Source: Bacteroidales bacterium
GTDB lineage: Bacteria > Bacteroidota > Bacteroidia > Bacteroidales > GCA-2748055
Reading direction: 5' to 3'
DNA: 64,000 nucleotides
NCBI GenBank assembly: GCA_016936975.1
Contig: JAFGWU010000071.1
Span: 1-64,000, forward strand
The notes beneath the pieces are model-generated. The model ran no database searches. It was not told the origin of the DNA and worked only from the letters and a program-made list of their open reading frames with translations. Of this stretch, positions 1 to 64,000 are shown piece after piece. The translations under genes were made by a program, and so were the position numbers. Numbering within the stretch: position 1 is the first letter of the stretch; every line of letters begins with the position of its first letter.

Positions 1-160
1 CTTTACCCGGCGGTTCGTCATATACTAAAGCAGTCGTAAGATATCATCCCGTTACAGGCAGTAATGTTCCCCTTCGCGGGGTTACATCTGCCATGACTGC
101 ACGGTTGATAAACCCTCTGCAGAACGATGATACAGAATCCTGATACCGGGGGTGTACAAA

Positions 161-263
161 TACCCCCTCTCCAGTCTCCCCCTTGAAGGGGGAGATGTCT
201 GAGCAACCTGATAATCAAGATTATTGAATACATAAGAAAATGGTTGCGAAGACAGAGGGGGTA
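161..263. repeat. Composite inverted-repeat element, about 100 bp
   Basis: A 10-bp arm TACCCCCTCT at 161-170 is matched exactly by its reverse complement at 254-263. Inside lies a 21-bp near-perfect palindrome at 175-195 (arms TCTCCCCCTT and AAGGGGGAGA around one base). Upstream, GGGGGT and ACCCCC near 147-166 can form an alternative hairpin. C-run/G-run palindromes of this kind are familiar as dispersed intergenic repeats in Bacteroidota genomes. No second copy was noticed in this window, so repetition itself is inferred. Confidence 0.5.
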
Positions 264-301
264 TCATAATCCTGCAATGAATGGTTCACTTATTATAAAT
301 T

Positions 302-314
302 GAAACCTGGTTTC
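302..314. promoter_or_regulatory. Perfect 13-bp palindrome, candidate operator
   Basis: GAAACC and GGTTTC flank one central base, 57 bp before the lgt start codon. A GntR/UTRA regulator is encoded in the same operon, so autoregulation through this site is a reasonable guess. The sequence does not match the common GntR-HutC consensus that I know, so the link to that regulator is inference only. Confidence 0.3.
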
Positions 315-371
315 TCCAGACCTTTCATTTTCGGACATCCCCAATAGGGAATATACACCAGAATCCGTCGA

Positions 372-1217
372 ATGATTTTCAGTTACATCACATGGAATGC
401 GGGGCCGGTCCTGTTTAAGCTGGGAGCGATGTCAATCCGCTGGTATTCGGTCTTCCTGGTGCTTAGCTTCTATGTGAGTTACCGTTTCATGATGCACATT
501 TACGAGTCCGAGGGAAAATCAAAAGAGACGGTTCTCTCCTACGGCCTGTTTATCCTGGCCGGCTTATTCCTCGGCGGCCGCCTCATGCACTGCCTGGCCT
601 ACGAACCCGAATATTACCTTCAGCACCCCTGGGATATCATCAGGCCGTGGCGCGGCAGGCTGGGTCAGAACGCAGTGTTCACGGGATACAGGGGCATGTC
701 GGGACACGGCTCGGCCATCGGCATTGTTCTGGGCATCGTTTTGAATGCGGTCCGAACCCGCACCTCCATGATCTGGATGCTGGACCGGATCGCGATGTTC
801 GGTCCTCTCATCGGTTTTTTCGTGAGAATCGGCAATTTTTTCAATTCAGAGATCCTCGGTAAGCCTTCCGGGCTCCCCTGGGCGATCCTGTTCGCGCGGG
901 TTGACCCGATCCCGAGGCACCCCGTCCAGCTCTATGAGTCGCTGACCTACCTGGTGATTTTTATTTTCAGTTACCACTATTATAAAAAACACCGGGGGAC
1001 AGAAAAACCGGGATCCATCCTTGGGCTGGTCCTGATCCTGGTTTATACCGCACGCTTCCTGCTGGAGTTTTTCAAGGCCCCGCAATCGGATGTGGAAGCG
1101 CAACTGCTCCTTAACATGGGTCAGATACTCAGCATCCCCATGATCCTGATCGGGTTGATCCTGTTTTTCAGGCCCGTTAAAAGAAAACCCGGCAGGGAAA
1201 CCGCTCAGCAACCATGA
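372..1217 (+). CDS. lgt: Prolipoprotein diacylglyceryl transferase paralogue (operon-linked)
   Basis: An integral inner-membrane enzyme of 281 residues that transfers diacylglycerol from phosphatidylglycerol to the lipobox cysteine of pre-lipoproteins. Conserved family residues are visible: His112 in a GHGSAIG segment, Arg152, Asn155 and Glu160 in RIGNFFNSE, and Arg228 in YTARFLLEFF. It shares MIF-YITWN and the overall layout with the second lgt at 53244 but carries about 12 extra residues before the catalytic histidine. It is the first gene of a 12-gene glycan operon and its TGA overlaps the next ATG (ATGA), implying translational coupling. The catalytic residues look intact, so it is probably active. 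Whether it serves only the SusD and glycosidase lipoproteins made downstream is an inference. Confidence 0.92.
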   Translation: MIFSYITWNAGPVLFKLGAMSIRWYSVFLVLSFYVSYRFMMHIYESEGKSKETVLSYGLFILAGLFLGGRLMHCLAYEPEYYLQHPWDIIRPWRGRLGQNAVFTGYRGMSGHGSAIGIVLGIVLNAVRTRTSMIWMLDRIAMFGPLIGFFVRIGNFFNSEILGKPSGLPWAILFARVDPIPRHPVQLYESLTYLVIFIFSYHYYKKHRGTEKPGSILGLVLILVYTARFLLEFFKAPQSDVEAQLLLNMGQILSIPMILIGLILFFRPVKRKPGRETAQQP

Positions 1218-2569
1218 TGATGCGTACCATAACAACCATATTATTGATCGCTCTGCCCCTTTCCCTGGAGGCCATCGATCCCGACACCGCCTTCAACAGG
1301 CTGTTCCGCCAGGATATTGGCGGGTGGATCGCCGCTGATGCCACCTATTCGATCCATCTGCCCGACGGAAGAACCCTCTGGCTGTTCGGGGATACCTTCA
1401 TAGGAGAGGTGGAAGGGGTGGCCATCCGAAACGGTTCCGCATTCATCAGGAACAGCGCGGTCATCCAGGAAAACAGCGAACTTATGACCCTCCACGGGGG
1501 GACCCCTGAAGCCCCGGACGATTTCATCAAAACAGACAATCCCGACTCCACCTGGTACTGGCCGGAGCATGGCATCGTCGACCGGGATACCCTGAGGATC
1601 CTTCTGGGAAAGTTCCGTCATGAGGATAACGGCACCCCGGGTTTCGATTTTGCCCAGGCCGGCAATGACATCGCCAGCTTCAGCTGGCCGGACCTGGAGT
1701 TCATCAGGACGGAACCTGTTATGGCGCATGCCATCAATGGGGTAACTTACGGTGACCGTGTTCTGACAGATTCAGATACCATTTATATCTATGGCCGCCG
1801 AAGCGACACGGCAAGTTACAACATTCCCTATCCCCATGTCGCCAGGACCACCGGGGGAAATTTCATGAACCAGGCGGCATGGGAGTTTTTCGACGGATCC
1901 GGATGGTCGCCCGATCCCGAAGACTCGAGAAGAATCCATGACTTCCAGGTTTCCCAGCAGTACAGCGTCAGCACCTACCGCGGAAAATACATCCTGCTCA
2001 CCCAGGACATCTGGCTTTCACCCGATATCTATACCTTCGTATCCGATTCGCCCGTCGGCCCCTGGAGAAACAAAACGAAAATCTATACCACCCCCGAAAC
2101 CGGGGGAACCACCTTCACCTACAACGCCTGGGCCCACCCCCAGTTCAATAAGCAGAACGAACTGCTGGTTTCCTATAATGTGAACGGGGATTTCTGGTCC
2201 ATCTTTTCCAATGTCGAGCTGTACCGGCCCAGGTTCATCAGGGTTCCCTATATGAACCTCTCCTATGAATTCTGGCCGAATCAGATTGAGGATCTGCCGC
2301 GCCGGGAAACGGAAATCAGGGTATGGCCGAACCCTGCAGGGAACTATACAAAACTCATCGTGAAGGCGGCTCCGGGATCAACGATCTCCTGGCAGCTGAT
2401 GGATGGTATGGGACGGCTGATTGATAACCGGACCGGGAAGTTGACAGCCGGGGAAGTTAATGAGTTCCCGATCCCGCTGGAGGATCTGGCGGATGGGATT
2501 TACTATCTCCGGTTTTCCGGGTTGCACCGGCAGGAAACCCTGCGCATCATTAAATCCAGCAACTATTAA
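1214..2569 (+). CDS. Secreted DUF4185/DUF5005-like beta-propeller protein with T9SS sorting domain
   Basis: A 451-residue exported protein of unknown biochemical function. An N-terminal signal peptide is followed by a propeller-like region (about 20-360) with the hallmark DGRTLWLFGDTFIG and later YRPRFIRVP, as in DUF4185/DUF5005-type proteins often found beside glycoside hydrolases. Residues from about 367 (VWPNPAGNYTKL) to the end form a typical T9SS type A sorting domain, so the protein should be delivered to the cell surface or medium. It is clearly homologous to the lipoprotein at 14322, which lacks the sorting domain. The start overlaps the end of lgt by 4 nt. A role in recognising or cutting mannose-rich glycans is suggested by context only. 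Confidence 0.8.
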   Translation: MMMRTITTILLIALPLSLEAIDPDTAFNRLFRQDIGGWIAADATYSIHLPDGRTLWLFGDTFIGEVEGVAIRNGSAFIRNSAVIQENSELMTLHGGTPEAPDDFIKTDNPDSTWYWPEHGIVDRDTLRILLGKFRHEDNGTPGFDFAQAGNDIASFSWPDLEFIRTEPVMAHAINGVTYGDRVLTDSDTIYIYGRRSDTASYNIPYPHVARTTGGNFMNQAAWEFFDGSGWSPDPEDSRRIHDFQVSQQYSVSTYRGKYILLTQDIWLSPDIYTFVSDSPVGPWRNKTKIYTTPETGGTTFTYNAWAHPQFNKQNELLVSYNVNGDFWSIFSNVELYRPRFIRVPYMNLSYEFWPNQIEDLPRRETEIRVWPNPAGNYTKLIVKAAPGSTISWQLMDGMGRLIDNRTGKLTAGEVNEFPIPLEDLADGIYYLRFSGLHRQETLRIIKSSNY

Positions 2570-2585
2570 ATATCAATAAATTCTA

Positions 2586-5500
2586 ATGCAAACAGGCATG
2601 AAAAGGGATCTCAGGATTATCAGGGCTGAACACCGGCCGGGATGGATGCCCGTCGTCGGTTTCATGGTTCTCATCTGCTTCCTGCTAATGGGCAGCAACG
2701 CCGAAATCCGGGCACAGGAAAAAGTGACCATCACGGGTCATGTGGTGGACAGGCTCACCGGTGAGCCGCTTCCCGGAATCAGTATTCTTGAAAAAGGCAC
2801 CGGCAACGGCACCATTACGGGTGTCGACGGAAACTACACCATCACGGTCAACCGTGGTGCGACCCTGCTGTTTTCGTTCGTGGGAATGAAAACAAAAGTG
2901 ATGAAAACAGATGGCCTGACCGCGATCGACCTGGAGATGGAGGAGGACATTATCGGGCTCGAGGAGGTGGTGGCCATCGGGTACGGGAGCGTGAAAAAGA
3001 GTGACCTTACCGGCGCCGTCGGTTCGGTGGATGTGGAGGAGATCATGAAAAATCCCGTTACCTCCCTCGACCAGTCGCTCCAGGGCAGGGTGGCCGGTGT
3101 GCAGGTCGTACAGCTATCGGCACAGCCGGGCGGTACGGCCCTCTTCCGGGTACGCGGCGGGAACTCCATCTACGCGGGAAACGAGCCCCTCTACGTCATC
3201 GACGGCATGCAGGTCAATTCCAACGAGAACCTGTCGTGGCTCAGTGCTCCCACGATCAATGCATTGAGCTCACTGAACCCCAGTGATATCGAATCCGTGG
3301 AGATCCTCAAGGATGCTTCCGCAACCTCCATTTACGGTGCCAAGGGGGCCAACGGTGTGGTGCTGATCACCACCAAAAGAGGGAAAGCAGGGAGTGATAA
3401 GATCCGTTTTGAGGCCTATTACGGAATGCAGAAAATGACCAGAAGGATCGAGGTGATGAATGCCACCGATTATGCCATCCTGTTTGATGAAGCCGGACGG
3501 AACGCCGCTGAAGACAACGGCATGGCCTACACCCCGAGTTACCCCGATCCCGAATCGCTGGGAGAGGGCACCGACTGGCAGGATATGATTTACAGAACCG
3601 CCCCCACGCAGAACTACCAGCTCAGCTTCTCCGGGGGCAATGAGAGGACCCGGTACGCTATTTCAACGAACTTCTACGATCAGAAGGGGATCATCATCGG
3701 CTCCGATTTCCGCCGTTACTCCTTCAGGACCAATATCGATCACCAGGTGAAAGAGCGGCTCAATGTAGGAACCAGCTTTACCGCCAATAAGACCCTGGCC
3801 CATACGGTCGGTTCCGCCACACAGGCCGGATTCTTTCCCGGAGTGGTAAATACGGCCCTGACCTTCAGCCCGGTCCTTCCGGTCAGGGATTCCACGGGAC
3901 AGTACACCATCAGGGATCCCGAGGCCGATGCCTGGCTGGATAACCCGGTGGCCGTCACCCGTGAGGTGACCTCCATTGACAATACCTTCAAGCTGGTGGG
4001 GAACCTTTATGCCAATTACACCATTATGAAAGGACTGAAACTGAATGTCTCGCTGGGCATAGACCGGTACCAGAACACACAGGATTATTACAACCCGTCC
4101 ATCACCTATTCCGGTTCATTCAACGGCGGACAGGCAAGATATTCCCCCACGGAATTCAATACCCTGCTCAACGAGAATACCCTGAACTACTCCAGGGAGT
4201 TCGGGAAGCACCGCCTCGACCTGCTTGGCGGATTTACCTATCAGAAAAGAGATAGCCGCACCTTTGCGGAAATTGTGACCGGCTTTCCGAATGACCGGCT
4301 GGAGCATTACGGGATTGCCATTGCAGAAGATTTCCCAAGCATATACACGGGATTCAGCGAGGAGGCCCTCATTTCATACCTTGGCCGCATCAACTACAGC
4401 TTCAGCGACAGGTACCTGGCTACCGTAACCCACCGGATTGACGGTTCCTCCAAATTCGGTCCCAACAACCGTTTTGGCCACTTCCCCTCGATCGCCCTCG
4501 CCTGGCGTCTGAGCTCCGAACCGTTCATGGAGAATATCGAATCGGTTTACAGCATGAAACTCCGGGCAAGCCTCGGAACCAGCGGGAACGACGCCATACC
4601 GAATTATCTCTTTATCCCCACCATGACGACCGGTAATTACGCTTTCAACAATACCGGCCCGGTAACAGGCTACTATCAGGCCGTAACAGGTAATGATGAC
4701 CTGAAATGGGAGACCACCCGCCAGCTGGACATCGGTATGGACCTGGCCTTCTTCAGCGGACGGCTCTCCCTGGTGGCCGATTATTACAATAAATACACCT
4801 ACGACATGCTCTACTATGCAGAGGTCCCCTATATCTCGGGGTTCAGCAATGCCATGGTCAATGTCGGCTCCATGGTCAACAACGGGATGGAGTTCACGCT
4901 AAACACGGTGAATTTCACGGGGGCCTTCAACTGGAATACCGATTTCAGCATCAGTTTCAATAAAAGCCGGGTTACCGACCTTAACAACAACAACGCCACC
5001 TACATCAGCGATGATACCTATAAGCTGAAAATCGGCTACTGGTCGATCATCGATGTGGGTGAGGAGATCGGCAGTTTCTATGGCCTGGAATCCGACGGGA
5101 TCTGGCAGCTCGGGGAGGAGGAAACCGCCGCCCTCTATGGTGCCAGACCGGGAGATTTCAAGTATGTGGACCAGGACGGGGATTTCGATATTGACAACGA
5201 AGACCGGAAGATCATCGGCCATGCCCAGCCCGATTTCTTCTGGAGCCTTAACAATACCCTCTCCTTCAAAGGCATTGAGCTGAGCTTTTATTTCCAGGGT
5301 GTTCAGGGCAACGATATTCTCAACAGCAACCGTTTTGAGCTGGAATCGGCAAACGGGAAATCGAATGCTTCCATCGCCCTGCTGGACCGATGGACCCCCG
5401 ATAACCCGAGCAACCTCTACCCGAGGGCAAACCGGAATGCCGATTACCTCCGGATGTCGGACCGGTATCTCGAAGATGGTTCCTATGTGAGGCTTCAGCT

Positions 5501-5723
5501 GGTAACCCTGGCCTATGATCTTCCCGCGCGCCTGACCAGGCGGCTTAAAATGAGCCAATCAAGGATCTACCTGTCCGGAAAGAACCTGCTGACATTTACC
5601 GATTACTCCGGTTTTGATCCTGAAGTCGGAAGATTCGGAACCTCCAACATCCGGCAGGGATACGACCTGGGCGGATATCCGAGTGCCCGGACGGTACTGC
5701 TGGGAATAAGCATCGAATTTTAA
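2586..5723 (+). CDS. SusC-like TonB-dependent receptor (mannoside locus)
   Basis: An outer-membrane transporter of 1045 residues for oligosaccharides, energised by TonB-ExbBD. A signal sequence ends near the AQEKVTITG junction. A carboxypeptidase-regulatory-like domain (about 47-125, GHVVDRLTGEPLPGIS) precedes the plug, which carries the SusC hallmark VAIGYGSVKKSDLTGAVGSV, and then a long beta-barrel ending in aromatic IEF, as expected for outer-membrane insertion. The stop codon overlaps an ATG of the SusD gene, and the pair should form a pedal-bin complex. Its substrate is inferred to be alpha-mannosides because GH92, a PMI-type isomerase and a sugar kinase follow in the same operon. An ATG at codon 5 is an alternative start. 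Confidence 0.95.
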   Translation: MQTGMKRDLRIIRAEHRPGWMPVVGFMVLICFLLMGSNAEIRAQEKVTITGHVVDRLTGEPLPGISILEKGTGNGTITGVDGNYTITVNRGATLLFSFVGMKTKVMKTDGLTAIDLEMEEDIIGLEEVVAIGYGSVKKSDLTGAVGSVDVEEIMKNPVTSLDQSLQGRVAGVQVVQLSAQPGGTALFRVRGGNSIYAGNEPLYVIDGMQVNSNENLSWLSAPTINALSSLNPSDIESVEILKDASATSIYGAKGANGVVLITTKRGKAGSDKIRFEAYYGMQKMTRRIEVMNATDYAILFDEAGRNAAEDNGMAYTPSYPDPESLGEGTDWQDMIYRTAPTQNYQLSFSGGNERTRYAISTNFYDQKGIIIGSDFRRYSFRTNIDHQVKERLNVGTSFTANKTLAHTVGSATQAGFFPGVVNTALTFSPVLPVRDSTGQYTIRDPEADAWLDNPVAVTREVTSIDNTFKLVGNLYANYTIMKGLKLNVSLGIDRYQNTQDYYNPSITYSGSFNGGQARYSPTEFNTLLNENTLNYSREFGKHRLDLLGGFTYQKRDSRTFAEIVTGFPNDRLEHYGIAIAEDFPSIYTGFSEEALISYLGRINYSFSDRYLATVTHRIDGSSKFGPNNRFGHFPSIALAWRLSSEPFMENIESVYSMKLRASLGTSGNDAIPNYLFIPTMTTGNYAFNNTGPVTGYYQAVTGNDDLKWETTRQLDIGMDLAFFSGRLSLVADYYNKYTYDMLYYAEVPYISGFSNAMVNVGSMVNNGMEFTLNTVNFTGAFNWNTDFSISFNKSRVTDLNNNNATYISDDTYKLKIGYWSIIDVGEEIGSFYGLESDGIWQLGEEETAALYGARPGDFKYVDQDGDFDIDNEDRKIIGHAQPDFFWSLNNTLSFKGIELSFYFQGVQGNDILNSNRFELESANGKSNASIALLDRWTPDNPSNLYPRANRNADYLRMSDRYLEDGSYVRLQLVTLAYDLPARLTRRLKMSQSRIYLSGKNLLTFTDYSGFDPEVGRFGTSNIRQGYDLGGYPSARTVLLGISIEF

Positions 5724-5746
5724 TGGACCCGGTAAAAAACATGATC

Positions 5747-7195
5747 ATGAAAAAAGTAACCATAATCCTGACTTTACTTATCGCTGTGTTAACCGCCTGT
5801 GAGGAATCCCTGAACTTTGAAGTGAAGGACAAAGTGACCCTGGAGAACTATTTTCAGAATGCGGAAGACGCCGTCAGTTCGGTCAATGCCGTTTATGATG
5901 CCCTTGGCGATGTGGATCTTTACAATTCAACCCTCTGGCTGATCCAGGATATTGCCTCCGACGACTGCGATGCGCTGTCGACCTGGAACGATCCGAACGC
6001 CCACCAGCTGGACCGCTATACCCTTCAGCCAACAAACAATTACACGACCAACCTCTGGAAGGCTTCTTACCAGCTCATTTCCCGCAGTAACCTTTCCATC
6101 GCAAGAATCCCCGATATCGAAATGGATGAAGATCTGAAAAACCGGTTGTTCGGAGAAGCACGGTTCCTGAGGGCCCTTGGATATTTCAACCTGGTCCGTC
6201 TCTTTGGGGATGTACCCCTGGTCCTGACCCCCGAGTCGGACCTTGATAAATACCTGGTGCCCAGAACTGCCAGTGACTCCGTCTATGCACAGATCACCCG
6301 GGACCTGGATTTTGCCGCAGGTCACCTCCCCGAATCCTACAGCGGAAGCAATAAGGGGCGGGTCACAAAAGGAGCGGCCCTCGGGGTGCTGTCGAAGGTA
6401 TACCTGACCATTGAGGAGTGGGACCTCGCCGCACTGAACGCAAAGGCTGTGAAGGATATGGAGGAGCGGGGTGTGTACGGATTGTGGGATGATTATGCCG
6501 CCAATTTCAGGGAGGTGAACAAGAACGGAAAAGAATCGGTCTTTGAGGTACAGTTTTATACCGGGATGTTAACAGAAAACTGCAGGATTGTTATCAGCGG
6601 GTTGCCATCCATTTTTGCTTTCCCGGCCGGGGTCGGGATTATCCTTCCCACGGAGGACCTGCTGAACAGTTTTGAGCCCGGCGATCACCGCTACGAAAGC
6701 ACCTTCTTTTCGGAGTACAGCTATTTTGGGGTGAGCCGGTTTGATCCGCATATCTGGAAGCACTGGGACCAGGATGTATACCCGCCTGAGGAGACAGGCG
6801 AAAGTGGAGCCAACTTCCCGGTCATGCGTTATGCCGAGGTGCTGCTGATCTATGCAGAAGCCCTGAATGAAGCAAACAACGGACCCACTCCCGAGGCTTA
6901 TGATGCGGTGAACCGTGTAAGGTTCCGGGCCAGGAACGGGGATCCGCTGGTGTTGCCCGATCTTTCTGATCTCTCCTACGATGAATTCAGGGAGGCCGTT
7001 TGGAAAGAGAAGCGTTGCGAAACAGTCAATGAGGGTCATCGCTGGTTCGACCTGGTAAGAACCGGGCGGCTGGTTGAACGCGTGAAGGCCGCAAAGGGAA
7101 GCAAGGCCAATCCGCAGCCCCACAACACTGTGTTCCCCATCCCCCAGCGGGAAAGGGACCTGAATGATTACCTCAGCCAGAATGATAATTACTAA
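5747..7195 (+). CDS. SusD/RagB-family surface glycan-binding lipoprotein (mannoside locus)
   Basis: The partner of the preceding SusC. The open frame reaches back to an ATG at 5723 that overlaps the susC stop. The ATG at 5747 gives a normal lipoprotein signal (MKKVTIILTLLIAVLTAC), so this start is preferred; 5741 is also possible. After the lipidated Cys come EES, an acidic stretch consistent with surface export. TPR-like helices carry the family features FLRALGYFNLVRLFGDVPLV near residues 140-160 and the C-terminal block KEKRCETVNEGHRWFDLVRTGR. The usual ending with FPIPQRE is present. It should cap the SusC barrel and bind the imported oligosaccharide. Confidence 0.94.
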   Translation: MKKVTIILTLLIAVLTACEESLNFEVKDKVTLENYFQNAEDAVSSVNAVYDALGDVDLYNSTLWLIQDIASDDCDALSTWNDPNAHQLDRYTLQPTNNYTTNLWKASYQLISRSNLSIARIPDIEMDEDLKNRLFGEARFLRALGYFNLVRLFGDVPLVLTPESDLDKYLVPRTASDSVYAQITRDLDFAAGHLPESYSGSNKGRVTKGAALGVLSKVYLTIEEWDLAALNAKAVKDMEERGVYGLWDDYAANFREVNKNGKESVFEVQFYTGMLTENCRIVISGLPSIFAFPAGVGIILPTEDLLNSFEPGDHRYESTFFSEYSYFGVSRFDPHIWKHWDQDVYPPEETGESGANFPVMRYAEVLLIYAEALNEANNGPTPEAYDAVNRVRFRARNGDPLVLPDLSDLSYDEFREAVWKEKRCETVNEGHRWFDLVRTGRLVERVKAAKGSKANPQPHNTVFPIPQRERDLNDYLSQNDNY

Positions 7196-7210
7196 AAAGA
7201 ACCACTGCGT

Positions 7211-8968
7211 ATGCGGATGAAATCAAACTTTAATAAGAGACCGTTTGTTGCCGTGAAGGGCATGGAACATGCATGCCGTGAAGGATGGGATCAGGTTGCG
7301 GAAGAGATCCGGCTTTATTTGCAAAAGAGACCGGGCGCCCGAAAACGGATCGTGGTAGAAACCTACCAGGGTACCTTTTACGAAGAACTGCTGGAAAAAC
7401 TGAAATCCATCATTAAACCCGGTCTCTGCCTCGACACCTCCGGGATGCTTTTAAAAGAATCGGAAATCAGGCGGATTACCCGGCCGGATGTCACCGACGA
7501 CCGTATTTTTGGCTACATGACCCGCCTCAGAATGACAGACCTGCTGGACCCGGATAAGCTGGCTGAATACCGCAATCTGGCTGATGGGGGTGCACAAACC
7601 GTCCTGATATTTGGTTATGGGGCGGCCCTCGTCGTCCCTGATCCCGACCTTTTCATTTATGCCGACATGGCAAGGTGGGAGATACAGCTCCGTATGAGGG
7701 CCGGGAAGGTCGACAACCTGGGGATCCGGAACCGCGATGAGGGCATTGAGAAACAGTATAAGCGCGGGTTCTTCGTCGACTGGCGCATATGCGACCGTTT
7801 AAAAAAAGAGACTTTCTCCGAATGGGATTATGTGCTCGACACCAACGACCCGGAGATGCCAAAGCTGGTGAGCGCCGCAGCTTTCAGGCAGGGCCTGGAG
7901 CAGGCGGCCAGCCAACCCTTCAGCGTGGTCCCCTTCTTCGATCCCGGACCCTGGGGAGGGCAATGGATGAAGGATAAGTTTGACCTGGACCGGGAGGTGG
8001 AGAACTTCGCATGGTGTTTTAATTGTATCCCCGAGGAGAACAGCCTCCTGCTGGGTTTTGGGGATACCCGCTTTGAAACGCCTTCCATTAACCTCGTGTT
8101 TTTTCAGTCCAGGAAACTGCTGGGCGATCCGGTGCATGCCCGGTTCGGGGATGAGTTCCCGATCCGGTTCGACTACCTGGATACCATGCAGGGGGGTAAC
8201 CTGAGCCTCCAGGTGCACCCGCTCACAGCATATATCCAGGAACGGTTCGGAATGCATTATACACAGGATGAGAGTTATTATCTGCTGGATGCCGGTGAGG
8301 GAGGTTCCGTTTTCCTGGGCCTTAAACAGGGAGTGAATCCCGATGAAATGAAAAAGGAGCTCAAATATGCCGAGGCCAATGGCACCTCGTTCGACGTGCA
8401 TAAGCATGTCCAGAACTGGCCGGCAAAAAAGCACGACCATTTCCTCATCCCGGCAGGAACGGTACACTGCTCCGGTGCCAACAGTATGGTCCTCGAGATC
8501 AGCGCTACACCCTATATTTTTACCTTCAAACTGTACGACTGGCAACGGATGAACCTGGACGGCACGCCAAGGCCGATCAACGTGGACCACGGGCTGAACA
8601 ATATCCAGTGGGAAAGGACCACCGAATGGACCCGGAAAAACCTGGTCAACCGGGTCGAGACGATCGCTGAAGGGGACGGCTGGACGGAGGAAAGAACCGG
8701 ACTACACGAACGGGAGTTCATCGAAACCAGGCGCCACTGGTTCACGAAGGAGGTCCTGCACGACACCAGGGACGGGGTGAACGTGCTGACCCTGGTCGAA
8801 GGGGAAGAGATCGTGGTGAAAAGTCCCGGGAATGCTTTTGATCCTTTTGTGGTTCACTATGCAGAAACTTTTATCGTCCCCGCAGCTGTCGGGCAATACA
8901 CCATACAGCCCCATGGAGCGTCAGCAGGGAAGCAATGTGCCACCGTCAGAGCAAGCATAAGGGTTTAA
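7211..8968 (+). CDS. Class I mannose-6-phosphate isomerase-type enzyme with extra N-terminal domain
   Basis: The C-terminal part (about 230-585) is a cupin phosphomannose isomerase converting mannose-6-phosphate to fructose-6-phosphate. Zinc-ligand candidates are Gln334 and His336 (LQVHP), Glu354 (DESYYLL) and His419 (AGTVHCSG). The protein is much longer than the usual 300-400 residues because about 220 residues precede the cupin. That part contains VVETYQGTF, FGYGAAL, DLFIYADMARWEIQLRMR and FFVDWRICDRL, vaguely like a nucleoside- or phosphoribulokinase-type fold, but no P-loop is seen. It appears cytoplasmic, lacking a signal peptide. In this operon it fits after the ROK kinase, which would supply mannose-6-phosphate. 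The N-terminal function is unknown. Confidence 0.8.
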   Translation: MRMKSNFNKRPFVAVKGMEHACREGWDQVAEEIRLYLQKRPGARKRIVVETYQGTFYEELLEKLKSIIKPGLCLDTSGMLLKESEIRRITRPDVTDDRIFGYMTRLRMTDLLDPDKLAEYRNLADGGAQTVLIFGYGAALVVPDPDLFIYADMARWEIQLRMRAGKVDNLGIRNRDEGIEKQYKRGFFVDWRICDRLKKETFSEWDYVLDTNDPEMPKLVSAAAFRQGLEQAASQPFSVVPFFDPGPWGGQWMKDKFDLDREVENFAWCFNCIPEENSLLLGFGDTRFETPSINLVFFQSRKLLGDPVHARFGDEFPIRFDYLDTMQGGNLSLQVHPLTAYIQERFGMHYTQDESYYLLDAGEGGSVFLGLKQGVNPDEMKKELKYAEANGTSFDVHKHVQNWPAKKHDHFLIPAGTVHCSGANSMVLEISATPYIFTFKLYDWQRMNLDGTPRPINVDHGLNNIQWERTTEWTRKNLVNRVETIAEGDGWTEERTGLHEREFIETRRHWFTKEVLHDTRDGVNVLTLVEGEEIVVKSPGNAFDPFVVHYAETFIVPAAVGQYTIQPHGASAGKQCATVRASIRV

Positions 8969-8983
8969 TTTTAATAACAGGTT

Positions 8984-11314
8984 ATGAAAAATATCGTCAG
9001 ATCACTAACCATTCTCCTGGTTATAAATTCCCTGATAATGTCGTGTGCAGAAAATGAAGAACAGATCAAACAGGCGGTTCCCTCGCTGGATGAGCTTGCC
9101 GGTGTATGGATGTCAGCAGATACCGCCGACATGGAACCCTCGGTCAGGAATTTTAGGGGACAGGCGCTTCTGAACAGGGATCTTGCCAGCATCAGCTGGT
9201 TCGTCTCCGCCCCCTATTCCGGCGGGTACCACACCGGGGTGCTCAGGGTCAATGGTAAAACGCCCGGGGTATCCATGTTTCGCTGGCTGCCCCACCAGGC
9301 CATCAGGAAAGGAACCCTTGACGGATGGAAGCTCTTTTCAACCGTAAAAATGGTGCCGGATGACGATGTCATTCTGTGGCAGGTGCACATTGTGAACGAT
9401 TCAACCATGACCCGTGAGATCGACCTGTCGCTGGATATGATCGGTTTTATCAGCAAATATGGCGGCGACTGGCAGTGGTGGTATCCCTATCCAAAGCTGG
9501 AAGGAGCAACCACCATCAGGGATGATGAGGTGGAGAACGTCCGGAAGCATATCGGTTCGGAATCCAGCTCTTCCAGAGAGCGGGTGGTGGAGTTGATTGA
9601 CGGAAAGCCTACCCCGACTGATAAAACCGCAACATGGCCCTCAACCCGCGAGATCCTGAACGCAGAAAAATACCGGGCATCACTGCAGGATGGGGTACTG
9701 GTTATTTCAGACCGGGAAACAGACGCCGTAACTGCCTTCAGGCCTGTAATGAAACCCGACACGATCGTGGTGTATAATGCCGGGGGAACGGCAGACTGGA
9801 AAAGGGTCCTCAGAGCCGATGAGAGTATCACGATCGAATATGTCATGACCTTCGGGGATGATGCCCCGGCGGTTCGTGAAAAGGCGGATTCTGCGGCAAA
9901 CAACTTTGAAACCCTTTTCAATACTGTGGCAGATACCTGGAACGAACGGTGGAACGCCCTGTTCGAACCCGGGAATACTTTGATATCCGGATGCTTCCCG
10001 GTCCTGGAAACTGACGATCCGAAGGTCCGGAAAGTTTATTACACAGGTCCGCTTACCATGCTTTACCTGGTAAACAACCATCTTCCACAGCACGAAAAGG
10101 TATTCCTGACCGGGGGTCCCAGGTGGGGGGCCAGCATCACCTTTTTCTGGGACATCACCGAGTGGGCCACGCTCTGGGCGGTCGTGGATCCCGCCATGAT
10201 GAAGGAGCATCTCTCTGCGTGGATCCGAATCGATCCGGCGAAACATTACGGGAAGGATAACTTCGGCGGAAAAGGTGTCGGCAATGGTTACTCGGCCAAT
10301 TACTGGGCACTTTTCCAGCTGGTAAGGGCCTACATCACCGTTAGCAGGGATTTTGACTTCCTCTCTGAGCAGGTCGGGGATAAAACGGTTCTGGAGCACC
10401 TCGACCACTACGCCAACAACTGGAAGAACCTTTCCCCCTTCCTTCAGAAAGGTGAAGGAGACAAGGCCTATAACCTGGCCGATTTTGGCGATGACGAGTG
10501 GAATCTGCTGGAGTGCGTGCCGACCTACAAGCACATCGTGCCCTCATTCAATGCCGGTTACATCTGGATGATGCGGGAGCTGGCAGGATTTTATGAATTA
10601 ACCGGAGAATCGCAGAAGGCATCGGACCTTCGCCATGAGGCGGATGCCATGGTTGATCGCCTGCTCATGCTTTATGCCGGCGACGGCGTCTGGTACAGCC
10701 TTTACCCGGATAACCAGAAAATAGAGGTCCGCCACTCCCTCGACTTCATGTTCCTTGGGAGGTACATCCCCGGGGATATCCCGGAAAGAACCGGGAAGGA
10801 GATGATCGATTTCCTTTACAGGGAGCTGATGACCAACCACTGGATGCGGGCGCAATCGCTGCGCGATGTTGCCGCGGAGCAATCCGACCGGGCCGACCAC
10901 GGTCCCCTGGGTGCTTTTGACGGCTGGCCCGCAGGAACCATGGACGCATTGTCGCAGATGGGTTATCCCGGCAAAGCACTTGATTTTTACAGGGCCATTG
11001 AGCCCGTAACCTATGAAGGATGCTGGGCCCAGGCACACGAGCTCTGGGGAGAGCATAAGCTGGAGAAAAATGCCAGGGTCCGCATCGCCGAGAGAGGGTG
11101 GCACAACCGCGAATCCTCTTCCGGTATCGCCATGTCGCAGGTGATGCTGAAATGTTTCTTCGGTTTCTACCCGGATATCCAGGGGAATCCGCTCATGGAA
11201 ACCACCCCGCCGGATTTTGAGGGAAAGCTGTACCATGTTTATTACGGCGGGGCGTTTTACACACTCAGGGCCAAAAGCGGAAAGGTGAAGATGATAAAAG
11301 AACGACGGTATTAA
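8984..11314 (+). CDS. Lipoprotein with (alpha/alpha)6 glycoside-hydrolase-like domain (GH63/GH37-like)
   Basis: A 776-residue lipoprotein with lipobox IMSC followed by AENEEQ, an acidic run suggesting surface display. The N-terminal half looks like a beta-sandwich domain. The C-terminal half (about 370-740) has the helical-toroid pattern of trehalase/glucosidase-I/amylo-glucosidase families: GGPRWGASITFFWDITEW, NGYSANYWALFQLV, VPSFNAGYIWMMREL, GPLGAFDGWPAGTMDAL and WAQAHELWGEHK. Acidic residues in FFWDITEW and the GAFDGWP loop are plausible catalytic positions, but the exact GH family cannot be assigned by eye. Placement between the isomerase gene and GH92 suggests it removes a capping residue, perhaps glucose, from the glycan before mannose trimming. 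Confidence 0.7.
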   Translation: MKNIVRSLTILLVINSLIMSCAENEEQIKQAVPSLDELAGVWMSADTADMEPSVRNFRGQALLNRDLASISWFVSAPYSGGYHTGVLRVNGKTPGVSMFRWLPHQAIRKGTLDGWKLFSTVKMVPDDDVILWQVHIVNDSTMTREIDLSLDMIGFISKYGGDWQWWYPYPKLEGATTIRDDEVENVRKHIGSESSSSRERVVELIDGKPTPTDKTATWPSTREILNAEKYRASLQDGVLVISDRETDAVTAFRPVMKPDTIVVYNAGGTADWKRVLRADESITIEYVMTFGDDAPAVREKADSAANNFETLFNTVADTWNERWNALFEPGNTLISGCFPVLETDDPKVRKVYYTGPLTMLYLVNNHLPQHEKVFLTGGPRWGASITFFWDITEWATLWAVVDPAMMKEHLSAWIRIDPAKHYGKDNFGGKGVGNGYSANYWALFQLVRAYITVSRDFDFLSEQVGDKTVLEHLDHYANNWKNLSPFLQKGEGDKAYNLADFGDDEWNLLECVPTYKHIVPSFNAGYIWMMRELAGFYELTGESQKASDLRHEADAMVDRLLMLYAGDGVWYSLYPDNQKIEVRHSLDFMFLGRYIPGDIPERTGKEMIDFLYRELMTNHWMRAQSLRDVAAEQSDRADHGPLGAFDGWPAGTMDALSQMGYPGKALDFYRAIEPVTYEGCWAQAHELWGEHKLEKNARVRIAERGWHNRESSSGIAMSQVMLKCFFGFYPDIQGNPLMETTPPDFEGKLYHVYYGGAFYTLRAKSGKVKMIKERRY

Positions 11315-11323
11315 ACATTCATC

Positions 11324-14314
11324 ATGAAAAGGATAACCATCTCAGCCATCGCCCTGCTCCTTGCATCCGTTGTTTGCATGGGACAGGGCCGTAAGATCGA
11401 TTATGTGGATCCCCTGATTGGGAGCCATGATTCCCGCTGGATCATGTTTCCCGGTCCGAGCCTGCCCTTCGGAATGGTCAAGCTGAGTCCGGATAACCAG
11501 GAACTGGGCTGGAAGGCAGGATATGATTACAATATCCTCAACATCGCCGGTTTCAGTCACATTCACTCCTGGACCATGGCAGGCTTGCTGACCATACCCG
11601 TGACAGGACCGCTTAAAATCGACCCGGGAACGGAGCTCGATCCCGACCGCGGGTACCGCTCCCGGTTTGATCACCGGAACGAACAGGCTTCCCCGGGCTA
11701 CTACAGTGTCGTTCTTGATGACTACGGCATCCGGGCAGAGCTGACAACCACCATGCGTACAGGTTTTCAGAGATATACCTTCCCGGAAAACGACAGCGCC
11801 CGGATCATGCTCGACCTGCTCACCCCGTCGGAATATGGTTATGAAATCTTTTACACCAATGTCACCAGGGTGAGCGATCGTGAGATCGAAGGTGTTTCCT
11901 ACCAACAGAGCCTGCGCAAGGCCAATTTTAATGAATATGTGCTTCATTTTGTCATGCGTTTCGATAAGCCGATGAAATCATTCAACGGCTGGGTAAAGGA
12001 GGAGATATTCAGGGATGTGGAACAGGTTTCCTCCGGCTTCGGGCATATGGATGTGGGTGTTTTTATGGAATTTCAAACGGAGGAGGGGGAACAGATCGGT
12101 GTCCAGACCGGGATATCCCTTGTTTCCATAGAACAGGCGCGGCTTAACCTCGAAACAGAACTGGATCCCTATAACTGGGATTTTGATGCGGTGAGAAGGG
12201 ATGCGGAGAACACCTGGGAAGATCTTCTCGGAAAGATTGAAGTGGAAGGCGGCACAGAGGAAAACAAAAGGAAATTCTATACGAATCTTTACAGGTCCTA
12301 TGTGGGCAGAACCACCTGGAACGATGTGAACGGGAAATATACCGATATGTATGAAAAGGTTCAGCAGCTTCCCGAAGGCACCCCTTCGGTTTACGGAAGC
12401 GACGGATTCTGGATCACCATCTGGAACCTGAACCAGCTCTGGCCGGTCATTACGCCGAAGGTCACCTCTGACTGGATAAAATCGTTCCTGGAGATTTACG
12501 ATAAGGGCGGCTGGTTGCCCAAAGGGCCCACAGGCATTGAATATTCGGGCATTATGGTGGCATCCCACCAGATTGCATTCATTACCGGGGCGTACATGAA
12601 GGGGATACGGGACTTCGATGCGGAAAAGGCCTGGGAGGCCGTTCATAAACTGCAAACGGTGCCCGGAGTACCCCATGAAGCCGGAGGGGTGGTCGGAAAC
12701 AGGCACCTCCGGGCTTACATGGATCTGGGTTATGTCCCCGACGAGGTTGGACCGGTTTCAAACACCCTGGCCTATGCATATGACGACTGGTGTGTGGGAC
12801 AATTTGCAAAAGCCCTCGGGAAGGAGAAGGAGTACAGGATCTTCACCAAACGGGCTTTTAATTACCGGAATGTATTTGATCCGGAAACCGGTTATATGCG
12901 CCGAAAGCATTCCGACGGAACATGGGTGGAACCTTTCAGTCCCTTCGGGCAGGTTGCCTGGCTGGGACCTGGTTACGTGGAAGGGAACGCCTGGCAGTAT
13001 ACCTATTTTGTCCCTCATGATCTGCAGGGACTCATTGCCCTGCTGGGGAAGGAAGAGTTTAACGACAGACTGGAAAGGGGTTTTGAGACCTCCCTGCCCC
13101 ATCGATTCAACTCTGAAAAACTGGGATCCAACAGTCTTGAAGGAATGGGTGTCCTCCCGGTAAACCATGGGAATCAGCCCAACATGCAGGCGGCTTACCT
13201 GTTCAACCATTCAGGTAAACCCTGGCTCACACAGAAATGGGTTCGTGAAATTATGGATCTCTACTATGGAGCCGGTCCTGGGGACGGATGGCTCGGGGAC
13301 GAGGACCAGGGACAGATGGGTGCCTGGTTTGTTATGAGCGCCATGGGGCTGTTCCAGATGGACGGCGGGGCCTCCCTGGAACCTTATTATGAAATTGGCA
13401 GTCCGCTCTTTGACCGAATAGCCATCCACCTCGACACTGCTTATTATAAGGGAGTCAAATTTATCATCGAGGCACAGGGTGCCTCACCTGAGAACCGTTA
13501 TATCCAATCTGCCACCCTGAACGGCGAACCGCTCGACAGACCCTGGTTCTGTCATCAAACACTGACCGGGGGATGTAAGCTTGAACTGAAAATGGGCCCC
13601 CGGCCCAATACTGCATGGGGCAGTGACCCCGAAGATGCCCCGCCCTCCCTTTCATCCCTCGTTACAAAAGAGGAACATGAGGAACTGATGCGGTACGATC
13701 CTGATGCAGAAGCACTGGAGGAGTGGAACAGGGCCCTGAAAGCATATTACTATCATAGGGTCGGACAGTTTGAACTGCTCCCCGACACGGAAAACGAGAT
13801 CATCATGCTCGGAAACAGCATTACCGACCAGGGCCTCTGGACGGAGATCTTTGACGATCTGCGCATTAAAAACCGCGGCATAGGCGGCGACGATACCGAC
13901 GGCATCCTCGAACGACTGGATGAAGTGACCGGAAGAAAACCCGAAAAGGTTTTCATCCTGATAGGCACCAACGACCTGAATAATAACCGGAGCGTGGAGC
14001 ACATCCTGACAAATTACGAAACCATCCTGAACCGGATCGCAGCAGAGTCGCCGGAAACCAGGGTGTACATTCAAAGCATCCTGCCGACCGATGATGCCAT
14101 CCACACCATGAGGAAAAATGCGGATATCATGCTCCTCAATGAAAAACTGATGGCTATAGCTGAAAAAAGGGGCCTTACCTATATCGACCTGTTTTCCTCT
14201 TTCGCCACGGCAGGAAACAAAATGGATCCGAAATACAGCATCGACGGACTGCATCTTAACGGGGAGGGATATAAATTATGGAAAGAGCTTATCAAGCATT
14301 ATATTTACGAATAA
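11324..14314 (+). CDS. GH92 alpha-mannosidase fused to an SGNH/GDSL-type esterase
   Basis: A two-domain exported enzyme of 996 residues with an N-terminal signal peptide. Residues about 25-770 match GH92 calcium-dependent exo-alpha-mannosidases: MFPGPSLPFGMVKLSPDN, AGFSHIHSWTMAG, NHGNQPNMQAAYLFN and GWLGDEDQGQMGAWFVMSAMG, where Asp659 and Asp661 fit the D-x-D catalytic-base pair of the family. Residues about 820-996 form an SGNH hydrolase with GNSIT (Ser832), GIGGDD, GTND (881-884) and DGLHLN (Asp974, His977). The first block reads GNS rather than GDS. The esterase half may remove acetyl or other ester decorations that block the mannosidase. The fusion is continuous in one frame with no sign of a sequencing error. 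Confidence 0.9.
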   Translation: MKRITISAIALLLASVVCMGQGRKIDYVDPLIGSHDSRWIMFPGPSLPFGMVKLSPDNQELGWKAGYDYNILNIAGFSHIHSWTMAGLLTIPVTGPLKIDPGTELDPDRGYRSRFDHRNEQASPGYYSVVLDDYGIRAELTTTMRTGFQRYTFPENDSARIMLDLLTPSEYGYEIFYTNVTRVSDREIEGVSYQQSLRKANFNEYVLHFVMRFDKPMKSFNGWVKEEIFRDVEQVSSGFGHMDVGVFMEFQTEEGEQIGVQTGISLVSIEQARLNLETELDPYNWDFDAVRRDAENTWEDLLGKIEVEGGTEENKRKFYTNLYRSYVGRTTWNDVNGKYTDMYEKVQQLPEGTPSVYGSDGFWITIWNLNQLWPVITPKVTSDWIKSFLEIYDKGGWLPKGPTGIEYSGIMVASHQIAFITGAYMKGIRDFDAEKAWEAVHKLQTVPGVPHEAGGVVGNRHLRAYMDLGYVPDEVGPVSNTLAYAYDDWCVGQFAKALGKEKEYRIFTKRAFNYRNVFDPETGYMRRKHSDGTWVEPFSPFGQVAWLGPGYVEGNAWQYTYFVPHDLQGLIALLGKEEFNDRLERGFETSLPHRFNSEKLGSNSLEGMGVLPVNHGNQPNMQAAYLFNHSGKPWLTQKWVREIMDLYYGAGPGDGWLGDEDQGQMGAWFVMSAMGLFQMDGGASLEPYYEIGSPLFDRIAIHLDTAYYKGVKFIIEAQGASPENRYIQSATLNGEPLDRPWFCHQTLTGGCKLELKMGPRPNTAWGSDPEDAPPSLSSLVTKEEHEELMRYDPDAEALEEWNRALKAYYYHRVGQFELLPDTENEIIMLGNSITDQGLWTEIFDDLRIKNRGIGGDDTDGILERLDEVTGRKPEKVFILIGTNDLNNNRSVEHILTNYETILNRIAAESPETRVYIQSILPTDDAIHTMRKNADIMLLNEKLMAIAEKRGLTYIDLFSSFATAGNKMDPKYSIDGLHLNGEGYKLWKELIKHYIYE

Positions 14315-14321
14315 CACGAAC

Positions 14322-15419
14322 ATGAAAAGGGCAATCACAGGATTACTGCCGGTACTGCTTGTTCTATCCTGCACTCATCCGGAAAAGCAGGACAGGAAAC
14401 CCGGATATTTTCCCGGACCGTTGTCGGCCAACTATTTTACGGATCTTTTCATGGGTGAGTGTTATGGGTATACAGGTGGCGACGGCACCTATTCCGTGCC
14501 GCTCCCCGACGGCAGAACTATATGGTTATTCGGGGACACCTTTATCGGAGGTGTAAACGAGGACAACACCCGGCAAAAACAGGTTCCGATATACATCAGG
14601 AATAGTGTGGTGGTCCAGGACGGAGATTCGCTGAGAACCCTTTACAAAACCAAGAACGGAAGGAATGCCTCTTTTGCCATCATTCCCGGTCAGGACGTTC
14701 CGGAAACCGAGAGGTGGTTATGGCCGGGTGACGGCCTGATCGAGGAGGGAAAGCTGAAAATTTTCTTTTCGGCATTCACACAGCAGGACACCGGCATGTG
14801 GGGCTTCAGGTGGGAAGCGCTCTGGATCGGTACCTATTCGCTGCCTGAACTGAACGAAGAAACCTTATTGAAACTATACGACCGGACACTATCACAGGTC
14901 CATTTCGGTCACGCAGTCTGGGAAGACGGGGCCTATACCTATATCTACGGAGCGGGAAACGCGAGACCTCATGCCGCCCGCTATCCGGAAGGAGATGTAA
15001 CCGCACCCTGGGAGTATTATGACGGAACCGGCTGGACGACTGATATCAGTAAGGCACAGCCTATGGATGAACTCCGAGTGTCGGAGCAATTCAGTGTATT
15101 TAAACTGAAGGATACCTATATCCTGCTTACCCAAACGGGCGGGCTTGGTCCGGATATATGCTCCTATACCGCACCGGCACCCACGGGACTCTGGATGAAC
15201 CGGCAATTACTCTACACAACACCGTTGCCCGACACTGTCCACAACCTTTTTACATACAATGCCCTTGCCCATCCGCAGTTCATTAAGGATAATCAACTGC
15301 TGGTTTCTTACAATACCAACAGTACCATCCTGGAGGATCATTTCAGGGACGCTGCGATCTACCGGCCGCGGTTTTTCCTGGTTCCGCTGGAAAAGATTGA
15401 CCATTCGCTTATTCATTAA
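14322..15419 (+). CDS. DUF4185/DUF5005-like beta-propeller lipoprotein
   Basis: A 365-residue lipoprotein with lipobox VLSC. It is homologous along its length to the T9SS-sorted protein at 1214: both share DGTYSVPLPDGRTIWLFGDTF-type and YNALAHPQF-type blocks, EQ(F/Y)SV, and end the propeller with YRPRFFLVP. This copy has a lipid anchor instead of the sorting domain. Its function is unknown; related folds act as carbohydrate-binding proteins or glycosidases. It ends the block of exported proteins in the operon, 9 bp before the GntR gene. The catalytic residues, if any, are not identifiable here. Confidence 0.75.
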   Translation: MKRAITGLLPVLLVLSCTHPEKQDRKPGYFPGPLSANYFTDLFMGECYGYTGGDGTYSVPLPDGRTIWLFGDTFIGGVNEDNTRQKQVPIYIRNSVVVQDGDSLRTLYKTKNGRNASFAIIPGQDVPETERWLWPGDGLIEEGKLKIFFSAFTQQDTGMWGFRWEALWIGTYSLPELNEETLLKLYDRTLSQVHFGHAVWEDGAYTYIYGAGNARPHAARYPEGDVTAPWEYYDGTGWTTDISKAQPMDELRVSEQFSVFKLKDTYILLTQTGGLGPDICSYTAPAPTGLWMNRQLLYTTPLPDTVHNLFTYNALAHPQFIKDNQLLVSYNTNSTILEDHFRDAAIYRPRFFLVPLEKIDHSLIH

Positions 15420-15428
15420 CCAACGCCC

Positions 15429-16160
15429 ATGAAATTTTCAATTGACCATAAAAGTCCGGTTCCTTTGCACGCACAGGTTGAAGCCCTGATACGCGATATG
15501 CAGCAGTTGAAGGAGTACCGCGAAGGAAAATTGCTCCCCAATGAAATAGAGCTGGCCAAGCAACTGGGAATTTCGAGAAATACCGTCCGGCAGGCAACCA
15601 ATAAACTGGTCATTGAAGGGGTCCTTGCCAGGAAAAAGGGATTTGGAACGCGTTTTGCCGACCGGGGCGTTGATACCCGCCTGAAAAACTGGTCCTCCTT
15701 CAGTCAGGAGATGATCTCAAAAGGATTGGAGGTAAAAAATTTTGAAATCAGAACGGCTTTCGAGGTGCCCCCTGAAGAGGTTCTTCAGTTCCTTGAAATA
15801 CCAAAAAAAACAAGGGTTTTCCGGCTTGACCGCCTGCGTGGGACCCCCGACGGCCCATTCGTACTGTTCCATTCGTGGTTTCATCCAAGGGTCGGTCTGA
15901 AAGGAACCGAAGATTTCAGCCGGCCGCTGTATGAGATACTGGAGCATGAATATGCCACGGTAGTGAGGTTATCCCGTGAGGAGATCAGTGCCTGTTCGGC
16001 AGATATGCTCCTCTCCTCCAAACTGGGGGTCAGGATGGGCGCCCCCATATTAAAAAGGGTAAGAATGGTTTATGATCCCGGAAACCGTCCGGTCGAATAC
16101 AATACAGGCTATTACAAAGGTGACAGTTTTACCTACAAGATAGAGAGTGAAAGAGAATAA
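15429..16160 (+). CDS. GntR-family transcriptional regulator with UTRA ligand domain
   Basis: A 243-residue regulator. The N-terminal winged helix (about 8-75) has LLPNEIELAKQLGISRNTVRQA, typical of GntR. The remainder is a UTRA effector domain ending with RPVEYNTGYYKGDSFTY, which in the family binds sugar phosphates or related metabolites. It lies inside the mannoside operon, 9 bp after the preceding gene and 14 bp before the ROK kinase, so it very probably controls this operon in response to a phosphorylated intermediate. The palindrome at 302-314 is a candidate binding site. Repressor or activator action cannot be told from sequence. Confidence 0.9.
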   Translation: MKFSIDHKSPVPLHAQVEALIRDMQQLKEYREGKLLPNEIELAKQLGISRNTVRQATNKLVIEGVLARKKGFGTRFADRGVDTRLKNWSSFSQEMISKGLEVKNFEIRTAFEVPPEEVLQFLEIPKKTRVFRLDRLRGTPDGPFVLFHSWFHPRVGLKGTEDFSRPLYEILEHEYATVVRLSREEISACSADMLLSSKLGVRMGAPILKRVRMVYDPGNRPVEYNTGYYKGDSFTYKIESERE

Positions 16161-16174
16161 ATTGGATTTTTAGC

Positions 16175-17122
16175 ATGAATAAAACCGAACAAAAAACCAT
16201 CGTTGTCGGATCAGATATCGGGGGAAGTCATATCAGTTGTGCAGCGGTAGACGTGAGGACCCACGCCATCATTGAGGACACCTTTACCCAGGAAGATGTC
16301 AATAATAAGGAGCAGGCGGGGGTGATTATCAAACAATGGAGCAAAGCCATTCTGACAACCCTGGGAAAGGCGGGTATCGGAGAGCCTTCAGGAGTGGGAC
16401 TGGCCATGCCCGGACCCTTCGATTATGTGAATGGCATCGGCCGCTTTGAAGGGGTGGATAAGTTCGAGCATTTGAATGGTGTGGATGTGGGAGGAATGAT
16501 CAGAAAAGAACTCTCCCTGAAAAAGGAGGTGCCCATTCGTTTCATGAATGATGCCACCTCCTTTGCTGTAGGGGCCGTATGGTCCGATGACAGGCTGGAA
16601 CACGAAAATGTGCTGGCCATTACGCTGGGGACCGGTTTCGGATCTGCCTTCATAATCGATTCCCTTCCCGTGATCCGGGACCACAGGGTTCCTGAGATGG
16701 GCTGTTTGTACCACCTGCCGTTCAGGGAAGGAATTGCCGATGAAACCTTTTCAACGAGAGGAATCATCAAATCCTACCGCGGGAAGTCGGGATACATTGT
16801 GAAGGGGGTTAAGGAGATCGCCGACAGGGCCCTGACGGATGAACAGGCAGCAGCTGTCCTTCAGCAATTCGGAAGTGAACTGGGTCACTTCCTCCTGCCC
16901 TGGATCATCCGGGCAGACATCGGTCATATTATCATGGGGGGCAACATATCCAGGGCCTACGACCTGTACGGTAATGCTTTTGAATCAGCGCTGACGGATG
17001 CCGGCCGTGATGTGCAAATCAGGATCATGGATGAAACCGAGCTGATGGCAATTATGGGTTCAGCAAGGCTCTCGGACCATTCCTACTGGCAAAAAGTACT
17101 CCCGCTTCTTAAATTTATGTAA
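16175..17122 (+). CDS. ROK-family sugar kinase (candidate mannokinase) without the zinc motif
   Basis: A 315-residue cytoplasmic kinase-fold protein. The ATP phosphate loop VGSDIGGSH is at the N terminus, FMNDATSFAVGAVW carries the likely catalytic Asp, and TLGTGFGSAF is the second phosphate-binding loop. The CxCGxxGCxE zinc segment typical of ROK kinases (and present in the protein at 50354) is absent: the region after PEMG reads CLYHLP. There is no DNA-binding domain, so it is a kinase rather than a NagC-type repressor. With MFS transporter and PMI-type isomerase in the same operon, phosphorylation of imported mannose is the simplest role. Confidence 0.82.
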   Translation: MNKTEQKTIVVGSDIGGSHISCAAVDVRTHAIIEDTFTQEDVNNKEQAGVIIKQWSKAILTTLGKAGIGEPSGVGLAMPGPFDYVNGIGRFEGVDKFEHLNGVDVGGMIRKELSLKKEVPIRFMNDATSFAVGAVWSDDRLEHENVLAITLGTGFGSAFIIDSLPVIRDHRVPEMGCLYHLPFREGIADETFSTRGIIKSYRGKSGYIVKGVKEIADRALTDEQAAAVLQQFGSELGHFLLPWIIRADIGHIIMGGNISRAYDLYGNAFESALTDAGRDVQIRIMDETELMAIMGSARLSDHSYWQKVLPLLKFM

Positions 17123-17124
17123 CC

Positions 17125-18282
17125 ATGACAAAAGAAAAATTAAACCTCCGGATCATTGCCCCCGTTCTGCTCTCATTTTTTGTTATGAGTTTCGTGGACC
17201 TTGTCGGTATCGGTGTGGACCGGGCCAAAGCAGATTTCCAGCTCAGTGATACCATGGCACAGCTGATTCCATCCGCTGCATTTTTATGGTTCTTTCTTCT
17301 TTCGGTTCCTGTAGGCATATTTCAGGACCGGTACGGAATGAAGAGAACGCTCAACCTGGGCATGATCCTCTCTGCCCTGGGGCTGGTTATTCCCTTCCTG
17401 TTTTATTCCTTCCCGGTGCTTCTGATTGGTTTTGCACTGCTGGGCATCGGGAACACCATCATCCAGGTATCGGCCAATCCCCTGCTCGTAAATGTGGTTC
17501 CTTCTGCCAGGGCCTCCAGCGCCCTAAGCTTCTCACAATTCATCAAATCCGTGGGCTCCATGCTCGGCGCACCGCTGGCCGGGCTGTTTGCAGCGCAGTT
17601 CGGGGACTGGAAAATTCTTCTGCTTGTTTTTGGTGCGGTTTCATTCCTGTCTGTTCTCTGGCTGGGCGTCACAAAAATCGAAGAGAAAAATGTGAGAGAA
17701 GAGCCTGCTACGATGGGTTCGGCCTTTAAATTACTGGGTAATGGCACCATCCTTTCCATGGTACTGGTGATCTTCCTGGTTGTGGGCATTGATGTCGGCG
17801 TGAATTCAACCTCCGGACAGTTCCTGATGAACAAACTGGAGATGGAACAGACGATCGCCGAATCGGGACGCAGTTTCTATTTCTTCGGCAAGATGCTCGG
17901 TACCTTTGCCGGTGCACTGCTGCTTACCTGGCTCCCATCCAGAAAATTCCTGATCTGGTCCTCCATATTGACGCTTTTTAGCATCATTACACTCATATTT
18001 AATCCTGTATCTTTTGGTGCCCTGGTCATTATCTTCCTGATCGGATTGTTTGCGGCAAATATTTTCCCCCTCACCTTTTCCCTTACCATTTCCAAATTCC
18101 CTGCCCGGGCGAATGAAATTTCCGGACTGATGATGATGGCCGTTTCCGGGGGTGCCGTGATCCCTTTGCTGATTGGCTGGCTCACCGACAGGATATCCCT
18201 CACTGCAGGCATGTTCGTCCTGGTAGCCTGCGCACTTTATATTGTAATTGCCAGCCTGACGGCAGGAAGAAAAACATATTAA
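17125..18282 (+). CDS. MFS sugar transporter (FHS/FucP-GluP-like)
   Basis: A 385-residue inner-membrane protein with about 12 hydrophobic segments. The loop FQDRYGMKRTLNLG after the second segment is the MFS motif, and ISANPLLVNVVPSARASSALSFSQF resembles the fucose/glucose/galactose:H+ symporter family. It starts 2 bp after the ROK gene, so the two are co-translated. It would bring monosaccharide released in the periplasm, presumably mannose, to the ROK kinase. The family is not specific enough to fix the substrate from sequence alone. Confidence 0.87.
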   Translation: MTKEKLNLRIIAPVLLSFFVMSFVDLVGIGVDRAKADFQLSDTMAQLIPSAAFLWFFLLSVPVGIFQDRYGMKRTLNLGMILSALGLVIPFLFYSFPVLLIGFALLGIGNTIIQVSANPLLVNVVPSARASSALSFSQFIKSVGSMLGAPLAGLFAAQFGDWKILLLVFGAVSFLSVLWLGVTKIEEKNVREEPATMGSAFKLLGNGTILSMVLVIFLVVGIDVGVNSTSGQFLMNKLEMEQTIAESGRSFYFFGKMLGTFAGALLLTWLPSRKFLIWSSILTLFSIITLIFNPVSFGALVIIFLIGLFAANIFPLTFSLTISKFPARANEISGLMMMAVSGGAVIPLLIGWLTDRISLTAGMFVLVACALYIVIASLTAGRKTY

Positions 18283-18301
18283 TCCAACAATCTTATAAAT
18301 C

Positions 18302-18928
18302 ATGGCGGCCGGTACACCCCTTAAAAACATCCTGTTCGACCTCGGCGGAGTAATCCTCGATATAGATGTCAACGCAACAAAGGAAAAATTCTATAACCTC
18401 GGGTTTCCTGCGTCGCTCATGAAGTACCCTGAAAATATGGAAACAGACCTGTTCTATAAGTATGAAACCGGCAAACTGTCCACGAAGGATTTCCGGAACG
18501 CCATACGAAAATTAACCGGACTGGAATTCACCGATGCCGAATTCGATGAAGCGTGGAACGCAATGATTGTAGGGATCCCGAAAAAGCGCGCCGAACTGCT
18601 TACCAAACTGGCACAATCCTACGAGCTGTTCATGCTGAGCAACACCTCGCCCCTCCATGTAGCCGTTTATGAGAGCATGTTTGAGAAACGTGCCGGACTC
18701 TCCATGTCCATCGTATTCAACCGGCGCTTCTACTCTCATAAAATTGGTTACCACAAACCCGATCCTCGCGCTTTCCGCCATGTAATCAAAGAGACTGGTA
18801 TCGTGCCGCATGAAACCCTTTTCCTTGACGATAACATCCAGAATATTAAAACGGCACAATTGCTTGGATTCCGCGTTATTCATATCCACGATCGGACCGA
18901 TATGACTGACATAGGATATGATCTCTGA
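18302..18928 (+). CDS. HAD-family phosphatase, YihX-like (sugar-1-phosphate phosphatase type)
   Basis: A 208-residue HAD hydrolase. Motif I is LFDLGGVILDID (the nucleophile FDLGG Asp has Gly two residues on, rather than the usual second Asp), motif II is LSNTS, motif III HKIGYHKPD and motif IV FLDDNIQN. The pattern FDLGGVI-DID and the helical cap resemble E. coli YihX, an alpha-glucose-1-phosphate phosphatase, more than beta-phosphoglucomutase. It is the last gene of the mannoside operon, 19 bp behind the transporter, and converges with a GH65 phosphorylase 4 bp away. It may dephosphorylate surplus hexose phosphates. Substrate is uncertain. Confidence 0.8.
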   Translation: MAAGTPLKNILFDLGGVILDIDVNATKEKFYNLGFPASLMKYPENMETDLFYKYETGKLSTKDFRNAIRKLTGLEFTDAEFDEAWNAMIVGIPKKRAELLTKLAQSYELFMLSNTSPLHVAVYESMFEKRAGLSMSIVFNRRFYSHKIGYHKPDPRAFRHVIKETGIVPHETLFLDDNIQNIKTAQLLGFRVIHIHDRTDMTDIGYDL

Positions 18929-18932
18929 TGGT

Positions 18933-21254
18933 TCATTCGCTTATTCGCCCTTTTACCCAAACCTCTCCTTTCCCCTTTACCTTCATCCTTTCCCCATAAA
19001 TATAAAGCTCCAGTGCCTCTTCCGATTCATTGGTAATCGATACTCCCTCCTTCGCAATATGTACCCTCAGGGTTCTCCCCCTGAACATGATCTTGAAGGA
19101 GAGGGATTCCCATTTATCGGGGAGTAGGGGATTGAAATGAAGTTCCCCTTTGATAACCCGCATGCCGCCGAACCCATACACAATGGACATCCAGGTCCCG
19201 CCCATGCTGGTGATGTGCAGACCTTCACTTACTTCCCGGTTATAATCATCCAGGTCGAGCCGTGAGGTTCTGAGATAGAGTTCATATGCCAGTTTATTCC
19301 GGCCGAGTTTGGAAGCAAGGATGGAGTGCACACAGGGAGAGAGGGATGACTCGTGCACGGTCCTGAGTTCATAAAAGTCGAAGTTCCTTCTTATGGTATC
19401 CGGGTCGTACTCCTCCTCAAAGAAATAGATACCCTGAAGCACATCCGCCTGCTTGATGAGGGTGGACCTTAAAATACGGTCCCATGACCAGTGCTGGTTG
19501 ATGGGCCGTTCGGAAGGATCGAGGTCCGCTGCAAGAATCTGCTTTTTATCCATATACCCGTCCTGCTGAAGGAATACATCCTTGACTTCATTATGGGGAA
19601 AATGCATGTTGTCGATTATATCTATCCAGTCTGCCGTCTCGCGATCCGCATTAAAATCCCATTTTTTTACAATTTCCTGATAACGTTCAGGATGGTGGCG
19701 GCTTACGTATTGAATGGCTTCAATCGTATACTTGAGCGTCCAGACGGCAATCTTATTGGTGTACCAGTTGTTGTTGACATTGTTTTCGTATTCGTTGGGT
19801 CCCGTGACCCCCAGCATCACATATTTCCCCCTGACATCGGACCAGTTCACCCTCTGGCGCCAGAAGCGGGAAATGGCCATAAGCACCTCCAGTCCGTATT
19901 CGGAAAGGTAATCCCGGTCGCCTGTATAATTGATGTAGTTATGGATGGCATAGGCAATGGCCCCGTTACGGTGGATCTCCTCGAAGGTAATTTCCCACTC
20001 GTTATGGCACTCCTCACCGTTCATGGTCACCATGGGATACAGGGCCGCGCCATCCTTAAATCCAAGTTTCCCGGCATTTTCGATGGCCTTTTCAAGATGC
20101 TTGAAGCGGTATATCAGAAGGTTCCTCGCCACCTCAACCGGTGCGGTACTCAGGAAGAATGGAATAAGGTAGGCTTCGGTATCCCAGTAGGTACTTCCTC
20201 CGTATTTTTCCCCGGTAAATCCTTTCGGTCCGATATTGAGCCGCTCATCACGTCCGGTATAGGTCTGGTTCAGCTGAAAAATATTGAAACGGATCCCCTG
20301 CTGGGCAACCGTATCACCTTCGACGACGATATCGGAATGGGCCCAGTTTTGTTCCCAGATTGCCGCATGTTCATCGAACAGTTTATCAAACCCTTTCTTC
20401 AGGGCTTTATCCGCGAGTTGATTGGCATTATTCACGATCACTGACCTTTCATGATTCAGGGAACTCAAAACGGAAACATACTTGTAAAAAACCACAGAAG
20501 TATCTTTCTCTGCATCCACTGAAACGGTGTTGGCCACATAATCCTCCTTCCGGGTCACTTCCGGAATAACCCGGATCACTTTCCCGTCCGCCTTCACCTC
20601 ATATCGCATCGCCATACAGGCAATAAAACCGCTTTTGCGGGTCTTTGCAACAAGGTGTGCCGATCCTTCGGAAGCATCCCGTTCCTCCATGGTCCAGAAT
20701 TTCTCCCCGTAATTCGAATCCCTGTTTCTGACATTCCCGTCAAGGTGGGGTACAAACATAATTGTGCCGGGAGCATTCAACAATGTCACCTCGTACCTGA
20801 TGGCCCCGATTTCATCTTCCTTCATGCTGAGGAACCGTTTGGCGTTCACCCTTACCTTTTTGTCGTTTTCGCATACAGCTTCGAAGGTCCGTTCCAGGTA
20901 ACCCTGCTTCATATTCAGTTCCCTCCTGAATCCTTCTATCCGGAACCTGCTGAGGTCGAGTTCCTCCCCGTCAATAAAAACATTGATACCGATCCAGCCT
21001 GGGGCATTCAACACCTTGGCAAAGTATTCTGGATACCCGTTTTTCCACCAGCCCACCCGTGTTTTGTCGGGATAATAAACACCGGCAATATAGGTACCCT
21101 GAAGGGTTTCTCCCGAATAGCGCTCCTCAAAATTTGCACGCTGTCCCATCCGTCCGTTCCCCAGGCTGAATATACTTTCCGAGGCTTCCTGCATCTCCGG
21201 GTTGAAGCCCTCCTCAATGATACGCCACTCGTCCGTTTTATAATATCCTTTCAT
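18933..21254 (-). CDS. GH65 disaccharide phosphorylase (maltose phosphorylase type)
   Basis: A 773-residue cytoplasmic enzyme, the usual length for GH65 phosphorylases. Domains in order are an N-terminal beta-sandwich (about 1-270), a linker, an (alpha/alpha)6 barrel and a small C-terminal sheet. GVTGPNEYE places the catalytic acid at Glu488, next to the equivalent Glu487 of Lactobacillus brevis maltose phosphorylase. The phosphate and glucose pocket shows GGSTYWDTEAYL. It would split maltose with phosphate into glucose and beta-glucose-1-phosphate. No signal peptide is present. It follows the SLC45-type transporter by 23 bp on the same strand, giving import plus phosphorolysis. Kojibiose or trehalose cannot be excluded. 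Confidence 0.9.
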   Translation of the reverse strand: MKGYYKTDEWRIIEEGFNPEMQEASESIFSLGNGRMGQRANFEERYSGETLQGTYIAGVYYPDKTRVGWWKNGYPEYFAKVLNAPGWIGINVFIDGEELDLSRFRIEGFRRELNMKQGYLERTFEAVCENDKKVRVNAKRFLSMKEDEIGAIRYEVTLLNAPGTIMFVPHLDGNVRNRDSNYGEKFWTMEERDASEGSAHLVAKTRKSGFIACMAMRYEVKADGKVIRVIPEVTRKEDYVANTVSVDAEKDTSVVFYKYVSVLSSLNHERSVIVNNANQLADKALKKGFDKLFDEHAAIWEQNWAHSDIVVEGDTVAQQGIRFNIFQLNQTYTGRDERLNIGPKGFTGEKYGGSTYWDTEAYLIPFFLSTAPVEVARNLLIYRFKHLEKAIENAGKLGFKDGAALYPMVTMNGEECHNEWEITFEEIHRNGAIAYAIHNYINYTGDRDYLSEYGLEVLMAISRFWRQRVNWSDVRGKYVMLGVTGPNEYENNVNNNWYTNKIAVWTLKYTIEAIQYVSRHHPERYQEIVKKWDFNADRETADWIDIIDNMHFPHNEVKDVFLQQDGYMDKKQILAADLDPSERPINQHWSWDRILRSTLIKQADVLQGIYFFEEEYDPDTIRRNFDFYELRTVHESSLSPCVHSILASKLGRNKLAYELYLRTSRLDLDDYNREVSEGLHITSMGGTWMSIVYGFGGMRVIKGELHFNPLLPDKWESLSFKIMFRGRTLRVHIAKEGVSITNESEEALELYIYGERMKVKGKGEVWVKGRISE

Positions 21255-21277
21255 AAGGTCATGCTGTTTAGAACAAA

Positions 21278-22792
21278 TTAAACCAGTTTCCTGCCTGCTG
21301 GATCATGCACGAAAAGCACCAGCACGGCTGCAATCAGCAGGGATGCCCCTCCTGTGAGAAGGGCATAGATACTGTCACCGCCGAAGAGATTCCTGACCAT
21401 AAAACCCAGTATGGTGGCGGCAAGGATCTGGGGTATGACAATAAAGAAATTAAAAATGCCCATGTACACGCCCATCTTGTGGGATGGAAGGGATCCTGTT
21501 AAAATGGCATACGGCATCGCCAAAATACTGGCCCAGGCCAGCCCCACCCCGATCATGGAGAATATCATATGTTGCGGATCCTTCAGGATATAAATGGATG
21601 CCAGTCCGAGACCGCCGATAACCAGGGCGATGGAATGGGTAACCTTTCGGTTTGTGATTTTTGCCAGGAAGGGCAGGACCGCCAGTCCGAATCCGGCAGC
21701 AAACAGGTTATACCAGCCGAACATTCCGCTTACGAGGTTGGCGCCTTCATTGTAGATCTCCGATGTGGTATCAGTGGTTCCGTAAAGGTGGTTGGTTACG
21801 GCGGCTGTGGTGTAGATCCACATGGAAAAAAGGGCGAACCAGCTGAAAAATTGCACAATAGCCAATTGCCCCATGGTTTTCGGCATGCGATAGAGATCGG
21901 TGATAATCGAAACCAGTCCCGATTGTGCCCGGTGGCAATGCAACAGCAGGGCACTGAACATCTGGAGAAGGCCAAACAGGATCAGGCCCCCGGCCAGTAT
22001 GTAAAGCTCCTGCTCAAGCTTTAGCCAGTAAATGGGAACGGCAAAGAGAATGCCGGCAATGGTCCAGATAATTCCCCTGACCAGGTACTTCCTTTTCGGC
22101 TCGGTCGTCTCTTCATACGTCACTTTTCTGTCACCGCCTTCCGTCTCTTCAAAAGCTTTTAGCTCTTCGGGTGAGTACTCCTTCGTGGTGAACACCGTGT
22201 AGGCCACCGCAGCCAGGAACACGATCCCTCCGAGATAAAACGAAAATTTAACCGTATCCGGTATCTGACCTGCCGGTGCAGTATTAGAAATATTAAACCA
22301 GTTACTGAGGATGTAGGGGAGCCATGAGGCAACAAACGCACCGATCCCGATGAAGAAACTCTGCATGGTAAAGCCGAGCGTGCGCTGTTCGTTGGGCAGC
22401 ATATCCCCTACAAAGGCACGGAAAGGCTCCATGGAGATGTTAATGGAGGCATCCATGATCCAGAGCATCCCAACCGCAATCCAGAGTACTGGTGAATTTG
22501 GCATCATGATCAGGGCGATGGATGCCAGGATGGCCCCGATTAAAAAATAGGGCCGCCGCCGTCCAAACCGTCCCCAGGTTTTGTCGCTCAGATGCCCGAT
22601 AATAGGCTGCATGATTAATCCGGTCACCGGGGCCGCAATCCATAGGATCGGGATCCGCTCGATCTCCGCTCCCAGTGTCTGGAAGATCCGGCTCACATTG
22701 CCGTTTTGAAGGGCGAAACCAAACTGGATCCCGAGGAATCCGAAACTCATGTTCCAGATCTGCCAAAAACTAAGTCTGGGTTTTTTCATCAT
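21278..22792 (-). CDS. SLC45-type MFS disaccharide transporter (maltose/sucrose type)
   Basis: A 504-residue inner-membrane transporter with about 12 membrane segments. The N terminus (SFWQIWNMSFGFLGIQFGFALQ), PVTGLIMQPIIGHLSDKTW and GRRRPYFLIGA are typical of SLC45 sugar:H+ symporters, which in Bacteroidota commonly sit in maltose loci. It has a long cytoplasmic loop with many charged residues (about 200-235). It is the first gene of a two-gene unit with GH65. A promoter candidate lies at 23089-23121, giving a leader of about 290 nt, which is unusually long. Confidence 0.9.
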   Translation of the reverse strand: MMKKPRLSFWQIWNMSFGFLGIQFGFALQNGNVSRIFQTLGAEIERIPILWIAAPVTGLIMQPIIGHLSDKTWGRFGRRRPYFLIGAILASIALIMMPNSPVLWIAVGMLWIMDASINISMEPFRAFVGDMLPNEQRTLGFTMQSFFIGIGAFVASWLPYILSNWFNISNTAPAGQIPDTVKFSFYLGGIVFLAAVAYTVFTTKEYSPEELKAFEETEGGDRKVTYEETTEPKRKYLVRGIIWTIAGILFAVPIYWLKLEQELYILAGGLILFGLLQMFSALLLHCHRAQSGLVSIITDLYRMPKTMGQLAIVQFFSWFALFSMWIYTTAAVTNHLYGTTDTTSEIYNEGANLVSGMFGWYNLFAAGFGLAVLPFLAKITNRKVTHSIALVIGGLGLASIYILKDPQHMIFSMIGVGLAWASILAMPYAILTGSLPSHKMGVYMGIFNFFIVIPQILAATILGFMVRNLFGGDSIYALLTGGASLLIAAVLVLFVHDPAGRKLV

Positions 22793-23033
22793 TTTCTGTT
22801 TTTTTTACCTGCACCCTTTTTCGACTGTTACATGACTGCCTGATCCGGATATTCGCAGGCATAACCCGGGCAAAATGGTGCAATAAATTCAATAGCTGTT
22901 CATAATGAATTCAAATTTTTCAATTGCCCGGATCACATTAAAGGTCAGACGGAACAGCGTATTTGTTTAAAAGTTAACGGGAAACCTGTGATTGGGAAGG
23001 ATATAAAAAAATCCCTGACCATATTTTCCGATG

Positions 23034-23049
23034 GTATCAGAGATCACAC
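23034..23049 (+). repeat. 16-bp direct repeat, copy 1
   Basis: GTATCAGAGATCACAC is found here and at 24547-24562 in the same orientation, on either side of the LacI-family gene. The second copy lies 34 bp before the susC start codon. This copy is inside the predicted leader of the transporter gene, in antisense orientation. The role is unknown. Confidence 0.5.
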
Positions 23050-23070
23050 ACATCAATTGTTTTATCAAAT

Positions 23071-23085
23071 CGGAACAGTGTTCCG
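23071..23085. promoter_or_regulatory. Perfect 15-bp palindrome at the predicted transcription start
   Basis: CGGAACA and TGTTCCG flank a single central G. The site overlaps the position expected for transcription initiation from the minus-strand promoter at 23089-23121. It is unlike the CG-centred LacI-type sites nearby, so a different regulator may bind. A half-site CGGAACA recurs at 22950-22956. There is no T-run that would make it a terminator. Confidence 0.4.
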
Positions 23086-23088
23086 CTT

Positions 23089-23121
23089 CAAAGATATTAA
23101 AACTCAGCGATGAAAAACAAT
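23089..23121 (-). promoter_or_regulatory. Bacteroidota-type promoter for the transporter-GH65 unit
   Basis: On the minus strand TATCTTTG (plus 23089-23096) matches the -7 consensus TAnnTTTG, and ATTG (23118-23121) resembles the -33 TTTG element with 21 bp between them. Initiation would fall near 23082. The LacI-type palindrome at 23175-23189 lies upstream of the -33 box, a position that suits activation better than simple repression. Confidence 0.5.
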
Positions 23122-23174
23122 CTTTTTAGTAAAAAAATAATAGAAAAAAACACGGAAACTGCTGAAAACCTTAT

Positions 23175-23189
23175 TTCAAACGTTTGCGG
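23175..23189. promoter_or_regulatory. LacI-family operator candidate
   Basis: The core CAAACGTTTG (23177-23186) is a perfect palindrome with the central CG typical of LacI/CcpA-family operators and is followed by CGGA, as are the sites at 24405-24431. It lies between the end of the lacI-type gene and the transporter promoter, so the regulator probably controls both flanking units. Confidence 0.6.
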
Positions 23190-23246
23190 AAGCTAAAAAA
23201 AATTTGATTGGGACCCCTCCATCTCCAGTTATGAATGCTTTTTGCA

Positions 23247-24266
23247 TTAACCCTTTCTGGTCGTGCCCCGGATGATCAGTTCTGTCTTCACGATTTCTGT
23301 CCTCGGCGGGGCCGCCTCTTCAAGGGCATTAATCCGTTCAAGCAGCATGTTCATGGCTCTTTTTCCGATTTCGTATCCATGCTGACTCACGGTTGTAAGC
23401 GGCGGATCGGTCACCCTGGACACCAGCCCGTCGGTAAAGCCAACGATGGATACTTCATCAGGAACCTTCCGGCCCATCTCCTTTAAAACTTTCAGAACGC
23501 CGGCAGCGGTGAGATCATTGACCGCGAATATCGCATCCGGGGGATCGGGAAGGTTCATCATTCCCGGTGTAACTGCCTGGGCTTCTTCGAAGGTATCGCA
23601 TTTGACAATCAGGGAATCATCAATATCGAAACCATGCTTTTCTAGAGCGGATATATATCCTCTTTTTCGCTGATAGCCGATCTGCAGACTTTTCGGTGCG
23701 GAAAAATGGGCGATCCGCTTACAGCCTGTTCTGATCAGATGCTCCACCGCATTGAAGGCTCCGTTAAAATCATCCACGATCACCTTATCCGCTTCGATAT
23801 CCTCGCAGGCCCTGTCAAAAAATACCAGGGGAATGCCTTCGTCGATCAATTCGCGCAGATGCCCGCTCTTTTCAGTGGTTTTGGATATGGATACCAGGAC
23901 TCCGTCGACCTGGGTTGAACGGATGGCTTCGGTTATTTTTATTTCGCGGTCAACCATCTCGTTCGACTGGAAGATACATACATTGTAACCTGTATCGATG
24001 GCAAGGTCCTCGATCCCCGAAATAACAGAAGAGAAAAAATGGTGTACAATCTCCGGAACGATAAGCCCGACGGTATAACTCCTTCGCGATCTGAGGCTGA
24101 GCGCCACTGCATTGGGTCTGTATTTTAATTTTTCAACCAGCTCCCTGACCTGCAGCTTTGTGGTCGGGCTGATATCAGGGTGATCCTTGAGCGCCCTTGA
24201 TACAGTGGAGGGAGAAACCCCCAGTTCCCTGGCAATGTCCTTTATGGTTACCGGTTGACCCTTCAT
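23247..24266 (-). CDS. LacI-family transcriptional regulator (maltodextrin locus)
   Basis: The frame is open back to 24383, but the ATG at 24266 gives 339 residues, the normal family length, with the helix-turn-helix immediately after it: VTIKDIARELGVSPSTVSRAL. The hinge helix region (RPNAVALSLRSRRSYTVGLIVP) and a periplasmic-binding-protein-like effector domain follow, ending with TELIIRGTT. It sits between the transporter-GH65 unit and the susCDF-amylase genes, with CG-centred palindromes on both sides, so it is the likely regulator of the starch/maltose locus, probably responding to maltose or a related oligosaccharide. Confidence 0.92.
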   Translation of the reverse strand: MKGQPVTIKDIARELGVSPSTVSRALKDHPDISPTTKLQVRELVEKLKYRPNAVALSLRSRRSYTVGLIVPEIVHHFFSSVISGIEDLAIDTGYNVCIFQSNEMVDREIKITEAIRSTQVDGVLVSISKTTEKSGHLRELIDEGIPLVFFDRACEDIEADKVIVDDFNGAFNAVEHLIRTGCKRIAHFSAPKSLQIGYQRKRGYISALEKHGFDIDDSLIVKCDTFEEAQAVTPGMMNLPDPPDAIFAVNDLTAAGVLKVLKEMGRKVPDEVSIVGFTDGLVSRVTDPPLTTVSQHGYEIGKRAMNMLLERINALEEAAPPRTEIVKTELIIRGTTRKG

Positions 24267-24404
24267 GGAATATCGTGTATGTAAATATACAAAAATTGTC
24301 ACTCGGTGAATAGCCTTTCCCCTCCGGGAATGCCTGCCCGGAAAGCTCACGGAATTGGTTCGCCGGTAAAAATATGTTGTCAAACATTCTTAAAAATGGG
24401 CTTT

Positions 24405-24431
24405 CGCAATCGTTTGCGGAATCGTTTGCGG
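24405..24431. promoter_or_regulatory. Tandem LacI-family operator candidates
   Basis: CGCAATCGTTTGCG (24405-24418) is an almost perfect palindrome around CG, and the right half repeats directly as AATCGTTTGCGG (24420-24431). The halves match the site at 23175-23189. They lie 139 bp before the regulator's start codon and about 165 bp before susC, so autoregulation and control of the sus-like operon are both possible. Confidence 0.65.
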
Positions 24432-24546
24432 CGATTTTCGAAGTACAGAAGTAATAAATATGACCGCTTTATCTAATGTTTTACTTAAATTCGCCCGGCT
24501 TTCTAATTAAAGCCCTAAGTTCTTTGAATCCAGTTTTATCATTGCA

Positions 24547-24562
24547 GTATCAGAGATCACAC
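24547..24562 (+). repeat. 16-bp direct repeat, copy 2
   Basis: Identical to 23034-23049. It lies in the probable untranslated leader of susC, 34 bp before the ATG. The 9-mer ATCAGAGAT within it also occurs just before the SusE/F-like gene (about 29080). Confidence 0.5.
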
Positions 24563-24596
24563 TGTTTAATCCAATTACATCCAAACTAAACTATTT

Positions 24597-27542
24597 ATGA
24601 ACCGAAAAAATGCTTCGTTCTGGAAATTTGTTATCATACTGGTTCTGTTCATCCCGTTTAATTTGCTTGCCCAGGTCATCACCGTCACCGGTAAGGTGAC
24701 CGACAGCAATACGGGGGAAGCATTGCCGGGTGTTACGATTATTGCCAGAGGGACAACCCTGGGAGCAGTTACCGATTTTGACGGAAATTACACCATCACG
24801 GTGGTTCCGTCGGCAACGCTCGTTTTCTCGTATGTGGGCTATGCCACGCAGGAAGTGCAGGTTAATAACCAGACAACCATAGATATTCAACTCGCTGAAG
24901 AAACCACCGAACTTGATGAGGTGGTGGTGATCGGATATGGGGTTCAGAAAAAATCCGACAAAACCGGTGCCGTGGCACAGGTCACCTCCGATGAGATGAC
25001 CGGCGGGGCACTGACTGATCCCCTTCAGGCTATCCAGGGACAGATAGCCGGTGTAACCATCACCAAAAAAGGGGGTGACCCGAATGCCGGTTTTGTGGTG
25101 AAGATCCGGGGTGCCTCCGGCTTTGACTCCAATACCCAGCCGCTCTACGTGGTTGACGGGGTTCCCGGAGTGGATCCTACCACCATAGCTCCCGAAGATA
25201 TTGAGACCTTCAACATACTCAAGGATGCTGCCTCAACCGCAATATACGGTTCACAGGGTTCAAACGGCGTGATCCTGATCACCACCAAATCGGGAACGGC
25301 CAATACCAGTCAGCTTAATTTTAACGTCAAGGTGTCGGCAGATCAGACCGCCAACCGTCTCGACCTGATGTCGGCCGATGAACTGAGAAACTTCGCGGCT
25401 GATAACGGCCTCAACCTTGTAGATGGCGGAGCCGATACCGACTGGCAGGATGAGATCTTCAGAACAGGAATAACCACCTCCTATAATATGAACTACTCCG
25501 GAGGCAGCGACAGGACCACCTATTATGCTTCCGTCACACAGGCGAAATGGACCGGCATCCTTAAAGGAACCGAAAAGGAACGGACCATCGGGAAAATCAA
25601 TCTTTCCCATGAAGCGATCGAGAACAGGCTGACCATCTCCGGAAGCATGTCGGGTACATTCGAACAGAACGACTATGAAGATTACAACGGATATGGATTG
25701 AAAGATATCTTTTACCAGGCTTATTCCAGGAACCCTACCGATCCGGTGTACAATGACGACGGAACGTTTTACCAGATTGAAAGGGCTTTTAACTATGTCA
25801 ATCCCATCGCAACCATTAACGAGGTTCAGAACATCCGGGATGCAAAACGGTTCTATGGAAACATGAAATCGGATCTCATAATTTTCGATGGGCTGACCGC
25901 CACGCTGAATCTTGGTTACACCAGGGATGACAGCGAAAACCAGGTGTTTGAGCCGAGAGATTCGTGGGCATCCACCACCAGCGGCAAAGCCAGACGGGTT
26001 TATAATAACCAGTCGAAGAAACTTCTCGAATCCTATTTCACTTATTATAAGACTTTCGGATACAGTGACCTGAACGCGGTTCTGGGTTATTCATGGCAGG
26101 AAATCAACGGTGACGGCTTCCAGGTGGAGGCTACCGATGCCAATTCGGACTATATGGGTGCCGACAACCTGAGCTCTCTGGTCAAGCTGGAAAGGGACGG
26201 AGCCACCTCCTACCGGTATATGTCGAGACTGATCGGTTTCTTCGGGAGGGTTCAGTATAATTACGACAGTAAATATTATGCCAGTGCCTCCCTCCGCCGC
26301 GACGGATCAACCAAGTTCGGGGAAAACAACAAGTGGGGCTGGTTCCCGACTGCAGCGGTCGGATGGACCATCAACAGGGAAGACTTCATGCAAAATGCTG
26401 AATTCATCAGCAATCTGAAGCTGAGGGCTTCCTATGGGATATCCGGTAACCAGGAGATCGGGGAGTACCGCAGTCAGCAGGTCCGCCGGGCATTCGGTAT
26501 TGCCACCGACCCGGAAACGGGTGCACAGGTCATCAGCTTCCCGCCCGAATGGAACTCCAACCCTGACCTGAAATGGGAACAAACATCGGAGATAAATCTC
26601 GGTCTCGATTTCGGATTCATCAACAACAGGCTGAGCGGTTCTCTTGAACTTTACCGCAAGATGACCACCGATCTGCTCGGGCAGTTCCCTGTTCCGGTGC
26701 CACCCAATGTGGCCCAGTACACCTGGGGCAACTCCGGGAAAATGGAGAACAAGGGGATTGAACTGCTCCTGCAAGCTTATCCGGTGAGCAAATCGAACTT
26801 CAAATGGAGAACCAACCTGAACATTGCACACAATCAACAGATAATGATCGACCTTGGTGATTTTGCATCCGAGTCGGGTGTCCGCAGGGAAGGCTTGATA
26901 TCCGGCCGCGGCCTCACCAGCTCATGGGTGATCGGGATCCGGGAAGGCGAGAGCCTCGGGGCATTTTACCTGCCCGTTTATGCCGGACTCTCCGACGGCA
27001 AAATGGCCTACAAATCAAAAACCGGTGGATATACCGACAATATTGCCGATGCTGAAAGGGAAATTGTAGGAACCGCACTTCCGTTTCTTGAACTGGGCTG
27101 GTCGAATACCCTGACCTTCTACGAGAACTGGAGCCTCGATTTTTCATTCCGTTCCATGCTGGGGAATAAAGTATTTAACGTGACCCGCATGATGTTTGAT
27201 TATCCGGGTGAGTTTCCCACTCTGAACCGCCTCCCGGAGGCCATTGACTGGTATGAACAGGGACGAATAAGCAGCCCTCCGCTGGAATCGGATTATTATG
27301 TTGAGGACGCATCATTCCTGAGACTGGATTACCTGTCCCTCAACTATGACTTCTTCCCTGAGAACATTGAATGGATGAAAAAACTTTCCATATCCCTTTC
27401 ATCCAATAACCTCTTCGTGCTGACAAACTATTCGGGTATCGATCCGGAAACGAGTATCGACGGACTGGCATTTGGTATTGACCAGTACAATACCTACCCG
27501 AAAACACGTACTTTTACGGTTGGCATCAATGCAACATTTTAA
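24597..27542 (+). CDS. SusC-like TonB-dependent receptor (starch/maltodextrin locus)
   Basis: An outer-membrane transporter of 981 residues. After the signal peptide ending near LLAQ there is a carboxypeptidase-regulatory-like domain (VTGKVTDSNTGEALPGVTI), then the plug with VVVIGYGVQKKSDKTGAVAQV and DPLQAIQGQIAGVTI, and a barrel ending in INATF. It starts the susC-susD-susF order and is adjacent to a GH13 amylase, GH65 and a maltose-type transporter, so alpha-glucan import is inferred. It differs strongly from the SusC at 2586 and is not a recent duplicate. Confidence 0.95.
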   Translation: MNRKNASFWKFVIILVLFIPFNLLAQVITVTGKVTDSNTGEALPGVTIIARGTTLGAVTDFDGNYTITVVPSATLVFSYVGYATQEVQVNNQTTIDIQLAEETTELDEVVVIGYGVQKKSDKTGAVAQVTSDEMTGGALTDPLQAIQGQIAGVTITKKGGDPNAGFVVKIRGASGFDSNTQPLYVVDGVPGVDPTTIAPEDIETFNILKDAASTAIYGSQGSNGVILITTKSGTANTSQLNFNVKVSADQTANRLDLMSADELRNFAADNGLNLVDGGADTDWQDEIFRTGITTSYNMNYSGGSDRTTYYASVTQAKWTGILKGTEKERTIGKINLSHEAIENRLTISGSMSGTFEQNDYEDYNGYGLKDIFYQAYSRNPTDPVYNDDGTFYQIERAFNYVNPIATINEVQNIRDAKRFYGNMKSDLIIFDGLTATLNLGYTRDDSENQVFEPRDSWASTTSGKARRVYNNQSKKLLESYFTYYKTFGYSDLNAVLGYSWQEINGDGFQVEATDANSDYMGADNLSSLVKLERDGATSYRYMSRLIGFFGRVQYNYDSKYYASASLRRDGSTKFGENNKWGWFPTAAVGWTINREDFMQNAEFISNLKLRASYGISGNQEIGEYRSQQVRRAFGIATDPETGAQVISFPPEWNSNPDLKWEQTSEINLGLDFGFINNRLSGSLELYRKMTTDLLGQFPVPVPPNVAQYTWGNSGKMENKGIELLLQAYPVSKSNFKWRTNLNIAHNQQIMIDLGDFASESGVRREGLISGRGLTSSWVIGIREGESLGAFYLPVYAGLSDGKMAYKSKTGGYTDNIADAEREIVGTALPFLELGWSNTLTFYENWSLDFSFRSMLGNKVFNVTRMMFDYPGEFPTLNRLPEAIDWYEQGRISSPPLESDYYVEDASFLRLDYLSLNYDFFPENIEWMKKLSISLSSNNLFVLTNYSGIDPETSIDGLAFGIDQYNTYPKTRTFTVGINATF

Positions 27543-27553
27543 ACACTTTGGTT

Positions 27554-29050
27554 ATGAAAAGAATTAACATCATATTTATCATATTCCTGTTTTCCGTTCT
27601 GGGATGTACCGATCTCACGGAAGAACTGTACGATAAGATTCCGGGTGATCTCTATCCAGAAAATGAACTCCAGGTAGCCACACTGAGCGTGCCCGCCTAT
27701 GCGGCCATGAGGCCTCTGGCTGATGACGAAGGGTGGTGGTTCCTGGCACAGGAAATGACATCGGATGAAGTGTGCGGCCCAACCCGTGATGCCGACTGGG
27801 ACGACGGTGGAAAATGGCGCGTGATGCATACCCACACATGGAACAATGATGTGGAGGGAGTGAATCATATGTGGGGAAGATTGTATGAAGCGGTTACCAC
27901 CTGTAATAAAATTGCCGATGAACTCCGTGCCCTGCCCCAGAGTGAGCAGATCGACAAAAAAATTGCCGAGCTGGAGGTCCTGAGGTCCTTTTACTATTAC
28001 CTGCTTATGGATAATTTCGGCGATGTGCCCTACCTGGAAACAACCATTGATGTTCCTGAAAAACCTTTTAAAAACAAACGTGAGGATATCTGGAACGAGC
28101 TGGTGACCACTGTAGAAACCAACCTGCCCCAGTTGCAGAACATCGATAAGAAATATCTTGCAACAAGGCCTATGGCTTTTGCTCTGCTGGCCAAACTCTA
28201 CCTGAATGCCGAAGTGTATGTCGGACAGGCACACTATGACAAAGCGGGTATTTATTGCGACAGTATTATCAACAGCGGATTTTACACAATGGACAGTGAT
28301 CCCCTGGGCCCGTTCGTCACAGAGAATGAAAATAACCCGGAGATCATATTCTCCATTCCCTATGATGAAGATAATTTCAAAGGGTTCCGCTTTCACATGC
28401 GCACCCTTCATTACCAGAGCAATCTTACCTTCGACATGCCGGTGGGCCCGTGGAACGGATTTGCAGTTCTCGAAGACCACTACGACAGTTATGAAGACGG
28501 CGACCTGAGAAAAGAGGGTTATTTTCTCGCGGGACAACAGTATACCTCCGACGGAAAGGAGATCATTGATGCCATTGCTAAAGAGAAACTTTTATTCACC
28601 AAACATATCCCCGCCCTCAGAATGGATGCCAGCTTTACGCCCGCAGAAATCAGAATGTCGGGGGTAAGGATGGTTAAATATGAAGTGGCCAAAGGGGCCA
28701 TTGAAAACCTGAGCAATGATTTTGTGCTCTTCAGGCTGGCAGATATATACCTGATGAAAGCCGAAACGGAGATAAGACTGAATGGTGCCGGTGCCGGGGA
28801 TGAGTGGATTGATCCCATCCGCGAGCGGGCCAACGTCCTGCCCATTGATGGAGCCGGCCTGGATGAGATACTTGCCGAACGCGGCCGCGAAATGTTTTGC
28901 GAGGGCCATCGCAGACAGGACCTTATCCGGTTTGGTAAATTCGATGATGCCTGGTGGGAAAAGCCGTCGTCCGATCCGTCCAGGGAAATCTTCCCGATCC
29001 CGAAATGGGCCACCGATGCAAATGAAAATTTACTTCTTGATCCACAATAA
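27554..29050 (+). CDS. SusD/RagB-family starch-binding lipoprotein
   Basis: A SusC partner of 498 residues from the ATG at 27554; a TTG six bases earlier is possible but less likely. The lipoprotein signal is MKRINIIFIIFLFSVLGC, followed by TDLTEELYDKIPGDLYPEN. Family features include LEVLRSFYYYLLMDNFGDVPYLE, AKLYLNAEVYVG and the terminal ERGREMFCEGHRRQDLIRFGKF block with FPIPKWA. It begins 11 bp after susC and should cap that receptor and bind maltodextrin at the cell surface. Confidence 0.94.
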   Translation: MKRINIIFIIFLFSVLGCTDLTEELYDKIPGDLYPENELQVATLSVPAYAAMRPLADDEGWWFLAQEMTSDEVCGPTRDADWDDGGKWRVMHTHTWNNDVEGVNHMWGRLYEAVTTCNKIADELRALPQSEQIDKKIAELEVLRSFYYYLLMDNFGDVPYLETTIDVPEKPFKNKREDIWNELVTTVETNLPQLQNIDKKYLATRPMAFALLAKLYLNAEVYVGQAHYDKAGIYCDSIINSGFYTMDSDPLGPFVTENENNPEIIFSIPYDEDNFKGFRFHMRTLHYQSNLTFDMPVGPWNGFAVLEDHYDSYEDGDLRKEGYFLAGQQYTSDGKEIIDAIAKEKLLFTKHIPALRMDASFTPAEIRMSGVRMVKYEVAKGAIENLSNDFVLFRLADIYLMKAETEIRLNGAGAGDEWIDPIRERANVLPIDGAGLDEILAERGREMFCEGHRRQDLIRFGKFDDAWWEKPSSDPSREIFPIPKWATDANENLLLDPQ

Positions 29051-29089
29051 TTTAGATTAAAAACGTTATATTAACAAAAATCAGAGATT

Positions 29090-30562
29090 ATGAAAACCAA
29101 TTTTTTAAAATCAACATTGAAATTTGCTGTCATGGCGCTGATCGCCAGCACTATGATGGTAGCATGTGACAACGAAGAGGAGGAAGAGCCGATTGTCCTT
29201 GATGGATTTTACATCAGCGGCGACGCCACTGCTCTTGACAAGCTCGATACCAAAGGACGGCTTGCCGTTACCCGTAACGAAGTAACCCAGACAGACAGGA
29301 ACGAACTGTCTGAGATTTACATCGCTCTCAAAGGCGGAGAAACCTTTACCATAACCGAAGTCGCCGGTTCAACCAAAACCGTTCTCGGTCCGGGAACCGA
29401 CTTTGCAATGGTTCCTGAAGCAGAACTTGATAACGATGAACCCAAAGAAGGCCTCTGGCGCGGTTCTTTTGTTGAATCGGAAACCGGGTTTACCGTTCCT
29501 GAAGACGGACTCTATCACGTAGCTCTGGATTCAGAAGTCGAGATAATCGTTATTGCCCTCGTAAAATGGGGTCTCATCGGTGGTGCCACCCCCGGCGGAT
29601 GGTCCGATAATACCGAGATGACTGCAACCTTCGACCTGGAAAAGATGACCTTCATGGTTGAAAATGTCACCATGCTCGAGAATGAGTTCAAATTCCGTTA
29701 TTCAAACGGATGGAAAATTATCCTGGATGCTAATTACGACCTGGGTGGAGGCCAAACAGGTATTAAGGTGAACACCAACTTCGGCGGATCCGTTTCCGAC
29801 CTTGTCCCCGGAGGTGGAAACATCGCCAATACCGAGTATGCCGTTTATAAATTTGAAATGACCTGGGAACTGGGGGTCGGAACATCGGCCGTGATGACCA
29901 AAACCGGTGAAGCTGAACCGCTTCCCGAGTATCCTGAAGAACTTTATATGATCGGTGCAGCCATAGGCGGCTGGGACTGGGCTGTCAACGGAATACAGAT
30001 GGTCCCGGTACACAGCCATCCACACCTGTTCTGGAAAATTGTGTGGATTGAATCAGGCGTTCAAGTTGCAGGTGTTAAATTTGCCCCCGCCAAGGAGTGG
30101 GTCGGTGACTTTGGTGTGAATGCCGGAGCCGGTGCTACCGACGGTGTTTGGGCCAAAGGCGGAGACAATCTGCCCGATGTAGCCGCTTCGGGTTACTATA
30201 TGGTGGTTGTGAACCTTCTGGATGAAACCATAGAGGTCAATCCGCCGAAAGTCCACGGAATCGGTGATGCATTCGGAACATGGGATGCCGCTCAGGCCGC
30301 TACCCTGTTTACCGTTGACAACACCAATAAAGTCGTTGTGTCTCCTGCTTTCGTAGCTGATGCAGAACTTCGGATGCATGTTGCAGCCAACACCTTAACC
30401 AACGCCGACGGCAATGCCGTTGACTGGTGGCAGGCCGAATTCATCGTCCTTGAAGGTGTTATTGAGTACCGCGGTACAGGCAACGACCAGGCAAGGGTCA
30501 ACGTAACGACCGGACAAACCGTTACACTGGACTTTACCAACGAAACCGGAACCATTCAATAA
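29090..30562 (+). CDS. SusE/SusF-like starch-binding outer-membrane lipoprotein
   Basis: A 490-residue lipoprotein with lipobox MVAC followed by DNEEEEEP, a strongly acidic surface-export signal. After an N-terminal Ig-like region come at least three related modules, beginning near LIGGATPGGWSDN (about 165), LYMIGAAIGGWDW (about 284) and VHGIGDAFGTWDAA (about 385), each with the G-x-W-D type strand of the SusE/F starch-binding modules. It should hold alpha-glucan near the SusCD transporter. It follows susD by 39 bp and is closed by a strong terminator, so the unit is susC-susD-susF. Confidence 0.85.
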   Translation: MKTNFLKSTLKFAVMALIASTMMVACDNEEEEEPIVLDGFYISGDATALDKLDTKGRLAVTRNEVTQTDRNELSEIYIALKGGETFTITEVAGSTKTVLGPGTDFAMVPEAELDNDEPKEGLWRGSFVESETGFTVPEDGLYHVALDSEVEIIVIALVKWGLIGGATPGGWSDNTEMTATFDLEKMTFMVENVTMLENEFKFRYSNGWKIILDANYDLGGGQTGIKVNTNFGGSVSDLVPGGGNIANTEYAVYKFEMTWELGVGTSAVMTKTGEAEPLPEYPEELYMIGAAIGGWDWAVNGIQMVPVHSHPHLFWKIVWIESGVQVAGVKFAPAKEWVGDFGVNAGAGATDGVWAKGGDNLPDVAASGYYMVVVNLLDETIEVNPPKVHGIGDAFGTWDAAQAATLFTVDNTNKVVVSPAFVADAELRMHVAANTLTNADGNAVDWWQAEFIVLEGVIEYRGTGNDQARVNVTTGQTVTLDFTNETGTIQ

Positions 30563-30580
30563 TTAAATGGTTCATCCTGA

Positions 30581-30611
30581 AAAGAGCATGCTCCGGCATG
30601 CTCTTTTTTTT
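30581..30611 (+). terminator. Rho-independent terminator after susF-like gene
   Basis: A perfect 11-bp stem (AAAGAGCATGC / GCATGCTCTTT) closes a TCCG tetraloop and is followed by a run of T to 30611. It lies 18 bp after the stop codon. It separates susCDF from the amylase gene, which must then have its own promoter or depend on readthrough. Confidence 0.93.
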
Positions 30612-30694
30612 CACTGTTCCGTGAATTTTCTAAATTATATTGACGATATTTCAAATTGTTGACCATAACAATCTGTTTCAATCTTTAACAGTCA

Positions 30695-33457
30695 TTGATG
30701 AAACACTATTCTCTGCATACTTTTTTCATCTTTCTGATCGCAATCTCATACCCTGTCAGAGCACAGGTTGTAACATCTGATCCGGCCATCCCGTTACCGG
30801 ATCAACCCGTTACCATCTATTTTGATGCTGCTTTGGGAGATGCCGGCCTTCTGGATTACACCGGCGAAGTGTATGCCTATACAGGTGTGCTGACCACGGA
30901 AAGTAAAACCGGTAATGAATGGAAATATGTTCAGTCCCTCTGGGAAGACCATACCCCCGAAACCAAACTCACCCGTATTGCCCCGAATCTCTATTCCCTT
31001 TTCATAACGCCCTCCATCAGGGATTACTATGGCGTTCCCTTAACAGATACCATCACCCACCTGGCTTTCGTATTCCGAAGCTTCGACAATGCCTTTACAG
31101 GAAGGGACGCCGGGGGAGCCGATATCTTCCTGGAAGTTTTTCAGGAAGGCTTCCGCATCCTTATTATTTCCCCCGAAAAAAATATCATTACCCCGGTTCA
31201 GAGCGATGTTCTGTTTAAAGCCGTTGTATCGGAAGCGTCTTCTGTTTCCCTCTTCCTCAATAATATTGAGGTGAAAACGGAAACCGGCACTGAAATTAAC
31301 CATACCTTCAACTTTGCAGAATCCGGTGATTACTGGATTAAAGCGGAAGCCACACTGGAGGAAAAGCGGGATGCCGATTCTGTCTTTGTGCATGTGCTGG
31401 AAACCGAATCCGCCGTTCCTGTCCCCGAAGGGCTTCACGACGGCATCAATTACCTGGATGACCATACTGCAGGGCTGGTTCTGTTTGCTCCCGGAAAGGA
31501 GCATGTGTTTGCCATCGGGGATTTCAATGACTGGATTCCCGCCTCTTCAGGCCGGATGAACCGGGATAACGACCGGTACTGGATTACCCTTGAAAATCTG
31601 GAGCCGGGCAGGGAATACGCTTTCCAGTACCTGATCGATGGTGAGCTGTTGATTGCGGATCCCTATACCGAAAAAGTGCTCGACCCCTGGAACGATAAAT
31701 GGATCCCCTCCGACACCTATCCCGACCTGAAGGCATACCCCTCTGAAAAGAGCTCCGGGATCACCGCTGTTCTCGAACCTGCACGAGACACCTATGAGTG
31801 GCAGGTTTCTTCCTTTACTCCTCCGAAAAAAGAGGACCTGGTGATATATGAAATGCTCGTCAGGGATTTTGTGGAGGCTCATGACTGGAAAACCCTCACC
31901 GACACGTTGGACTATTTCACTACCCTCGGCATCAATGCCATCGAACTGATGCCCGTCAACGAATTTGAAGGGAACGAAAGCTGGGGATACAACCCCTCCT
32001 TCTATTTCGCGCCCGATAAGTACTATGGTCCTGCCGACGATCTTAAAATCTTTATCGATTCGTGTCATGCACGCGGGATCGCTGTCATCATCGATATGGT
32101 GCTGAATCACTCCTACGGCCAGTCCCCGCTGGTGCAGCTCTATTTCGACAGTTCCTCGGGCAAGGTTTCGGAAGATAATCCCTGGTATAATGTGGATTCT
32201 CCGAACCAGGTCTATTCGTGGGGCTATGATTTCAACCATGAGAGCCAGGCCACACGGGATTTCGTGGACCGCGTCAACGCCCACTGGATCACTGAATACA
32301 TGGTGGATGGATTCCGGTTTGACTTCACCAAGGGATTTACCAACCGTCCGGGCGACGGCTGGGCATATGACGCTTCACGCATTGCGATTCTAAAACGGAT
32401 GGCTGATAGAATTTGGGATCTGAACCCCGAAGCCTATGTGATCCTCGAACATCTTGCGGACAATAGTGAAGAGAAGGAACTTGCGGCTTACGGGATGATG
32501 CTGTGGGGCAACATGAATTACAATTATAACGAAGCCACCATGGGGTATAACGAAACCGGGAAATCGGATTTCAGCTGGATATCCTACCGGAAAAGAGGAT
32601 GGCCGGAACCCCGCCTGGTGGGATATATGGAAAGTCATGATGAGGAGCGCCTCATGTTTAAAAATCTTGAATACGGCAATGCATCGGGCAGTTACTCCGT
32701 GAAATCCCTGCCGACAGCCCTGGCAAGGATGGAGCTGGCCGGCGCCTTCTTCTTCACCATTCCCGGACCTAAAATGATGTGGCAGTTCGGAGAGCTGGGA
32801 TACGATATCTCCATCGATTACGACTGCAGGGTATGCAACAAGCCGGTCCGCTGGGATTATTTCAGTGTCAAGGAGCGGGAACATTTGTATCGTGTATGGT
32901 CGTCCATCATCGCGCTGAGAATTGAGGAGCCGGCATTCGAGACCGGGGATTTTACACTCTCGCTGTCGGGAGCCGTCAAGCGGATCGAATTGAATCATCC
33001 GGATATGGATGTAAGGATTATCGGGAATTTTGATGTTGTCTCCCAACAGGCTGATCCGGCATTCAGCGCCACAGGCACATGGTATGAATTCTTCAGCGGC
33101 GACAGTCTGTTGGCCGGGGATGCTCCTCTGCCTGTTTACCTGCGACCCGGAGAGTATCGTATGTACACCACCAAAAAGCTGGAGTCACCGAAAACATCCC
33201 CGCCGCAGACGAATCCGAAATTGTTGCGGGTTTATCCCAATCCTGTGGGCGACATGCTCTTCTTTGACCCTGTGAGCGTTCCTGCAGAACTGGAGATTAC
33301 CGACCTCTTCGGTAAAACGGTCATGGCTGAAGAACTTGAGGCTTACCAGGATCGGATTGATGTCTCCACCCTGCGATCCGGTCTGCATATCGTCACCCGT
33401 TTCACGCCGGGATTCCGGCCCAAACATGCCAAGGTGGTGAAGGTTCAAAATCGATAA
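30695..33457 (+). CDS. Secreted GH13 alpha-amylase-type enzyme with T9SS sorting domain
   Basis: A 920-residue exported enzyme. A signal peptide ends near VRAQ. An N-terminal sandwich domain (about 25-230) and a CBM48-like module (about 245-340, FAIGDFNDWIP) come before the GH13 barrel (about 375-750). Catalytic residues are Asp543 in DGFRFDF, Glu585 in VILEH and Asp649 in ESHDEE; NHSYG and region I MVLNHS are also intact. Residues from about 840 (RVYPNPVGDML) form a T9SS type A sorting domain. It probably hydrolyses starch outside the cell to feed the SusCD pair. It stands alone behind the terminator at 30581. Confidence 0.92.
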   Translation: MMKHYSLHTFFIFLIAISYPVRAQVVTSDPAIPLPDQPVTIYFDAALGDAGLLDYTGEVYAYTGVLTTESKTGNEWKYVQSLWEDHTPETKLTRIAPNLYSLFITPSIRDYYGVPLTDTITHLAFVFRSFDNAFTGRDAGGADIFLEVFQEGFRILIISPEKNIITPVQSDVLFKAVVSEASSVSLFLNNIEVKTETGTEINHTFNFAESGDYWIKAEATLEEKRDADSVFVHVLETESAVPVPEGLHDGINYLDDHTAGLVLFAPGKEHVFAIGDFNDWIPASSGRMNRDNDRYWITLENLEPGREYAFQYLIDGELLIADPYTEKVLDPWNDKWIPSDTYPDLKAYPSEKSSGITAVLEPARDTYEWQVSSFTPPKKEDLVIYEMLVRDFVEAHDWKTLTDTLDYFTTLGINAIELMPVNEFEGNESWGYNPSFYFAPDKYYGPADDLKIFIDSCHARGIAVIIDMVLNHSYGQSPLVQLYFDSSSGKVSEDNPWYNVDSPNQVYSWGYDFNHESQATRDFVDRVNAHWITEYMVDGFRFDFTKGFTNRPGDGWAYDASRIAILKRMADRIWDLNPEAYVILEHLADNSEEKELAAYGMMLWGNMNYNYNEATMGYNETGKSDFSWISYRKRGWPEPRLVGYMESHDEERLMFKNLEYGNASGSYSVKSLPTALARMELAGAFFFTIPGPKMMWQFGELGYDISIDYDCRVCNKPVRWDYFSVKEREHLYRVWSSIIALRIEEPAFETGDFTLSLSGAVKRIELNHPDMDVRIIGNFDVVSQQADPAFSATGTWYEFFSGDSLLAGDAPLPVYLRPGEYRMYTTKKLESPKTSPPQTNPKLLRVYPNPVGDMLFFDPVSVPAELEITDLFGKTVMAEELEAYQDRIDVSTLRSGLHIVTRFTPGFRPKHAKVVKVQNR

Positions 33458-33463
33458 TCAAAA

Positions 33464-33498
33464 ACCGGCCGGACAGGGAAATCCGTCCGCCCACCGGT
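33464..33498. terminator. Hairpin without T-run between the amylase gene and ileS
   Basis: ACCGG and CCGGT enclose a second stem (CGGAC-A-GG / CC-G-TCCG with one mismatch) around GAAAT. It lies 6 bp beyond the amylase stop codon. There is no T-run on either strand, so termination activity is uncertain. Confidence 0.4.
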
Positions 33499-33525
33499 GT
33501 TGCTTACTCGCTTATTCCTCCAATT

Positions 33526-33558
33526 ACTTGCATATTACCTCCCATCCATCTATCTTTG
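33526..33558 (+). promoter_or_regulatory. Bacteroidota-type promoter for ileS
   Basis: TATCTTTG (33551-33558) matches TAnnTTTG exactly, and CTTG (33527-33530) stands for the -33 TTTG with 20 bp between them, the expected spacing. The start site would be near 33565, giving a leader of about 75 nt before the ileS ATG. Confidence 0.65.
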
Positions 33559-33638
33559 TGCGAATTTTATCCGGCGGCTGCATATTACGCCGGATCAATC
33601 CGCATTGATAAGCGCAATAAAACAACTGTTGAACGTGA

Positions 33639-36600
33639 ATGGGTAAAAAATTTCCGGAATATAAAAGGTTCGACCTCTCTGAAATCAATAAAGAGGTTAA
33701 CAAACGCTGGAAGGAACAGGAGATCTTCGAAAAAAGTGTTCAGTCGAGAGAGGGATGTCCTTCATTTGTTTTTAATGAAGGTCCGCCTTCGGCCAACGGT
33801 ATTCCCGGAATTCATCACGTGATGGCGCGTACCATCAAGGATATTTTCTGCCGCTATAAAACCATGTCCGGTTACCAGGTGAAACGAAAAGCAGGATGGG
33901 ATACACACGGATTGCCTGTTGAGCTTGGCGTGGAAAAGGCTCTGAACATCACCAAGGAGGATATCGGGAAAAAGATCAGCATCGAGGCATTTAATGCGGC
34001 CTGCCGGAAGGATGTGATGAAGTATACCGATATGTGGGAGGACCTCACGGAAAAAATGGGATTCTGGATCAATATGGAGGATCCTTATATCACCTACGAT
34101 AACAAATACATCGAAACGTTATGGTATCTCCTGAAAGAACTTTATAAAAACGGACTTCTGTACAAGGGATATACCATTCAGCCTTACTCTCCGGCGGCAG
34201 GGACCGGCCTGAGCACCCATGAGCTGAACCAGCCCGGATGCTACAGGGATGTGAAAGATACCACATTGGTTGCCCAGTTCAGGGCGATCCGGGATGAAGC
34301 ATCCGAATTCCTGTTCAAAAAGACCGACACCGATATTTGTTTTCTTGCCTGGACCACCACACCCTGGACACTGCCATCCAATACCGCCCTGGCCGTGGGA
34401 CCGGATATCGAATATGCCTTCGTCCGCTCGTTCAATCCCTATTCCAGCGATCCGGTATCCCTGATTCTTGCCAGGAACCTGCTCGGGGAATATTTCCCTG
34501 AAAAACATGCAGACCTTCCCATGGAGGATTACCATCCGGGCGATAGAGCCATCCCCTTCAGAATACTCGGATATTACAAAGGAAAAAAACTTGAGGGCAT
34601 CCGTTATGAGCAGCTTATCGACTGGGTCAATCCGGGAGAAAATGCATTCAGGGTGTTAACCGGTGACTTTGTTACGACAGAGGAGGGTACGGGCATCGTG
34701 CATATCGCACCAACTTTTGGTGCCGACGACTACAGGGTAGCCCGTGAAAATGATGTCCCTGCGCTCCTGATCCGCGATCTTGAGGGACAATTCCAGCCCC
34801 TCGTGGATAAGAAGGGCCGTTTTTACAGGATAGAAGAGATAGATAAGAATTTTCTCGCCGAAAAAGTGAATACACAAACTTATTCCGATTTCGCCGGGAA
34901 ATATGTGAAGAACGAATATGACGAATCGAAGGATCCCGAAGATGCCAGCATCGACGTGGAACTGGCCGTCTACCTGAAAAAAGAGAACCGGGCATTCCGT
35001 ATAGAGAAGCACGTCCACAACTATCCCCATTGCTGGAGAACCGACAAACCGGTACTCTATTATCCCCTCGATTCGTGGTTCATCCGGAGCACAGCAAAAC
35101 GGGACCGGATGATCGAGCTGAACAATACGATCAACTGGAAACCGGAGTCCACCGGCACGGGCCGTTTCGGTAAATGGCTCGAGAACCTGGTCGACTGGAA
35201 CCTTTCCCGTTCGCGGTTCTGGGGAACGCCCCTGCCTGTATGGACCTCGGAGGATAAATCTGAACAGTGTTGTATCGGATCCGTTGCGGAACTGAAGGCA
35301 GAAATTGATAATTCAGTTGCTGCCGGTTTCATGGATCATAACCCTTTTGATCAATTTGTGGAAGGGGATTTTTCTGCGGAGAATTATAACACCTTCGATC
35401 TGCATCGGCCTTTCGTGGATGAGATCATCCTTGTCAGTCCGAAAGGGAAAAAAATGTTCCGCGAACCGGATCTGATTGATGTCTGGTTCGACTCCGGTGC
35501 CATGCCCTATGCACAGTGGCATTATCCGTTTGAGAACAAAGAGCATTTCGACCGGCTCTTCCCGGCAGATTTTATTGCCGAAGGCGTTGACCAGACCCGC
35601 GGCTGGTTCTTCACCCTGCATGCCATTGCGGTGATGCTCTTCGATTCCGTATCCTTCAGGAATATTATCTCGAACGGACTCGTTCTGGATAAGAATGGCA
35701 ATAAAATGTCGAAACGGCTCGGGAATGCCGTGGATCCGTTTAAAACCATCGGGGAACACGGATCGGATCCCCTGAGATGGTACTTGATTACCAATGCACA
35801 ACCCTGGGACAACCTGAAGTTTGATGAAAAAGGGATTGATGAGGTCAAACGAAAGTTTTTCGGTACACTTTATAATACCTATTCTTTCTTTGCACTGTAT
35901 GCCAATATCGACGGTTTCACTTACACACAGGATGAGGTGCCGGTTCATGAACGTCCTGAAATCGATCGCTGGATCATCTCCCTTCTGAATTCCCTGATAA
36001 AGGATGTGCGGGAATATTACGATACCTACGAACCCACCAGGGCCGGCCGCCTGATACAGGAATTTGTCCTTGAGTACCTGAGCAACTGGTATGTCCGTCT
36101 GAACCGGAAACGGTTCTGGGGGGGTGATTTCGACAGGGATAAACTGGCCGCATACCAGACGCTTTACACCTGCCTTGAAAAAGTGGCCATACTGGCTGCG
36201 CCGCTATCCCCTTTTTATATGGATAAACTGTTCCTCGACCTGATCAGTGTCACCGGAAAATACCAGGAAGAATCGGTTCACCTGGCGCCTTTCCCTGAGT
36301 TCCATCCCGGACTGATTCACAAAGCCCTGGAAGAAAGGATGGATATCGCCCAGAAGGTCTCTTCCATGATTCTCGGACTGAGAAGAAAAGTCAACATCAA
36401 GGTGCGACAGCCCCTTAATAAAATTATGATCCCCATCCTCAATCCGAATTTCAGAGAACAGTTTGAATCGGTAAAAAACCTGGTGCTGAATGAAGTTAAT
36501 GTAAAAAGCATCGACTTTATAACCGATACCTCTGACATCCTCATCAAGCGCATTAAGCCCAATTTCAAGGTCCTCGGTCCGCGTTACGGGGCAAGAATGA

Positions 36601-37073
36601 AACAGATAGGAAGCGCCATCACCCGGTTAAGCCAGGATGAGATTCTGAAGTTCGAGAAGGAGGGCGTCTATGAAATTGGCACCGGAGCGGAACGGGTTGA
36701 ATTAACACTGGAGGATGTTGAGATTCTTTCAGAAGATATTCCCGGATGGCTGGTGGCTACCGAAGGTAATATAACTGTTGCGCTGGATATTCATGTAAAT
36801 GAAGAGCTCCGCAATGAAGGCATCGCCAGGGAACTGGTCAACCGCATTCAGAATCTCAGGAAAGAGAAGGGATTCGATGTGACCGACAAAATTGAAATAG
36901 AAATCGAAAAACAGGCATCCATCAATGAGGCGGTTTTGAAGCACAGTGATTACATTGGTTCACAAACACTTGCTCAAAAGATCCTGCTAGTGGACCACTT
37001 GAAGGAGGAGCAATCACACACGGTCGATCTCGACGAGGATAATATCGTGAAAATTTGTGTTTCTCGCATATGA
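33639..37073 (+). CDS. ileS: Isoleucyl-tRNA synthetase
   Basis: A class I aminoacyl-tRNA synthetase of 1144 residues that charges tRNA-Ile. The HIGH-type signature reads GIHH (about 57-60, in NGIPGIHHVMAR) and the KMSKR loop is intact at about 689-692. The editing domain (CP1) lies between, with TTPWTLPSNTALAV and GTGIVHIAPTFGADDY. The anticodon-binding domain and a long C-terminal extension follow, with no obvious CxxC zinc-finger pair, as in the eukaryote-like IleRS clade found in many Bacteroidota. Such IleRS forms are often less sensitive to mupirocin, but this cannot be judged here. ileS, dksA-like gene and lspA follow in the usual order of the phylum. Confidence 0.97.
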   Translation: MGKKFPEYKRFDLSEINKEVNKRWKEQEIFEKSVQSREGCPSFVFNEGPPSANGIPGIHHVMARTIKDIFCRYKTMSGYQVKRKAGWDTHGLPVELGVEKALNITKEDIGKKISIEAFNAACRKDVMKYTDMWEDLTEKMGFWINMEDPYITYDNKYIETLWYLLKELYKNGLLYKGYTIQPYSPAAGTGLSTHELNQPGCYRDVKDTTLVAQFRAIRDEASEFLFKKTDTDICFLAWTTTPWTLPSNTALAVGPDIEYAFVRSFNPYSSDPVSLILARNLLGEYFPEKHADLPMEDYHPGDRAIPFRILGYYKGKKLEGIRYEQLIDWVNPGENAFRVLTGDFVTTEEGTGIVHIAPTFGADDYRVARENDVPALLIRDLEGQFQPLVDKKGRFYRIEEIDKNFLAEKVNTQTYSDFAGKYVKNEYDESKDPEDASIDVELAVYLKKENRAFRIEKHVHNYPHCWRTDKPVLYYPLDSWFIRSTAKRDRMIELNNTINWKPESTGTGRFGKWLENLVDWNLSRSRFWGTPLPVWTSEDKSEQCCIGSVAELKAEIDNSVAAGFMDHNPFDQFVEGDFSAENYNTFDLHRPFVDEIILVSPKGKKMFREPDLIDVWFDSGAMPYAQWHYPFENKEHFDRLFPADFIAEGVDQTRGWFFTLHAIAVMLFDSVSFRNIISNGLVLDKNGNKMSKRLGNAVDPFKTIGEHGSDPLRWYLITNAQPWDNLKFDEKGIDEVKRKFFGTLYNTYSFFALYANIDGFTYTQDEVPVHERPEIDRWIISLLNSLIKDVREYYDTYEPTRAGRLIQEFVLEYLSNWYVRLNRKRFWGGDFDRDKLAAYQTLYTCLEKVAILAAPLSPFYMDKLFLDLISVTGKYQEESVHLAPFPEFHPGLIHKALEERMDIAQKVSSMILGLRRKVNIKVRQPLNKIMIPILNPNFREQFESVKNLVLNEVNVKSIDFITDTSDILIKRIKPNFKVLGPRYGARMKQIGSAITRLSQDEILKFEKEGVYEIGTGAERVELTLEDVEILSEDIPGWLVATEGNITVALDIHVNEELRNEGIARELVNRIQNLRKEKGFDVTDKIEIEIEKQASINEAVLKHSDYIGSQTLAQKILLVDHLKEEQSHTVDLDEDNIVKICVSRI

Positions 37074-37130
37074 TTACTCTTTTTTAATGATTTAATATTG
37101 TATATTTAAAAAAAACAAAATCGAATGACC

Positions 37131-37505
37131 ATGGCTGAAAAGACCAGATATTCAGATGAAGAGCTTGCAGAATTCAAATCCATAATTCTGGCCAAGCTTG
37201 AAAAGGCCAAGGAAGACTATGAATTGTTGAAATCGGCCATTACGCAAAGCGAAAGCAACGATACACAGGATACCTCTCCGACATTTAAAGTTCTTGAAGA
37301 AGGCGCCGCAACCCTTTCAAAGGAGGAAGCAGGAAGACTGGCACAGAGGCAGCAGAAGTTCATACAGCATCTGCAGGCGGCCCTGGTCAGGATCGAAAAC
37401 AAAACCTATGGCGTGTGCAGGGAAACAGGAAAACTTATTTCAAAGGAAAGATTGCGCGCCGTTCCCCATGCCACGCTCTGCATTGAGGCAAAGTCAAAAC
37501 AATAA
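37131..37505 (+). CDS. DksA/TraR-family RNA polymerase-binding protein with reduced zinc-finger cysteines
   Basis: A 124-residue protein from the ATG at 37131; an ATG two codons upstream is also possible. A coiled-coil hairpin (about 10-75) is followed by the C-terminal globular domain YGVCRETGKLISKERL and PHATLCIEAK. Only two of the four zinc cysteines remain: the pattern is CxxT-17 residues-CxxA. I recall the same arrangement from the zinc-independent DksA2 of Pseudomonas aeruginosa. It should enter the secondary channel of RNA polymerase and tune promoters of translation genes. It lies 57 bp after ileS. A small GTTCC/GGAAC hairpin (37509-37524) follows the stop. Confidence 0.88.
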   Translation: MAEKTRYSDEELAEFKSIILAKLEKAKEDYELLKSAITQSESNDTQDTSPTFKVLEEGAATLSKEEAGRLAQRQQKFIQHLQAALVRIENKTYGVCRETGKLISKERLRAVPHATLCIEAKSKQ

Positions 37506-37608
37506 ATTGTTCCTCTTTTGGAACACCTTTATACCTTCAATCAAACCATCCCTGTTTTTGCGCTGAAATGCCATCGGGTGAAGAAGTTTAATTTCTGTTA
37601 TACCGTGC

Positions 37609-38226
37609 ATGTCCAATACGCTTAAATCCGTAATCATCGTCCTTTCCATTCTGATTGTGGACCAGGTCGTAAAAATAGTGGTTAAAACAAACATGACCCT
37701 CTACGAACAGATTCCGTTCATCGGAAACTGGGCCATCATCCATTTCGTGGAGAACAGAGGCATGGCATTCGGACTGAATATCCCGGGCGATTACGGCAAG
37801 ATCGCCCTCAGTATCTTCAGGCTGATAGCCTCTCTGGGGATTATTTTCTATATCCGTCACCTCATCAAACTGAAAGCTCATACCGGTCTCATTATCACCC
37901 TGTCCCTGATCCTTGCCGGAGCGATGGGTAATATTTTTGATTCTGCATTTTATGGAATGATATTCAGTGAAAGCACCCCGGTCTCAACCGCAACCATCTT
38001 TCCCCCGGAGGGAGGTTATGCATCCTTTCTGCACGGAAATGTTGTGGATATGTTTTATTTTCCTATTATAAAAGGAAATTATCCGGAGTGGTTCCGGGGG
38101 GGGCAGAGTTTCATCTTTTTTCGTCCGGTCTTTAATGTTGCGGACTCCAGCATTACCATCGGGGTTTTTTTTATCCTTTTTAACCAGAAACGGTTTTTCA
38201 GGCACCTCTCCGATGAGCAGGATTAA
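37609..38226 (+). CDS. lspA: Lipoprotein signal peptidase (signal peptidase II)
   Basis: An inner-membrane aspartic protease of 205 residues that removes the signal peptide from diacylglyceryl-modified prolipoproteins, working after Lgt. Four membrane segments are visible. The catalytic pair is Asp111 (GNIFDS) and Asp147 (NVVDMF). NRGMAFGL near residue 49 is the conserved block. An extra loop of about 25 residues between the two aspartates (FSESTPVSTATIFPPEGG) matches the longer periplasmic loop usual in Bacteroidota LspA. Its stop shares the TTAA quartet with the stop of a small gene on the other strand. Confidence 0.95.
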   Translation: MSNTLKSVIIVLSILIVDQVVKIVVKTNMTLYEQIPFIGNWAIIHFVENRGMAFGLNIPGDYGKIALSIFRLIASLGIIFYIRHLIKLKAHTGLIITLSLILAGAMGNIFDSAFYGMIFSESTPVSTATIFPPEGGYASFLHGNVVDMFYFPIIKGNYPEWFRGGQSFIFFRPVFNVADSSITIGVFFILFNQKRFFRHLSDEQD

Positions 38227-38384
38227 TGGTTGAGAATATCTTTATAGGTTGATCTGCAGGTTTTCAGATAATCCCGGCAGAAAGGGATGAAACCCTTTTC
38301 ACGATCAGGAGCTACAGGGGCTTTACTTTTGAGCACCTTCTTTTTTTGTACTTTTTTTCCCTTCTTCTTTTTTTGATCCTTCAT
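38223..38384 (-). CDS. Small lysine-rich protein, 53 residues
   Basis: A minus-strand frame begins ATG at 38384 with an excellent ribosome-binding site (AGAGGAGG, 9 bp ahead), which is rare and strong for this phylum. The product begins MKDQKKKKGKKVQKKKVLKS, a highly basic N terminus, and ends with FIPFCRDYLKTCRSTYKDILNH, containing two cysteines. It is converging with lspA and overlaps its stop by 4 nt. The basic tail suggests contact with nucleic acid or membrane phospholipid. No family was recognised, and poly-A-derived lysines raise some risk of a false gene, but the ribosome site supports it. Confidence 0.6.
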   Translation of the reverse strand: MKDQKKKKGKKVQKKKVLKSKAPVAPDREKGFIPFCRDYLKTCRSTYKDILNH

Positions 38385-38497
38385 GACAAAATCCTCCTCT
38401 TATTTCTGTAAAAATACAAAAAAGTTTACATTAATTTAACATTGAGGAAACATTTTATTAACGCAATGGGAGCATCCCGGCTGAAGGGTCTGAAGGA

Positions 38498-39124
38498 TCA
38501 CCCGTTTCCTATTTCCCTTCCGAGTACGTTTTTAAAAATATTCGATGTCCCGGCTCCACAGCTGATAATTGACTTCATTCCCATATCCACGCTGGCGCCG
38601 GTCCTGAAAACCTTATCACTGCTCAGATGCAGAATATTGCCGGAGGTGGGATTGGGTCCTGTTGGCACGAAAACGGTAATGACATCCCCCATATCGTCGG
38701 TAATAAAACCCGTCATCAATGTTCCGGTATTGAAGGGATCAACCAGCACTACCTCCTTGAAAAAGGATTTGTTTTTCCCGAAAAACTGCTGGACCGTCTC
38801 CTTGGCCAGTTTGTAGCCCGGAATTTTAAAAAGGTATTTGTCTTCGGCCCGATTCAGGAACTGCCCGATCCTGGTGCGTATGATTACCCCTATCACAAAA
38901 AATAATAGCAGGATTGCTACAATCGTTATGACATAGAGCGCGAAGGTGTATAACCTTGAGTCGGTATCTACAATTTTTACAATCGGACCCAGGTACTTCT
39001 CTATCAAATTCAGAATCCATCTGAAGAAAATAACCACCAGCGTCAGCGGTAAAATGGCAGCCAATCCACCAATCAGTGTGGTTCTGAAAAACTTTCTGAT
39101 TCTTTTAAATAAACTTATTTGCAT
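38498..39124 (-). CDS. DUF502 family inner-membrane protein
   Basis: A 208-residue protein with two membrane segments (about 15-40 and 60-85) and a conserved soluble domain. DUF502 features are LIGGLAAILPLTLVVIFF, IPGYKLAKETVQQFF, VVLVDPFNTGTLMTGF and VFVPTGPNPTSGNI. The biochemical role of the family is unknown, though it is widely conserved. It reads away from the secreted diesterase gene at 39192, and a TATATTTG box lies 40 bp ahead of its start. Confidence 0.88.
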   Translation of the reverse strand: MQISLFKRIRKFFRTTLIGGLAAILPLTLVVIFFRWILNLIEKYLGPIVKIVDTDSRLYTFALYVITIVAILLLFFVIGVIIRTRIGQFLNRAEDKYLFKIPGYKLAKETVQQFFGKNKSFFKEVVLVDPFNTGTLMTGFITDDMGDVITVFVPTGPNPTSGNILHLSSDKVFRTGASVDMGMKSIISCGAGTSNIFKNVLGREIGNG

Positions 39125-39163
39125 ATCTTTAAGTTTTATATTTTGCTCCTGATTTTACTTCTT

Positions 39164-39171
39164 CAAATATA
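39164..39171 (-). promoter_or_regulatory. -7 promoter box for the DUF502 gene
   Basis: Minus-strand TATATTTG matches TAnnTTTG. No clear TTTG at -33 was found, so support is partial. The implied start would leave a leader of about 33 nt. Confidence 0.4.
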
Positions 39172-39191
39172 CCAAATTTGACTGCTTGCTT

Positions 39192-39980
39192 ATGAAACCA
39201 ATGCTTTTTCTATTTATCCTGATTTCAGGGGGCCTGACAGTGGTGGGACAGAACACTCCGGCAAAATTTGTGGCCCACCGGGGTGCTTCCTACCTGGCAC
39301 CTGAAAATACCATGGCCTCAATATTACTGGCATGGGAACTTGGGGCGGACGCGGCAGAATGCGACATCATGCTGACCCGAGACAACCGGATTGTCCTTTT
39401 TCATGATCAGACTACCGGCCGTATGACCGGAACGAATCTGAAAATCCGCGATACGGATTATGCTGTATTGAGCCAGCTAACAATAAAACCGGGCAAGCAT
39501 AACACTGAAAAATTTGATAACGAAAGAATCCCCTTGTTGGAAAATATCCTGCCCACCATACCCGATGACCGTCTGCTTGTTATCGAAATAAAAACTGGGA
39601 CGGAAATCCTCCCCGTTCTAATGCCCATCATTCAACAATACAGCAGACTGGAACGGCTGTCCTTTATCTGTTTCGACCTGGAAACGATTATTGAAACCAA
39701 AAAATACTTTCCGTCGGTACCCTGCTATTATCTCGCATCGTTCCGGCAAGATATCCGCAGATATTTTGATGTGATAGTTCAAAGTAACCTGGACGGGTTG
39801 AATCTGAGGTATAAAATCATAAGCCGGAATCTGACAGAAAAATGCAGGGCTGCGGGGCTGGATGTGTGGTGCTGGACGGTAAACGACCCTGTGACTGCTG
39901 CCAGACTGATAGAAACCGGTGTAACCCATATAACAACCGACAGGCCTGCCTGGCTGAAAAATCAATTATCCAGGGATTAA
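39192..39980 (+). CDS. Secreted glycerophosphodiester phosphodiesterase
   Basis: A 262-residue exported enzyme; the ATG at 39192 is preferred over a TTG two codons earlier. After a signal peptide (cleaved near VVGQ) the GDPD barrel begins with FVAHRGASYLAPENT. Conserved metal and catalytic residues are the HRG histidine, Glu/Asp in AAECDIMLT and His in LFHDQT, and the end reads VWCWTVNDP and GVTHITTDRP. It cleaves glycerophosphodiesters into glycerol-3-phosphate and an alcohol, presumably in the periplasm. It ends directly against the tetR stop on the other strand. Confidence 0.92.
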   Translation: MKPMLFLFILISGGLTVVGQNTPAKFVAHRGASYLAPENTMASILLAWELGADAAECDIMLTRDNRIVLFHDQTTGRMTGTNLKIRDTDYAVLSQLTIKPGKHNTEKFDNERIPLLENILPTIPDDRLLVIEIKTGTEILPVLMPIIQQYSRLERLSFICFDLETIIETKKYFPSVPCYYLASFRQDIRRYFDVIVQSNLDGLNLRYKIISRNLTEKCRAAGLDVWCWTVNDPVTAARLIETGVTHITTDRPAWLKNQLSRD

Positions 39981-40571
39981 TTAATTCCCCCTGAAGATTC
40001 CGTATAAGATGACGTTTATCAAATCCTCCATCAGTTTTCGACGCTCCTCAACATCTTTAGAATTGTAAAGCAGAGGTATTTCAAGTCCCCTCATCATGGT
40101 ACTGATCGCAATCGCTCCCAGAACCGGGTCGGCTACCTTAAAGGATCCTTCACTGTTACCGGATTGAAAAATACGGGTTACCAATTCTTTCTCTTCCCGG
40201 TTAAATCGCTTCCTTAAGTTTATCACAAAGTCCATTTCCGGCAGATCCTCCTTTATCAGCGCCTCATACAAATTTTTAAAATCGGGCAGGCGATGCAAAC
40301 GGCAGCGGATATAAGTTTTCAATTTTCCGAGAGGTGACGATTCTGCATCCAGGACCCTGTTTATCTCTTTTTTCAGCACATTTCCCTCCTTTTCAACAAC
40401 CGCCCTGAAAATATCCTCTTTACTGTTGAAGTAGTAGTAAATGGAACTTTTACCCATCTCCAAAACTTGTGCAATTTCATCCATAGTGGTTCTCCTGTAA
40501 CCATGACGCGAAAACACATTCTGTGCCCCGTCAACGATGCGGTTTCTTATCTTTTCTTTTACAACCACCAT
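39981..40571 (-). CDS. TetR/AcrR-family transcriptional regulator
   Basis: A 196-residue regulator. The N-terminal helix-turn-helix is clear: GYRRTTMDEIAQVLEMGKSSIYYYF. The C-terminal ligand domain is helical with no recognised specificity. Three 21-bp direct repeats lie 36-98 bp before its start codon and are the best candidates for its binding sites. No efflux or lipid gene is adjacent: it has rnr upstream on the same strand and a convergent phosphodiesterase downstream, so the target may be distant or itself. Confidence 0.9.
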   Translation of the reverse strand: MVVVKEKIRNRIVDGAQNVFSRHGYRRTTMDEIAQVLEMGKSSIYYYFNSKEDIFRAVVEKEGNVLKKEINRVLDAESSPLGKLKTYIRCRLHRLPDFKNLYEALIKEDLPEMDFVINLRKRFNREEKELVTRIFQSGNSEGSFKVADPVLGAIAISTMMRGLEIPLLYNSKDVEERRKLMEDLINVILYGIFRGN

Positions 40572-40606
40572 CTTTCGGAAAAAAATGATATTTCTCTTTT
40601 AAAACT

Positions 40607-40669
40607 TTCAAAACGCTATACACGACCTTCAAGGCGCTGTACACGAATCTCAAAGCGCTCTGCACAAGT
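40607..40669. repeat. Three tandem 21-bp direct repeats (iterons) before tetR
   Basis: Units at 40607-40627, 40628-40648 and 40649-40669 align without gaps, with the shared core TCAA-n-n-CGCT-n-T-n-CAC. Thirteen or more positions are the same in all three. Twenty-one bp is two helical turns, so bound proteins would sit on one DNA face. Plus-strand reading gives a 7-codon periodicity but without a start codon, and on the minus strand TGA codons lie in the tetR frame, so the stretch is not coding. Confidence 0.8.
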
Positions 40670-40728
40670 TTAACAGCACAACGTCTTACCCATATTATCC
40701 CAATGCAAACCTGTACAAAATCAGGCAG

Positions 40729-42921
40729 CTATTCCATACTTTCCAGGAGTTTGAAATCCAGCTGTCTTTTTGAAAGATTTGCCTGAATCACCTCTATCTT
40801 CACATCATCCCCAATCTCAAATGCACGACCGGACTGCCTTCCGACAATTTTATAATCCTCCTCATCAAACTCATAAAAGTCGTCCACCATCCCTTTGATC
40901 GAAACCATTCCCTCACATTTGTTTTCGACAATCTCCACATAGATACCCCAATCTGTCAGTCCGGATATCACCCCGTCGAAAACCTGTCCCACCTTATCCT
41001 GCATAAACTCAACCTGCTTATATTTTATGGATGCCCGTTCTGCATCGATAGCTCTTCGTTCCATCTCAGAAGAATGCTCGCACCGTTTTTCATATTTGTT
41101 TGCATTTTTCGAAGCTCCTCCTTCAAGGTAATGGGAAAGCATACGGTGCACCATCATATCCGGATATCTCCGTATGGGTGAGGTAAAGTGGGTATACTCC
41201 CCGAATGACAGTCCGTAATGACCGATGTTATCGGTTGAGTACCTGGCTTTGGCCATTGAACGCAGGGCAAGATCTTCAATCACGTGTTGTTCTTTTTTCC
41301 CCTCAACCATATCAAGCAGTTTATTCATGGAGATTGACATTTTCCTGCCGGATTGCAGATCAATGCGGTAACCGAATTTGGATATAAAGCGGTTGAAGGA
41401 TTCCAGTTTCTCCAGGTCCGGTAGATCATGGATCCGGTATACAAAAGTTTTGGGTTTAAGCCGCGAGCGATCTGTCCGCTCTTCCTGGGAAAGTTCCTTT
41501 TCATATTTACCCCCTCTGGCGGCGAAAGCTGCCACTCTTTTGTTTGCCAGGAGCATGAATTCTTCGATCAGCCAGTTGGATTCCTTCGGGGTGCTTAAAT
41601 AAACACCTGTGGGGCGGCCTTCTTCATCCAGGTAAAATTTTACCTCATCCCTTTCGAAATTAATGGACCCGTTCTTGTAACGGTTCGTTCTCAGTATTTT
41701 TGAAAGTTTATACAGCTGAAGCATCTCTTCCTTCATATCGCCCTGTCCTGTTTCAATGATTGCCTGTGCCTCTTCATAATTAAACCTGCGGTTGGAACGG
41801 ATGACAGTTCGTCCGAACCACTCCTCCTTAATTTCCGTTTGTTCATTCATTACAAAAACGGCTGAAAATGTAAGCTTGTCTTCATCCGGCCTCAGGGAAC
41901 AGAGGTTGTTGGACAACCGTTCGGGAAGCATAGGCACCACCCTGTCGACCAGGTAAACCGACGTGGCCCGTTCATAGGCTTCCTCATCCAGAACCGTTTT
42001 GCTCTGAACATAATGCGTCACATCCGCAATATGTACTCCAACCTCCCAGATGCCTTCCCCCAGGGCCCGGATAGACAATGCATCGTCAAAATCCTTCGCA
42101 TCTGCCGGATCTATGGTAAAGGTCGGAACCTTTCTGAAATCGCGACGTACCTTCAGTTCCTCTTCCATGTTGGCATCGGGTATATGTTCTGCTGCGGCCT
42201 CCACATCCTCCGTGAAGCGGATCGGCAGACCGAATTCTGCCAGGATCGAATGCATCTCGGTATCGTTGTCCCCCGGGTAACCAAGGATATCCGTGATTTC
42301 TCCGAAGGGATTTTTCACTTTTTCCGGAAATTCGGTGATTTTAGCAATGGCTTTCTGACCATGTTCAGCCCCGTTCAGCTTATCCAGCGGAATAAAAATA
42401 TCGTAGGGCATTTTCGGGTTGTCGGGAAGTAAAAAAGCGTAGTTCCGGGAAATCTCCACCAATCCCACAAATGAATCCCTGGCCCTTTCGAGTATCTCCA
42501 CCACTTCACCTTCCACCCTGCTGCTTCCCTTTCGCTTCGGATAAACCCGAACCTTCACCAAATCACTGTCCAGTGCGGTCGAAAGGTTGTTTCTGGCCAC
42601 GAACACATCATCCTCAATATCTTCCGAAACGACAAAGGCATATCCGTGACGGGTCATATCGATGGTACCGGTAATATAACCCGCCCTGGACTTCAGCCGG
42701 TACTTTCCCGGTTCGGGGTTTTCCAGCTGACCCCTGCCAGCAAGTTCTGTGAGAATTCTGTCGATTAACTGTTTCTCTTCTTTACCGGTGATAAGCAAAA
42801 TTTTAGATAGTTGCCTGTAGTTATATACTTTCTGGGGGTTCCTTCCAAACACACCCATGATCATGGAAGTTGCCCGTTCGCGTGTCAGTCTGTTATGTCT
42901 GCCTGATTTTTGTTTTGCCAT
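40729..42921 (-). CDS. rnr: Ribonuclease R (RNase II/RNB family)
   Basis: A 730-residue 3'-5' exoribonuclease. An N-terminal winged-helix-like part and cold-shock domains (about 1-230, GTIDMTRHGYAFVV) lead into the RNB catalytic domain, with metal-binding aspartates in DPADAKDFDDALSI and the later HFTSPIRRYPDMMVHR block. The C-terminal S1 domain (about 645-725) begins VFDGVISGLTDWGIYV. It degrades structured RNA and takes part in RNA quality control. It lies on the opposite strand to cysS, from which it is separated by 104 bp. Confidence 0.95.
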   Translation of the reverse strand: MAKQKSGRHNRLTRERATSMIMGVFGRNPQKVYNYRQLSKILLITGKEEKQLIDRILTELAGRGQLENPEPGKYRLKSRAGYITGTIDMTRHGYAFVVSEDIEDDVFVARNNLSTALDSDLVKVRVYPKRKGSSRVEGEVVEILERARDSFVGLVEISRNYAFLLPDNPKMPYDIFIPLDKLNGAEHGQKAIAKITEFPEKVKNPFGEITDILGYPGDNDTEMHSILAEFGLPIRFTEDVEAAAEHIPDANMEEELKVRRDFRKVPTFTIDPADAKDFDDALSIRALGEGIWEVGVHIADVTHYVQSKTVLDEEAYERATSVYLVDRVVPMLPERLSNNLCSLRPDEDKLTFSAVFVMNEQTEIKEEWFGRTVIRSNRRFNYEEAQAIIETGQGDMKEEMLQLYKLSKILRTNRYKNGSINFERDEVKFYLDEEGRPTGVYLSTPKESNWLIEEFMLLANKRVAAFAARGGKYEKELSQEERTDRSRLKPKTFVYRIHDLPDLEKLESFNRFISKFGYRIDLQSGRKMSISMNKLLDMVEGKKEQHVIEDLALRSMAKARYSTDNIGHYGLSFGEYTHFTSPIRRYPDMMVHRMLSHYLEGGASKNANKYEKRCEHSSEMERRAIDAERASIKYKQVEFMQDKVGQVFDGVISGLTDWGIYVEIVENKCEGMVSIKGMVDDFYEFDEEDYKIVGRQSGRAFEIGDDVKIEVIQANLSKRQLDFKLLESME

Positions 42922-42986
42922 ACCTGTATTTGCTGATTATTTTTACATGATTTTATACATCTCCGGATTCTCTCCACTAAAAATAG

Positions 42987-42994
42987 TAATTTTG
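42987..42994 (+). promoter_or_regulatory. -7 promoter box for cysS
   Basis: TAATTTTG matches TAnnTTTG exactly. The implied start near 43001 gives a leader of about 25 nt. A TTTG at -33 is not evident. Confidence 0.45.
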
Positions 42995-43025
42995 TTGTCA
43001 ATCATACGATAAGTTCGGAAAACTT

Positions 43026-44492
43026 ATGGACAGCAAGCTATACATCTATAACACCCTTACCCGCAAAAAAGAGCTTTTCAAACCGATTAATCCGCCGTTC
43101 GTCGGACTGTATGCCTGCGGTCCTACTGTATACGGGGATGCCCATCTCGGTCATGCCCGGCAAGCTGTTACCTTCGATGTGCTCTTTCGTTTTTTATCCT
43201 TCCTGGGATACAAAGTCAGATATATCAGAAACATTACAGATGTCGGCCATCTTGAAAGCGATGCGGACGAGGGTGAGGATAAAATCCAGAAGAAAGCCAG
43301 GATAGAAAAGCTCGAACCGATGGAGGTTGTACAGTATTACATGAACAGGTACCACGAGAATATGCGCCAGCTGAATGTTCTCCCTCCCAGCATTGAGCCA
43401 AGGGCCACCGGGCATATAATTGAACAGCAACAGCTGATAAAAAAGATAATCGATGCCGGTTATGCCTATATAGTCAATGGTTCTGTCTATTTCGACGTCA
43501 TGAAATACGATGCTGATCACCACTACGGGAAATTATCCGGCAGAAAGATTGATGACCTGCTGAGTAATACCCGTGCACTTGAAGGGCAATCTGAAAAAAA
43601 GAATCCCCTCGATTTTGCCCTCTGGAAAAAAGCGGATCCGGCCCATATCATGCACTGGCCCTCCGAATGGAGTGAGGGTTATCCCGGCTGGCACGTGGAG
43701 TGTTCGGCTATGAGCACCAAATACCTGGGAGTTGAATTCGATATTCACGGAGGTGGAATGGACCTGCTCTTCCCGCATCATGAATGTGAAATTGCCCAGT
43801 CAGTTGCGGGTTACGGAAAAGATTCCGTGCGATACTGGATGCATAACAACATGATAACCATCAACGGTCAGAAAATGGGCCGTTCACTCGGAAATTTCAT
43901 TACCCTGGATCAGCTCTTTGCAGGGAACCATGAAATATTGGAACAATCGTATGATCCCATGGTGGTCAGGCTCTTTATTCTTCAGGCTCATTACCGCAGC
44001 ACGCTTGATTTTTCAAATGAGTCCCTGCAGGCATCGGAAAAGGGATTGAAGCGCTTCATCCAGGCAGCAGAAAAACTGGGAAAAATACAGGCATCCGGAC
44101 ATTCCACCCTTGATCCCTCGACACTCGGGAAAAAATGTCTCGATGCCATGAACGATGACCTCAATACCCCTGTCCTGCTGGCCCACCTTTTCGAGGCCAC
44201 GAAATGGATTAATGCCATTTCTGCCGGACAGGAAACCATAACCACAAACGACCTTGACGGGCTGAAAAAGATATTCAGCAGTTATCTTTCTGCCGTTCTG
44301 GGGATCTCTCTTACCGGACAGAATAAAACCGGCGATAATCTGGCCGAAGAATTGATCAGGTCCATTCTCAACCTGAGAACAGAGGCGAAAAATAAGCAGG
44401 ACTTTGCCCTGGCGGACCGGATCAGAAACGAACTGAACAAACTCGGCATTACAATTAAAGATGGGAAAGACGGTGTTGAATGGGAAATCTGA
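43026..44492 (+). CDS. cysS: Cysteinyl-tRNA synthetase
   Basis: A 488-residue class I synthetase. The zinc site is built from Cys in YACGPTVYG, Cys in HVECSAMS and the HHECEIAQ segment, and the HIGH signature reads HLGH. The KMSKS loop is KMGRS, a tolerated variant. The C-terminal anticodon-binding part ends with [25 protein letters not shown], as is usual. The last 32 nt overlap the first codons of ispG, implying co-expression of the two genes. Confidence 0.97.
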
Positions 44493-46128
44493 GTCCCCCG
44501 AACAAACCTATATTTCCAGGGAGGTAACTGTCGGTTCTTTAGGAATGGGTGGTCGTCATCCGGTGCGGATACAGTCCATGACCAATACCGATACGAACGA
44601 TACAGCAGCTTCCCTGTCACAATGCGAAGCCCTGATCCGTGCAGGGGCCGAACTGGTTAGGCTTACCACACAGGGAAAAAGGGAGGTCCTCAGCATCTCC
44701 GCCATCAAAAACAGTCTTAAGGGAAAAGGTGTCACTACTCCCATTATTGCCGATGTGCATTTCAATCCGGAACTTGCTGAAATGGCCGCTCCCCTCGTCG
44801 ACAAGATCCGGATCAATCCCGGGAATTATCTGAAAAGAAATCTGGATGATTCAGAAGCCCGGAGTACTGCTTTCGAACAGTTCGGCAGGCTGATAAAGAT
44901 TTGCAAAATCCATCACACTGCAATCCGGGTCGGGGTGAATCACGGCTCCCTGAGTGAACGCATCCTGAGAAAATACGGAGACACGCCCCTCGGCATGGCC
45001 GAATCGGCGATGGAGTTCATAAGGATTTCCGCACGCCATGATTTTCATCAGCTGGTGATATCGCTCAAATCGAGCAACACCAGGGTCATGATCCAGTCGG
45101 TAAGACTGCTGGTAAAAAAGCTCCAGGAGGAAAATTTAAACTACCCCGTTCATCTTGGGGTCACCGAGGCGGGCAATGAACGTTACGGCAGAATAAAATC
45201 CGTGGTTGGAATGGCTCCCCTGTTGCTCGAAGGGATAGGGGATACCATAAGGGTTTCCCTCACCGAGGATCCGGTTCGTGAAATCCCGGTCGCCCGGAAA
45301 ATTGTACAGCTTTTTCCAAAACCGCTGCTCCTGCCCTATAATCCTTTCACGGATCTTGCCTGGGACCCGTTTAACTACCGGAGAAGGGCATCCCTTCTCC
45401 TACCGGGTAGGGGCAGGAGAACATGGCCGGCAATCGTAACGGATTATGCTGCAAAATCACCGGAGGATCCCTCCCCGTCAGAAATACTTCCATATATCAC
45501 AACGGCCGCGGATTGGGAAAGGAACGGGAGAGCCAATCTGCCCCCGGACCGCATCTTGATGATTGAACATTCCGAAGTGTCCATTCAGGATATTAAAAAA
45601 CTGATTTCTGAATTCTGCAAACAGGACACTGCGCACCCGATAATATACAAACGCAATCTTCAGATTGCAGATCCTGAGGATTTTCAGATTCGACTTGCCG
45701 GGGAGCTTGGATTTCTTCTTACTGATGGCATGATCGATGCTGTATGGATCGAAAACAACCATTTCACCGATTCAGAACTTTATGAGCTCCTTTTGTTGAT
45801 CCTGCAGGCCACCGGCTCGAGAATCAGTCAGACCGAATATATTGCCTGCCCCTCCTGCGGCCGTACCCATTTCGACATCGAATCGCGCCTGAAGGAAATC
45901 AAGGCTGTAACCTCGCACCTCAAACACCTGAAGATTGCTGTGATGGGATGTATCGTCAATGGCCCCGGTGAAATGGCCGATGCAGATTACGGTTATGTGG
46001 GTGCAGGAAAAGGCAGGATATCGATCTACAGGGGCCGGACCGCTGTATATAAAAACATCCCCGAAGAAGAAGCGCTTGATAAATTGCTTGCCCTGATCAG
46101 GGAGCATGGCGACTGGATCAATGCCTAA
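44461..46128 (+). CDS. ispG: 4-hydroxy-3-methylbut-2-enyl diphosphate synthase, long form
   Basis: An iron-sulphur enzyme of the MEP isoprenoid pathway, converting MEcPP to HMBPP. At 555 residues it is the long type known from Bacteroidota, Chlamydiae and plants, with an extra domain (about 290-450) between the N-terminal TIM barrel and the cluster domain. The [4Fe-4S] ligands are Cys463, Cys466 and Cys497, and Glu504 in NGPGE is the likely fourth ligand. The ATG at 44461 overlaps cysS by 32 nt; GTG and TTG starts a few codons later are possible. It converges with the kinase gene with stops overlapping. Confidence 0.95.
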
Positions 46129-47159
46129 CCCTTGTCGAGGGAAAAAATAAAAGAGGTCCCTTCCCCGAGTTTGCTTCTCACGTTGATCGTCTGGTTGTGC
46201 GCCTGCACGATATGTTTGACTATTGAAAGTCCCAGGCCGGTCCCTCCGGAATACCTTGAACGGCTTTTATCTGTCCGGTAAAACCGGTCAAATATCCTCG
46301 GCAGGTCTTCCTCGTCAATGCCAATCCCGTTATCTGTCACATCCACCAGGATATTCTCTCCCGTGTCAATAAAACTGACTACCGTTTTTCCTCCCTTCCT
46401 GCCATAATTGATGGTATTTACAACCAGGTTTATGATCACATCAATAATCTTCTTTTTATCGGCATAGACCCTGATCGGTTTGCTGTAGGTCTGATCAAAG
46501 GTCAGTTTTATATTGGATTGCCGCGCCTTCATCTCCAGCGATTCGAAAACATCCTCAACCAGCTTCACGATGTTAAAGGATTCTTTCTGCAGTTTGAACT
46601 CACCGGACTCCAGGCGTGAAATGGCATCCAGATCATTAATAATCGAAATCAGGCGGTTGATGCTTTGCTCGGTCCGTTCAAGGTAGAGACGGTTTATTTT
46701 CGAATCTTCCATCCCTCCATCGAGAAGGGTGAGTATATACCCCTGGATATTAAAAATCGGGGTTTTTAATTCATGGGACACATTGCCCAGAAATTCCTTC
46801 CTGTATTTCTCAAGCTGTTTCAGTTTCTTGATTTCCTCCGACTGTTTATCGGCCCAGTCCTGCACGTCTTTATGAATCTCCTCCACAATATCCTTTCTGC
46901 CTGATATGCGCTTGAGCTTCTGGGTTCTGGCAGAAGAGTGGAGGGTCCTGTAAATCGGGTTAATCCTCCGGAAAATAAACCGGATGAACAGATGGCGTAC
47001 TACGAAAAAAGTGACCGCAAATAACACGATACCTGCAATAATGAAAGTAAAAGCCGGTTTAAGGGCCGGGAACAACCCGGTGCCGGCTAAAAGCAGTCCT
47101 GCCGCCAGTAAAACAACGGTGGCTATAAGAAAGGCGTAATCTCTGGGGGTCTTAAGCAT
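46125..47159 (-). CDS. PhoR-like sensor histidine kinase
   Basis: A membrane sensor kinase of 344 residues from the ATG at 47159; an upstream ATG at 47186 overlaps the previous gene. Two closely spaced membrane segments with almost no periplasmic loop are followed by a charged linker, the dimerisation domain with phospho-acceptor His in GNVSHELKTPIF, and the ATPase domain: N-box NLVVNTINYG, G1 DNGIGI, F-box FDRFYR and G2 GTGLGLSIVKH. Lack of a sensor loop suggests it senses within the membrane or cytoplasm. No response regulator gene lies nearby. It is overlapped or closely followed with the beta-barrel gene, so they are likely coexpressed. Confidence 0.9.
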   Translation of the reverse strand: MLKTPRDYAFLIATVVLLAAGLLLAGTGLFPALKPAFTFIIAGIVLFAVTFFVVRHLFIRFIFRRINPIYRTLHSSARTQKLKRISGRKDIVEEIHKDVQDWADKQSEEIKKLKQLEKYRKEFLGNVSHELKTPIFNIQGYILTLLDGGMEDSKINRLYLERTEQSINRLISIINDLDAISRLESGEFKLQKESFNIVKLVEDVFESLEMKARQSNIKLTFDQTYSKPIRVYADKKKIIDVIINLVVNTINYGRKGGKTVVSFIDTGENILVDVTDNGIGIDEEDLPRIFDRFYRTDKSRSRYSGGTGLGLSIVKHIVQAHNQTINVRSKLGEGTSFIFSLDKG

Positions 47160-47179
47160 ATCATAAGCACCTTTTGTGG

Positions 47180-48604
47180 TCACCATCTTCTGAACGGTGT
47201 TTCAATATTAACAAAAATGCCGCCTTCTCCTAACCTGTTTATAGCGTATTCTATCCTGAATACCTGGTCGTAATAAGTTACAATGTCCAGTCCTATGCCT
47301 GTGGAAAACTGCCAGTCGTTTGTCATTGTATTGGTCGGGTCGGTCATCCCGTTGTAAACGTAACCCGCATCTGCGAAAATATTAATGTAAAGGGCATAAT
47401 GTATTTTATTGAACTGTTCCATTTTTATAAATGGAATGGTTGAAGTTCTCTGCTTCAGCAATTCAAATTTCAGATAGTATTTGGTAAGAAAATAGTCGGT
47501 ACCGTCGATGACATAATATTCATATCCGCTCAGGTTTTCATAATAACCGAGTGCTTTTTTAAACACGTAGGGCAACTCTTTCTGTGTTGAAAACTGCGCT
47601 TTGGTTGCATTACCGAAATATAGCCTGGAATCCAGTCTCTGATGATAAAAGAATGTACCGGTCAGTTTCAGATGCGGATACCTGAAATCTTCAAAAATCC
47701 CCAATCCGCACTGCTGGGCTTTGAATTTAAATGCATATCCATCCATGGGATATATTTTTGAATCGCGCAAATCGTGTTCGAAAAGGTATCCCAGCGAAAA
47801 AAACCTGAGCTTCGCATCCCCGTTTCCCAGGTAATCCGGATTGAGTATTAAAACTGAATCCGAGACTGCAAACAAGTTGTAATCAAATTTGATTTGGTGG
47901 GTCACGTAAAACTTACGCCTGTATGTGTAGCTTGCAAACGCTTCCTGCTTGTAGTGTGAATGCCCTTTCCCCTCATTATAATAAACAGGGACGTTGTTCA
48001 GGGTTGTATAGTTGAGTTCGCTCTGGTCATTTATGGCAAATCCTGTGGAGAATCCGTGCTGCTGTCGTTTTCCCATATTTGGGATGGAATAGGTCAGGGC
48101 ATATTCCTTTTTGTAGCCCAGACGCAGTTTTCCCGTAAGCACTTCCCTTCTTCCCCTGAAATTATTCCATTTCAGCCACATTCCGTAATTGATACGGTCC
48201 CACTCCTTGTTTTTCAGGAATGTACTCAGATTTCTGTCAGCCAGTTCCAGGATAGGAACCGGCCAGATATACCATCGTTCTGTTACCGAAATCAGAATAT
48301 CGATGCGATCCTCAGGGTAATGATTGGCATCAAAAAAAACGAAATTAAAAAGGGATGTATTTAGAAGATTTTCCCTGCTTCTCTGGATCGCAGGAATCAA
48401 TTCCATTTTTTTTATGGTATCGCCCCTGTTGAACAACAGCTCCCTCTCAATGATCCCCGGTTTGGTGACCCGGTTACCAAGAATTATAATTTCTCTGATA
48501 ACCAGGTAATCATTCACCTCGTCCAGGATCTGCTCCTGGGCGGTGACTGTCCCCGCGAAAATCAGCGTCAGCAGCATTAAAAAGGTGATGCACAAAATCC
48601 TCAT
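47180..48604 (-). CDS. Outer-membrane beta-barrel protein with one POTRA-like domain (Omp85-related)
   Basis: A 474-residue exported protein with a signal peptide ending near VTAQ. Residues about 30-110 form a POTRA-like domain (VIREIIILGNRVTKPGIIEREL, then RIDILISVTERW). The remainder alternates aromatic beta-strands, ending with IETPFRRW, consistent with a 12-16-strand barrel related to BamA/TamA or patatin-associated Omp85 proteins. It could insert or transport outer-membrane components, but its role is unknown. It precedes and may overlap the sensor kinase gene, which is an unusual partnership. Confidence 0.78.
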   Translation of the reverse strand: MRILCITFLMLLTLIFAGTVTAQEQILDEVNDYLVIREIIILGNRVTKPGIIERELLFNRGDTIKKMELIPAIQRSRENLLNTSLFNFVFFDANHYPEDRIDILISVTERWYIWPVPILELADRNLSTFLKNKEWDRINYGMWLKWNNFRGRREVLTGKLRLGYKKEYALTYSIPNMGKRQQHGFSTGFAINDQSELNYTTLNNVPVYYNEGKGHSHYKQEAFASYTYRRKFYVTHQIKFDYNLFAVSDSVLILNPDYLGNGDAKLRFFSLGYLFEHDLRDSKIYPMDGYAFKFKAQQCGLGIFEDFRYPHLKLTGTFFYHQRLDSRLYFGNATKAQFSTQKELPYVFKKALGYYENLSGYEYYVIDGTDYFLTKYYLKFELLKQRTSTIPFIKMEQFNKIHYALYINIFADAGYVYNGMTDPTNTMTNDWQFSTGIGLDIVTYYDQVFRIEYAINRLGEGGIFVNIETPFRRW

Positions 48605-48693
48605 CTAAATCATTGTCGGATACGCAAGGTAATAAATAATTGACAGCCCCACTTCATACCTGCTGTATGATATTGATTATTAAGTACCGCGAT

Positions 48694-49371
48694 TCAGATT
48701 CGGCCCAGCAAACCTGATGCAAATATTAAATCCGATTGATGGGTTATTTTTATGTTTTCTGTATTTCCTTCCACCAGTCTCACAGATCTGAACATCGCCT
48801 CATATACCGATGCATCATCCGTAAAAAACCTGTTGAACGGTTGCTCATAGGCCTTTAGTATTTCTCCTGCCCTGAAAACCTGCGGGGTTTGAACCCGTTT
48901 TAAAGTATCCCGCATTACCGGAGCATTTTTACCTTCCATCTCCGAACGAATGGAGTCCTCAACGGCCACTACCGGGATTCCTGATCCATATTTTCTGGCT
49001 GAATGATAGCAACGCCTGATGGTTTCCACATTCACCATAGGCCTCACCGCATCGTGAATGCCGATGATACAATCCCGGTCGATGATCTTCAATCCGTTCT
49101 TAACAGAATCATATCTCTTCTCGCCTCCTTCCGTTACGACAATCCTGTTATGACTGAACCAGCCTTCCTTTATGGGTTCCCAGTATTGCTCATGTCCATG
49201 ACCCAGAACCAGGACAATCCAGACCTCCGGATCGAACAGGAGAAATTTTTCCAGGGTCCATACAATAATCGGTTTGCCGTTCACCTCAAGATATTGCTTG
49301 GGAAGATCGCTTCGCATCCGTGTTCCCGAACCTCCTGACACAATGATAACGGCATTTTCTCCGGATTTCAT
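48694..49371 (-). CDS. ispD: 2-C-methyl-D-erythritol 4-phosphate cytidylyltransferase
   Basis: A 225-residue MEP-pathway enzyme that joins CTP and MEP. Signatures are the nucleotide loop SGGSGTRMRSDLPKQY, HDAVRPMV, TPQVFR, TDDASVYE and EGNTENIKIT, all in the expected order. It starts 6 bp after the universal stress gene ends on the same strand. Together with ispG about 3 kb away it means two of the seven MEP steps are encoded here, although on different strands. Confidence 0.95.
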   Translation of the reverse strand: MKSGENAVIIVSGGSGTRMRSDLPKQYLEVNGKPIIVWTLEKFLLFDPEVWIVLVLGHGHEQYWEPIKEGWFSHNRIVVTEGGEKRYDSVKNGLKIIDRDCIIGIHDAVRPMVNVETIRRCYHSARKYGSGIPVVAVEDSIRSEMEGKNAPVMRDTLKRVQTPQVFRAGEILKAYEQPFNRFFTDDASVYEAMFRSVRLVEGNTENIKITHQSDLIFASGLLGRI

Positions 49372-49377
49372 AGGATC

Positions 49378-50232
49378 CTATTCTCCAAAAGTACTGAATC
49401 CGGTAGGGATATGTTTTTCCTTGGGTTTGATGCTCAAAAGCGGAACCATCGATCGGTTCAGCATCTGCTGCGCAAAACTGCCAAGGAATACGTTCCATTT
49501 ATCAATTTGGCTGGACATAATCACGATCAGTTCAGCCTCAATGGCCTCGGCATAATTAATGGTCAGCGATGGCAAGCTGTCCCCCAAAAGGGTTTTTGTG
49601 GTAAAAGGGATATTTTTTGACTTCAGGTATCCTTCAACCTGTCTTGAATAGGTTCTGAGGCGATCGAGATCCCGTTTCCCCTCACTGGTTGAAATTGTTA
49701 TAACATGTATTTCGGCACCAAAAAGCTGTGCCAGACTGGCTGCCATGGGAACTTTCTGCCGGGTATCGACATGCAATTTAACAGGAAGTACAATTTTCGT
49801 GATATTTTCCGGAACAGGCCCCTGTTTGATGGTTATTACCGGCTGGCTCGTGGATGCCATTATTTTTAATGCATTACTGCCCCCGAACAGTTCTTCAAAT
49901 CCCGATGCACCATGGGTTGATGCTGAGACAACCGCATTGGAATAGGAATTAACCTGGTTAACCACCTCCCTGTATACTTTTCCCTTCTTAATAATGTATC
50001 GGATTCTGGAGTTATTGCCCAATTTCGGCTCAACCTCTTGAATCATCTTTTTAAAATTCTTTTCGGCAAACCGGTACTCCTCTTCCACCGTACCGGGCTG
50101 GTAATACGTACTGCGCGTCAGGACATAAACCATCTGGATATTTATCTCTTTTTTCTTTGAAAACATTACCGCCATGTCAAGACCGGCCAATGAATCATTG
50201 GAAAAATCGATTGGAACGATAAAATTTTTCAT
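49378..50232 (-). CDS. Universal stress protein with two Usp domains
   Basis: A 284-residue cytoplasmic protein. The first Usp domain (about 1-140) starts MKNFIVPIDFSNDS and has an HGASGFEELFGGSNA segment in place of the usual ATP loop; the second (about 145-280) ends MSSQIDKWNVFLGSFAQQMLNRSMVPLL. The degenerate loops suggest it may not bind ATP in the standard way. Function is unknown beyond the family link to stress. It is followed by ispD by 6 bp. Confidence 0.88.
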   Translation of the reverse strand: MKNFIVPIDFSNDSLAGLDMAVMFSKKKEINIQMVYVLTRSTYYQPGTVEEEYRFAEKNFKKMIQEVEPKLGNNSRIRYIIKKGKVYREVVNQVNSYSNAVVSASTHGASGFEELFGGSNALKIMASTSQPVITIKQGPVPENITKIVLPVKLHVDTRQKVPMAASLAQLFGAEIHVITISTSEGKRDLDRLRTYSRQVEGYLKSKNIPFTTKTLLGDSLPSLTINYAEAIEAELIVIMSSQIDKWNVFLGSFAQQMLNRSMVPLLSIKPKEKHIPTGFSTFGE

Positions 50233-50353
50233 GATTGCTCAGTTTGGTCTTTCGCTAATTTAATGAAAAGGCTCGTATACTGCAATCTTTTATGCCATCG
50301 AAATACATATGTTTCAACAAAATATTAATTTTAAATCCAATAATGTAGCGGAT

Positions 50354-51316
50354 ATGCAAAAGGATGTGGTATTAGGAATGGATATCGGTGGAACCTTCAC
50401 CAAATTTGGCATTATAGATAAAAAGGGCAAAATTTATGTGGAGAATACCATCAGCACTCATGAATATGAGACTGTGAATGATTTTGCACTTGCTCTCAGA
50501 AAGCATCTTTACAATACTCTTGGATCAGACAAAAGCGGTTTTAACCTCAGGGGCATTGGCATCGGTGCACCCAATGGGAATTATTACACGGGAAAAATCG
50601 AGTTTGCACCCAATCTGAAATGGAAGGGGGTTGTGGATCTGACCAGGGTGATTGAGGAGGAATTTGATCTTCCGGCTGTATTGACCAATGATGCCAATGC
50701 TGCTGCGCTCGGTGAAATGCTCTTCGGAAATGCAAAAAATATGAAAGATTTCATCATGATCACCCTGGGGACGGGACTGGGCAGCGGACTGGTGGTTAAC
50801 GGCCAGCTGGTATACGGGCATGATGGATTTGCGGGAGAGCTCGGTCATACCCGGGCTGTGGACAACGGTCGCCAGTGCGGATGCGGAAAAAGGGGGTGCC
50901 TGGAAACCTATGTGTCGGCCACAGGGATCAAAAGAACGATTTTTGAATTGCTTGCCGATGAAAATGTGGACAGTGTATTCCGTAAAATTTCCTTCGATAA
51001 GCTCAAACCCAGTCTGATTACCGCTATGGCCGAAAAAGGGGACCCCATTGCCATAAAGGCATTTGAAAAAACCGGCTTTCTCCTTGGACGAAGTCTCGCT
51101 GATACCGTTGCACATGTCAGTCCACAGGCCATTTTTTTGTTCGGCGGTCTGGCTAAATCGGGTAAATGGATCCTCGATCCGACAAAAAAGGCTATGGAAG
51201 AACATCTCCTTCCTATTTACAGAAATAAGATCGATATTCTCCCTTCTGCCCTGCTAAAAAAAAATATCGCGGTGCTGGGTGCCGCAGCACTGATGTGGAA
51301 GGAACTCGGGGATTAA
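50354..51316 (+). CDS. ROK-family glucokinase
   Basis: A 320-residue cytoplasmic kinase from the ATG at 50354; an ATG 15 codons upstream is possible. The N terminus has GMDIGGTFTKFGI, then TLGTGLGSGLV and the full zinc motif CGCGKRGCLETYVS, which separates it from the ROK protein at 16175. No DNA-binding domain is present. It probably phosphorylates glucose liberated by maltose phosphorylase and amylase. Its stop shares a TTAA quartet with the stop of the convergent lipoprotein gene. Confidence 0.9.
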   Translation: MQKDVVLGMDIGGTFTKFGIIDKKGKIYVENTISTHEYETVNDFALALRKHLYNTLGSDKSGFNLRGIGIGAPNGNYYTGKIEFAPNLKWKGVVDLTRVIEEEFDLPAVLTNDANAAALGEMLFGNAKNMKDFIMITLGTGLGSGLVVNGQLVYGHDGFAGELGHTRAVDNGRQCGCGKRGCLETYVSATGIKRTIFELLADENVDSVFRKISFDKLKPSLITAMAEKGDPIAIKAFEKTGFLLGRSLADTVAHVSPQAIFLFGGLAKSGKWILDPTKKAMEEHLLPIYRNKIDILPSALLKKNIAVLGAAALMWKELGD

Positions 51317-53124
51317 TCATTCAGCCTGTAGGTTGCATCATGATCCCAGTTCGCGCGAACGACAATATCAACCGGTAAAAATTCCACCTTTTCCGGCTGT
51401 AACTTTTCCAGGTAATCTCCTGTATCCCACTCACCGTTTTCATTCCGGTCGTGAATCAGTTTTATTTTATAGGTTTCTGCATTCAGAAAAGGAAATTCCA
51501 CTGGTCCGTAAGAAGATACAGATCTTTGACGCGCCACTTTTTCCTTCGCCAGTAATTGCACAATGATTGATCCCTTTACATTTTCCAGGTTAAGAATGAT
51601 TTTTCCGTACGACTCCGCATCCCTTGTCTGAAACGAGATATCAACCGTATCCTGAGGAAGATCATACATATTCGCAAAGGCGCCCGGATAGATCCGAAGC
51701 CTGTACTTCATTTCAGATTTCCAGCTGTGCTCAATACAGACTACGTCATATTTCACCGAATCAAGCTTCATGGAGAAACGAACCGGGTATTCCACCGAAT
51801 CCGGTATCTCAGCCAGTTCAATACGCTTCAAATCATAGCCCTTAACCGGAAAATTAAACTTTATTGCCAGCGGTCTGTTCAGATCCTGTTTTTGTGTGGG
51901 CTTAATGGTGCTCAAAGCCAGCTTTTCGATCTCCCTGACCTGCTGATCACTCTCTTTCCGGTCGCGTTTGCTCTCCTTTTTCTTGTAAGTCATAAAGACG
52001 GTATCGTATGCGTTAACGGGATTGTCCAGTGAATCCCGGGTGGTATAGGAAAATGCAATTCCTACGGTATCCATTTTATAAAGCAGGGAATCCCTTATCC
52101 ACAGGTTCACTGTATCACGTTTCGCACTGAATACCTCAAAAAAGAGTTCCTCATTCGGAATATCCTGTCCGATCGGAACATATTGAAAAGAATCCGTCAG
52201 ACTGCTGTTAAACATCAATTCAAGTTTTCTGGGATCCTCCCGCCTGTAATCCGTTAAATACTGAACCTCTGTTTTTTCTGTAAACATAAAAAGATCGACC
52301 GTTACCGAATTCAAATCGGGCATCAGCGAGTCGATAGAGTCTCTGGAAATAACCGCAGAATCGCCAAGGACCCGAAGCGTGTCGATCACCTGAAGCAGAC
52401 TGTCGAGAATCCCTTTCTGCCGGAATATCTCCCTGAAAAACTCCGCCGATACCAGAAGGTTTGTATCCAGAAAGGCAATCTCTTCATTTGGCTGATCAAA
52501 CAGGAAATTGTAATTGGCATCTTTTATAGCGAATAGTTTATAAACGCCTTGTCTGAGATTATTCACGGCAAAGGTTCCGTCGGGCCTGGACTTCCCAATA
52601 TAAAGGGGTGTTTCGATAAGGGGCACCGAATCCCTCAGATCATCATAAAGCATGACCGTTACCGAACCCTCAGGGGCCGACAGATCGAAGCTGTTTTTCA
52701 ATGTTCCTTTAACCGAAAGAGAATCGAGATGTTCTCCTGTGGCAAAAACATATTCATAATTAATGAGCTGGTTTCCCTCGTGCAGGTCCTTAATCGCATT
52801 TCCGAAGTTGAAGGTATAGGTGGTGTTTGACTTAAGCTCTTCCTCAAACTCGATTACAATGGTTTTCTTCCGAAGTTTAATTTCGGGTTTTTCCGCCAGT
52901 GGCGGAGAAATTACAAGTTCCTGGTTCACGTTATCCAAGACGATATATTCATCGAAGGTGATGAAAATTTTTTGTGCATCGAAAAAATTGGAATAGTTGG
53001 CTGGAACGGTTTCCGTAACCACGGGAGGATCTTCATCCTTGGGGCCTCCCGAGGGAGAACCCTGCTGGGCACAGCTGTAAACCAGAATGGCCGGAAGAAT
53101 AATGGCTATGCAAAACTTGAACAC
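51313..53124 (-). CDS. Ig-like (Big_5/SbsA-type) lipoprotein
   Basis: A 603-residue lipoprotein with lipobox LVYSC followed by AQQGSPSGGPKDEDPPV. Residues about 35-140 are a Big_5 Ig-like domain (TVPANYSNFFDAQKIFITFDEYI); further beta domains follow, one rich in charged residues, ending with WDTGDYLEKLQPEKVEFLP, a typical DUF/CarboxypepD-like tail found in such Bacteroidota lipoproteins. It is conserved in the phylum but its function is unknown. It lies divergent from the second lgt, which would modify it. Confidence 0.85.
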   Translation of the reverse strand: MFKFCIAIILPAILVYSCAQQGSPSGGPKDEDPPVVTETVPANYSNFFDAQKIFITFDEYIVLDNVNQELVISPPLAEKPEIKLRKKTIVIEFEEELKSNTTYTFNFGNAIKDLHEGNQLINYEYVFATGEHLDSLSVKGTLKNSFDLSAPEGSVTVMLYDDLRDSVPLIETPLYIGKSRPDGTFAVNNLRQGVYKLFAIKDANYNFLFDQPNEEIAFLDTNLLVSAEFFREIFRQKGILDSLLQVIDTLRVLGDSAVISRDSIDSLMPDLNSVTVDLFMFTEKTEVQYLTDYRREDPRKLELMFNSSLTDSFQYVPIGQDIPNEELFFEVFSAKRDTVNLWIRDSLLYKMDTVGIAFSYTTRDSLDNPVNAYDTVFMTYKKKESKRDRKESDQQVREIEKLALSTIKPTQKQDLNRPLAIKFNFPVKGYDLKRIELAEIPDSVEYPVRFSMKLDSVKYDVVCIEHSWKSEMKYRLRIYPGAFANMYDLPQDTVDISFQTRDAESYGKIILNLENVKGSIIVQLLAKEKVARQRSVSSYGPVEFPFLNAETYKIKLIHDRNENGEWDTGDYLEKLQPEKVEFLPVDIVVRANWDHDATYRLND

Positions 53125-53146
53125 AATTTTCAGTTATATCAAAAAA

Positions 53147-53154
53147 CAAAGATA
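53147..53154 (-). promoter_or_regulatory. -7 promoter box for the Ig-like lipoprotein gene
   Basis: Minus-strand TATCTTTG matches TAnnTTTG and sits 23 bp before the start codon. No -33 element is clear. Confidence 0.45.
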
Positions 53155-53243
53155 GTTTCTAGATTGTTGTTCCCATAATTTAAATCCAACATTTCCCTTT
53201 TAATGGTATTTATTTGTAGTTTTATCCCCTTAATATTCTCATT

Positions 53244-54128
53244 ATGATTTTTAATTATATCACCTGGAATGTCGATCCGGAAATTTTCCACCTGGGGACT
53301 CTTTCCATAAGATGGTACGGCCTTATGTTCGCCATGGCCTTTTTGTCAGGCTATATTGTCTTTACCAGGTATCTGCGAACTGATCACCTCACCAATGAAA
53401 TGCTCGATGAACTGCTCATTTATATTGCAGTAGGAACCATCATCGGTGCAAGACTGGGGCACTGCTTCTTTTACGAGCCCGAATATTTTCTCAGGAACCC
53501 CATCGAGATCCTGAAAATATGGAAAGGCGGATTGGCCAGTCATGGTGCCGCTATTACAATCCTCCTGGCCCTCTGGCTTTATGTGAGAAAATATAAGCTC
53601 TCCTTTTTGTGGTTGATCGACCGAATTGTAATTGTGGTTGCATTGGGCGGGGCCTTCATCCGGACGGGAAATCTCTTCAATTCCGAAATCTATGGCCTGC
53701 CCACCGATCTGCCCTGGGGGTTTATGTTTATCAGGGACAAACTCTATGATTCTGCTACGGGAGAACTTTTACCGGTCGTGCCGCGTCATCCGACACAAAT
53801 TTATGAAGCGTTAAGCTACCTTCTGATTTTCGCCGCTCTCTTTATCTTTTACCGTAAACGCTCTATGCAGGTCAGGGATGGTTATATTTTTGGAGTGTTT
53901 ATGATAGCCCTTTTCACCGCGCGATTTTTAATTGAGTTCGTGAAAAACGACCAGGTTGCATTCGAGGCAGGCATGAGCTTCAACATGGGTCAATTGCTGA
54001 GTATTCCGTTCATTCTTGCGGGGGTGTTTTTTGTGGTCTGGACGAAGAAGAGACCCCGTTACTTTTCACAAACCCCTGTGCCCAAAAGACCTGCAAAGAA
54101 AAAAACCGGTAAAAAACAAAATGTTTAA
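53244..54128 (+). CDS. lgt: Prolipoprotein diacylglyceryl transferase (housekeeping copy)
   Basis: The 294-residue membrane enzyme matches the standard Bacteroidota Lgt. The catalytic block is GGLASHGAAI with His100, followed by Arg140, Asn143 and Glu148 in RTGNLFNSE and Arg in FTARFLIEFV. The C terminus is basic (KRPAKKKTGKKQNV). It lacks the 12-residue insertion of the copy at 372. It starts a run of five membrane or metal-related genes. As the more typical copy and away from glycan genes, it is probably the essential one. Confidence 0.96.
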   Translation: MIFNYITWNVDPEIFHLGTLSIRWYGLMFAMAFLSGYIVFTRYLRTDHLTNEMLDELLIYIAVGTIIGARLGHCFFYEPEYFLRNPIEILKIWKGGLASHGAAITILLALWLYVRKYKLSFLWLIDRIVIVVALGGAFIRTGNLFNSEIYGLPTDLPWGFMFIRDKLYDSATGELLPVVPRHPTQIYEALSYLLIFAALFIFYRKRSMQVRDGYIFGVFMIALFTARFLIEFVKNDQVAFEAGMSFNMGQLLSIPFILAGVFFVVWTKKRPRYFSQTPVPKRPAKKKTGKKQNV

Positions 54129-54154
54129 TTTTTAACAGAAAACATTGCAATTCC

Positions 54155-54961
54155 ATGGAAACCGGTAATTTCTGGTTTGCATTTGGTTTAACCCTTTTCG
54201 CCGGTCTCTCTACCGGTATCGGCAGTGCTCTGGCCTTTTTTACCCGAAAGACCAATACGAAGTTTCTATCCATCAGCCTCGGATTTTCTGCCGGGGTTAT
54301 GGTTTATGTTTCATTCGTCGAGATCCTCCAGAAGGCGAAAGAATCCTTATCCCTGGAATTTGGAGAAAAACAGGGAGCATGGTATATGGTCCTCTCCTTT
54401 TTCGCGGGAATACTGGTCATCGCCCTGATCGACAAATTGATTCCGTCAATGGAAAACCCTCATGAAATCCACCGGGTTGAAGAAGTTGATACGGTTCACA
54501 GTAAGAACTCAAAGCTGGTGAGAATGGGAACATTTACAGCCATTGCCATAGCCATTCACAATTTTCCCGAGGGAATCGCCACCTTTACTGCCGGACTGAC
54601 CAATGCCGAGATTGCCGTTCCCATTGCCATTGCCATTGCCATCCACAACATCCCGGAGGGCATCGCTGTTTCTATCCCCGTATCTTACGGTACCGGCAGC
54701 AAACTTAAAGGCTTTTTTCTTTCATTTCTTTCAGGACTGGCAGAACCGGTAGGGGCGCTTCTGGCTTATTTTATCCTGATGCCCCTTTTTACTGAATCCC
54801 TGTTTGGTTTTCTGTTTGCCGGAGTCGCCGGCATTATGGTTTTTATTTCCATTGATGAATTACTTCCAACAGCAAGAGAATACGGACTTCACCACCATTC
54901 GGTTTATGGATTTCTGGGCGGGATGGCCGTAATGGCCCTGAGCCTCCTGTTATTCATCTGA
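54155..54961 (+). CDS. ZIP-family zinc/metal importer (ZupT-like)
   Basis: A 268-residue inner-membrane protein with eight segments. The paired signatures HNFPEGIATF (segment IV) and HNIPEGIAVSIPVSYG (segment V) contain the metal-binding His/Glu residues. The N-terminal region has the expected GLSTGIGSALAFF. It imports Zn2+ or other divalent cations. It ends 1 bp before the CDF gene, so importer and exporter are translated together, which is a curious combination. Confidence 0.93.
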   Translation: METGNFWFAFGLTLFAGLSTGIGSALAFFTRKTNTKFLSISLGFSAGVMVYVSFVEILQKAKESLSLEFGEKQGAWYMVLSFFAGILVIALIDKLIPSMENPHEIHRVEEVDTVHSKNSKLVRMGTFTAIAIAIHNFPEGIATFTAGLTNAEIAVPIAIAIAIHNIPEGIAVSIPVSYGTGSKLKGFFLSFLSGLAEPVGALLAYFILMPLFTESLFGFLFAGVAGIMVFISIDELLPTAREYGLHHHSVYGFLGGMAVMALSLLLFI

Positions 54962-54962
54962 T

Positions 54963-55895
54963 ATGACCGGAAAAAAGAGATCGGCAAAAGAAAAAAATCA
55001 TAATCACAGACACGATCTTCCTGTGAATGAGAAAAATCTGCTCATTGCCACACTGCTCAATCTCGTCATCTCCATCGCTGAATTTACGGGAGGAATTTTA
55101 TCCAACAGTCTTGCCCTGTTATCCGATGCCCTGCATAACCTGGGTGATACCTTTGCAACCTTCATTGCTTACCTCGCAACGCTGATAGGAAAAAAACCGG
55201 CAAATTACAGGAAAACATTTGGTTTTAAACGGATCGAAATCCTCGCTGCCCTTTTAAATGCAATCATTCTGATCATCCTCTGTCTATACCTTTTCAAAGA
55301 GGCTTACGAACGGTGGAACCAGCCTGAACCCATTCATTCCATGGTCATGCTGGTCGTGGCCATGATTGGATTGCTGGCAAACCTGCTTGCCGTTATGATC
55401 CTGCATAAGGATGCGGGAAAAAGTATCAATGTAAAAGCAGCTTATGTGCATCTTATCGGCGATAGCCTCTCTTCTGTTATGGTCATCATTGCCGGCGTTC
55501 TTATACATTTTTTTAAAATTTACTGGATCGATCCGATCATTACGGTTCTGATTGGCCTCTATATCATAAAAGAAGCTTTCGTAATCCTCATGGAGGCCGT
55601 CAATATCCTGATGCAATCAACCCCTTCTTCCTTAAATGTCAGGAACATCCGTTCAAAAGTTGAAGAGATACCCGGTATAAATAATATCCACCATCTGCAT
55701 ATATGGAACCTCACGGACCAGGACATCCACCTTGAGGCACATGTAGAGCTTAACGAAGATTTAAAATTGAGTGAAATCAAAATAATTCAGGAAAAAGTGG
55801 AGCAGCTTCTCAGAAGCAGATTTAATATTGATCACGTCACACTGCAATTTGAATTTAATGCGAACCACTCATCCGAATTAATTGTTCAAGAATAA
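54963..55895 (+). CDS. Cation diffusion facilitator, zinc-type (CzcD-like)
   Basis: A 310-residue exporter with a His-rich N terminus (NHNHRHDLP). The transport-site residues are the HxxxD pair in SDALHNLGD and HLIGD, as in zinc CDFs. The C-terminal cytoplasmic domain starts near MQSTPSSL and includes HHLHIWNLTDQDIHLEAHVEL. It exports Zn2+/Co2+ from the cytoplasm. It lies 1 bp behind the ZIP gene and 15 bp before a second CDF. Confidence 0.93.
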   Translation: MTGKKRSAKEKNHNHRHDLPVNEKNLLIATLLNLVISIAEFTGGILSNSLALLSDALHNLGDTFATFIAYLATLIGKKPANYRKTFGFKRIEILAALLNAIILIILCLYLFKEAYERWNQPEPIHSMVMLVVAMIGLLANLLAVMILHKDAGKSINVKAAYVHLIGDSLSSVMVIIAGVLIHFFKIYWIDPIITVLIGLYIIKEAFVILMEAVNILMQSTPSSLNVRNIRSKVEEIPGINNIHHLHIWNLTDQDIHLEAHVELNEDLKLSEIKIIQEKVEQLLRSRFNIDHVTLQFEFNANHSSELIVQE

Positions 55896-55910
55896 GAGTC
55901 ACCTGCAGTT

Positions 55911-56831
55911 TTGAACAACCGGAATAAAATATTGATTCGTACTTCCTGGATCGCCATTATAGGCAATGCCTTTCTGGCTGTTCTAAAACTTTTTACAGGA
56001 TTTATTTCGGACAGTTACGCGGTGATTGGGGACGGGATTGACTCCACAACCGACATTGCCTCCTCGGTGGTGGTGCTTCTTGCCGCCCGTATGATAATAC
56101 GCCCCCCGAATGTAAAGTTTCCTTATGGTTATCTGAAAGCCGACCCCATTGCCTCAAAGGTCCTCTCCTTTTTCATTTTCTTTGCCGGCGGTCAGCTGGC
56201 GGTCTCTGCACTGAAAATTATTATCCTGAAGGAGCCCGTGGAGGTCCCCTCCCCTCTGGCCGTTTATGTTACTGTGATATCAATTATCGGAAAACTGTTA
56301 CTCAGTCTTATCCTGTTCCGAAACGGAAGGAGAATAGAAAGCAACATGCTGACTGCCAATGCAAAGAATATGAGAAACGATCTGTTTATATCCATTACCG
56401 TTCTGGTCGGACTGATATTCATGATCTCTTTCTCTTTTCCTGCCATTGATAAATGGCTGGCCGTGTTACTCGGATTATTTATCATGTTCGAAGCCCTGAA
56501 AATATTCCTTAAATCGAATATTGAATTGATGGATGGAATCGAAGATACACAGCTGTATTGCCAGTTATTTGAAGCCGTCAATCAGGTGAAGGGAGCCTTT
56601 AACCCTCACCGCGTAAGGGCCAGGAAAATAGGAAGCCATTATATGGTAAACCTCGATATTGAGGTGGAGCCGGAACTGACCGTCCGGGAAGCCCATGAAA
56701 TTGCAAGACAGGTGGAGAAAAGCATCCGGTCCGGCCTTCATAACATATATGATGTCATGGTGCACGTGGAACCGAAAGGCAATTTTGAAAAAGATGAAAA
56801 ATTCGGTGTCCGGGAATCGGATGTCCGCTGA
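55911..56831 (+). CDS. Cation diffusion facilitator with DxxxD/NxxxD metal site (Mn/Fe type)
   Basis: A 306-residue exporter beginning with a TTG codon; there is no upstream ATG before an in-frame stop. It has the CDF fold but the first site reads GDGIDSTTD and the second NAKNMRND, so His is absent. Asn/Asp-rich A-sites are typical of manganese CDFs such as pneumococcal MntE, so manganese or iron export is suggested. The C-terminal domain carries HRVRARKIGSHYMVNLDIEV. It differs from the CzcD-type gene before it, implying the pair covers different metals. Confidence 0.88.
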   Translation: MNNRNKILIRTSWIAIIGNAFLAVLKLFTGFISDSYAVIGDGIDSTTDIASSVVVLLAARMIIRPPNVKFPYGYLKADPIASKVLSFFIFFAGGQLAVSALKIIILKEPVEVPSPLAVYVTVISIIGKLLLSLILFRNGRRIESNMLTANAKNMRNDLFISITVLVGLIFMISFSFPAIDKWLAVLLGLFIMFEALKIFLKSNIELMDGIEDTQLYCQLFEAVNQVKGAFNPHRVRARKIGSHYMVNLDIEVEPELTVREAHEIARQVEKSIRSGLHNIYDVMVHVEPKGNFEKDEKFGVRESDVR

Positions 56832-56863
56832 CTGCATTATATTTAGTAATTGATTCTTTGAAG

Positions 56864-57598
56864 ATGATAACGAAGGAATTATCAATGGCGCAGGTCATCA
56901 TGGAACATCAGCAGTTGATTCCCCTGTTGCCCCGGTTTAACATCAAAATGGGATTCGGACATAAATCCGTTGAACAGGTGTGTCAGCAGTATGGCGTGAA
57001 CACCTGCTTCTTCCTGGAAATATGCAACTCCTACATCTATGAAGATTATACCGCGACAAAAGATCTCTCCCTTTTCTCCCTGGAAACCATGGTGGATTAT
57101 CTTAAAAATACCCATCACTATTATACCGCAATTGCGTTTCCGGCACTGGAACAAAATATCGCAGAGTTAATATCCGATTCTGAACTCTCCATCGAAAAAA
57201 AAGATCTTGTATTCAATTTTTTCAACGATTATAAACGGAATTTTCTTGAGCATATTCAAAAAGAAGAAGAAATAATTCTTCCATATATTCTTGAACTTGA
57301 AATACAATACAGGCAGGAAAAAGCAGATGAATACTTTATCCGCAAAGTAAAAAAGTATTCAATCAATGATTTTGCATTGGAACATGACCGGCTGGAAACC
57401 TCGCTGACCAATTTATCAAAACTGATTATACAATACCTTCCCCCGTTTGAAAATTGGGTCCTATGTCACCGGATCCTGATGGACCTGTGCAGGCTGGTTA
57501 AAGACCTCACCGACCACGGGAATATGGAGGATAAAGTTCTTATTCCAAGGGTTTCAGAACTTGAACATTCCCTGCTTCAGAAAAACCGGGAGGCATGA
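56864..57598 (+). CDS. Hemerythrin-like di-iron protein (RIC/ScdA-related)
   Basis: A 244-residue protein from the ATG at 56864; a TTG two codons earlier is possible. An N-terminal domain of about 60 residues resembles the DUF542/ScdA N-domain without its CCGG cysteines, followed by a hemerythrin-type helical bundle. Iron-ligand candidates are His84/His85, His130 and Glu134 (HIQKE), His174 (EHDRL) and His218 with Glu222 (DHGNMED). This fits a di-iron site sensing or binding O2 or NO. RIC proteins repair iron-sulphur clusters after nitrosative stress. Its stop overlaps the start of the LuxR gene (ATGA). Confidence 0.86.
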   Translation: MITKELSMAQVIMEHQQLIPLLPRFNIKMGFGHKSVEQVCQQYGVNTCFFLEICNSYIYEDYTATKDLSLFSLETMVDYLKNTHHYYTAIAFPALEQNIAELISDSELSIEKKDLVFNFFNDYKRNFLEHIQKEEEIILPYILELEIQYRQEKADEYFIRKVKKYSINDFALEHDRLETSLTNLSKLIIQYLPPFENWVLCHRILMDLCRLVKDLTDHGNMEDKVLIPRVSELEHSLLQKNREA

Positions 57599-58194
57599 AA
57601 CGTCTGAAATGCATCCTGGCCATCGAATCCTACATCATCCGCAAAGGGTTTATTTCGATATTAAACAAAATATCCGGGATCTTTATTATAGAAGAAATCG
57701 ATGACCTTTCCGGACTGGAAAGAATCCTCAAACAACAAAATGCCGACCTTCTGATTATCTGCAGTTCACTTTTTAACAGATGCTCCGCTCTCATGCAACG
57801 GGATCACTTCTTACTGGATAAAATCATAATTCTTGATGATGTGATCACCGGGGAAGCTCTTTCTGATGTGAAGGAAATCATGCATCTGAATGACAGCAAG
57901 GATCAGATATATACCAGGATTGAAAACCTGCTTTCTCCATTCTTCCGTAACCATGACGATCACCATCTGTTTGAATTAAGCGAACGGGAAAAAACGATTG
58001 TGAGGCATGTGGCTGCCGGTCTTACGAACAAAGAGATAGCTGAAAAGCTCTTTCTTTCGGTGCACACCGTTATCACGCATCGAAAAAACATAAGCAGGAA
58101 ACTGGGGATAAAATCAGCCTCGGAACTGACGGTCTATGCCATTGTCAATAACATAATCGATATTAACGAGATCACCGTGAGAAAAAATGGATGA
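57595..58194 (+). CDS. LuxR/NarL-type regulator with Cys-substituted pseudo-receiver
   Basis: A 199-residue regulator. The C-terminal helix-turn-helix (about 125-190) is canonical: LSEREKTIVRHVAAGLTNKEIAEKLFLSVHTV. The N-terminal part aligns with a receiver domain, but the phospho-acceptor is Cys56 in DLLIICSSLF, and the acidic pocket near the first strand is reduced to AIES. It cannot be phosphorylated normally. Overlap with the hemerythrin gene and no kinase nearby suggest it takes its signal from that protein or directly through cysteine chemistry. Confidence 0.85.
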   Translation: MKRLKCILAIESYIIRKGFISILNKISGIFIIEEIDDLSGLERILKQQNADLLIICSSLFNRCSALMQRDHFLLDKIIILDDVITGEALSDVKEIMHLNDSKDQIYTRIENLLSPFFRNHDDHHLFELSEREKTIVRHVAAGLTNKEIAEKLFLSVHTVITHRKNISRKLGIKSASELTVYAIVNNIIDINEITVRKNG

Positions 58195-58321
58195 TGTAAT
58201 AACAATTTACGGCGGTAATGAGCCGGGTCCAGGTGGTGTTCGGTTTAAACCATATTGTTGCTTTTTTGTTAAGTTAACAAATCAAGATCCGTGTTCAAAC
58301 AGTGAATGAGTTAATTATATA

Positions 58322-58329
58322 TATATTTG
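58322..58329 (+). promoter_or_regulatory. -7 promoter box for the coiled-coil gene
   Basis: TATATTTG matches TAnnTTTG exactly, with an AT-rich surround, 21 bp before the start codon. The -33 element is not clear. Confidence 0.45.
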
Positions 58330-58350
58330 CAGTAAATAATAATTTTAAAA

Positions 58351-59238
58351 ATGGCTGAGAATAAATCAAAAGTTGGCGTGCTTGTTGGATTACTCGGGTT
58401 ACTGGTGGTAGTGCTCATTGTAGCCATCTACATGTTACTGGATATCCGTAAGGAATTAAATTCCGTATCCCGGGAGCTGGCCGAGAAAACAGAATTTTTT
58501 AAAATGGAAAAAGATTCCCTGGAGCGGGAATTGAGAACCATATACTTTCAATACGATTCCCTGGAAACGGATAATGTCACGATTCAGAAAGAAATGAAAT
58601 TGCAACAGGAGAAGATTGAAAGGCTTCTTGCGCTTCAGGCTGATGATGCCTATAAGATCAAGATGTACAAACGGGAAATGGAAACCCTGCGCTCCGTTCT
58701 GAGAAGCTATATTGTCCAGATCGACTCACTTAATCTTAAGAACCAGGCTTTGATGGCCGAGAATTTACAGCTTAAGAACGTGGAAAGGAAACTGCAAACA
58801 GAAAAGACACAGCTACAAGAGGATAAAGCTCAGCTGGAAGAGCTAAAAGACATGGCGGTTACACTGCAAGCTTCTGATATCGCCCTTTTCCTGCTGAATA
58901 AAAGAGACAATGAAACCCGACGGCTCAGAACAGCTGAGATTATTCGTGTGGATTTCATCCTCAGGGCAAACCAGGTTGCCACGCCGGGTGAAAAGACAAT
59001 TTTTATGAGAATTATTCGACCCGATACGATTGTACTGGCCTCTTCAGAACTTGAGATGCTGGAAATAAATGGCGAACAAATTCCGGCAACCGCTTCACGA
59101 ACGGTGAATTATGAAAACAGCGATCTGCCCGTTGCTATTTATTGGACCATAAACGGCGAATTAAGCCCAGGAGAATATAAGGTTGAGCTCTATTTGGATG
59201 GCAGAATGATTGGGCTGTCATCCTTTCTGTTGAAATAA
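58351..59238 (+). CDS. Membrane-anchored coiled-coil protein of unknown function
   Basis: A 295-residue protein. One membrane segment near residues 8-27 (VGVLVGLLGLLVVVLIVAIYMLL) is followed by a long coiled coil (about 30-175, rich in Glu, Leu, Lys), and a beta-rich C-terminal domain with the pattern ALFLLNKRDNETRRLRTAE and FLRANQVATPGEKTIFMRI. The topology suggests an N-in anchor with a periplasmic coiled coil and sensor or binding head. Such proteins are conserved in Bacteroidota, but no function is known. A perfect TAnnTTTG box precedes it. Confidence 0.75.
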   Translation: MAENKSKVGVLVGLLGLLVVVLIVAIYMLLDIRKELNSVSRELAEKTEFFKMEKDSLERELRTIYFQYDSLETDNVTIQKEMKLQQEKIERLLALQADDAYKIKMYKREMETLRSVLRSYIVQIDSLNLKNQALMAENLQLKNVERKLQTEKTQLQEDKAQLEELKDMAVTLQASDIALFLLNKRDNETRRLRTAEIIRVDFILRANQVATPGEKTIFMRIIRPDTIVLASSELEMLEINGEQIPATASRTVNYENSDLPVAIYWTINGELSPGEYKVELYLDGRMIGLSSFLLK

Positions 59239-59275
59239 AAGTTGTTGAACATTGGTTCCGTAATCAGGTACCGTT

Positions 59276-60319
59276 TCAATCACTTTGCTCCTTAATACTC
59301 AACTCAATCTTCTCCTTCAATTTATCGATCCGGGCAATGTAGGCCTTTATTTCTTCTGCCTCCTCAGAACCCCGCGTGCCTTTAAGCCGCTCCTTCATCG
59401 ATAATTTCTTTTCATTCAGTCTTTTCAGTATGTCCTTCTTTTTCTGTATTTCTCCCGATTTAATGGCTTCATCAAATATCAGCTCTTCAGGTGCAATTTC
59501 ATCAACCACCTTATTTTCTTTTAACCGGTGTTCCGGGATGAACATCTTCTTCTCAACTTTTCGCTGGTTCATAAATGACGGAGACACAATTTCAATACCT
59601 TTCTCATGCAGCATATCCATCACCTTGCCGTTAAGAAGGGATCCGGTACTGAAAAATTTCCCGCTGTCCTCCAGAAATCCATGAATTTTATACACCACCG
59701 AATAATCGCCCAATTCAGTTATATAGACATATGGATCTGCAAGTCCGGTAGCGATTGCAGCTTCCTTGAGGGCCTCTTCAATGAGTGTTCTGGATACATC
59801 ATAACCCAGGGAAACCGAGGTTGAAATCACGGTGTTATTTTGTCTCGTTAATTTGACGGGGTTAGAAGCGATATATAGATTCGGGATGGTAACAAAATTA
59901 CTGTCTTCCAGTTGTATTTCAGTATGGAACACACTGATTCTGGTAACCCTTCCCTGAAGCTCCCCGATATGTATCAGATCGCCGTTTCTGAAACGTTTCA
60001 TGGAATTATTCATGAAACCTGCAATCAGGTTACCCAGAATGGTAGTTGAACTTAAGGCGATACCCGCGCTGATAATGATTCCAAGAAAGCTGAGAATGGT
60101 CCCCTTAAGGTTTTTATCGATGGGCAGAGCAAGAATAAAGACGATGATCCCGATGAATACAATTAAAAGAGAAATACTTTTACGAACGATGCTTCCGTTG
60201 GATTGGGCTGATTTTATCCGGTTGAATATCCAGGAATTCAAAAGGAGCAGAAAGACAAGTAATATGATGACTCCGGTCGGTTCAAGCAGCGATTTTATAA
60301 TACTGATAAATTGTTCCAT
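59276..60319 (-). CDS. MscS-family small-conductance mechanosensitive channel
   Basis: A 347-residue inner-membrane protein. Several N-terminal membrane segments are followed by the pore-lining segment (IIISAGIALSSTTILGNLIAGFMN) and the beta-domain RFRNGDLIHIGELQGRVTRISVF, both typical of MscS. A C-terminal charged coiled coil with many Lys/Glu (from about 285) extends the protein. It should release solutes on hypo-osmotic shock. It converges with the coiled-coil gene, with 37 bp between stops. Confidence 0.92.
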   Translation of the reverse strand: MEQFISIIKSLLEPTGVIILLVFLLLLNSWIFNRIKSAQSNGSIVRKSISLLIVFIGIIVFILALPIDKNLKGTILSFLGIIISAGIALSSTTILGNLIAGFMNNSMKRFRNGDLIHIGELQGRVTRISVFHTEIQLEDSNFVTIPNLYIASNPVKLTRQNNTVISTSVSLGYDVSRTLIEEALKEAAIATGLADPYVYITELGDYSVVYKIHGFLEDSGKFFSTGSLLNGKVMDMLHEKGIEIVSPSFMNQRKVEKKMFIPEHRLKENKVVDEIAPEELIFDEAIKSGEIQKKKDILKRLNEKKLSMKERLKGTRGSEEAEEIKAYIARIDKLKEKIELSIKEQSD

Positions 60320-60467
60320 AACCTGTGTTTTTTGAACCTTTAAAAGTAATAAATCTTATAGATGCAGAAAGGTTTAACCGGTTTCTTTTCCCTGCAAATG
60401 ATCTGCCGAGATATTTAAATCTATGACTTTTTTAAGAGTGACCGGACAGATGCTAACCCCTTTATTG

Positions 60468-60475
60468 TATATTTG
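60468..60475 (+). promoter_or_regulatory. -7 promoter box for the GH31 gene
   Basis: TATATTTG matches TAnnTTTG and lies 42 bp before the ATG. A -33 box was not found at the right spacing. Confidence 0.45.
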
Positions 60476-60517
60476 TTTGTATCACGCAAGAGTTACGCTG
60501 CCAAAACACCTTGAATC

Positions 60518-62920
60518 ATGAAAAAACTTTCCTTCTTCTATTTACTCCTGTTCTGTATTTCGTCCAACAGCATGGTCAATGCCCAGATTCCCCCCGATGC
60601 CCCCCCGGTCTACCTGGTCAATGAGGTGGTTGACATCAGCGGGGATTTCCGGGATTTTTCAAATACGTACTACCTTGCCGATTCTCTTGGTTCATTCGAT
60701 CCGGCAACCGGACAGGGCACTGTTGTATATCGCAGGTATGAATATTTTACCCGACAGGCCTTCAATAACATCCTTGCCGGTTTAAAACCGGTGCAGGCAA
60801 ACGAATTCCCCGGCAGGGAATATGCCGCGTCACCCGTATTGCCCTTTTCCATCGAATTCATATCACCACGGACGATCAGGATCCGAACACATACAGGCCT
60901 TCAGGCCGTTCCGGAAGAGGAATCCCTGATGCTGGTCAACGGGAGGGTTTCTGCCACGACAATGTGGCCATACACTAAAATTCCCGGGGGGCATCGTTAC
61001 AAGGGAGCGTATGGCTCCGTTCTGATCAGGGAAAATCCCTGGCGTATTGAATTCTACAATGCTTCAGGTGAACTCATAACGCGCACCGTTCACCGGGTTG
61101 ACAATGATTCAACCTATACCCCTTTATTACCTTTTTCTTATGTCCGCCGCGCTTCCGATTACTCCAGAAGCATAGCTGCAGTATTCAGCCTGGGCCCGTT
61201 GGAAAAAATATTTGGTTGCGGTGAATCTTTTACCGGTCTGAATAAAAGAGGCCAGAAGGTGGTTCTTTTTGCCGATGATGCGAATGGGGTGGAAAATGAA
61301 ACCATGTACAAACCTATTCCTTTCTTTCTGAGCAGTAACGGATACGGCATGTTCATGCACACCTCCACGCCCATTACCTGTGATTTTGGAAAATATTACA
61401 GCGGTGCCGCTTCGCTGATGATCGGCGACGATAAACTGGACCTGTTCGTATTTCTGGGAAAGCCGGCAGAAATACTCGATGAATATACCACTCTGACAGG
61501 AAAATCTCCTATGCCTCCCCTCTGGTCCTTTGGATTCTGGCAGAGCCGGATCACTTATTTTTCAGAAACAGAAGGAAGAGCCATTGCCTCCAACCTCAGG
61601 AAGCATCGGATTCCTTCCGATGTGATACATTTTGATACAGGTTGGTTTGAGGAGGACTGGCGGTGCGATTACCGGTTCTCGCCTTCCAGGTTCGATGATC
61701 CGGCAGGGATGATTGCCGATCTTAAAAAGCAGGGGTTTCATACCTGCCTTTGGCAATTGCCCTATTTCGTTCCGAAAAACAGGCTATTTCCCGAGCTCAT
61801 CGAGAAAGATCTTGTGGTACGGGACCGTTCAGGAAATCTTCCCTATGAAGATGCCGTTCTGGATTTTTCCAATCCTGAAACAGTCGAATGGTACCAGGAA
61901 AAAATCGGTGATCTGCTTAAAATGGGTGTAGGAGCCATTAAGGTGGATTTTGGAGAGGCTGCTCCCCTGAACGGGATTTATCATTCAGGACGATCGGGAT
62001 TCTACGAACATAATCTTTATCCGCTGAGATACAATAAAGCCGCCGCTGATATTACCCGTACGGTAAACGATGAAAATGTAATCTGGGCACGCAGTGCATG
62101 GGCTGGAAGCCAGCGATATCCCCTTCACTGGGGCGGTGATGCCGCTGCCACTGACGTGGGAATGGCTGCCGAGCTTCGGGGCGGACTCTCTTTCGGCCTT
62201 TCCGGTTTCACGTTCTGGAGCCATGACATGGGGGGGTTTACTGCCACAACCCCCGAAAACCTCTATCGCCGATGGGCCGCCTTCGGAGCATTCAGCTCAC
62301 ATGCCCGCAGTCATGGCACCCCCCCCAAAGAGGCCTGGGAATACAGCAAGGAATTCCTGGACTATTTCAGGTTGACCATGGAAACCCGATACAGGCTGAT
62401 CCCCTATATCTACGCCCAAGCTAAAGATTGCTCCCTGAAAGGATTACCAATAGTTCGTGCCCTGTTTCTGGATTATCCAGACGACCCGGGAAGCTGGTTG
62501 ATCGAGGACCAGTACCTGTTCGGATCAGATATGCTGGTGGCTCCGCTTTTTTCAAATACACCTGGCAGACCGGTTTACCTGCCGGATACACACTGGATAG
62601 ATTACCAGACAGGCAGGCGTTATGCCCCGGGCTGGCATTACATTGAAAAGGGAGAAATCGACATCATCCTCCTGGTAAAGGAAGGCGCGTTAATTCCCCA
62701 TATCAAACTGGCCCAATCGACCATGCACATGGATTGGTCGGCATTGGACCTGGTGGTATACACGGTTGACGAACAACCGGCAAAGGGATTGATATGCCTG
62801 CCCGAAAATAATGTACTCCACGAAATCACGTTGCAGAAAACGGGAAAGAATTACCGCCTTGCGAAGGATCCCTTTGATGGAAAAGTTTCCTGGAGTATCA
62901 AACATTTTGAAAAATTATAG
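60518..62920 (+). CDS. Secreted GH31 alpha-xylosidase/alpha-glucosidase
   Basis: An 800-residue exported enzyme with a signal peptide ending near VNAQ. The GH31 catalytic barrel (about 330-690) has nucleophile Asp477 in IKVDFGEAAP and acid/base Asp541 in HWGGD, 64 residues apart as in E. coli YicI (66). The KVDFGE motif matches the alpha-xylosidase group rather than the WIDMNE of alpha-glucosidases. An N-terminal sandwich and C-terminal beta domains flank the barrel. With the following GH74 gene it suggests removal of xylose from xyloglucan oligosaccharides. Alpha-glucosidase activity is the alternative. Confidence 0.88.
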   Translation: MKKLSFFYLLLFCISSNSMVNAQIPPDAPPVYLVNEVVDISGDFRDFSNTYYLADSLGSFDPATGQGTVVYRRYEYFTRQAFNNILAGLKPVQANEFPGREYAASPVLPFSIEFISPRTIRIRTHTGLQAVPEEESLMLVNGRVSATTMWPYTKIPGGHRYKGAYGSVLIRENPWRIEFYNASGELITRTVHRVDNDSTYTPLLPFSYVRRASDYSRSIAAVFSLGPLEKIFGCGESFTGLNKRGQKVVLFADDANGVENETMYKPIPFFLSSNGYGMFMHTSTPITCDFGKYYSGAASLMIGDDKLDLFVFLGKPAEILDEYTTLTGKSPMPPLWSFGFWQSRITYFSETEGRAIASNLRKHRIPSDVIHFDTGWFEEDWRCDYRFSPSRFDDPAGMIADLKKQGFHTCLWQLPYFVPKNRLFPELIEKDLVVRDRSGNLPYEDAVLDFSNPETVEWYQEKIGDLLKMGVGAIKVDFGEAAPLNGIYHSGRSGFYEHNLYPLRYNKAAADITRTVNDENVIWARSAWAGSQRYPLHWGGDAAATDVGMAAELRGGLSFGLSGFTFWSHDMGGFTATTPENLYRRWAAFGAFSSHARSHGTPPKEAWEYSKEFLDYFRLTMETRYRLIPYIYAQAKDCSLKGLPIVRALFLDYPDDPGSWLIEDQYLFGSDMLVAPLFSNTPGRPVYLPDTHWIDYQTGRRYAPGWHYIEKGEIDIILLVKEGALIPHIKLAQSTMHMDWSALDLVVYTVDEQPAKGLICLPENNVLHEITLQKTGKNYRLAKDPFDGKVSWSIKHFEKL

Positions 62921-62991
62921 ATAAAATTCCCCTTATTGCCGGAGCAATACTACCTGAAAAATTTAACAGATATCCTGTTTTCACAATGCTT

Positions 62992-63009
62992 CCGGGCAGG
63001 ATAGCCCGG
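62992..63009. repeat. Hairpin between GH31 and GH74 genes
   Basis: CCGGGC and GCCCGG enclose AGGATA as a perfect 6-bp stem, 34 bp before the GH74 start codon. There is no T-run, so it may be an attenuator or mRNA-stability element instead of a terminator. Confidence 0.4.
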
Positions 63010-63043
63010 CTGTCTGATGGCCCTAAATAATTTTATGCGCAAT

Positions 63044-64000
63044 ATGAAACAGATAAATGTAATGTCTGCCATTCTGGTGACTCTTTGTATCGCTTCTGCC
63101 TGTTCAAACCCGGGGACTGCCAATAATCCCGAACAGACCGGACCCTATGTCTGGAGTAATGTGGTGATCACAGGAGGTGGATTTGTAACCGGTGTTATTT
63201 TTCATCCTTCAGAACCCGGGGTTCGTTTCTGCAGAACCGATATGGGCGGAGCCTACCGTTGGAACCCTGAAAAAGAAAAATGGGAACCCCTGCTTGATTG
63301 GCTTTCATATGACGACCGAAACCTGATGGGTGTCGAAAGTATCGCTCTTGATCCTTCCAATCCAGACAGACTCTATATGGCCTGCGGAACCTATACCAAT
63401 CCTCAGGCACCCGACGGAGCCATTCTATGGTCAGACGACCGCGGTAAAACCTTTCACAGAACAGATGTTCCCTTCAAAATGGGTGGCAATGAGAACGGAC
63501 GCGGAAATGGGGAAAGGATGGCTGTTGATCCCCATAACGGCAAAATTATTTACCTGGGAACGCGGCACAACGGTCTCTGGTATAGTACAGATCGTGCACA
63601 GACCTGGTCAGAGGTAACTAATTTTCCGGATGTAACGGAAACGCCACCAGAAATCCCTGAAGGGCAAAACCGCTGGCGCCGATCACAGGAGATGGGAAGT
63701 GGTGTTGTTTTTGTTCTGTTCGATCCGGACAGCCGTGAGAATGGCAAAAGTAATACGATTTATGCAGGAGTATCCCTCATGGGAAGAGAAAATCTGTTCC
63801 GGAGTTCCGACGGAGGCGAGACCTGGAGTGCGGTTCCCGGACAACCGGTGCAGTTCAGGCCCACTCATGGTGTGCTTGGATCCAATGGCGTTATGTACAT
63901 CACCTACGGCACCAATCGCGGACCATGGCCAATGCGTGATGGTGCCGTCTGGCGCCTGGATACAAAATCGGATACCTGGACGGACATTACGCCAGACAAA
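63044..64000 (+). CDS. GH74-like xyloglucanase, partial (window ends inside gene)
   Basis: The frame from ATG 63044 runs open to position 64000. MKQINVMSAILVTLCIASAC is a lipoprotein signal, so the enzyme should be surface or periplasm anchored. The region shows the GH74 two-propeller pattern: GGGFVTGVIFHP, RTDMGGAYRWN (its Asp matches the family catalytic base), GVESIALDP, Asp-box repeats such as SSDGGETW and STDRAQTW, and YVGV/YITYG-type blades. About a third to a half of the protein is visible; the second catalytic Asp would lie past the end. An upstream ATG at 63035 is also possible. It pairs with GH31 as a xyloglucan unit. Confidence 0.85.
   Translation, partial: MKQINVMSAILVTLCIASACSNPGTANNPEQTGPYVWSNVVITGGGFVTGVIFHPSEPGVRFCRTDMGGAYRWNPEKEKWEPLLDWLSYDDRNLMGVESIALDPSNPDRLYMACGTYTNPQAPDGAILWSDDRGKTFHRTDVPFKMGGNENGRGNGERMAVDPHNGKIIYLGTRHNGLWYSTDRAQTWSEVTNFPDVTETPPEIPEGQNRWRRSQEMGSGVVFVLFDPDSRENGKSNTIYAGVSLMGRENLFRSSDGGETWSAVPGQPVQFRPTHGVLGSNGVMYITYGTNRGPWPMRDGAVWRLDTKSDTWTDITPDK

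Follow-up and report, generated by a model that had tools for sequence, protein, structure and literature searches.

Iron sensing in the Bacteroidales is poorly known. Iron limitation induces the P. gingivalis genes PG1236-PG1237 about 7-fold and the B. thetaiotaomicron genes BT0519-BT0520 16-20-fold, and fldA, hmu and feoB are induced under the same limitation (PMC10434189). PG1237, known as CdhR, has been described as an activator of hmu (PMC10434189, PMC10101095), and a fused hemerythrin-regulator protein has been reported in Prevotella intermedia; the literature treats the system as a hemerythrin-domain regulator, and the authors call the mechanism of CdhR unclear and iron binding by CdhR not demonstrated (PMC10434189).

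The window described here, a stretch of 64,000 nucleotides from a Bacteroidales genome (contig JAFGWU010000071.1, positions 1 to 64,000), carries a pair of this kind. Judged by gene layout, ligands and the published description, it resembles PG1236-PG1237 and BT0519-BT0520 in having a hemerythrin gene followed by a NarL/LuxR-type regulator gene, the two being fused in some genomes, and differs in that it additionally lies downstream of ZIP and CDF genes. The gene pair is an already known Bacteroidales system (PG1236-CdhR, BT0519-0520, fused in P. intermedia). New here are the operator and its promoter geometry, a broader regulon, and the observation that the fusions lack the pseudo-receiver and arose repeatedly. 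In a literature search of mostly open-access papers, neither the operator nor pseudo-receiver loss nor gating by a hemerythrin was found described. Comparison of sequences and predicted structures makes it likely that this pair, of the same kind as PG1236-CdhR and BT0519-0520, activates iron-acquisition genes as a NarL-type regulator gated by its hemerythrin and independent of any kinase.

Gene organization and neighbourhood

The genes of the locus are all on the forward strand of the window:

54155-54961, forward strand: ZIP-family metal transporter (Pfam Zip, 8e-27; syntenic in same-family loci)
54963-55895, forward strand: first CDF cation efflux protein (Pfam Cation_efflux, 4e-48)
55911-56831, forward strand: second CDF cation efflux protein (Pfam Cation_efflux, 7e-39), ending 32 bp before the hemerythrin ATG
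56864-57598, forward strand: hemerythrin gene, from the ATG at 56864 to the end of the stop codon at 57598 (244 aa)
56858, forward strand: alternative hemerythrin start, TTG (product then 246 aa)
57595-58194, forward strand: regulator gene, ATG at 57595 (NarL/LuxR-type, CdhR-like, 199 aa; Pfam GerE 1.3e-18; NarL-type full-length fold match)
57595-57598, forward strand: ATGA stop/start overlap, 4 nt common to the hemerythrin and regulator genes

A preliminary description of this DNA had noted a hemerythrin overlapping a LuxR-type regulator by 4 nt, and the ATGA common to both open reading frames confirms it. Going by predicted start codons, 108 of 151 hemerythrin-regulator pairs overlap, and the overlap is exactly 4 nt in 50 of these. 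The metal transporters placed upstream of the pair are also real: the ZIP-CDF-CDF-pair run is tightly spaced, with gaps of 1 to 32 bp, and the arrangement is syntenic in relatives of the same family.

The metal theme proposed on the basis of these transporters extends to other genomes, with CDF, ZIP, FeoB and flavodoxin genes near the pair and a NarL-type operator 5' of feoAB (see below). CDF genes lie near the pair or fusion and on the same strand at 22 loci, and in Alistipes they are directly downstream of the pair or fusion. FeoB is found within 4 kb at 6 loci and flavodoxin (fldA) at 12, with DUF2023 at 6, and flavodoxin is the commonest family among the immediate upstream neighbours of the pair. 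Many other neighbours have no link to metals, which is expected for a stand-alone regulator. Adjacency to TonB-receptor genes was discounted as evidence by itself, because such genes are abundant in Bacteroidota. In one group of loci the neighbours had been guessed to be transporters from their length and are actually Era/Der-type GTPases and a lipoprotein.

A RIC-like hemerythrin with a conserved di-iron site

RIC proteins have an N-terminal domain that carries a Cys-Cys motif, and their ligand set of four histidines and two glutamates presumably corresponds to the ligands of the window's hemerythrin. The structure model of this protein (pLDDT 89, pTM 0.84) has a RIC/YtfE-like N-domain and a di-iron four-helix bundle, and its top 12 fold matches in the PDB are all YtfE or S. 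aureus RIC/ScdA, with no other convincing match. The two-part architecture and the di-iron bundle are thus those of RIC/YtfE/ScdA. In contrast to that family, the Cys-Cys motif is replaced by Gly-Phe (G30-F31, in the window and in most homologues), a single conserved cysteine, Cys40, is present instead, and a DNA-binding domain is found either in a partner protein or in the same chain. The open reading frame matches Pfam Hemerythrin (2.4e-6) and scores 66.4 bits against the NCBIfam RIC model TIGR03652, far below its cut-off of 204.7; by that measure it resembles RIC proteins without being one. No second Pfam hemerythrin was found in the window's own genome.

The conserved residues of the hemerythrin are encoded as follows; the first set of homologues comprised 80 sequences, and the later counts refer to 151 paired and 41 fused hemerythrins:

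56981-56983, forward strand: Cys40 codon (Cys in 147/151 paired and 41/41 fused)
57113-57115, forward strand: His84 ligand codon (80/80 first set; 146/151 paired, 40/41 fused)
57251-57253, forward strand: His130 ligand codon (80/80; 146/151 paired, 40/41 fused)
57263-57265, forward strand: Glu134 ligand codon (80/80; 146/151 paired, 40/41 fused)
57383-57385, forward strand: His174 ligand codon (80/80; 146/151 paired, 37/41 fused)
57515-57517, forward strand: His218 ligand codon (80/80; 149/151 paired, 41/41 fused)
57527-57529, forward strand: Glu222 ligand codon (80/80; 146/151 paired, 40/41 fused)

Six of the di-iron ligands proposed earlier stand, being invariant in the first set. His85, which had been listed beside His84, is present in 6 of the 80 homologues and for that reason is unlikely to be a ligand. 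A few members of the family are without some of the ligands, and two fusions (L141:5209-6094 and L142:5170-6079) lack a stretch from the middle of the hemerythrin part, or ligand residues, and so may be metal-free regulators.

A pseudo-receiver with a neutralised phospho-site

The regulator comprises the following parts:

57595-57939, forward strand: pseudo-receiver domain, roughly residues 1-115 (modelled without helix 4; no conserved acidic pocket; absent from 41/41 fusions)
57760-57762, forward strand: Cys56 codon (TGC), occupying the phospho-acceptor site (where strand 3 of the model ends)
57976-58140, forward strand: GerE/LuxR HTH, residues 128-182, the most conserved part of the regulator

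Pfam finds GerE and no receiver domain in the window's regulator. The structure predicted with 25 homologues (pLDDT 87) shows an N-domain that resembles a receiver but has no helix 4, and the model aligns with the full-length NarL-type response regulators LiaR, VraR, RcsB and NarL, with a best E of 7e-10. The regulator thus shares the receiver-like and GerE HTH folds of the NarL/FixJ family, and since residue 56 ends strand 3 and the best solved neighbours are NarL-type response regulators, the earlier placement of Cys56 at the phospho-acceptor position is borne out.

The preliminary description went further and suggested that Cys56 may be oxidised or nitrosated, so that its modification would alter DNA binding. 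The position of Cys56 in a receiver-like fold favours such a switch, but the residue is not conserved. Most of the 151 paired regulators carry Asn at position 56 (104), the others including 19 with Ser, 11 with Asp, 5 with Glu and 3 with Cys; the three carriers of Cys (the window, L052 and L218) are scattered, and close relatives of the window's regulator mostly have Ser. The whole domain, moreover, is missing from all 41 fusions. With Cys so rare at position 56, and with the conserved cysteine of the system being Cys40 of the hemerythrin N-domain, the hypothesis fails: on grounds of conservation we reject Cys56 as a functional residue and regard it as a local accident, the chance that it is the switch is negligible, and as a family mechanism a Cys56 switch appears close to excluded.

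The same counts strengthen the idea of a phosphorylation-independent pseudo-receiver, the phospho-acceptor Asp being replaced in 93% of the paired regulators, with no acidic pair at positions 10-11 in most homologues. An ordinary response regulator driven by a distant histidine kinase, with the hemerythrin unrelated to control, would account for the response-regulator fold and for the Asp kept in 11 of 151. It is nonetheless a very improbable reading, given the Asp replacement, the poorly conserved acidic pocket, the lack of any histidine kinase seen in the gene run around the pair, the near-obligate hemerythrin partner and the deletion of the receiver in fusions. In these respects, and in the missing helix 4 of the window model, the regulator family departs from NarL/FixJ.

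Pairing and fusion across the Bacteroidales

The loci came from two sources, genomes of the window's order and named genomes that a scan with the regulator's HTH had picked out; the latter are without exception Bacteroidales or carry the label Bacteroidia/Bacteroidetes. The named genomes gave no match when scanned with the hemerythrin as query, and the alignment of diverse hemerythrins held no stretch conserved enough to serve as one; the scan with the HTH succeeded.

The search for adjacent hemerythrin-regulator pairs returned 201 distinct hemerythrins, of which 151 have a regulator directly 3' on the same strand, 41 are fused to an HTH and 9 are unpaired, an association that is not chance. 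Two of the 9 unpaired genes have the gene order reversed, and one further hemerythrin beyond the 201 is truncated by a contig edge. Seen from the other side, a hemerythrin is present at all 79 assessable loci that were found by the HTH alone. A pair or fusion occurs in B. fragilis and B. faecis, the nearest named relatives, as well as in Prevotella.

In the fusions, a linker of 11-43 residues precedes the HTH, compared with 119-159 residues in paired regulators, and the pseudo-receiver is absent. Mapping the fused state on the hemerythrin tree takes at least 8 changes, gains and losses pooled, of which at least 4 are forced by starred branches, and separate groups of fusions are found in Prevotella, Alistipes and other Bacteroidaceae. 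The tree thus indicates that hemerythrin-HTH fusion arose in several independent events. Because fusions skip the pseudo-receiver, the hemerythrin probably signals to the HTH and the pseudo-receiver would be a dispensable adaptor. The neutralised phospho-site of most members, the near-obligate pairing and the repeated natural fusions support the view that the hemerythrin acts on its partner regulator without any phosphorylation. Directly behind a fusion gene of Prevotella brunnea (L227:2244-3882) lies another LuxR-type gene, this one of full length, whose product has a receiver-like N-domain and which lacks a hemerythrin of its own.

A NarL-type operator at a fixed promoter position

The regions upstream of the hemerythrin genes contain a 20-bp palindrome with the consensus AATACCTA-N4-TAGGTATT. 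At 73 of 188 loci it scores higher than 99% of the shuffled controls, a count that is descriptive because the matrix was trained on the same regions. Written as AA-TACCTAT-NN-ATAGGTA-TT, the palindrome fits the NarL heptamer consensus TACYYMT (PMC4886647) in the 7-2-7 inverted arrangement described for NarL sites, from which activation occurs at -44.5 at ogt (PMC7419079). This form fits the HTH class of the hemerythrin-paired regulator.

Although sites were picked by the palindrome alone, 39 of 52 hemerythrin promoters have a TTTG exactly 25 nt after it. This TTTG is often part of TAnnTTTG, the Bacteroidetes -7 promoter element. At 8 of 11 other operator targets the distance is likewise 25 nt; in the window's family it is 24 nt for 14 of 17 feoAB promoters. 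With the TTTG of the -7 box 25 nt downstream, the centre of the palindrome lies near -44. A second half-site, TAGGTATT, stands just before the hemerythrin start codon at L171, L180 and L108, possibly for feedback.

The bare palindrome with 3 mismatches allowed did no better than its reversed control, and a stricter pattern was used instead. In Bacteroides and related genomes the strict pattern gave 24 sites in 10 genomes, compared with 4 for the reversed control, and these sites precede hemerythrin, enolase, flavodoxin, TonB-receptor, TetR and alkaline phosphatase genes. The window's family contributed no site to the operator matrix and therefore serves as an independent test. There, the operator reaches at least 13 bits in 16 of 22 feoAB loci, with none of 660 shuffles reaching 18, and the combined pattern of operator and -7 box occurs 24 times in 28 genomes, its reversed form never.

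No operator was found near the window's own pair, either within the window or upstream of the pair in close relatives. The pattern search of the window's own genome returned exactly one operator-promoter, a perfect match (contig C19, 107224-107271), and it precedes a FeoA-FeoB fusion gene. The feoAB operator sequence is AATACCTATTTCTGGGTATC. In the window's family the predicted regulon is mostly feoAB. In a neighbouring genus (L277-L289) the operator is followed by a gene for a membrane permease of about 420 aa and then by feoAB. Two genomes of the window's family, G002 (L298; 92% complete) and G005 (L289; 88% complete), have the feoAB operator with no pair detected.

Across 295 genomes of the order, those with a strong pair have 2.09 operator-promoters per genome (control 0.24) and those without a pair 0.57 (control 0.12). 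An operator-promoter is present in 77% of the former and 38% of the latter (Fisher p 6e-10, kinship ignored). The operator might belong to another NarL-type iron regulator, with the pair merely a member of its regulon and the hemerythrin a repair or iron-handling protein, and the operator-like promoters of some genomes without the pair, G002 and G005 among them, speak for this. We consider it improbable, since operator and pair strongly co-occur, roughly one locus in three has the operator in the promoter of the pair itself, its 7-2-7 form matches the NarL-type HTH class of the pair's regulator, and the fusions to an HTH make a purely enzymatic role unlikely.

Proposed mode of action

Because, in related bacteria from the gut and the environment, the pair or fusion goes together with the operator 5' of iron-uptake genes, the pair is probably a built-in iron gauge. 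In the mechanism that we favour, the di-iron site of the hemerythrin would respond to iron supply, perhaps in combination with O2. Whether this site is loaded with metal or empty would be relayed to the HTH by contact between the hemerythrin and the pseudo-receiver, the latter serving as a docking platform and not as a phosphorylation switch. The consensus, its autoregulatory position and the co-occurrence suggest that the regulator binds the 7-2-7 palindrome as a dimer, and it would activate from about -44. Iron shortage would render the regulator active and lead to more ferrous-iron uptake. An iron-starved active state agrees with the published induction under iron limitation and with the activation of hmu by CdhR.

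The hemerythrin could instead sense O2 or NO, with the iron genes regulated within an oxygen or nitrosative response. The RIC/YtfE-type fold points this way, since that class is linked to NO and to oxidative damage. O2 or redox sensing is described for other bacterial hemerythrins, and cdhR has been reported to drop under microaerophilic conditions (PMC10101095). However, the adjacent and operator-linked genes are those of FeoAB, flavodoxin, TonB receptors and cation transporters, none of the 25 commonest neighbour or operator-linked families is an NO-detoxification or respiratory family, and the described operons respond to iron limitation. O2 or NO sensing is therefore unlikely, while still the most plausible of the alternatives weighed here, and we infer that iron rather than O2 or NO is the signal.

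For the Bacteroidales as a whole, NarL-type activators would in this scheme be controlled by a cytosolic di-iron hemerythrin in place of a histidine kinase. The hemerythrin would dock on a receiver that can no longer be phosphorylated and thereby gate the HTH, to which it has repeatedly been fused directly, and it would run feoAB, flavodoxin and outer-membrane iron uptake via one NarL-type operator; we regard this generalization as evenly poised. Human FBXL5 has a hemerythrin-like di-iron domain that gauges cellular iron and O2 and controls protein degradation in animal cells. Any parallel with the window's hemerythrin would be one of function. The circuit is testable, comprising a hemerythrin metal-binding partner, a pseudo-receiver adaptor, a 20-bp operator whose place in the promoter is fixed, and a small number of targets. 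If true, it would account for some of the iron-starvation control of dominant gut bacteria and would represent a two-component regulator rewired without phosphorylation.

Other operator targets

The first genes 3' of 57 operator sites include TonB plug proteins (13), FeoAB (5), TetR (5), flavodoxin (3) and enolase (2). The operator precedes enolase in four Bacteroides genomes (L253, L258, L259 and L262), mostly with the same promoter spacing, and enolase is absent from the main text of the published iron-limitation study (PMC10434189). At eight further loci (L273, L410, L412, L413, L339, L349, L380 and L385) a small His-rich protein is encoded 3' of the operator, and in several of them a TonB-dependent receptor comes next.
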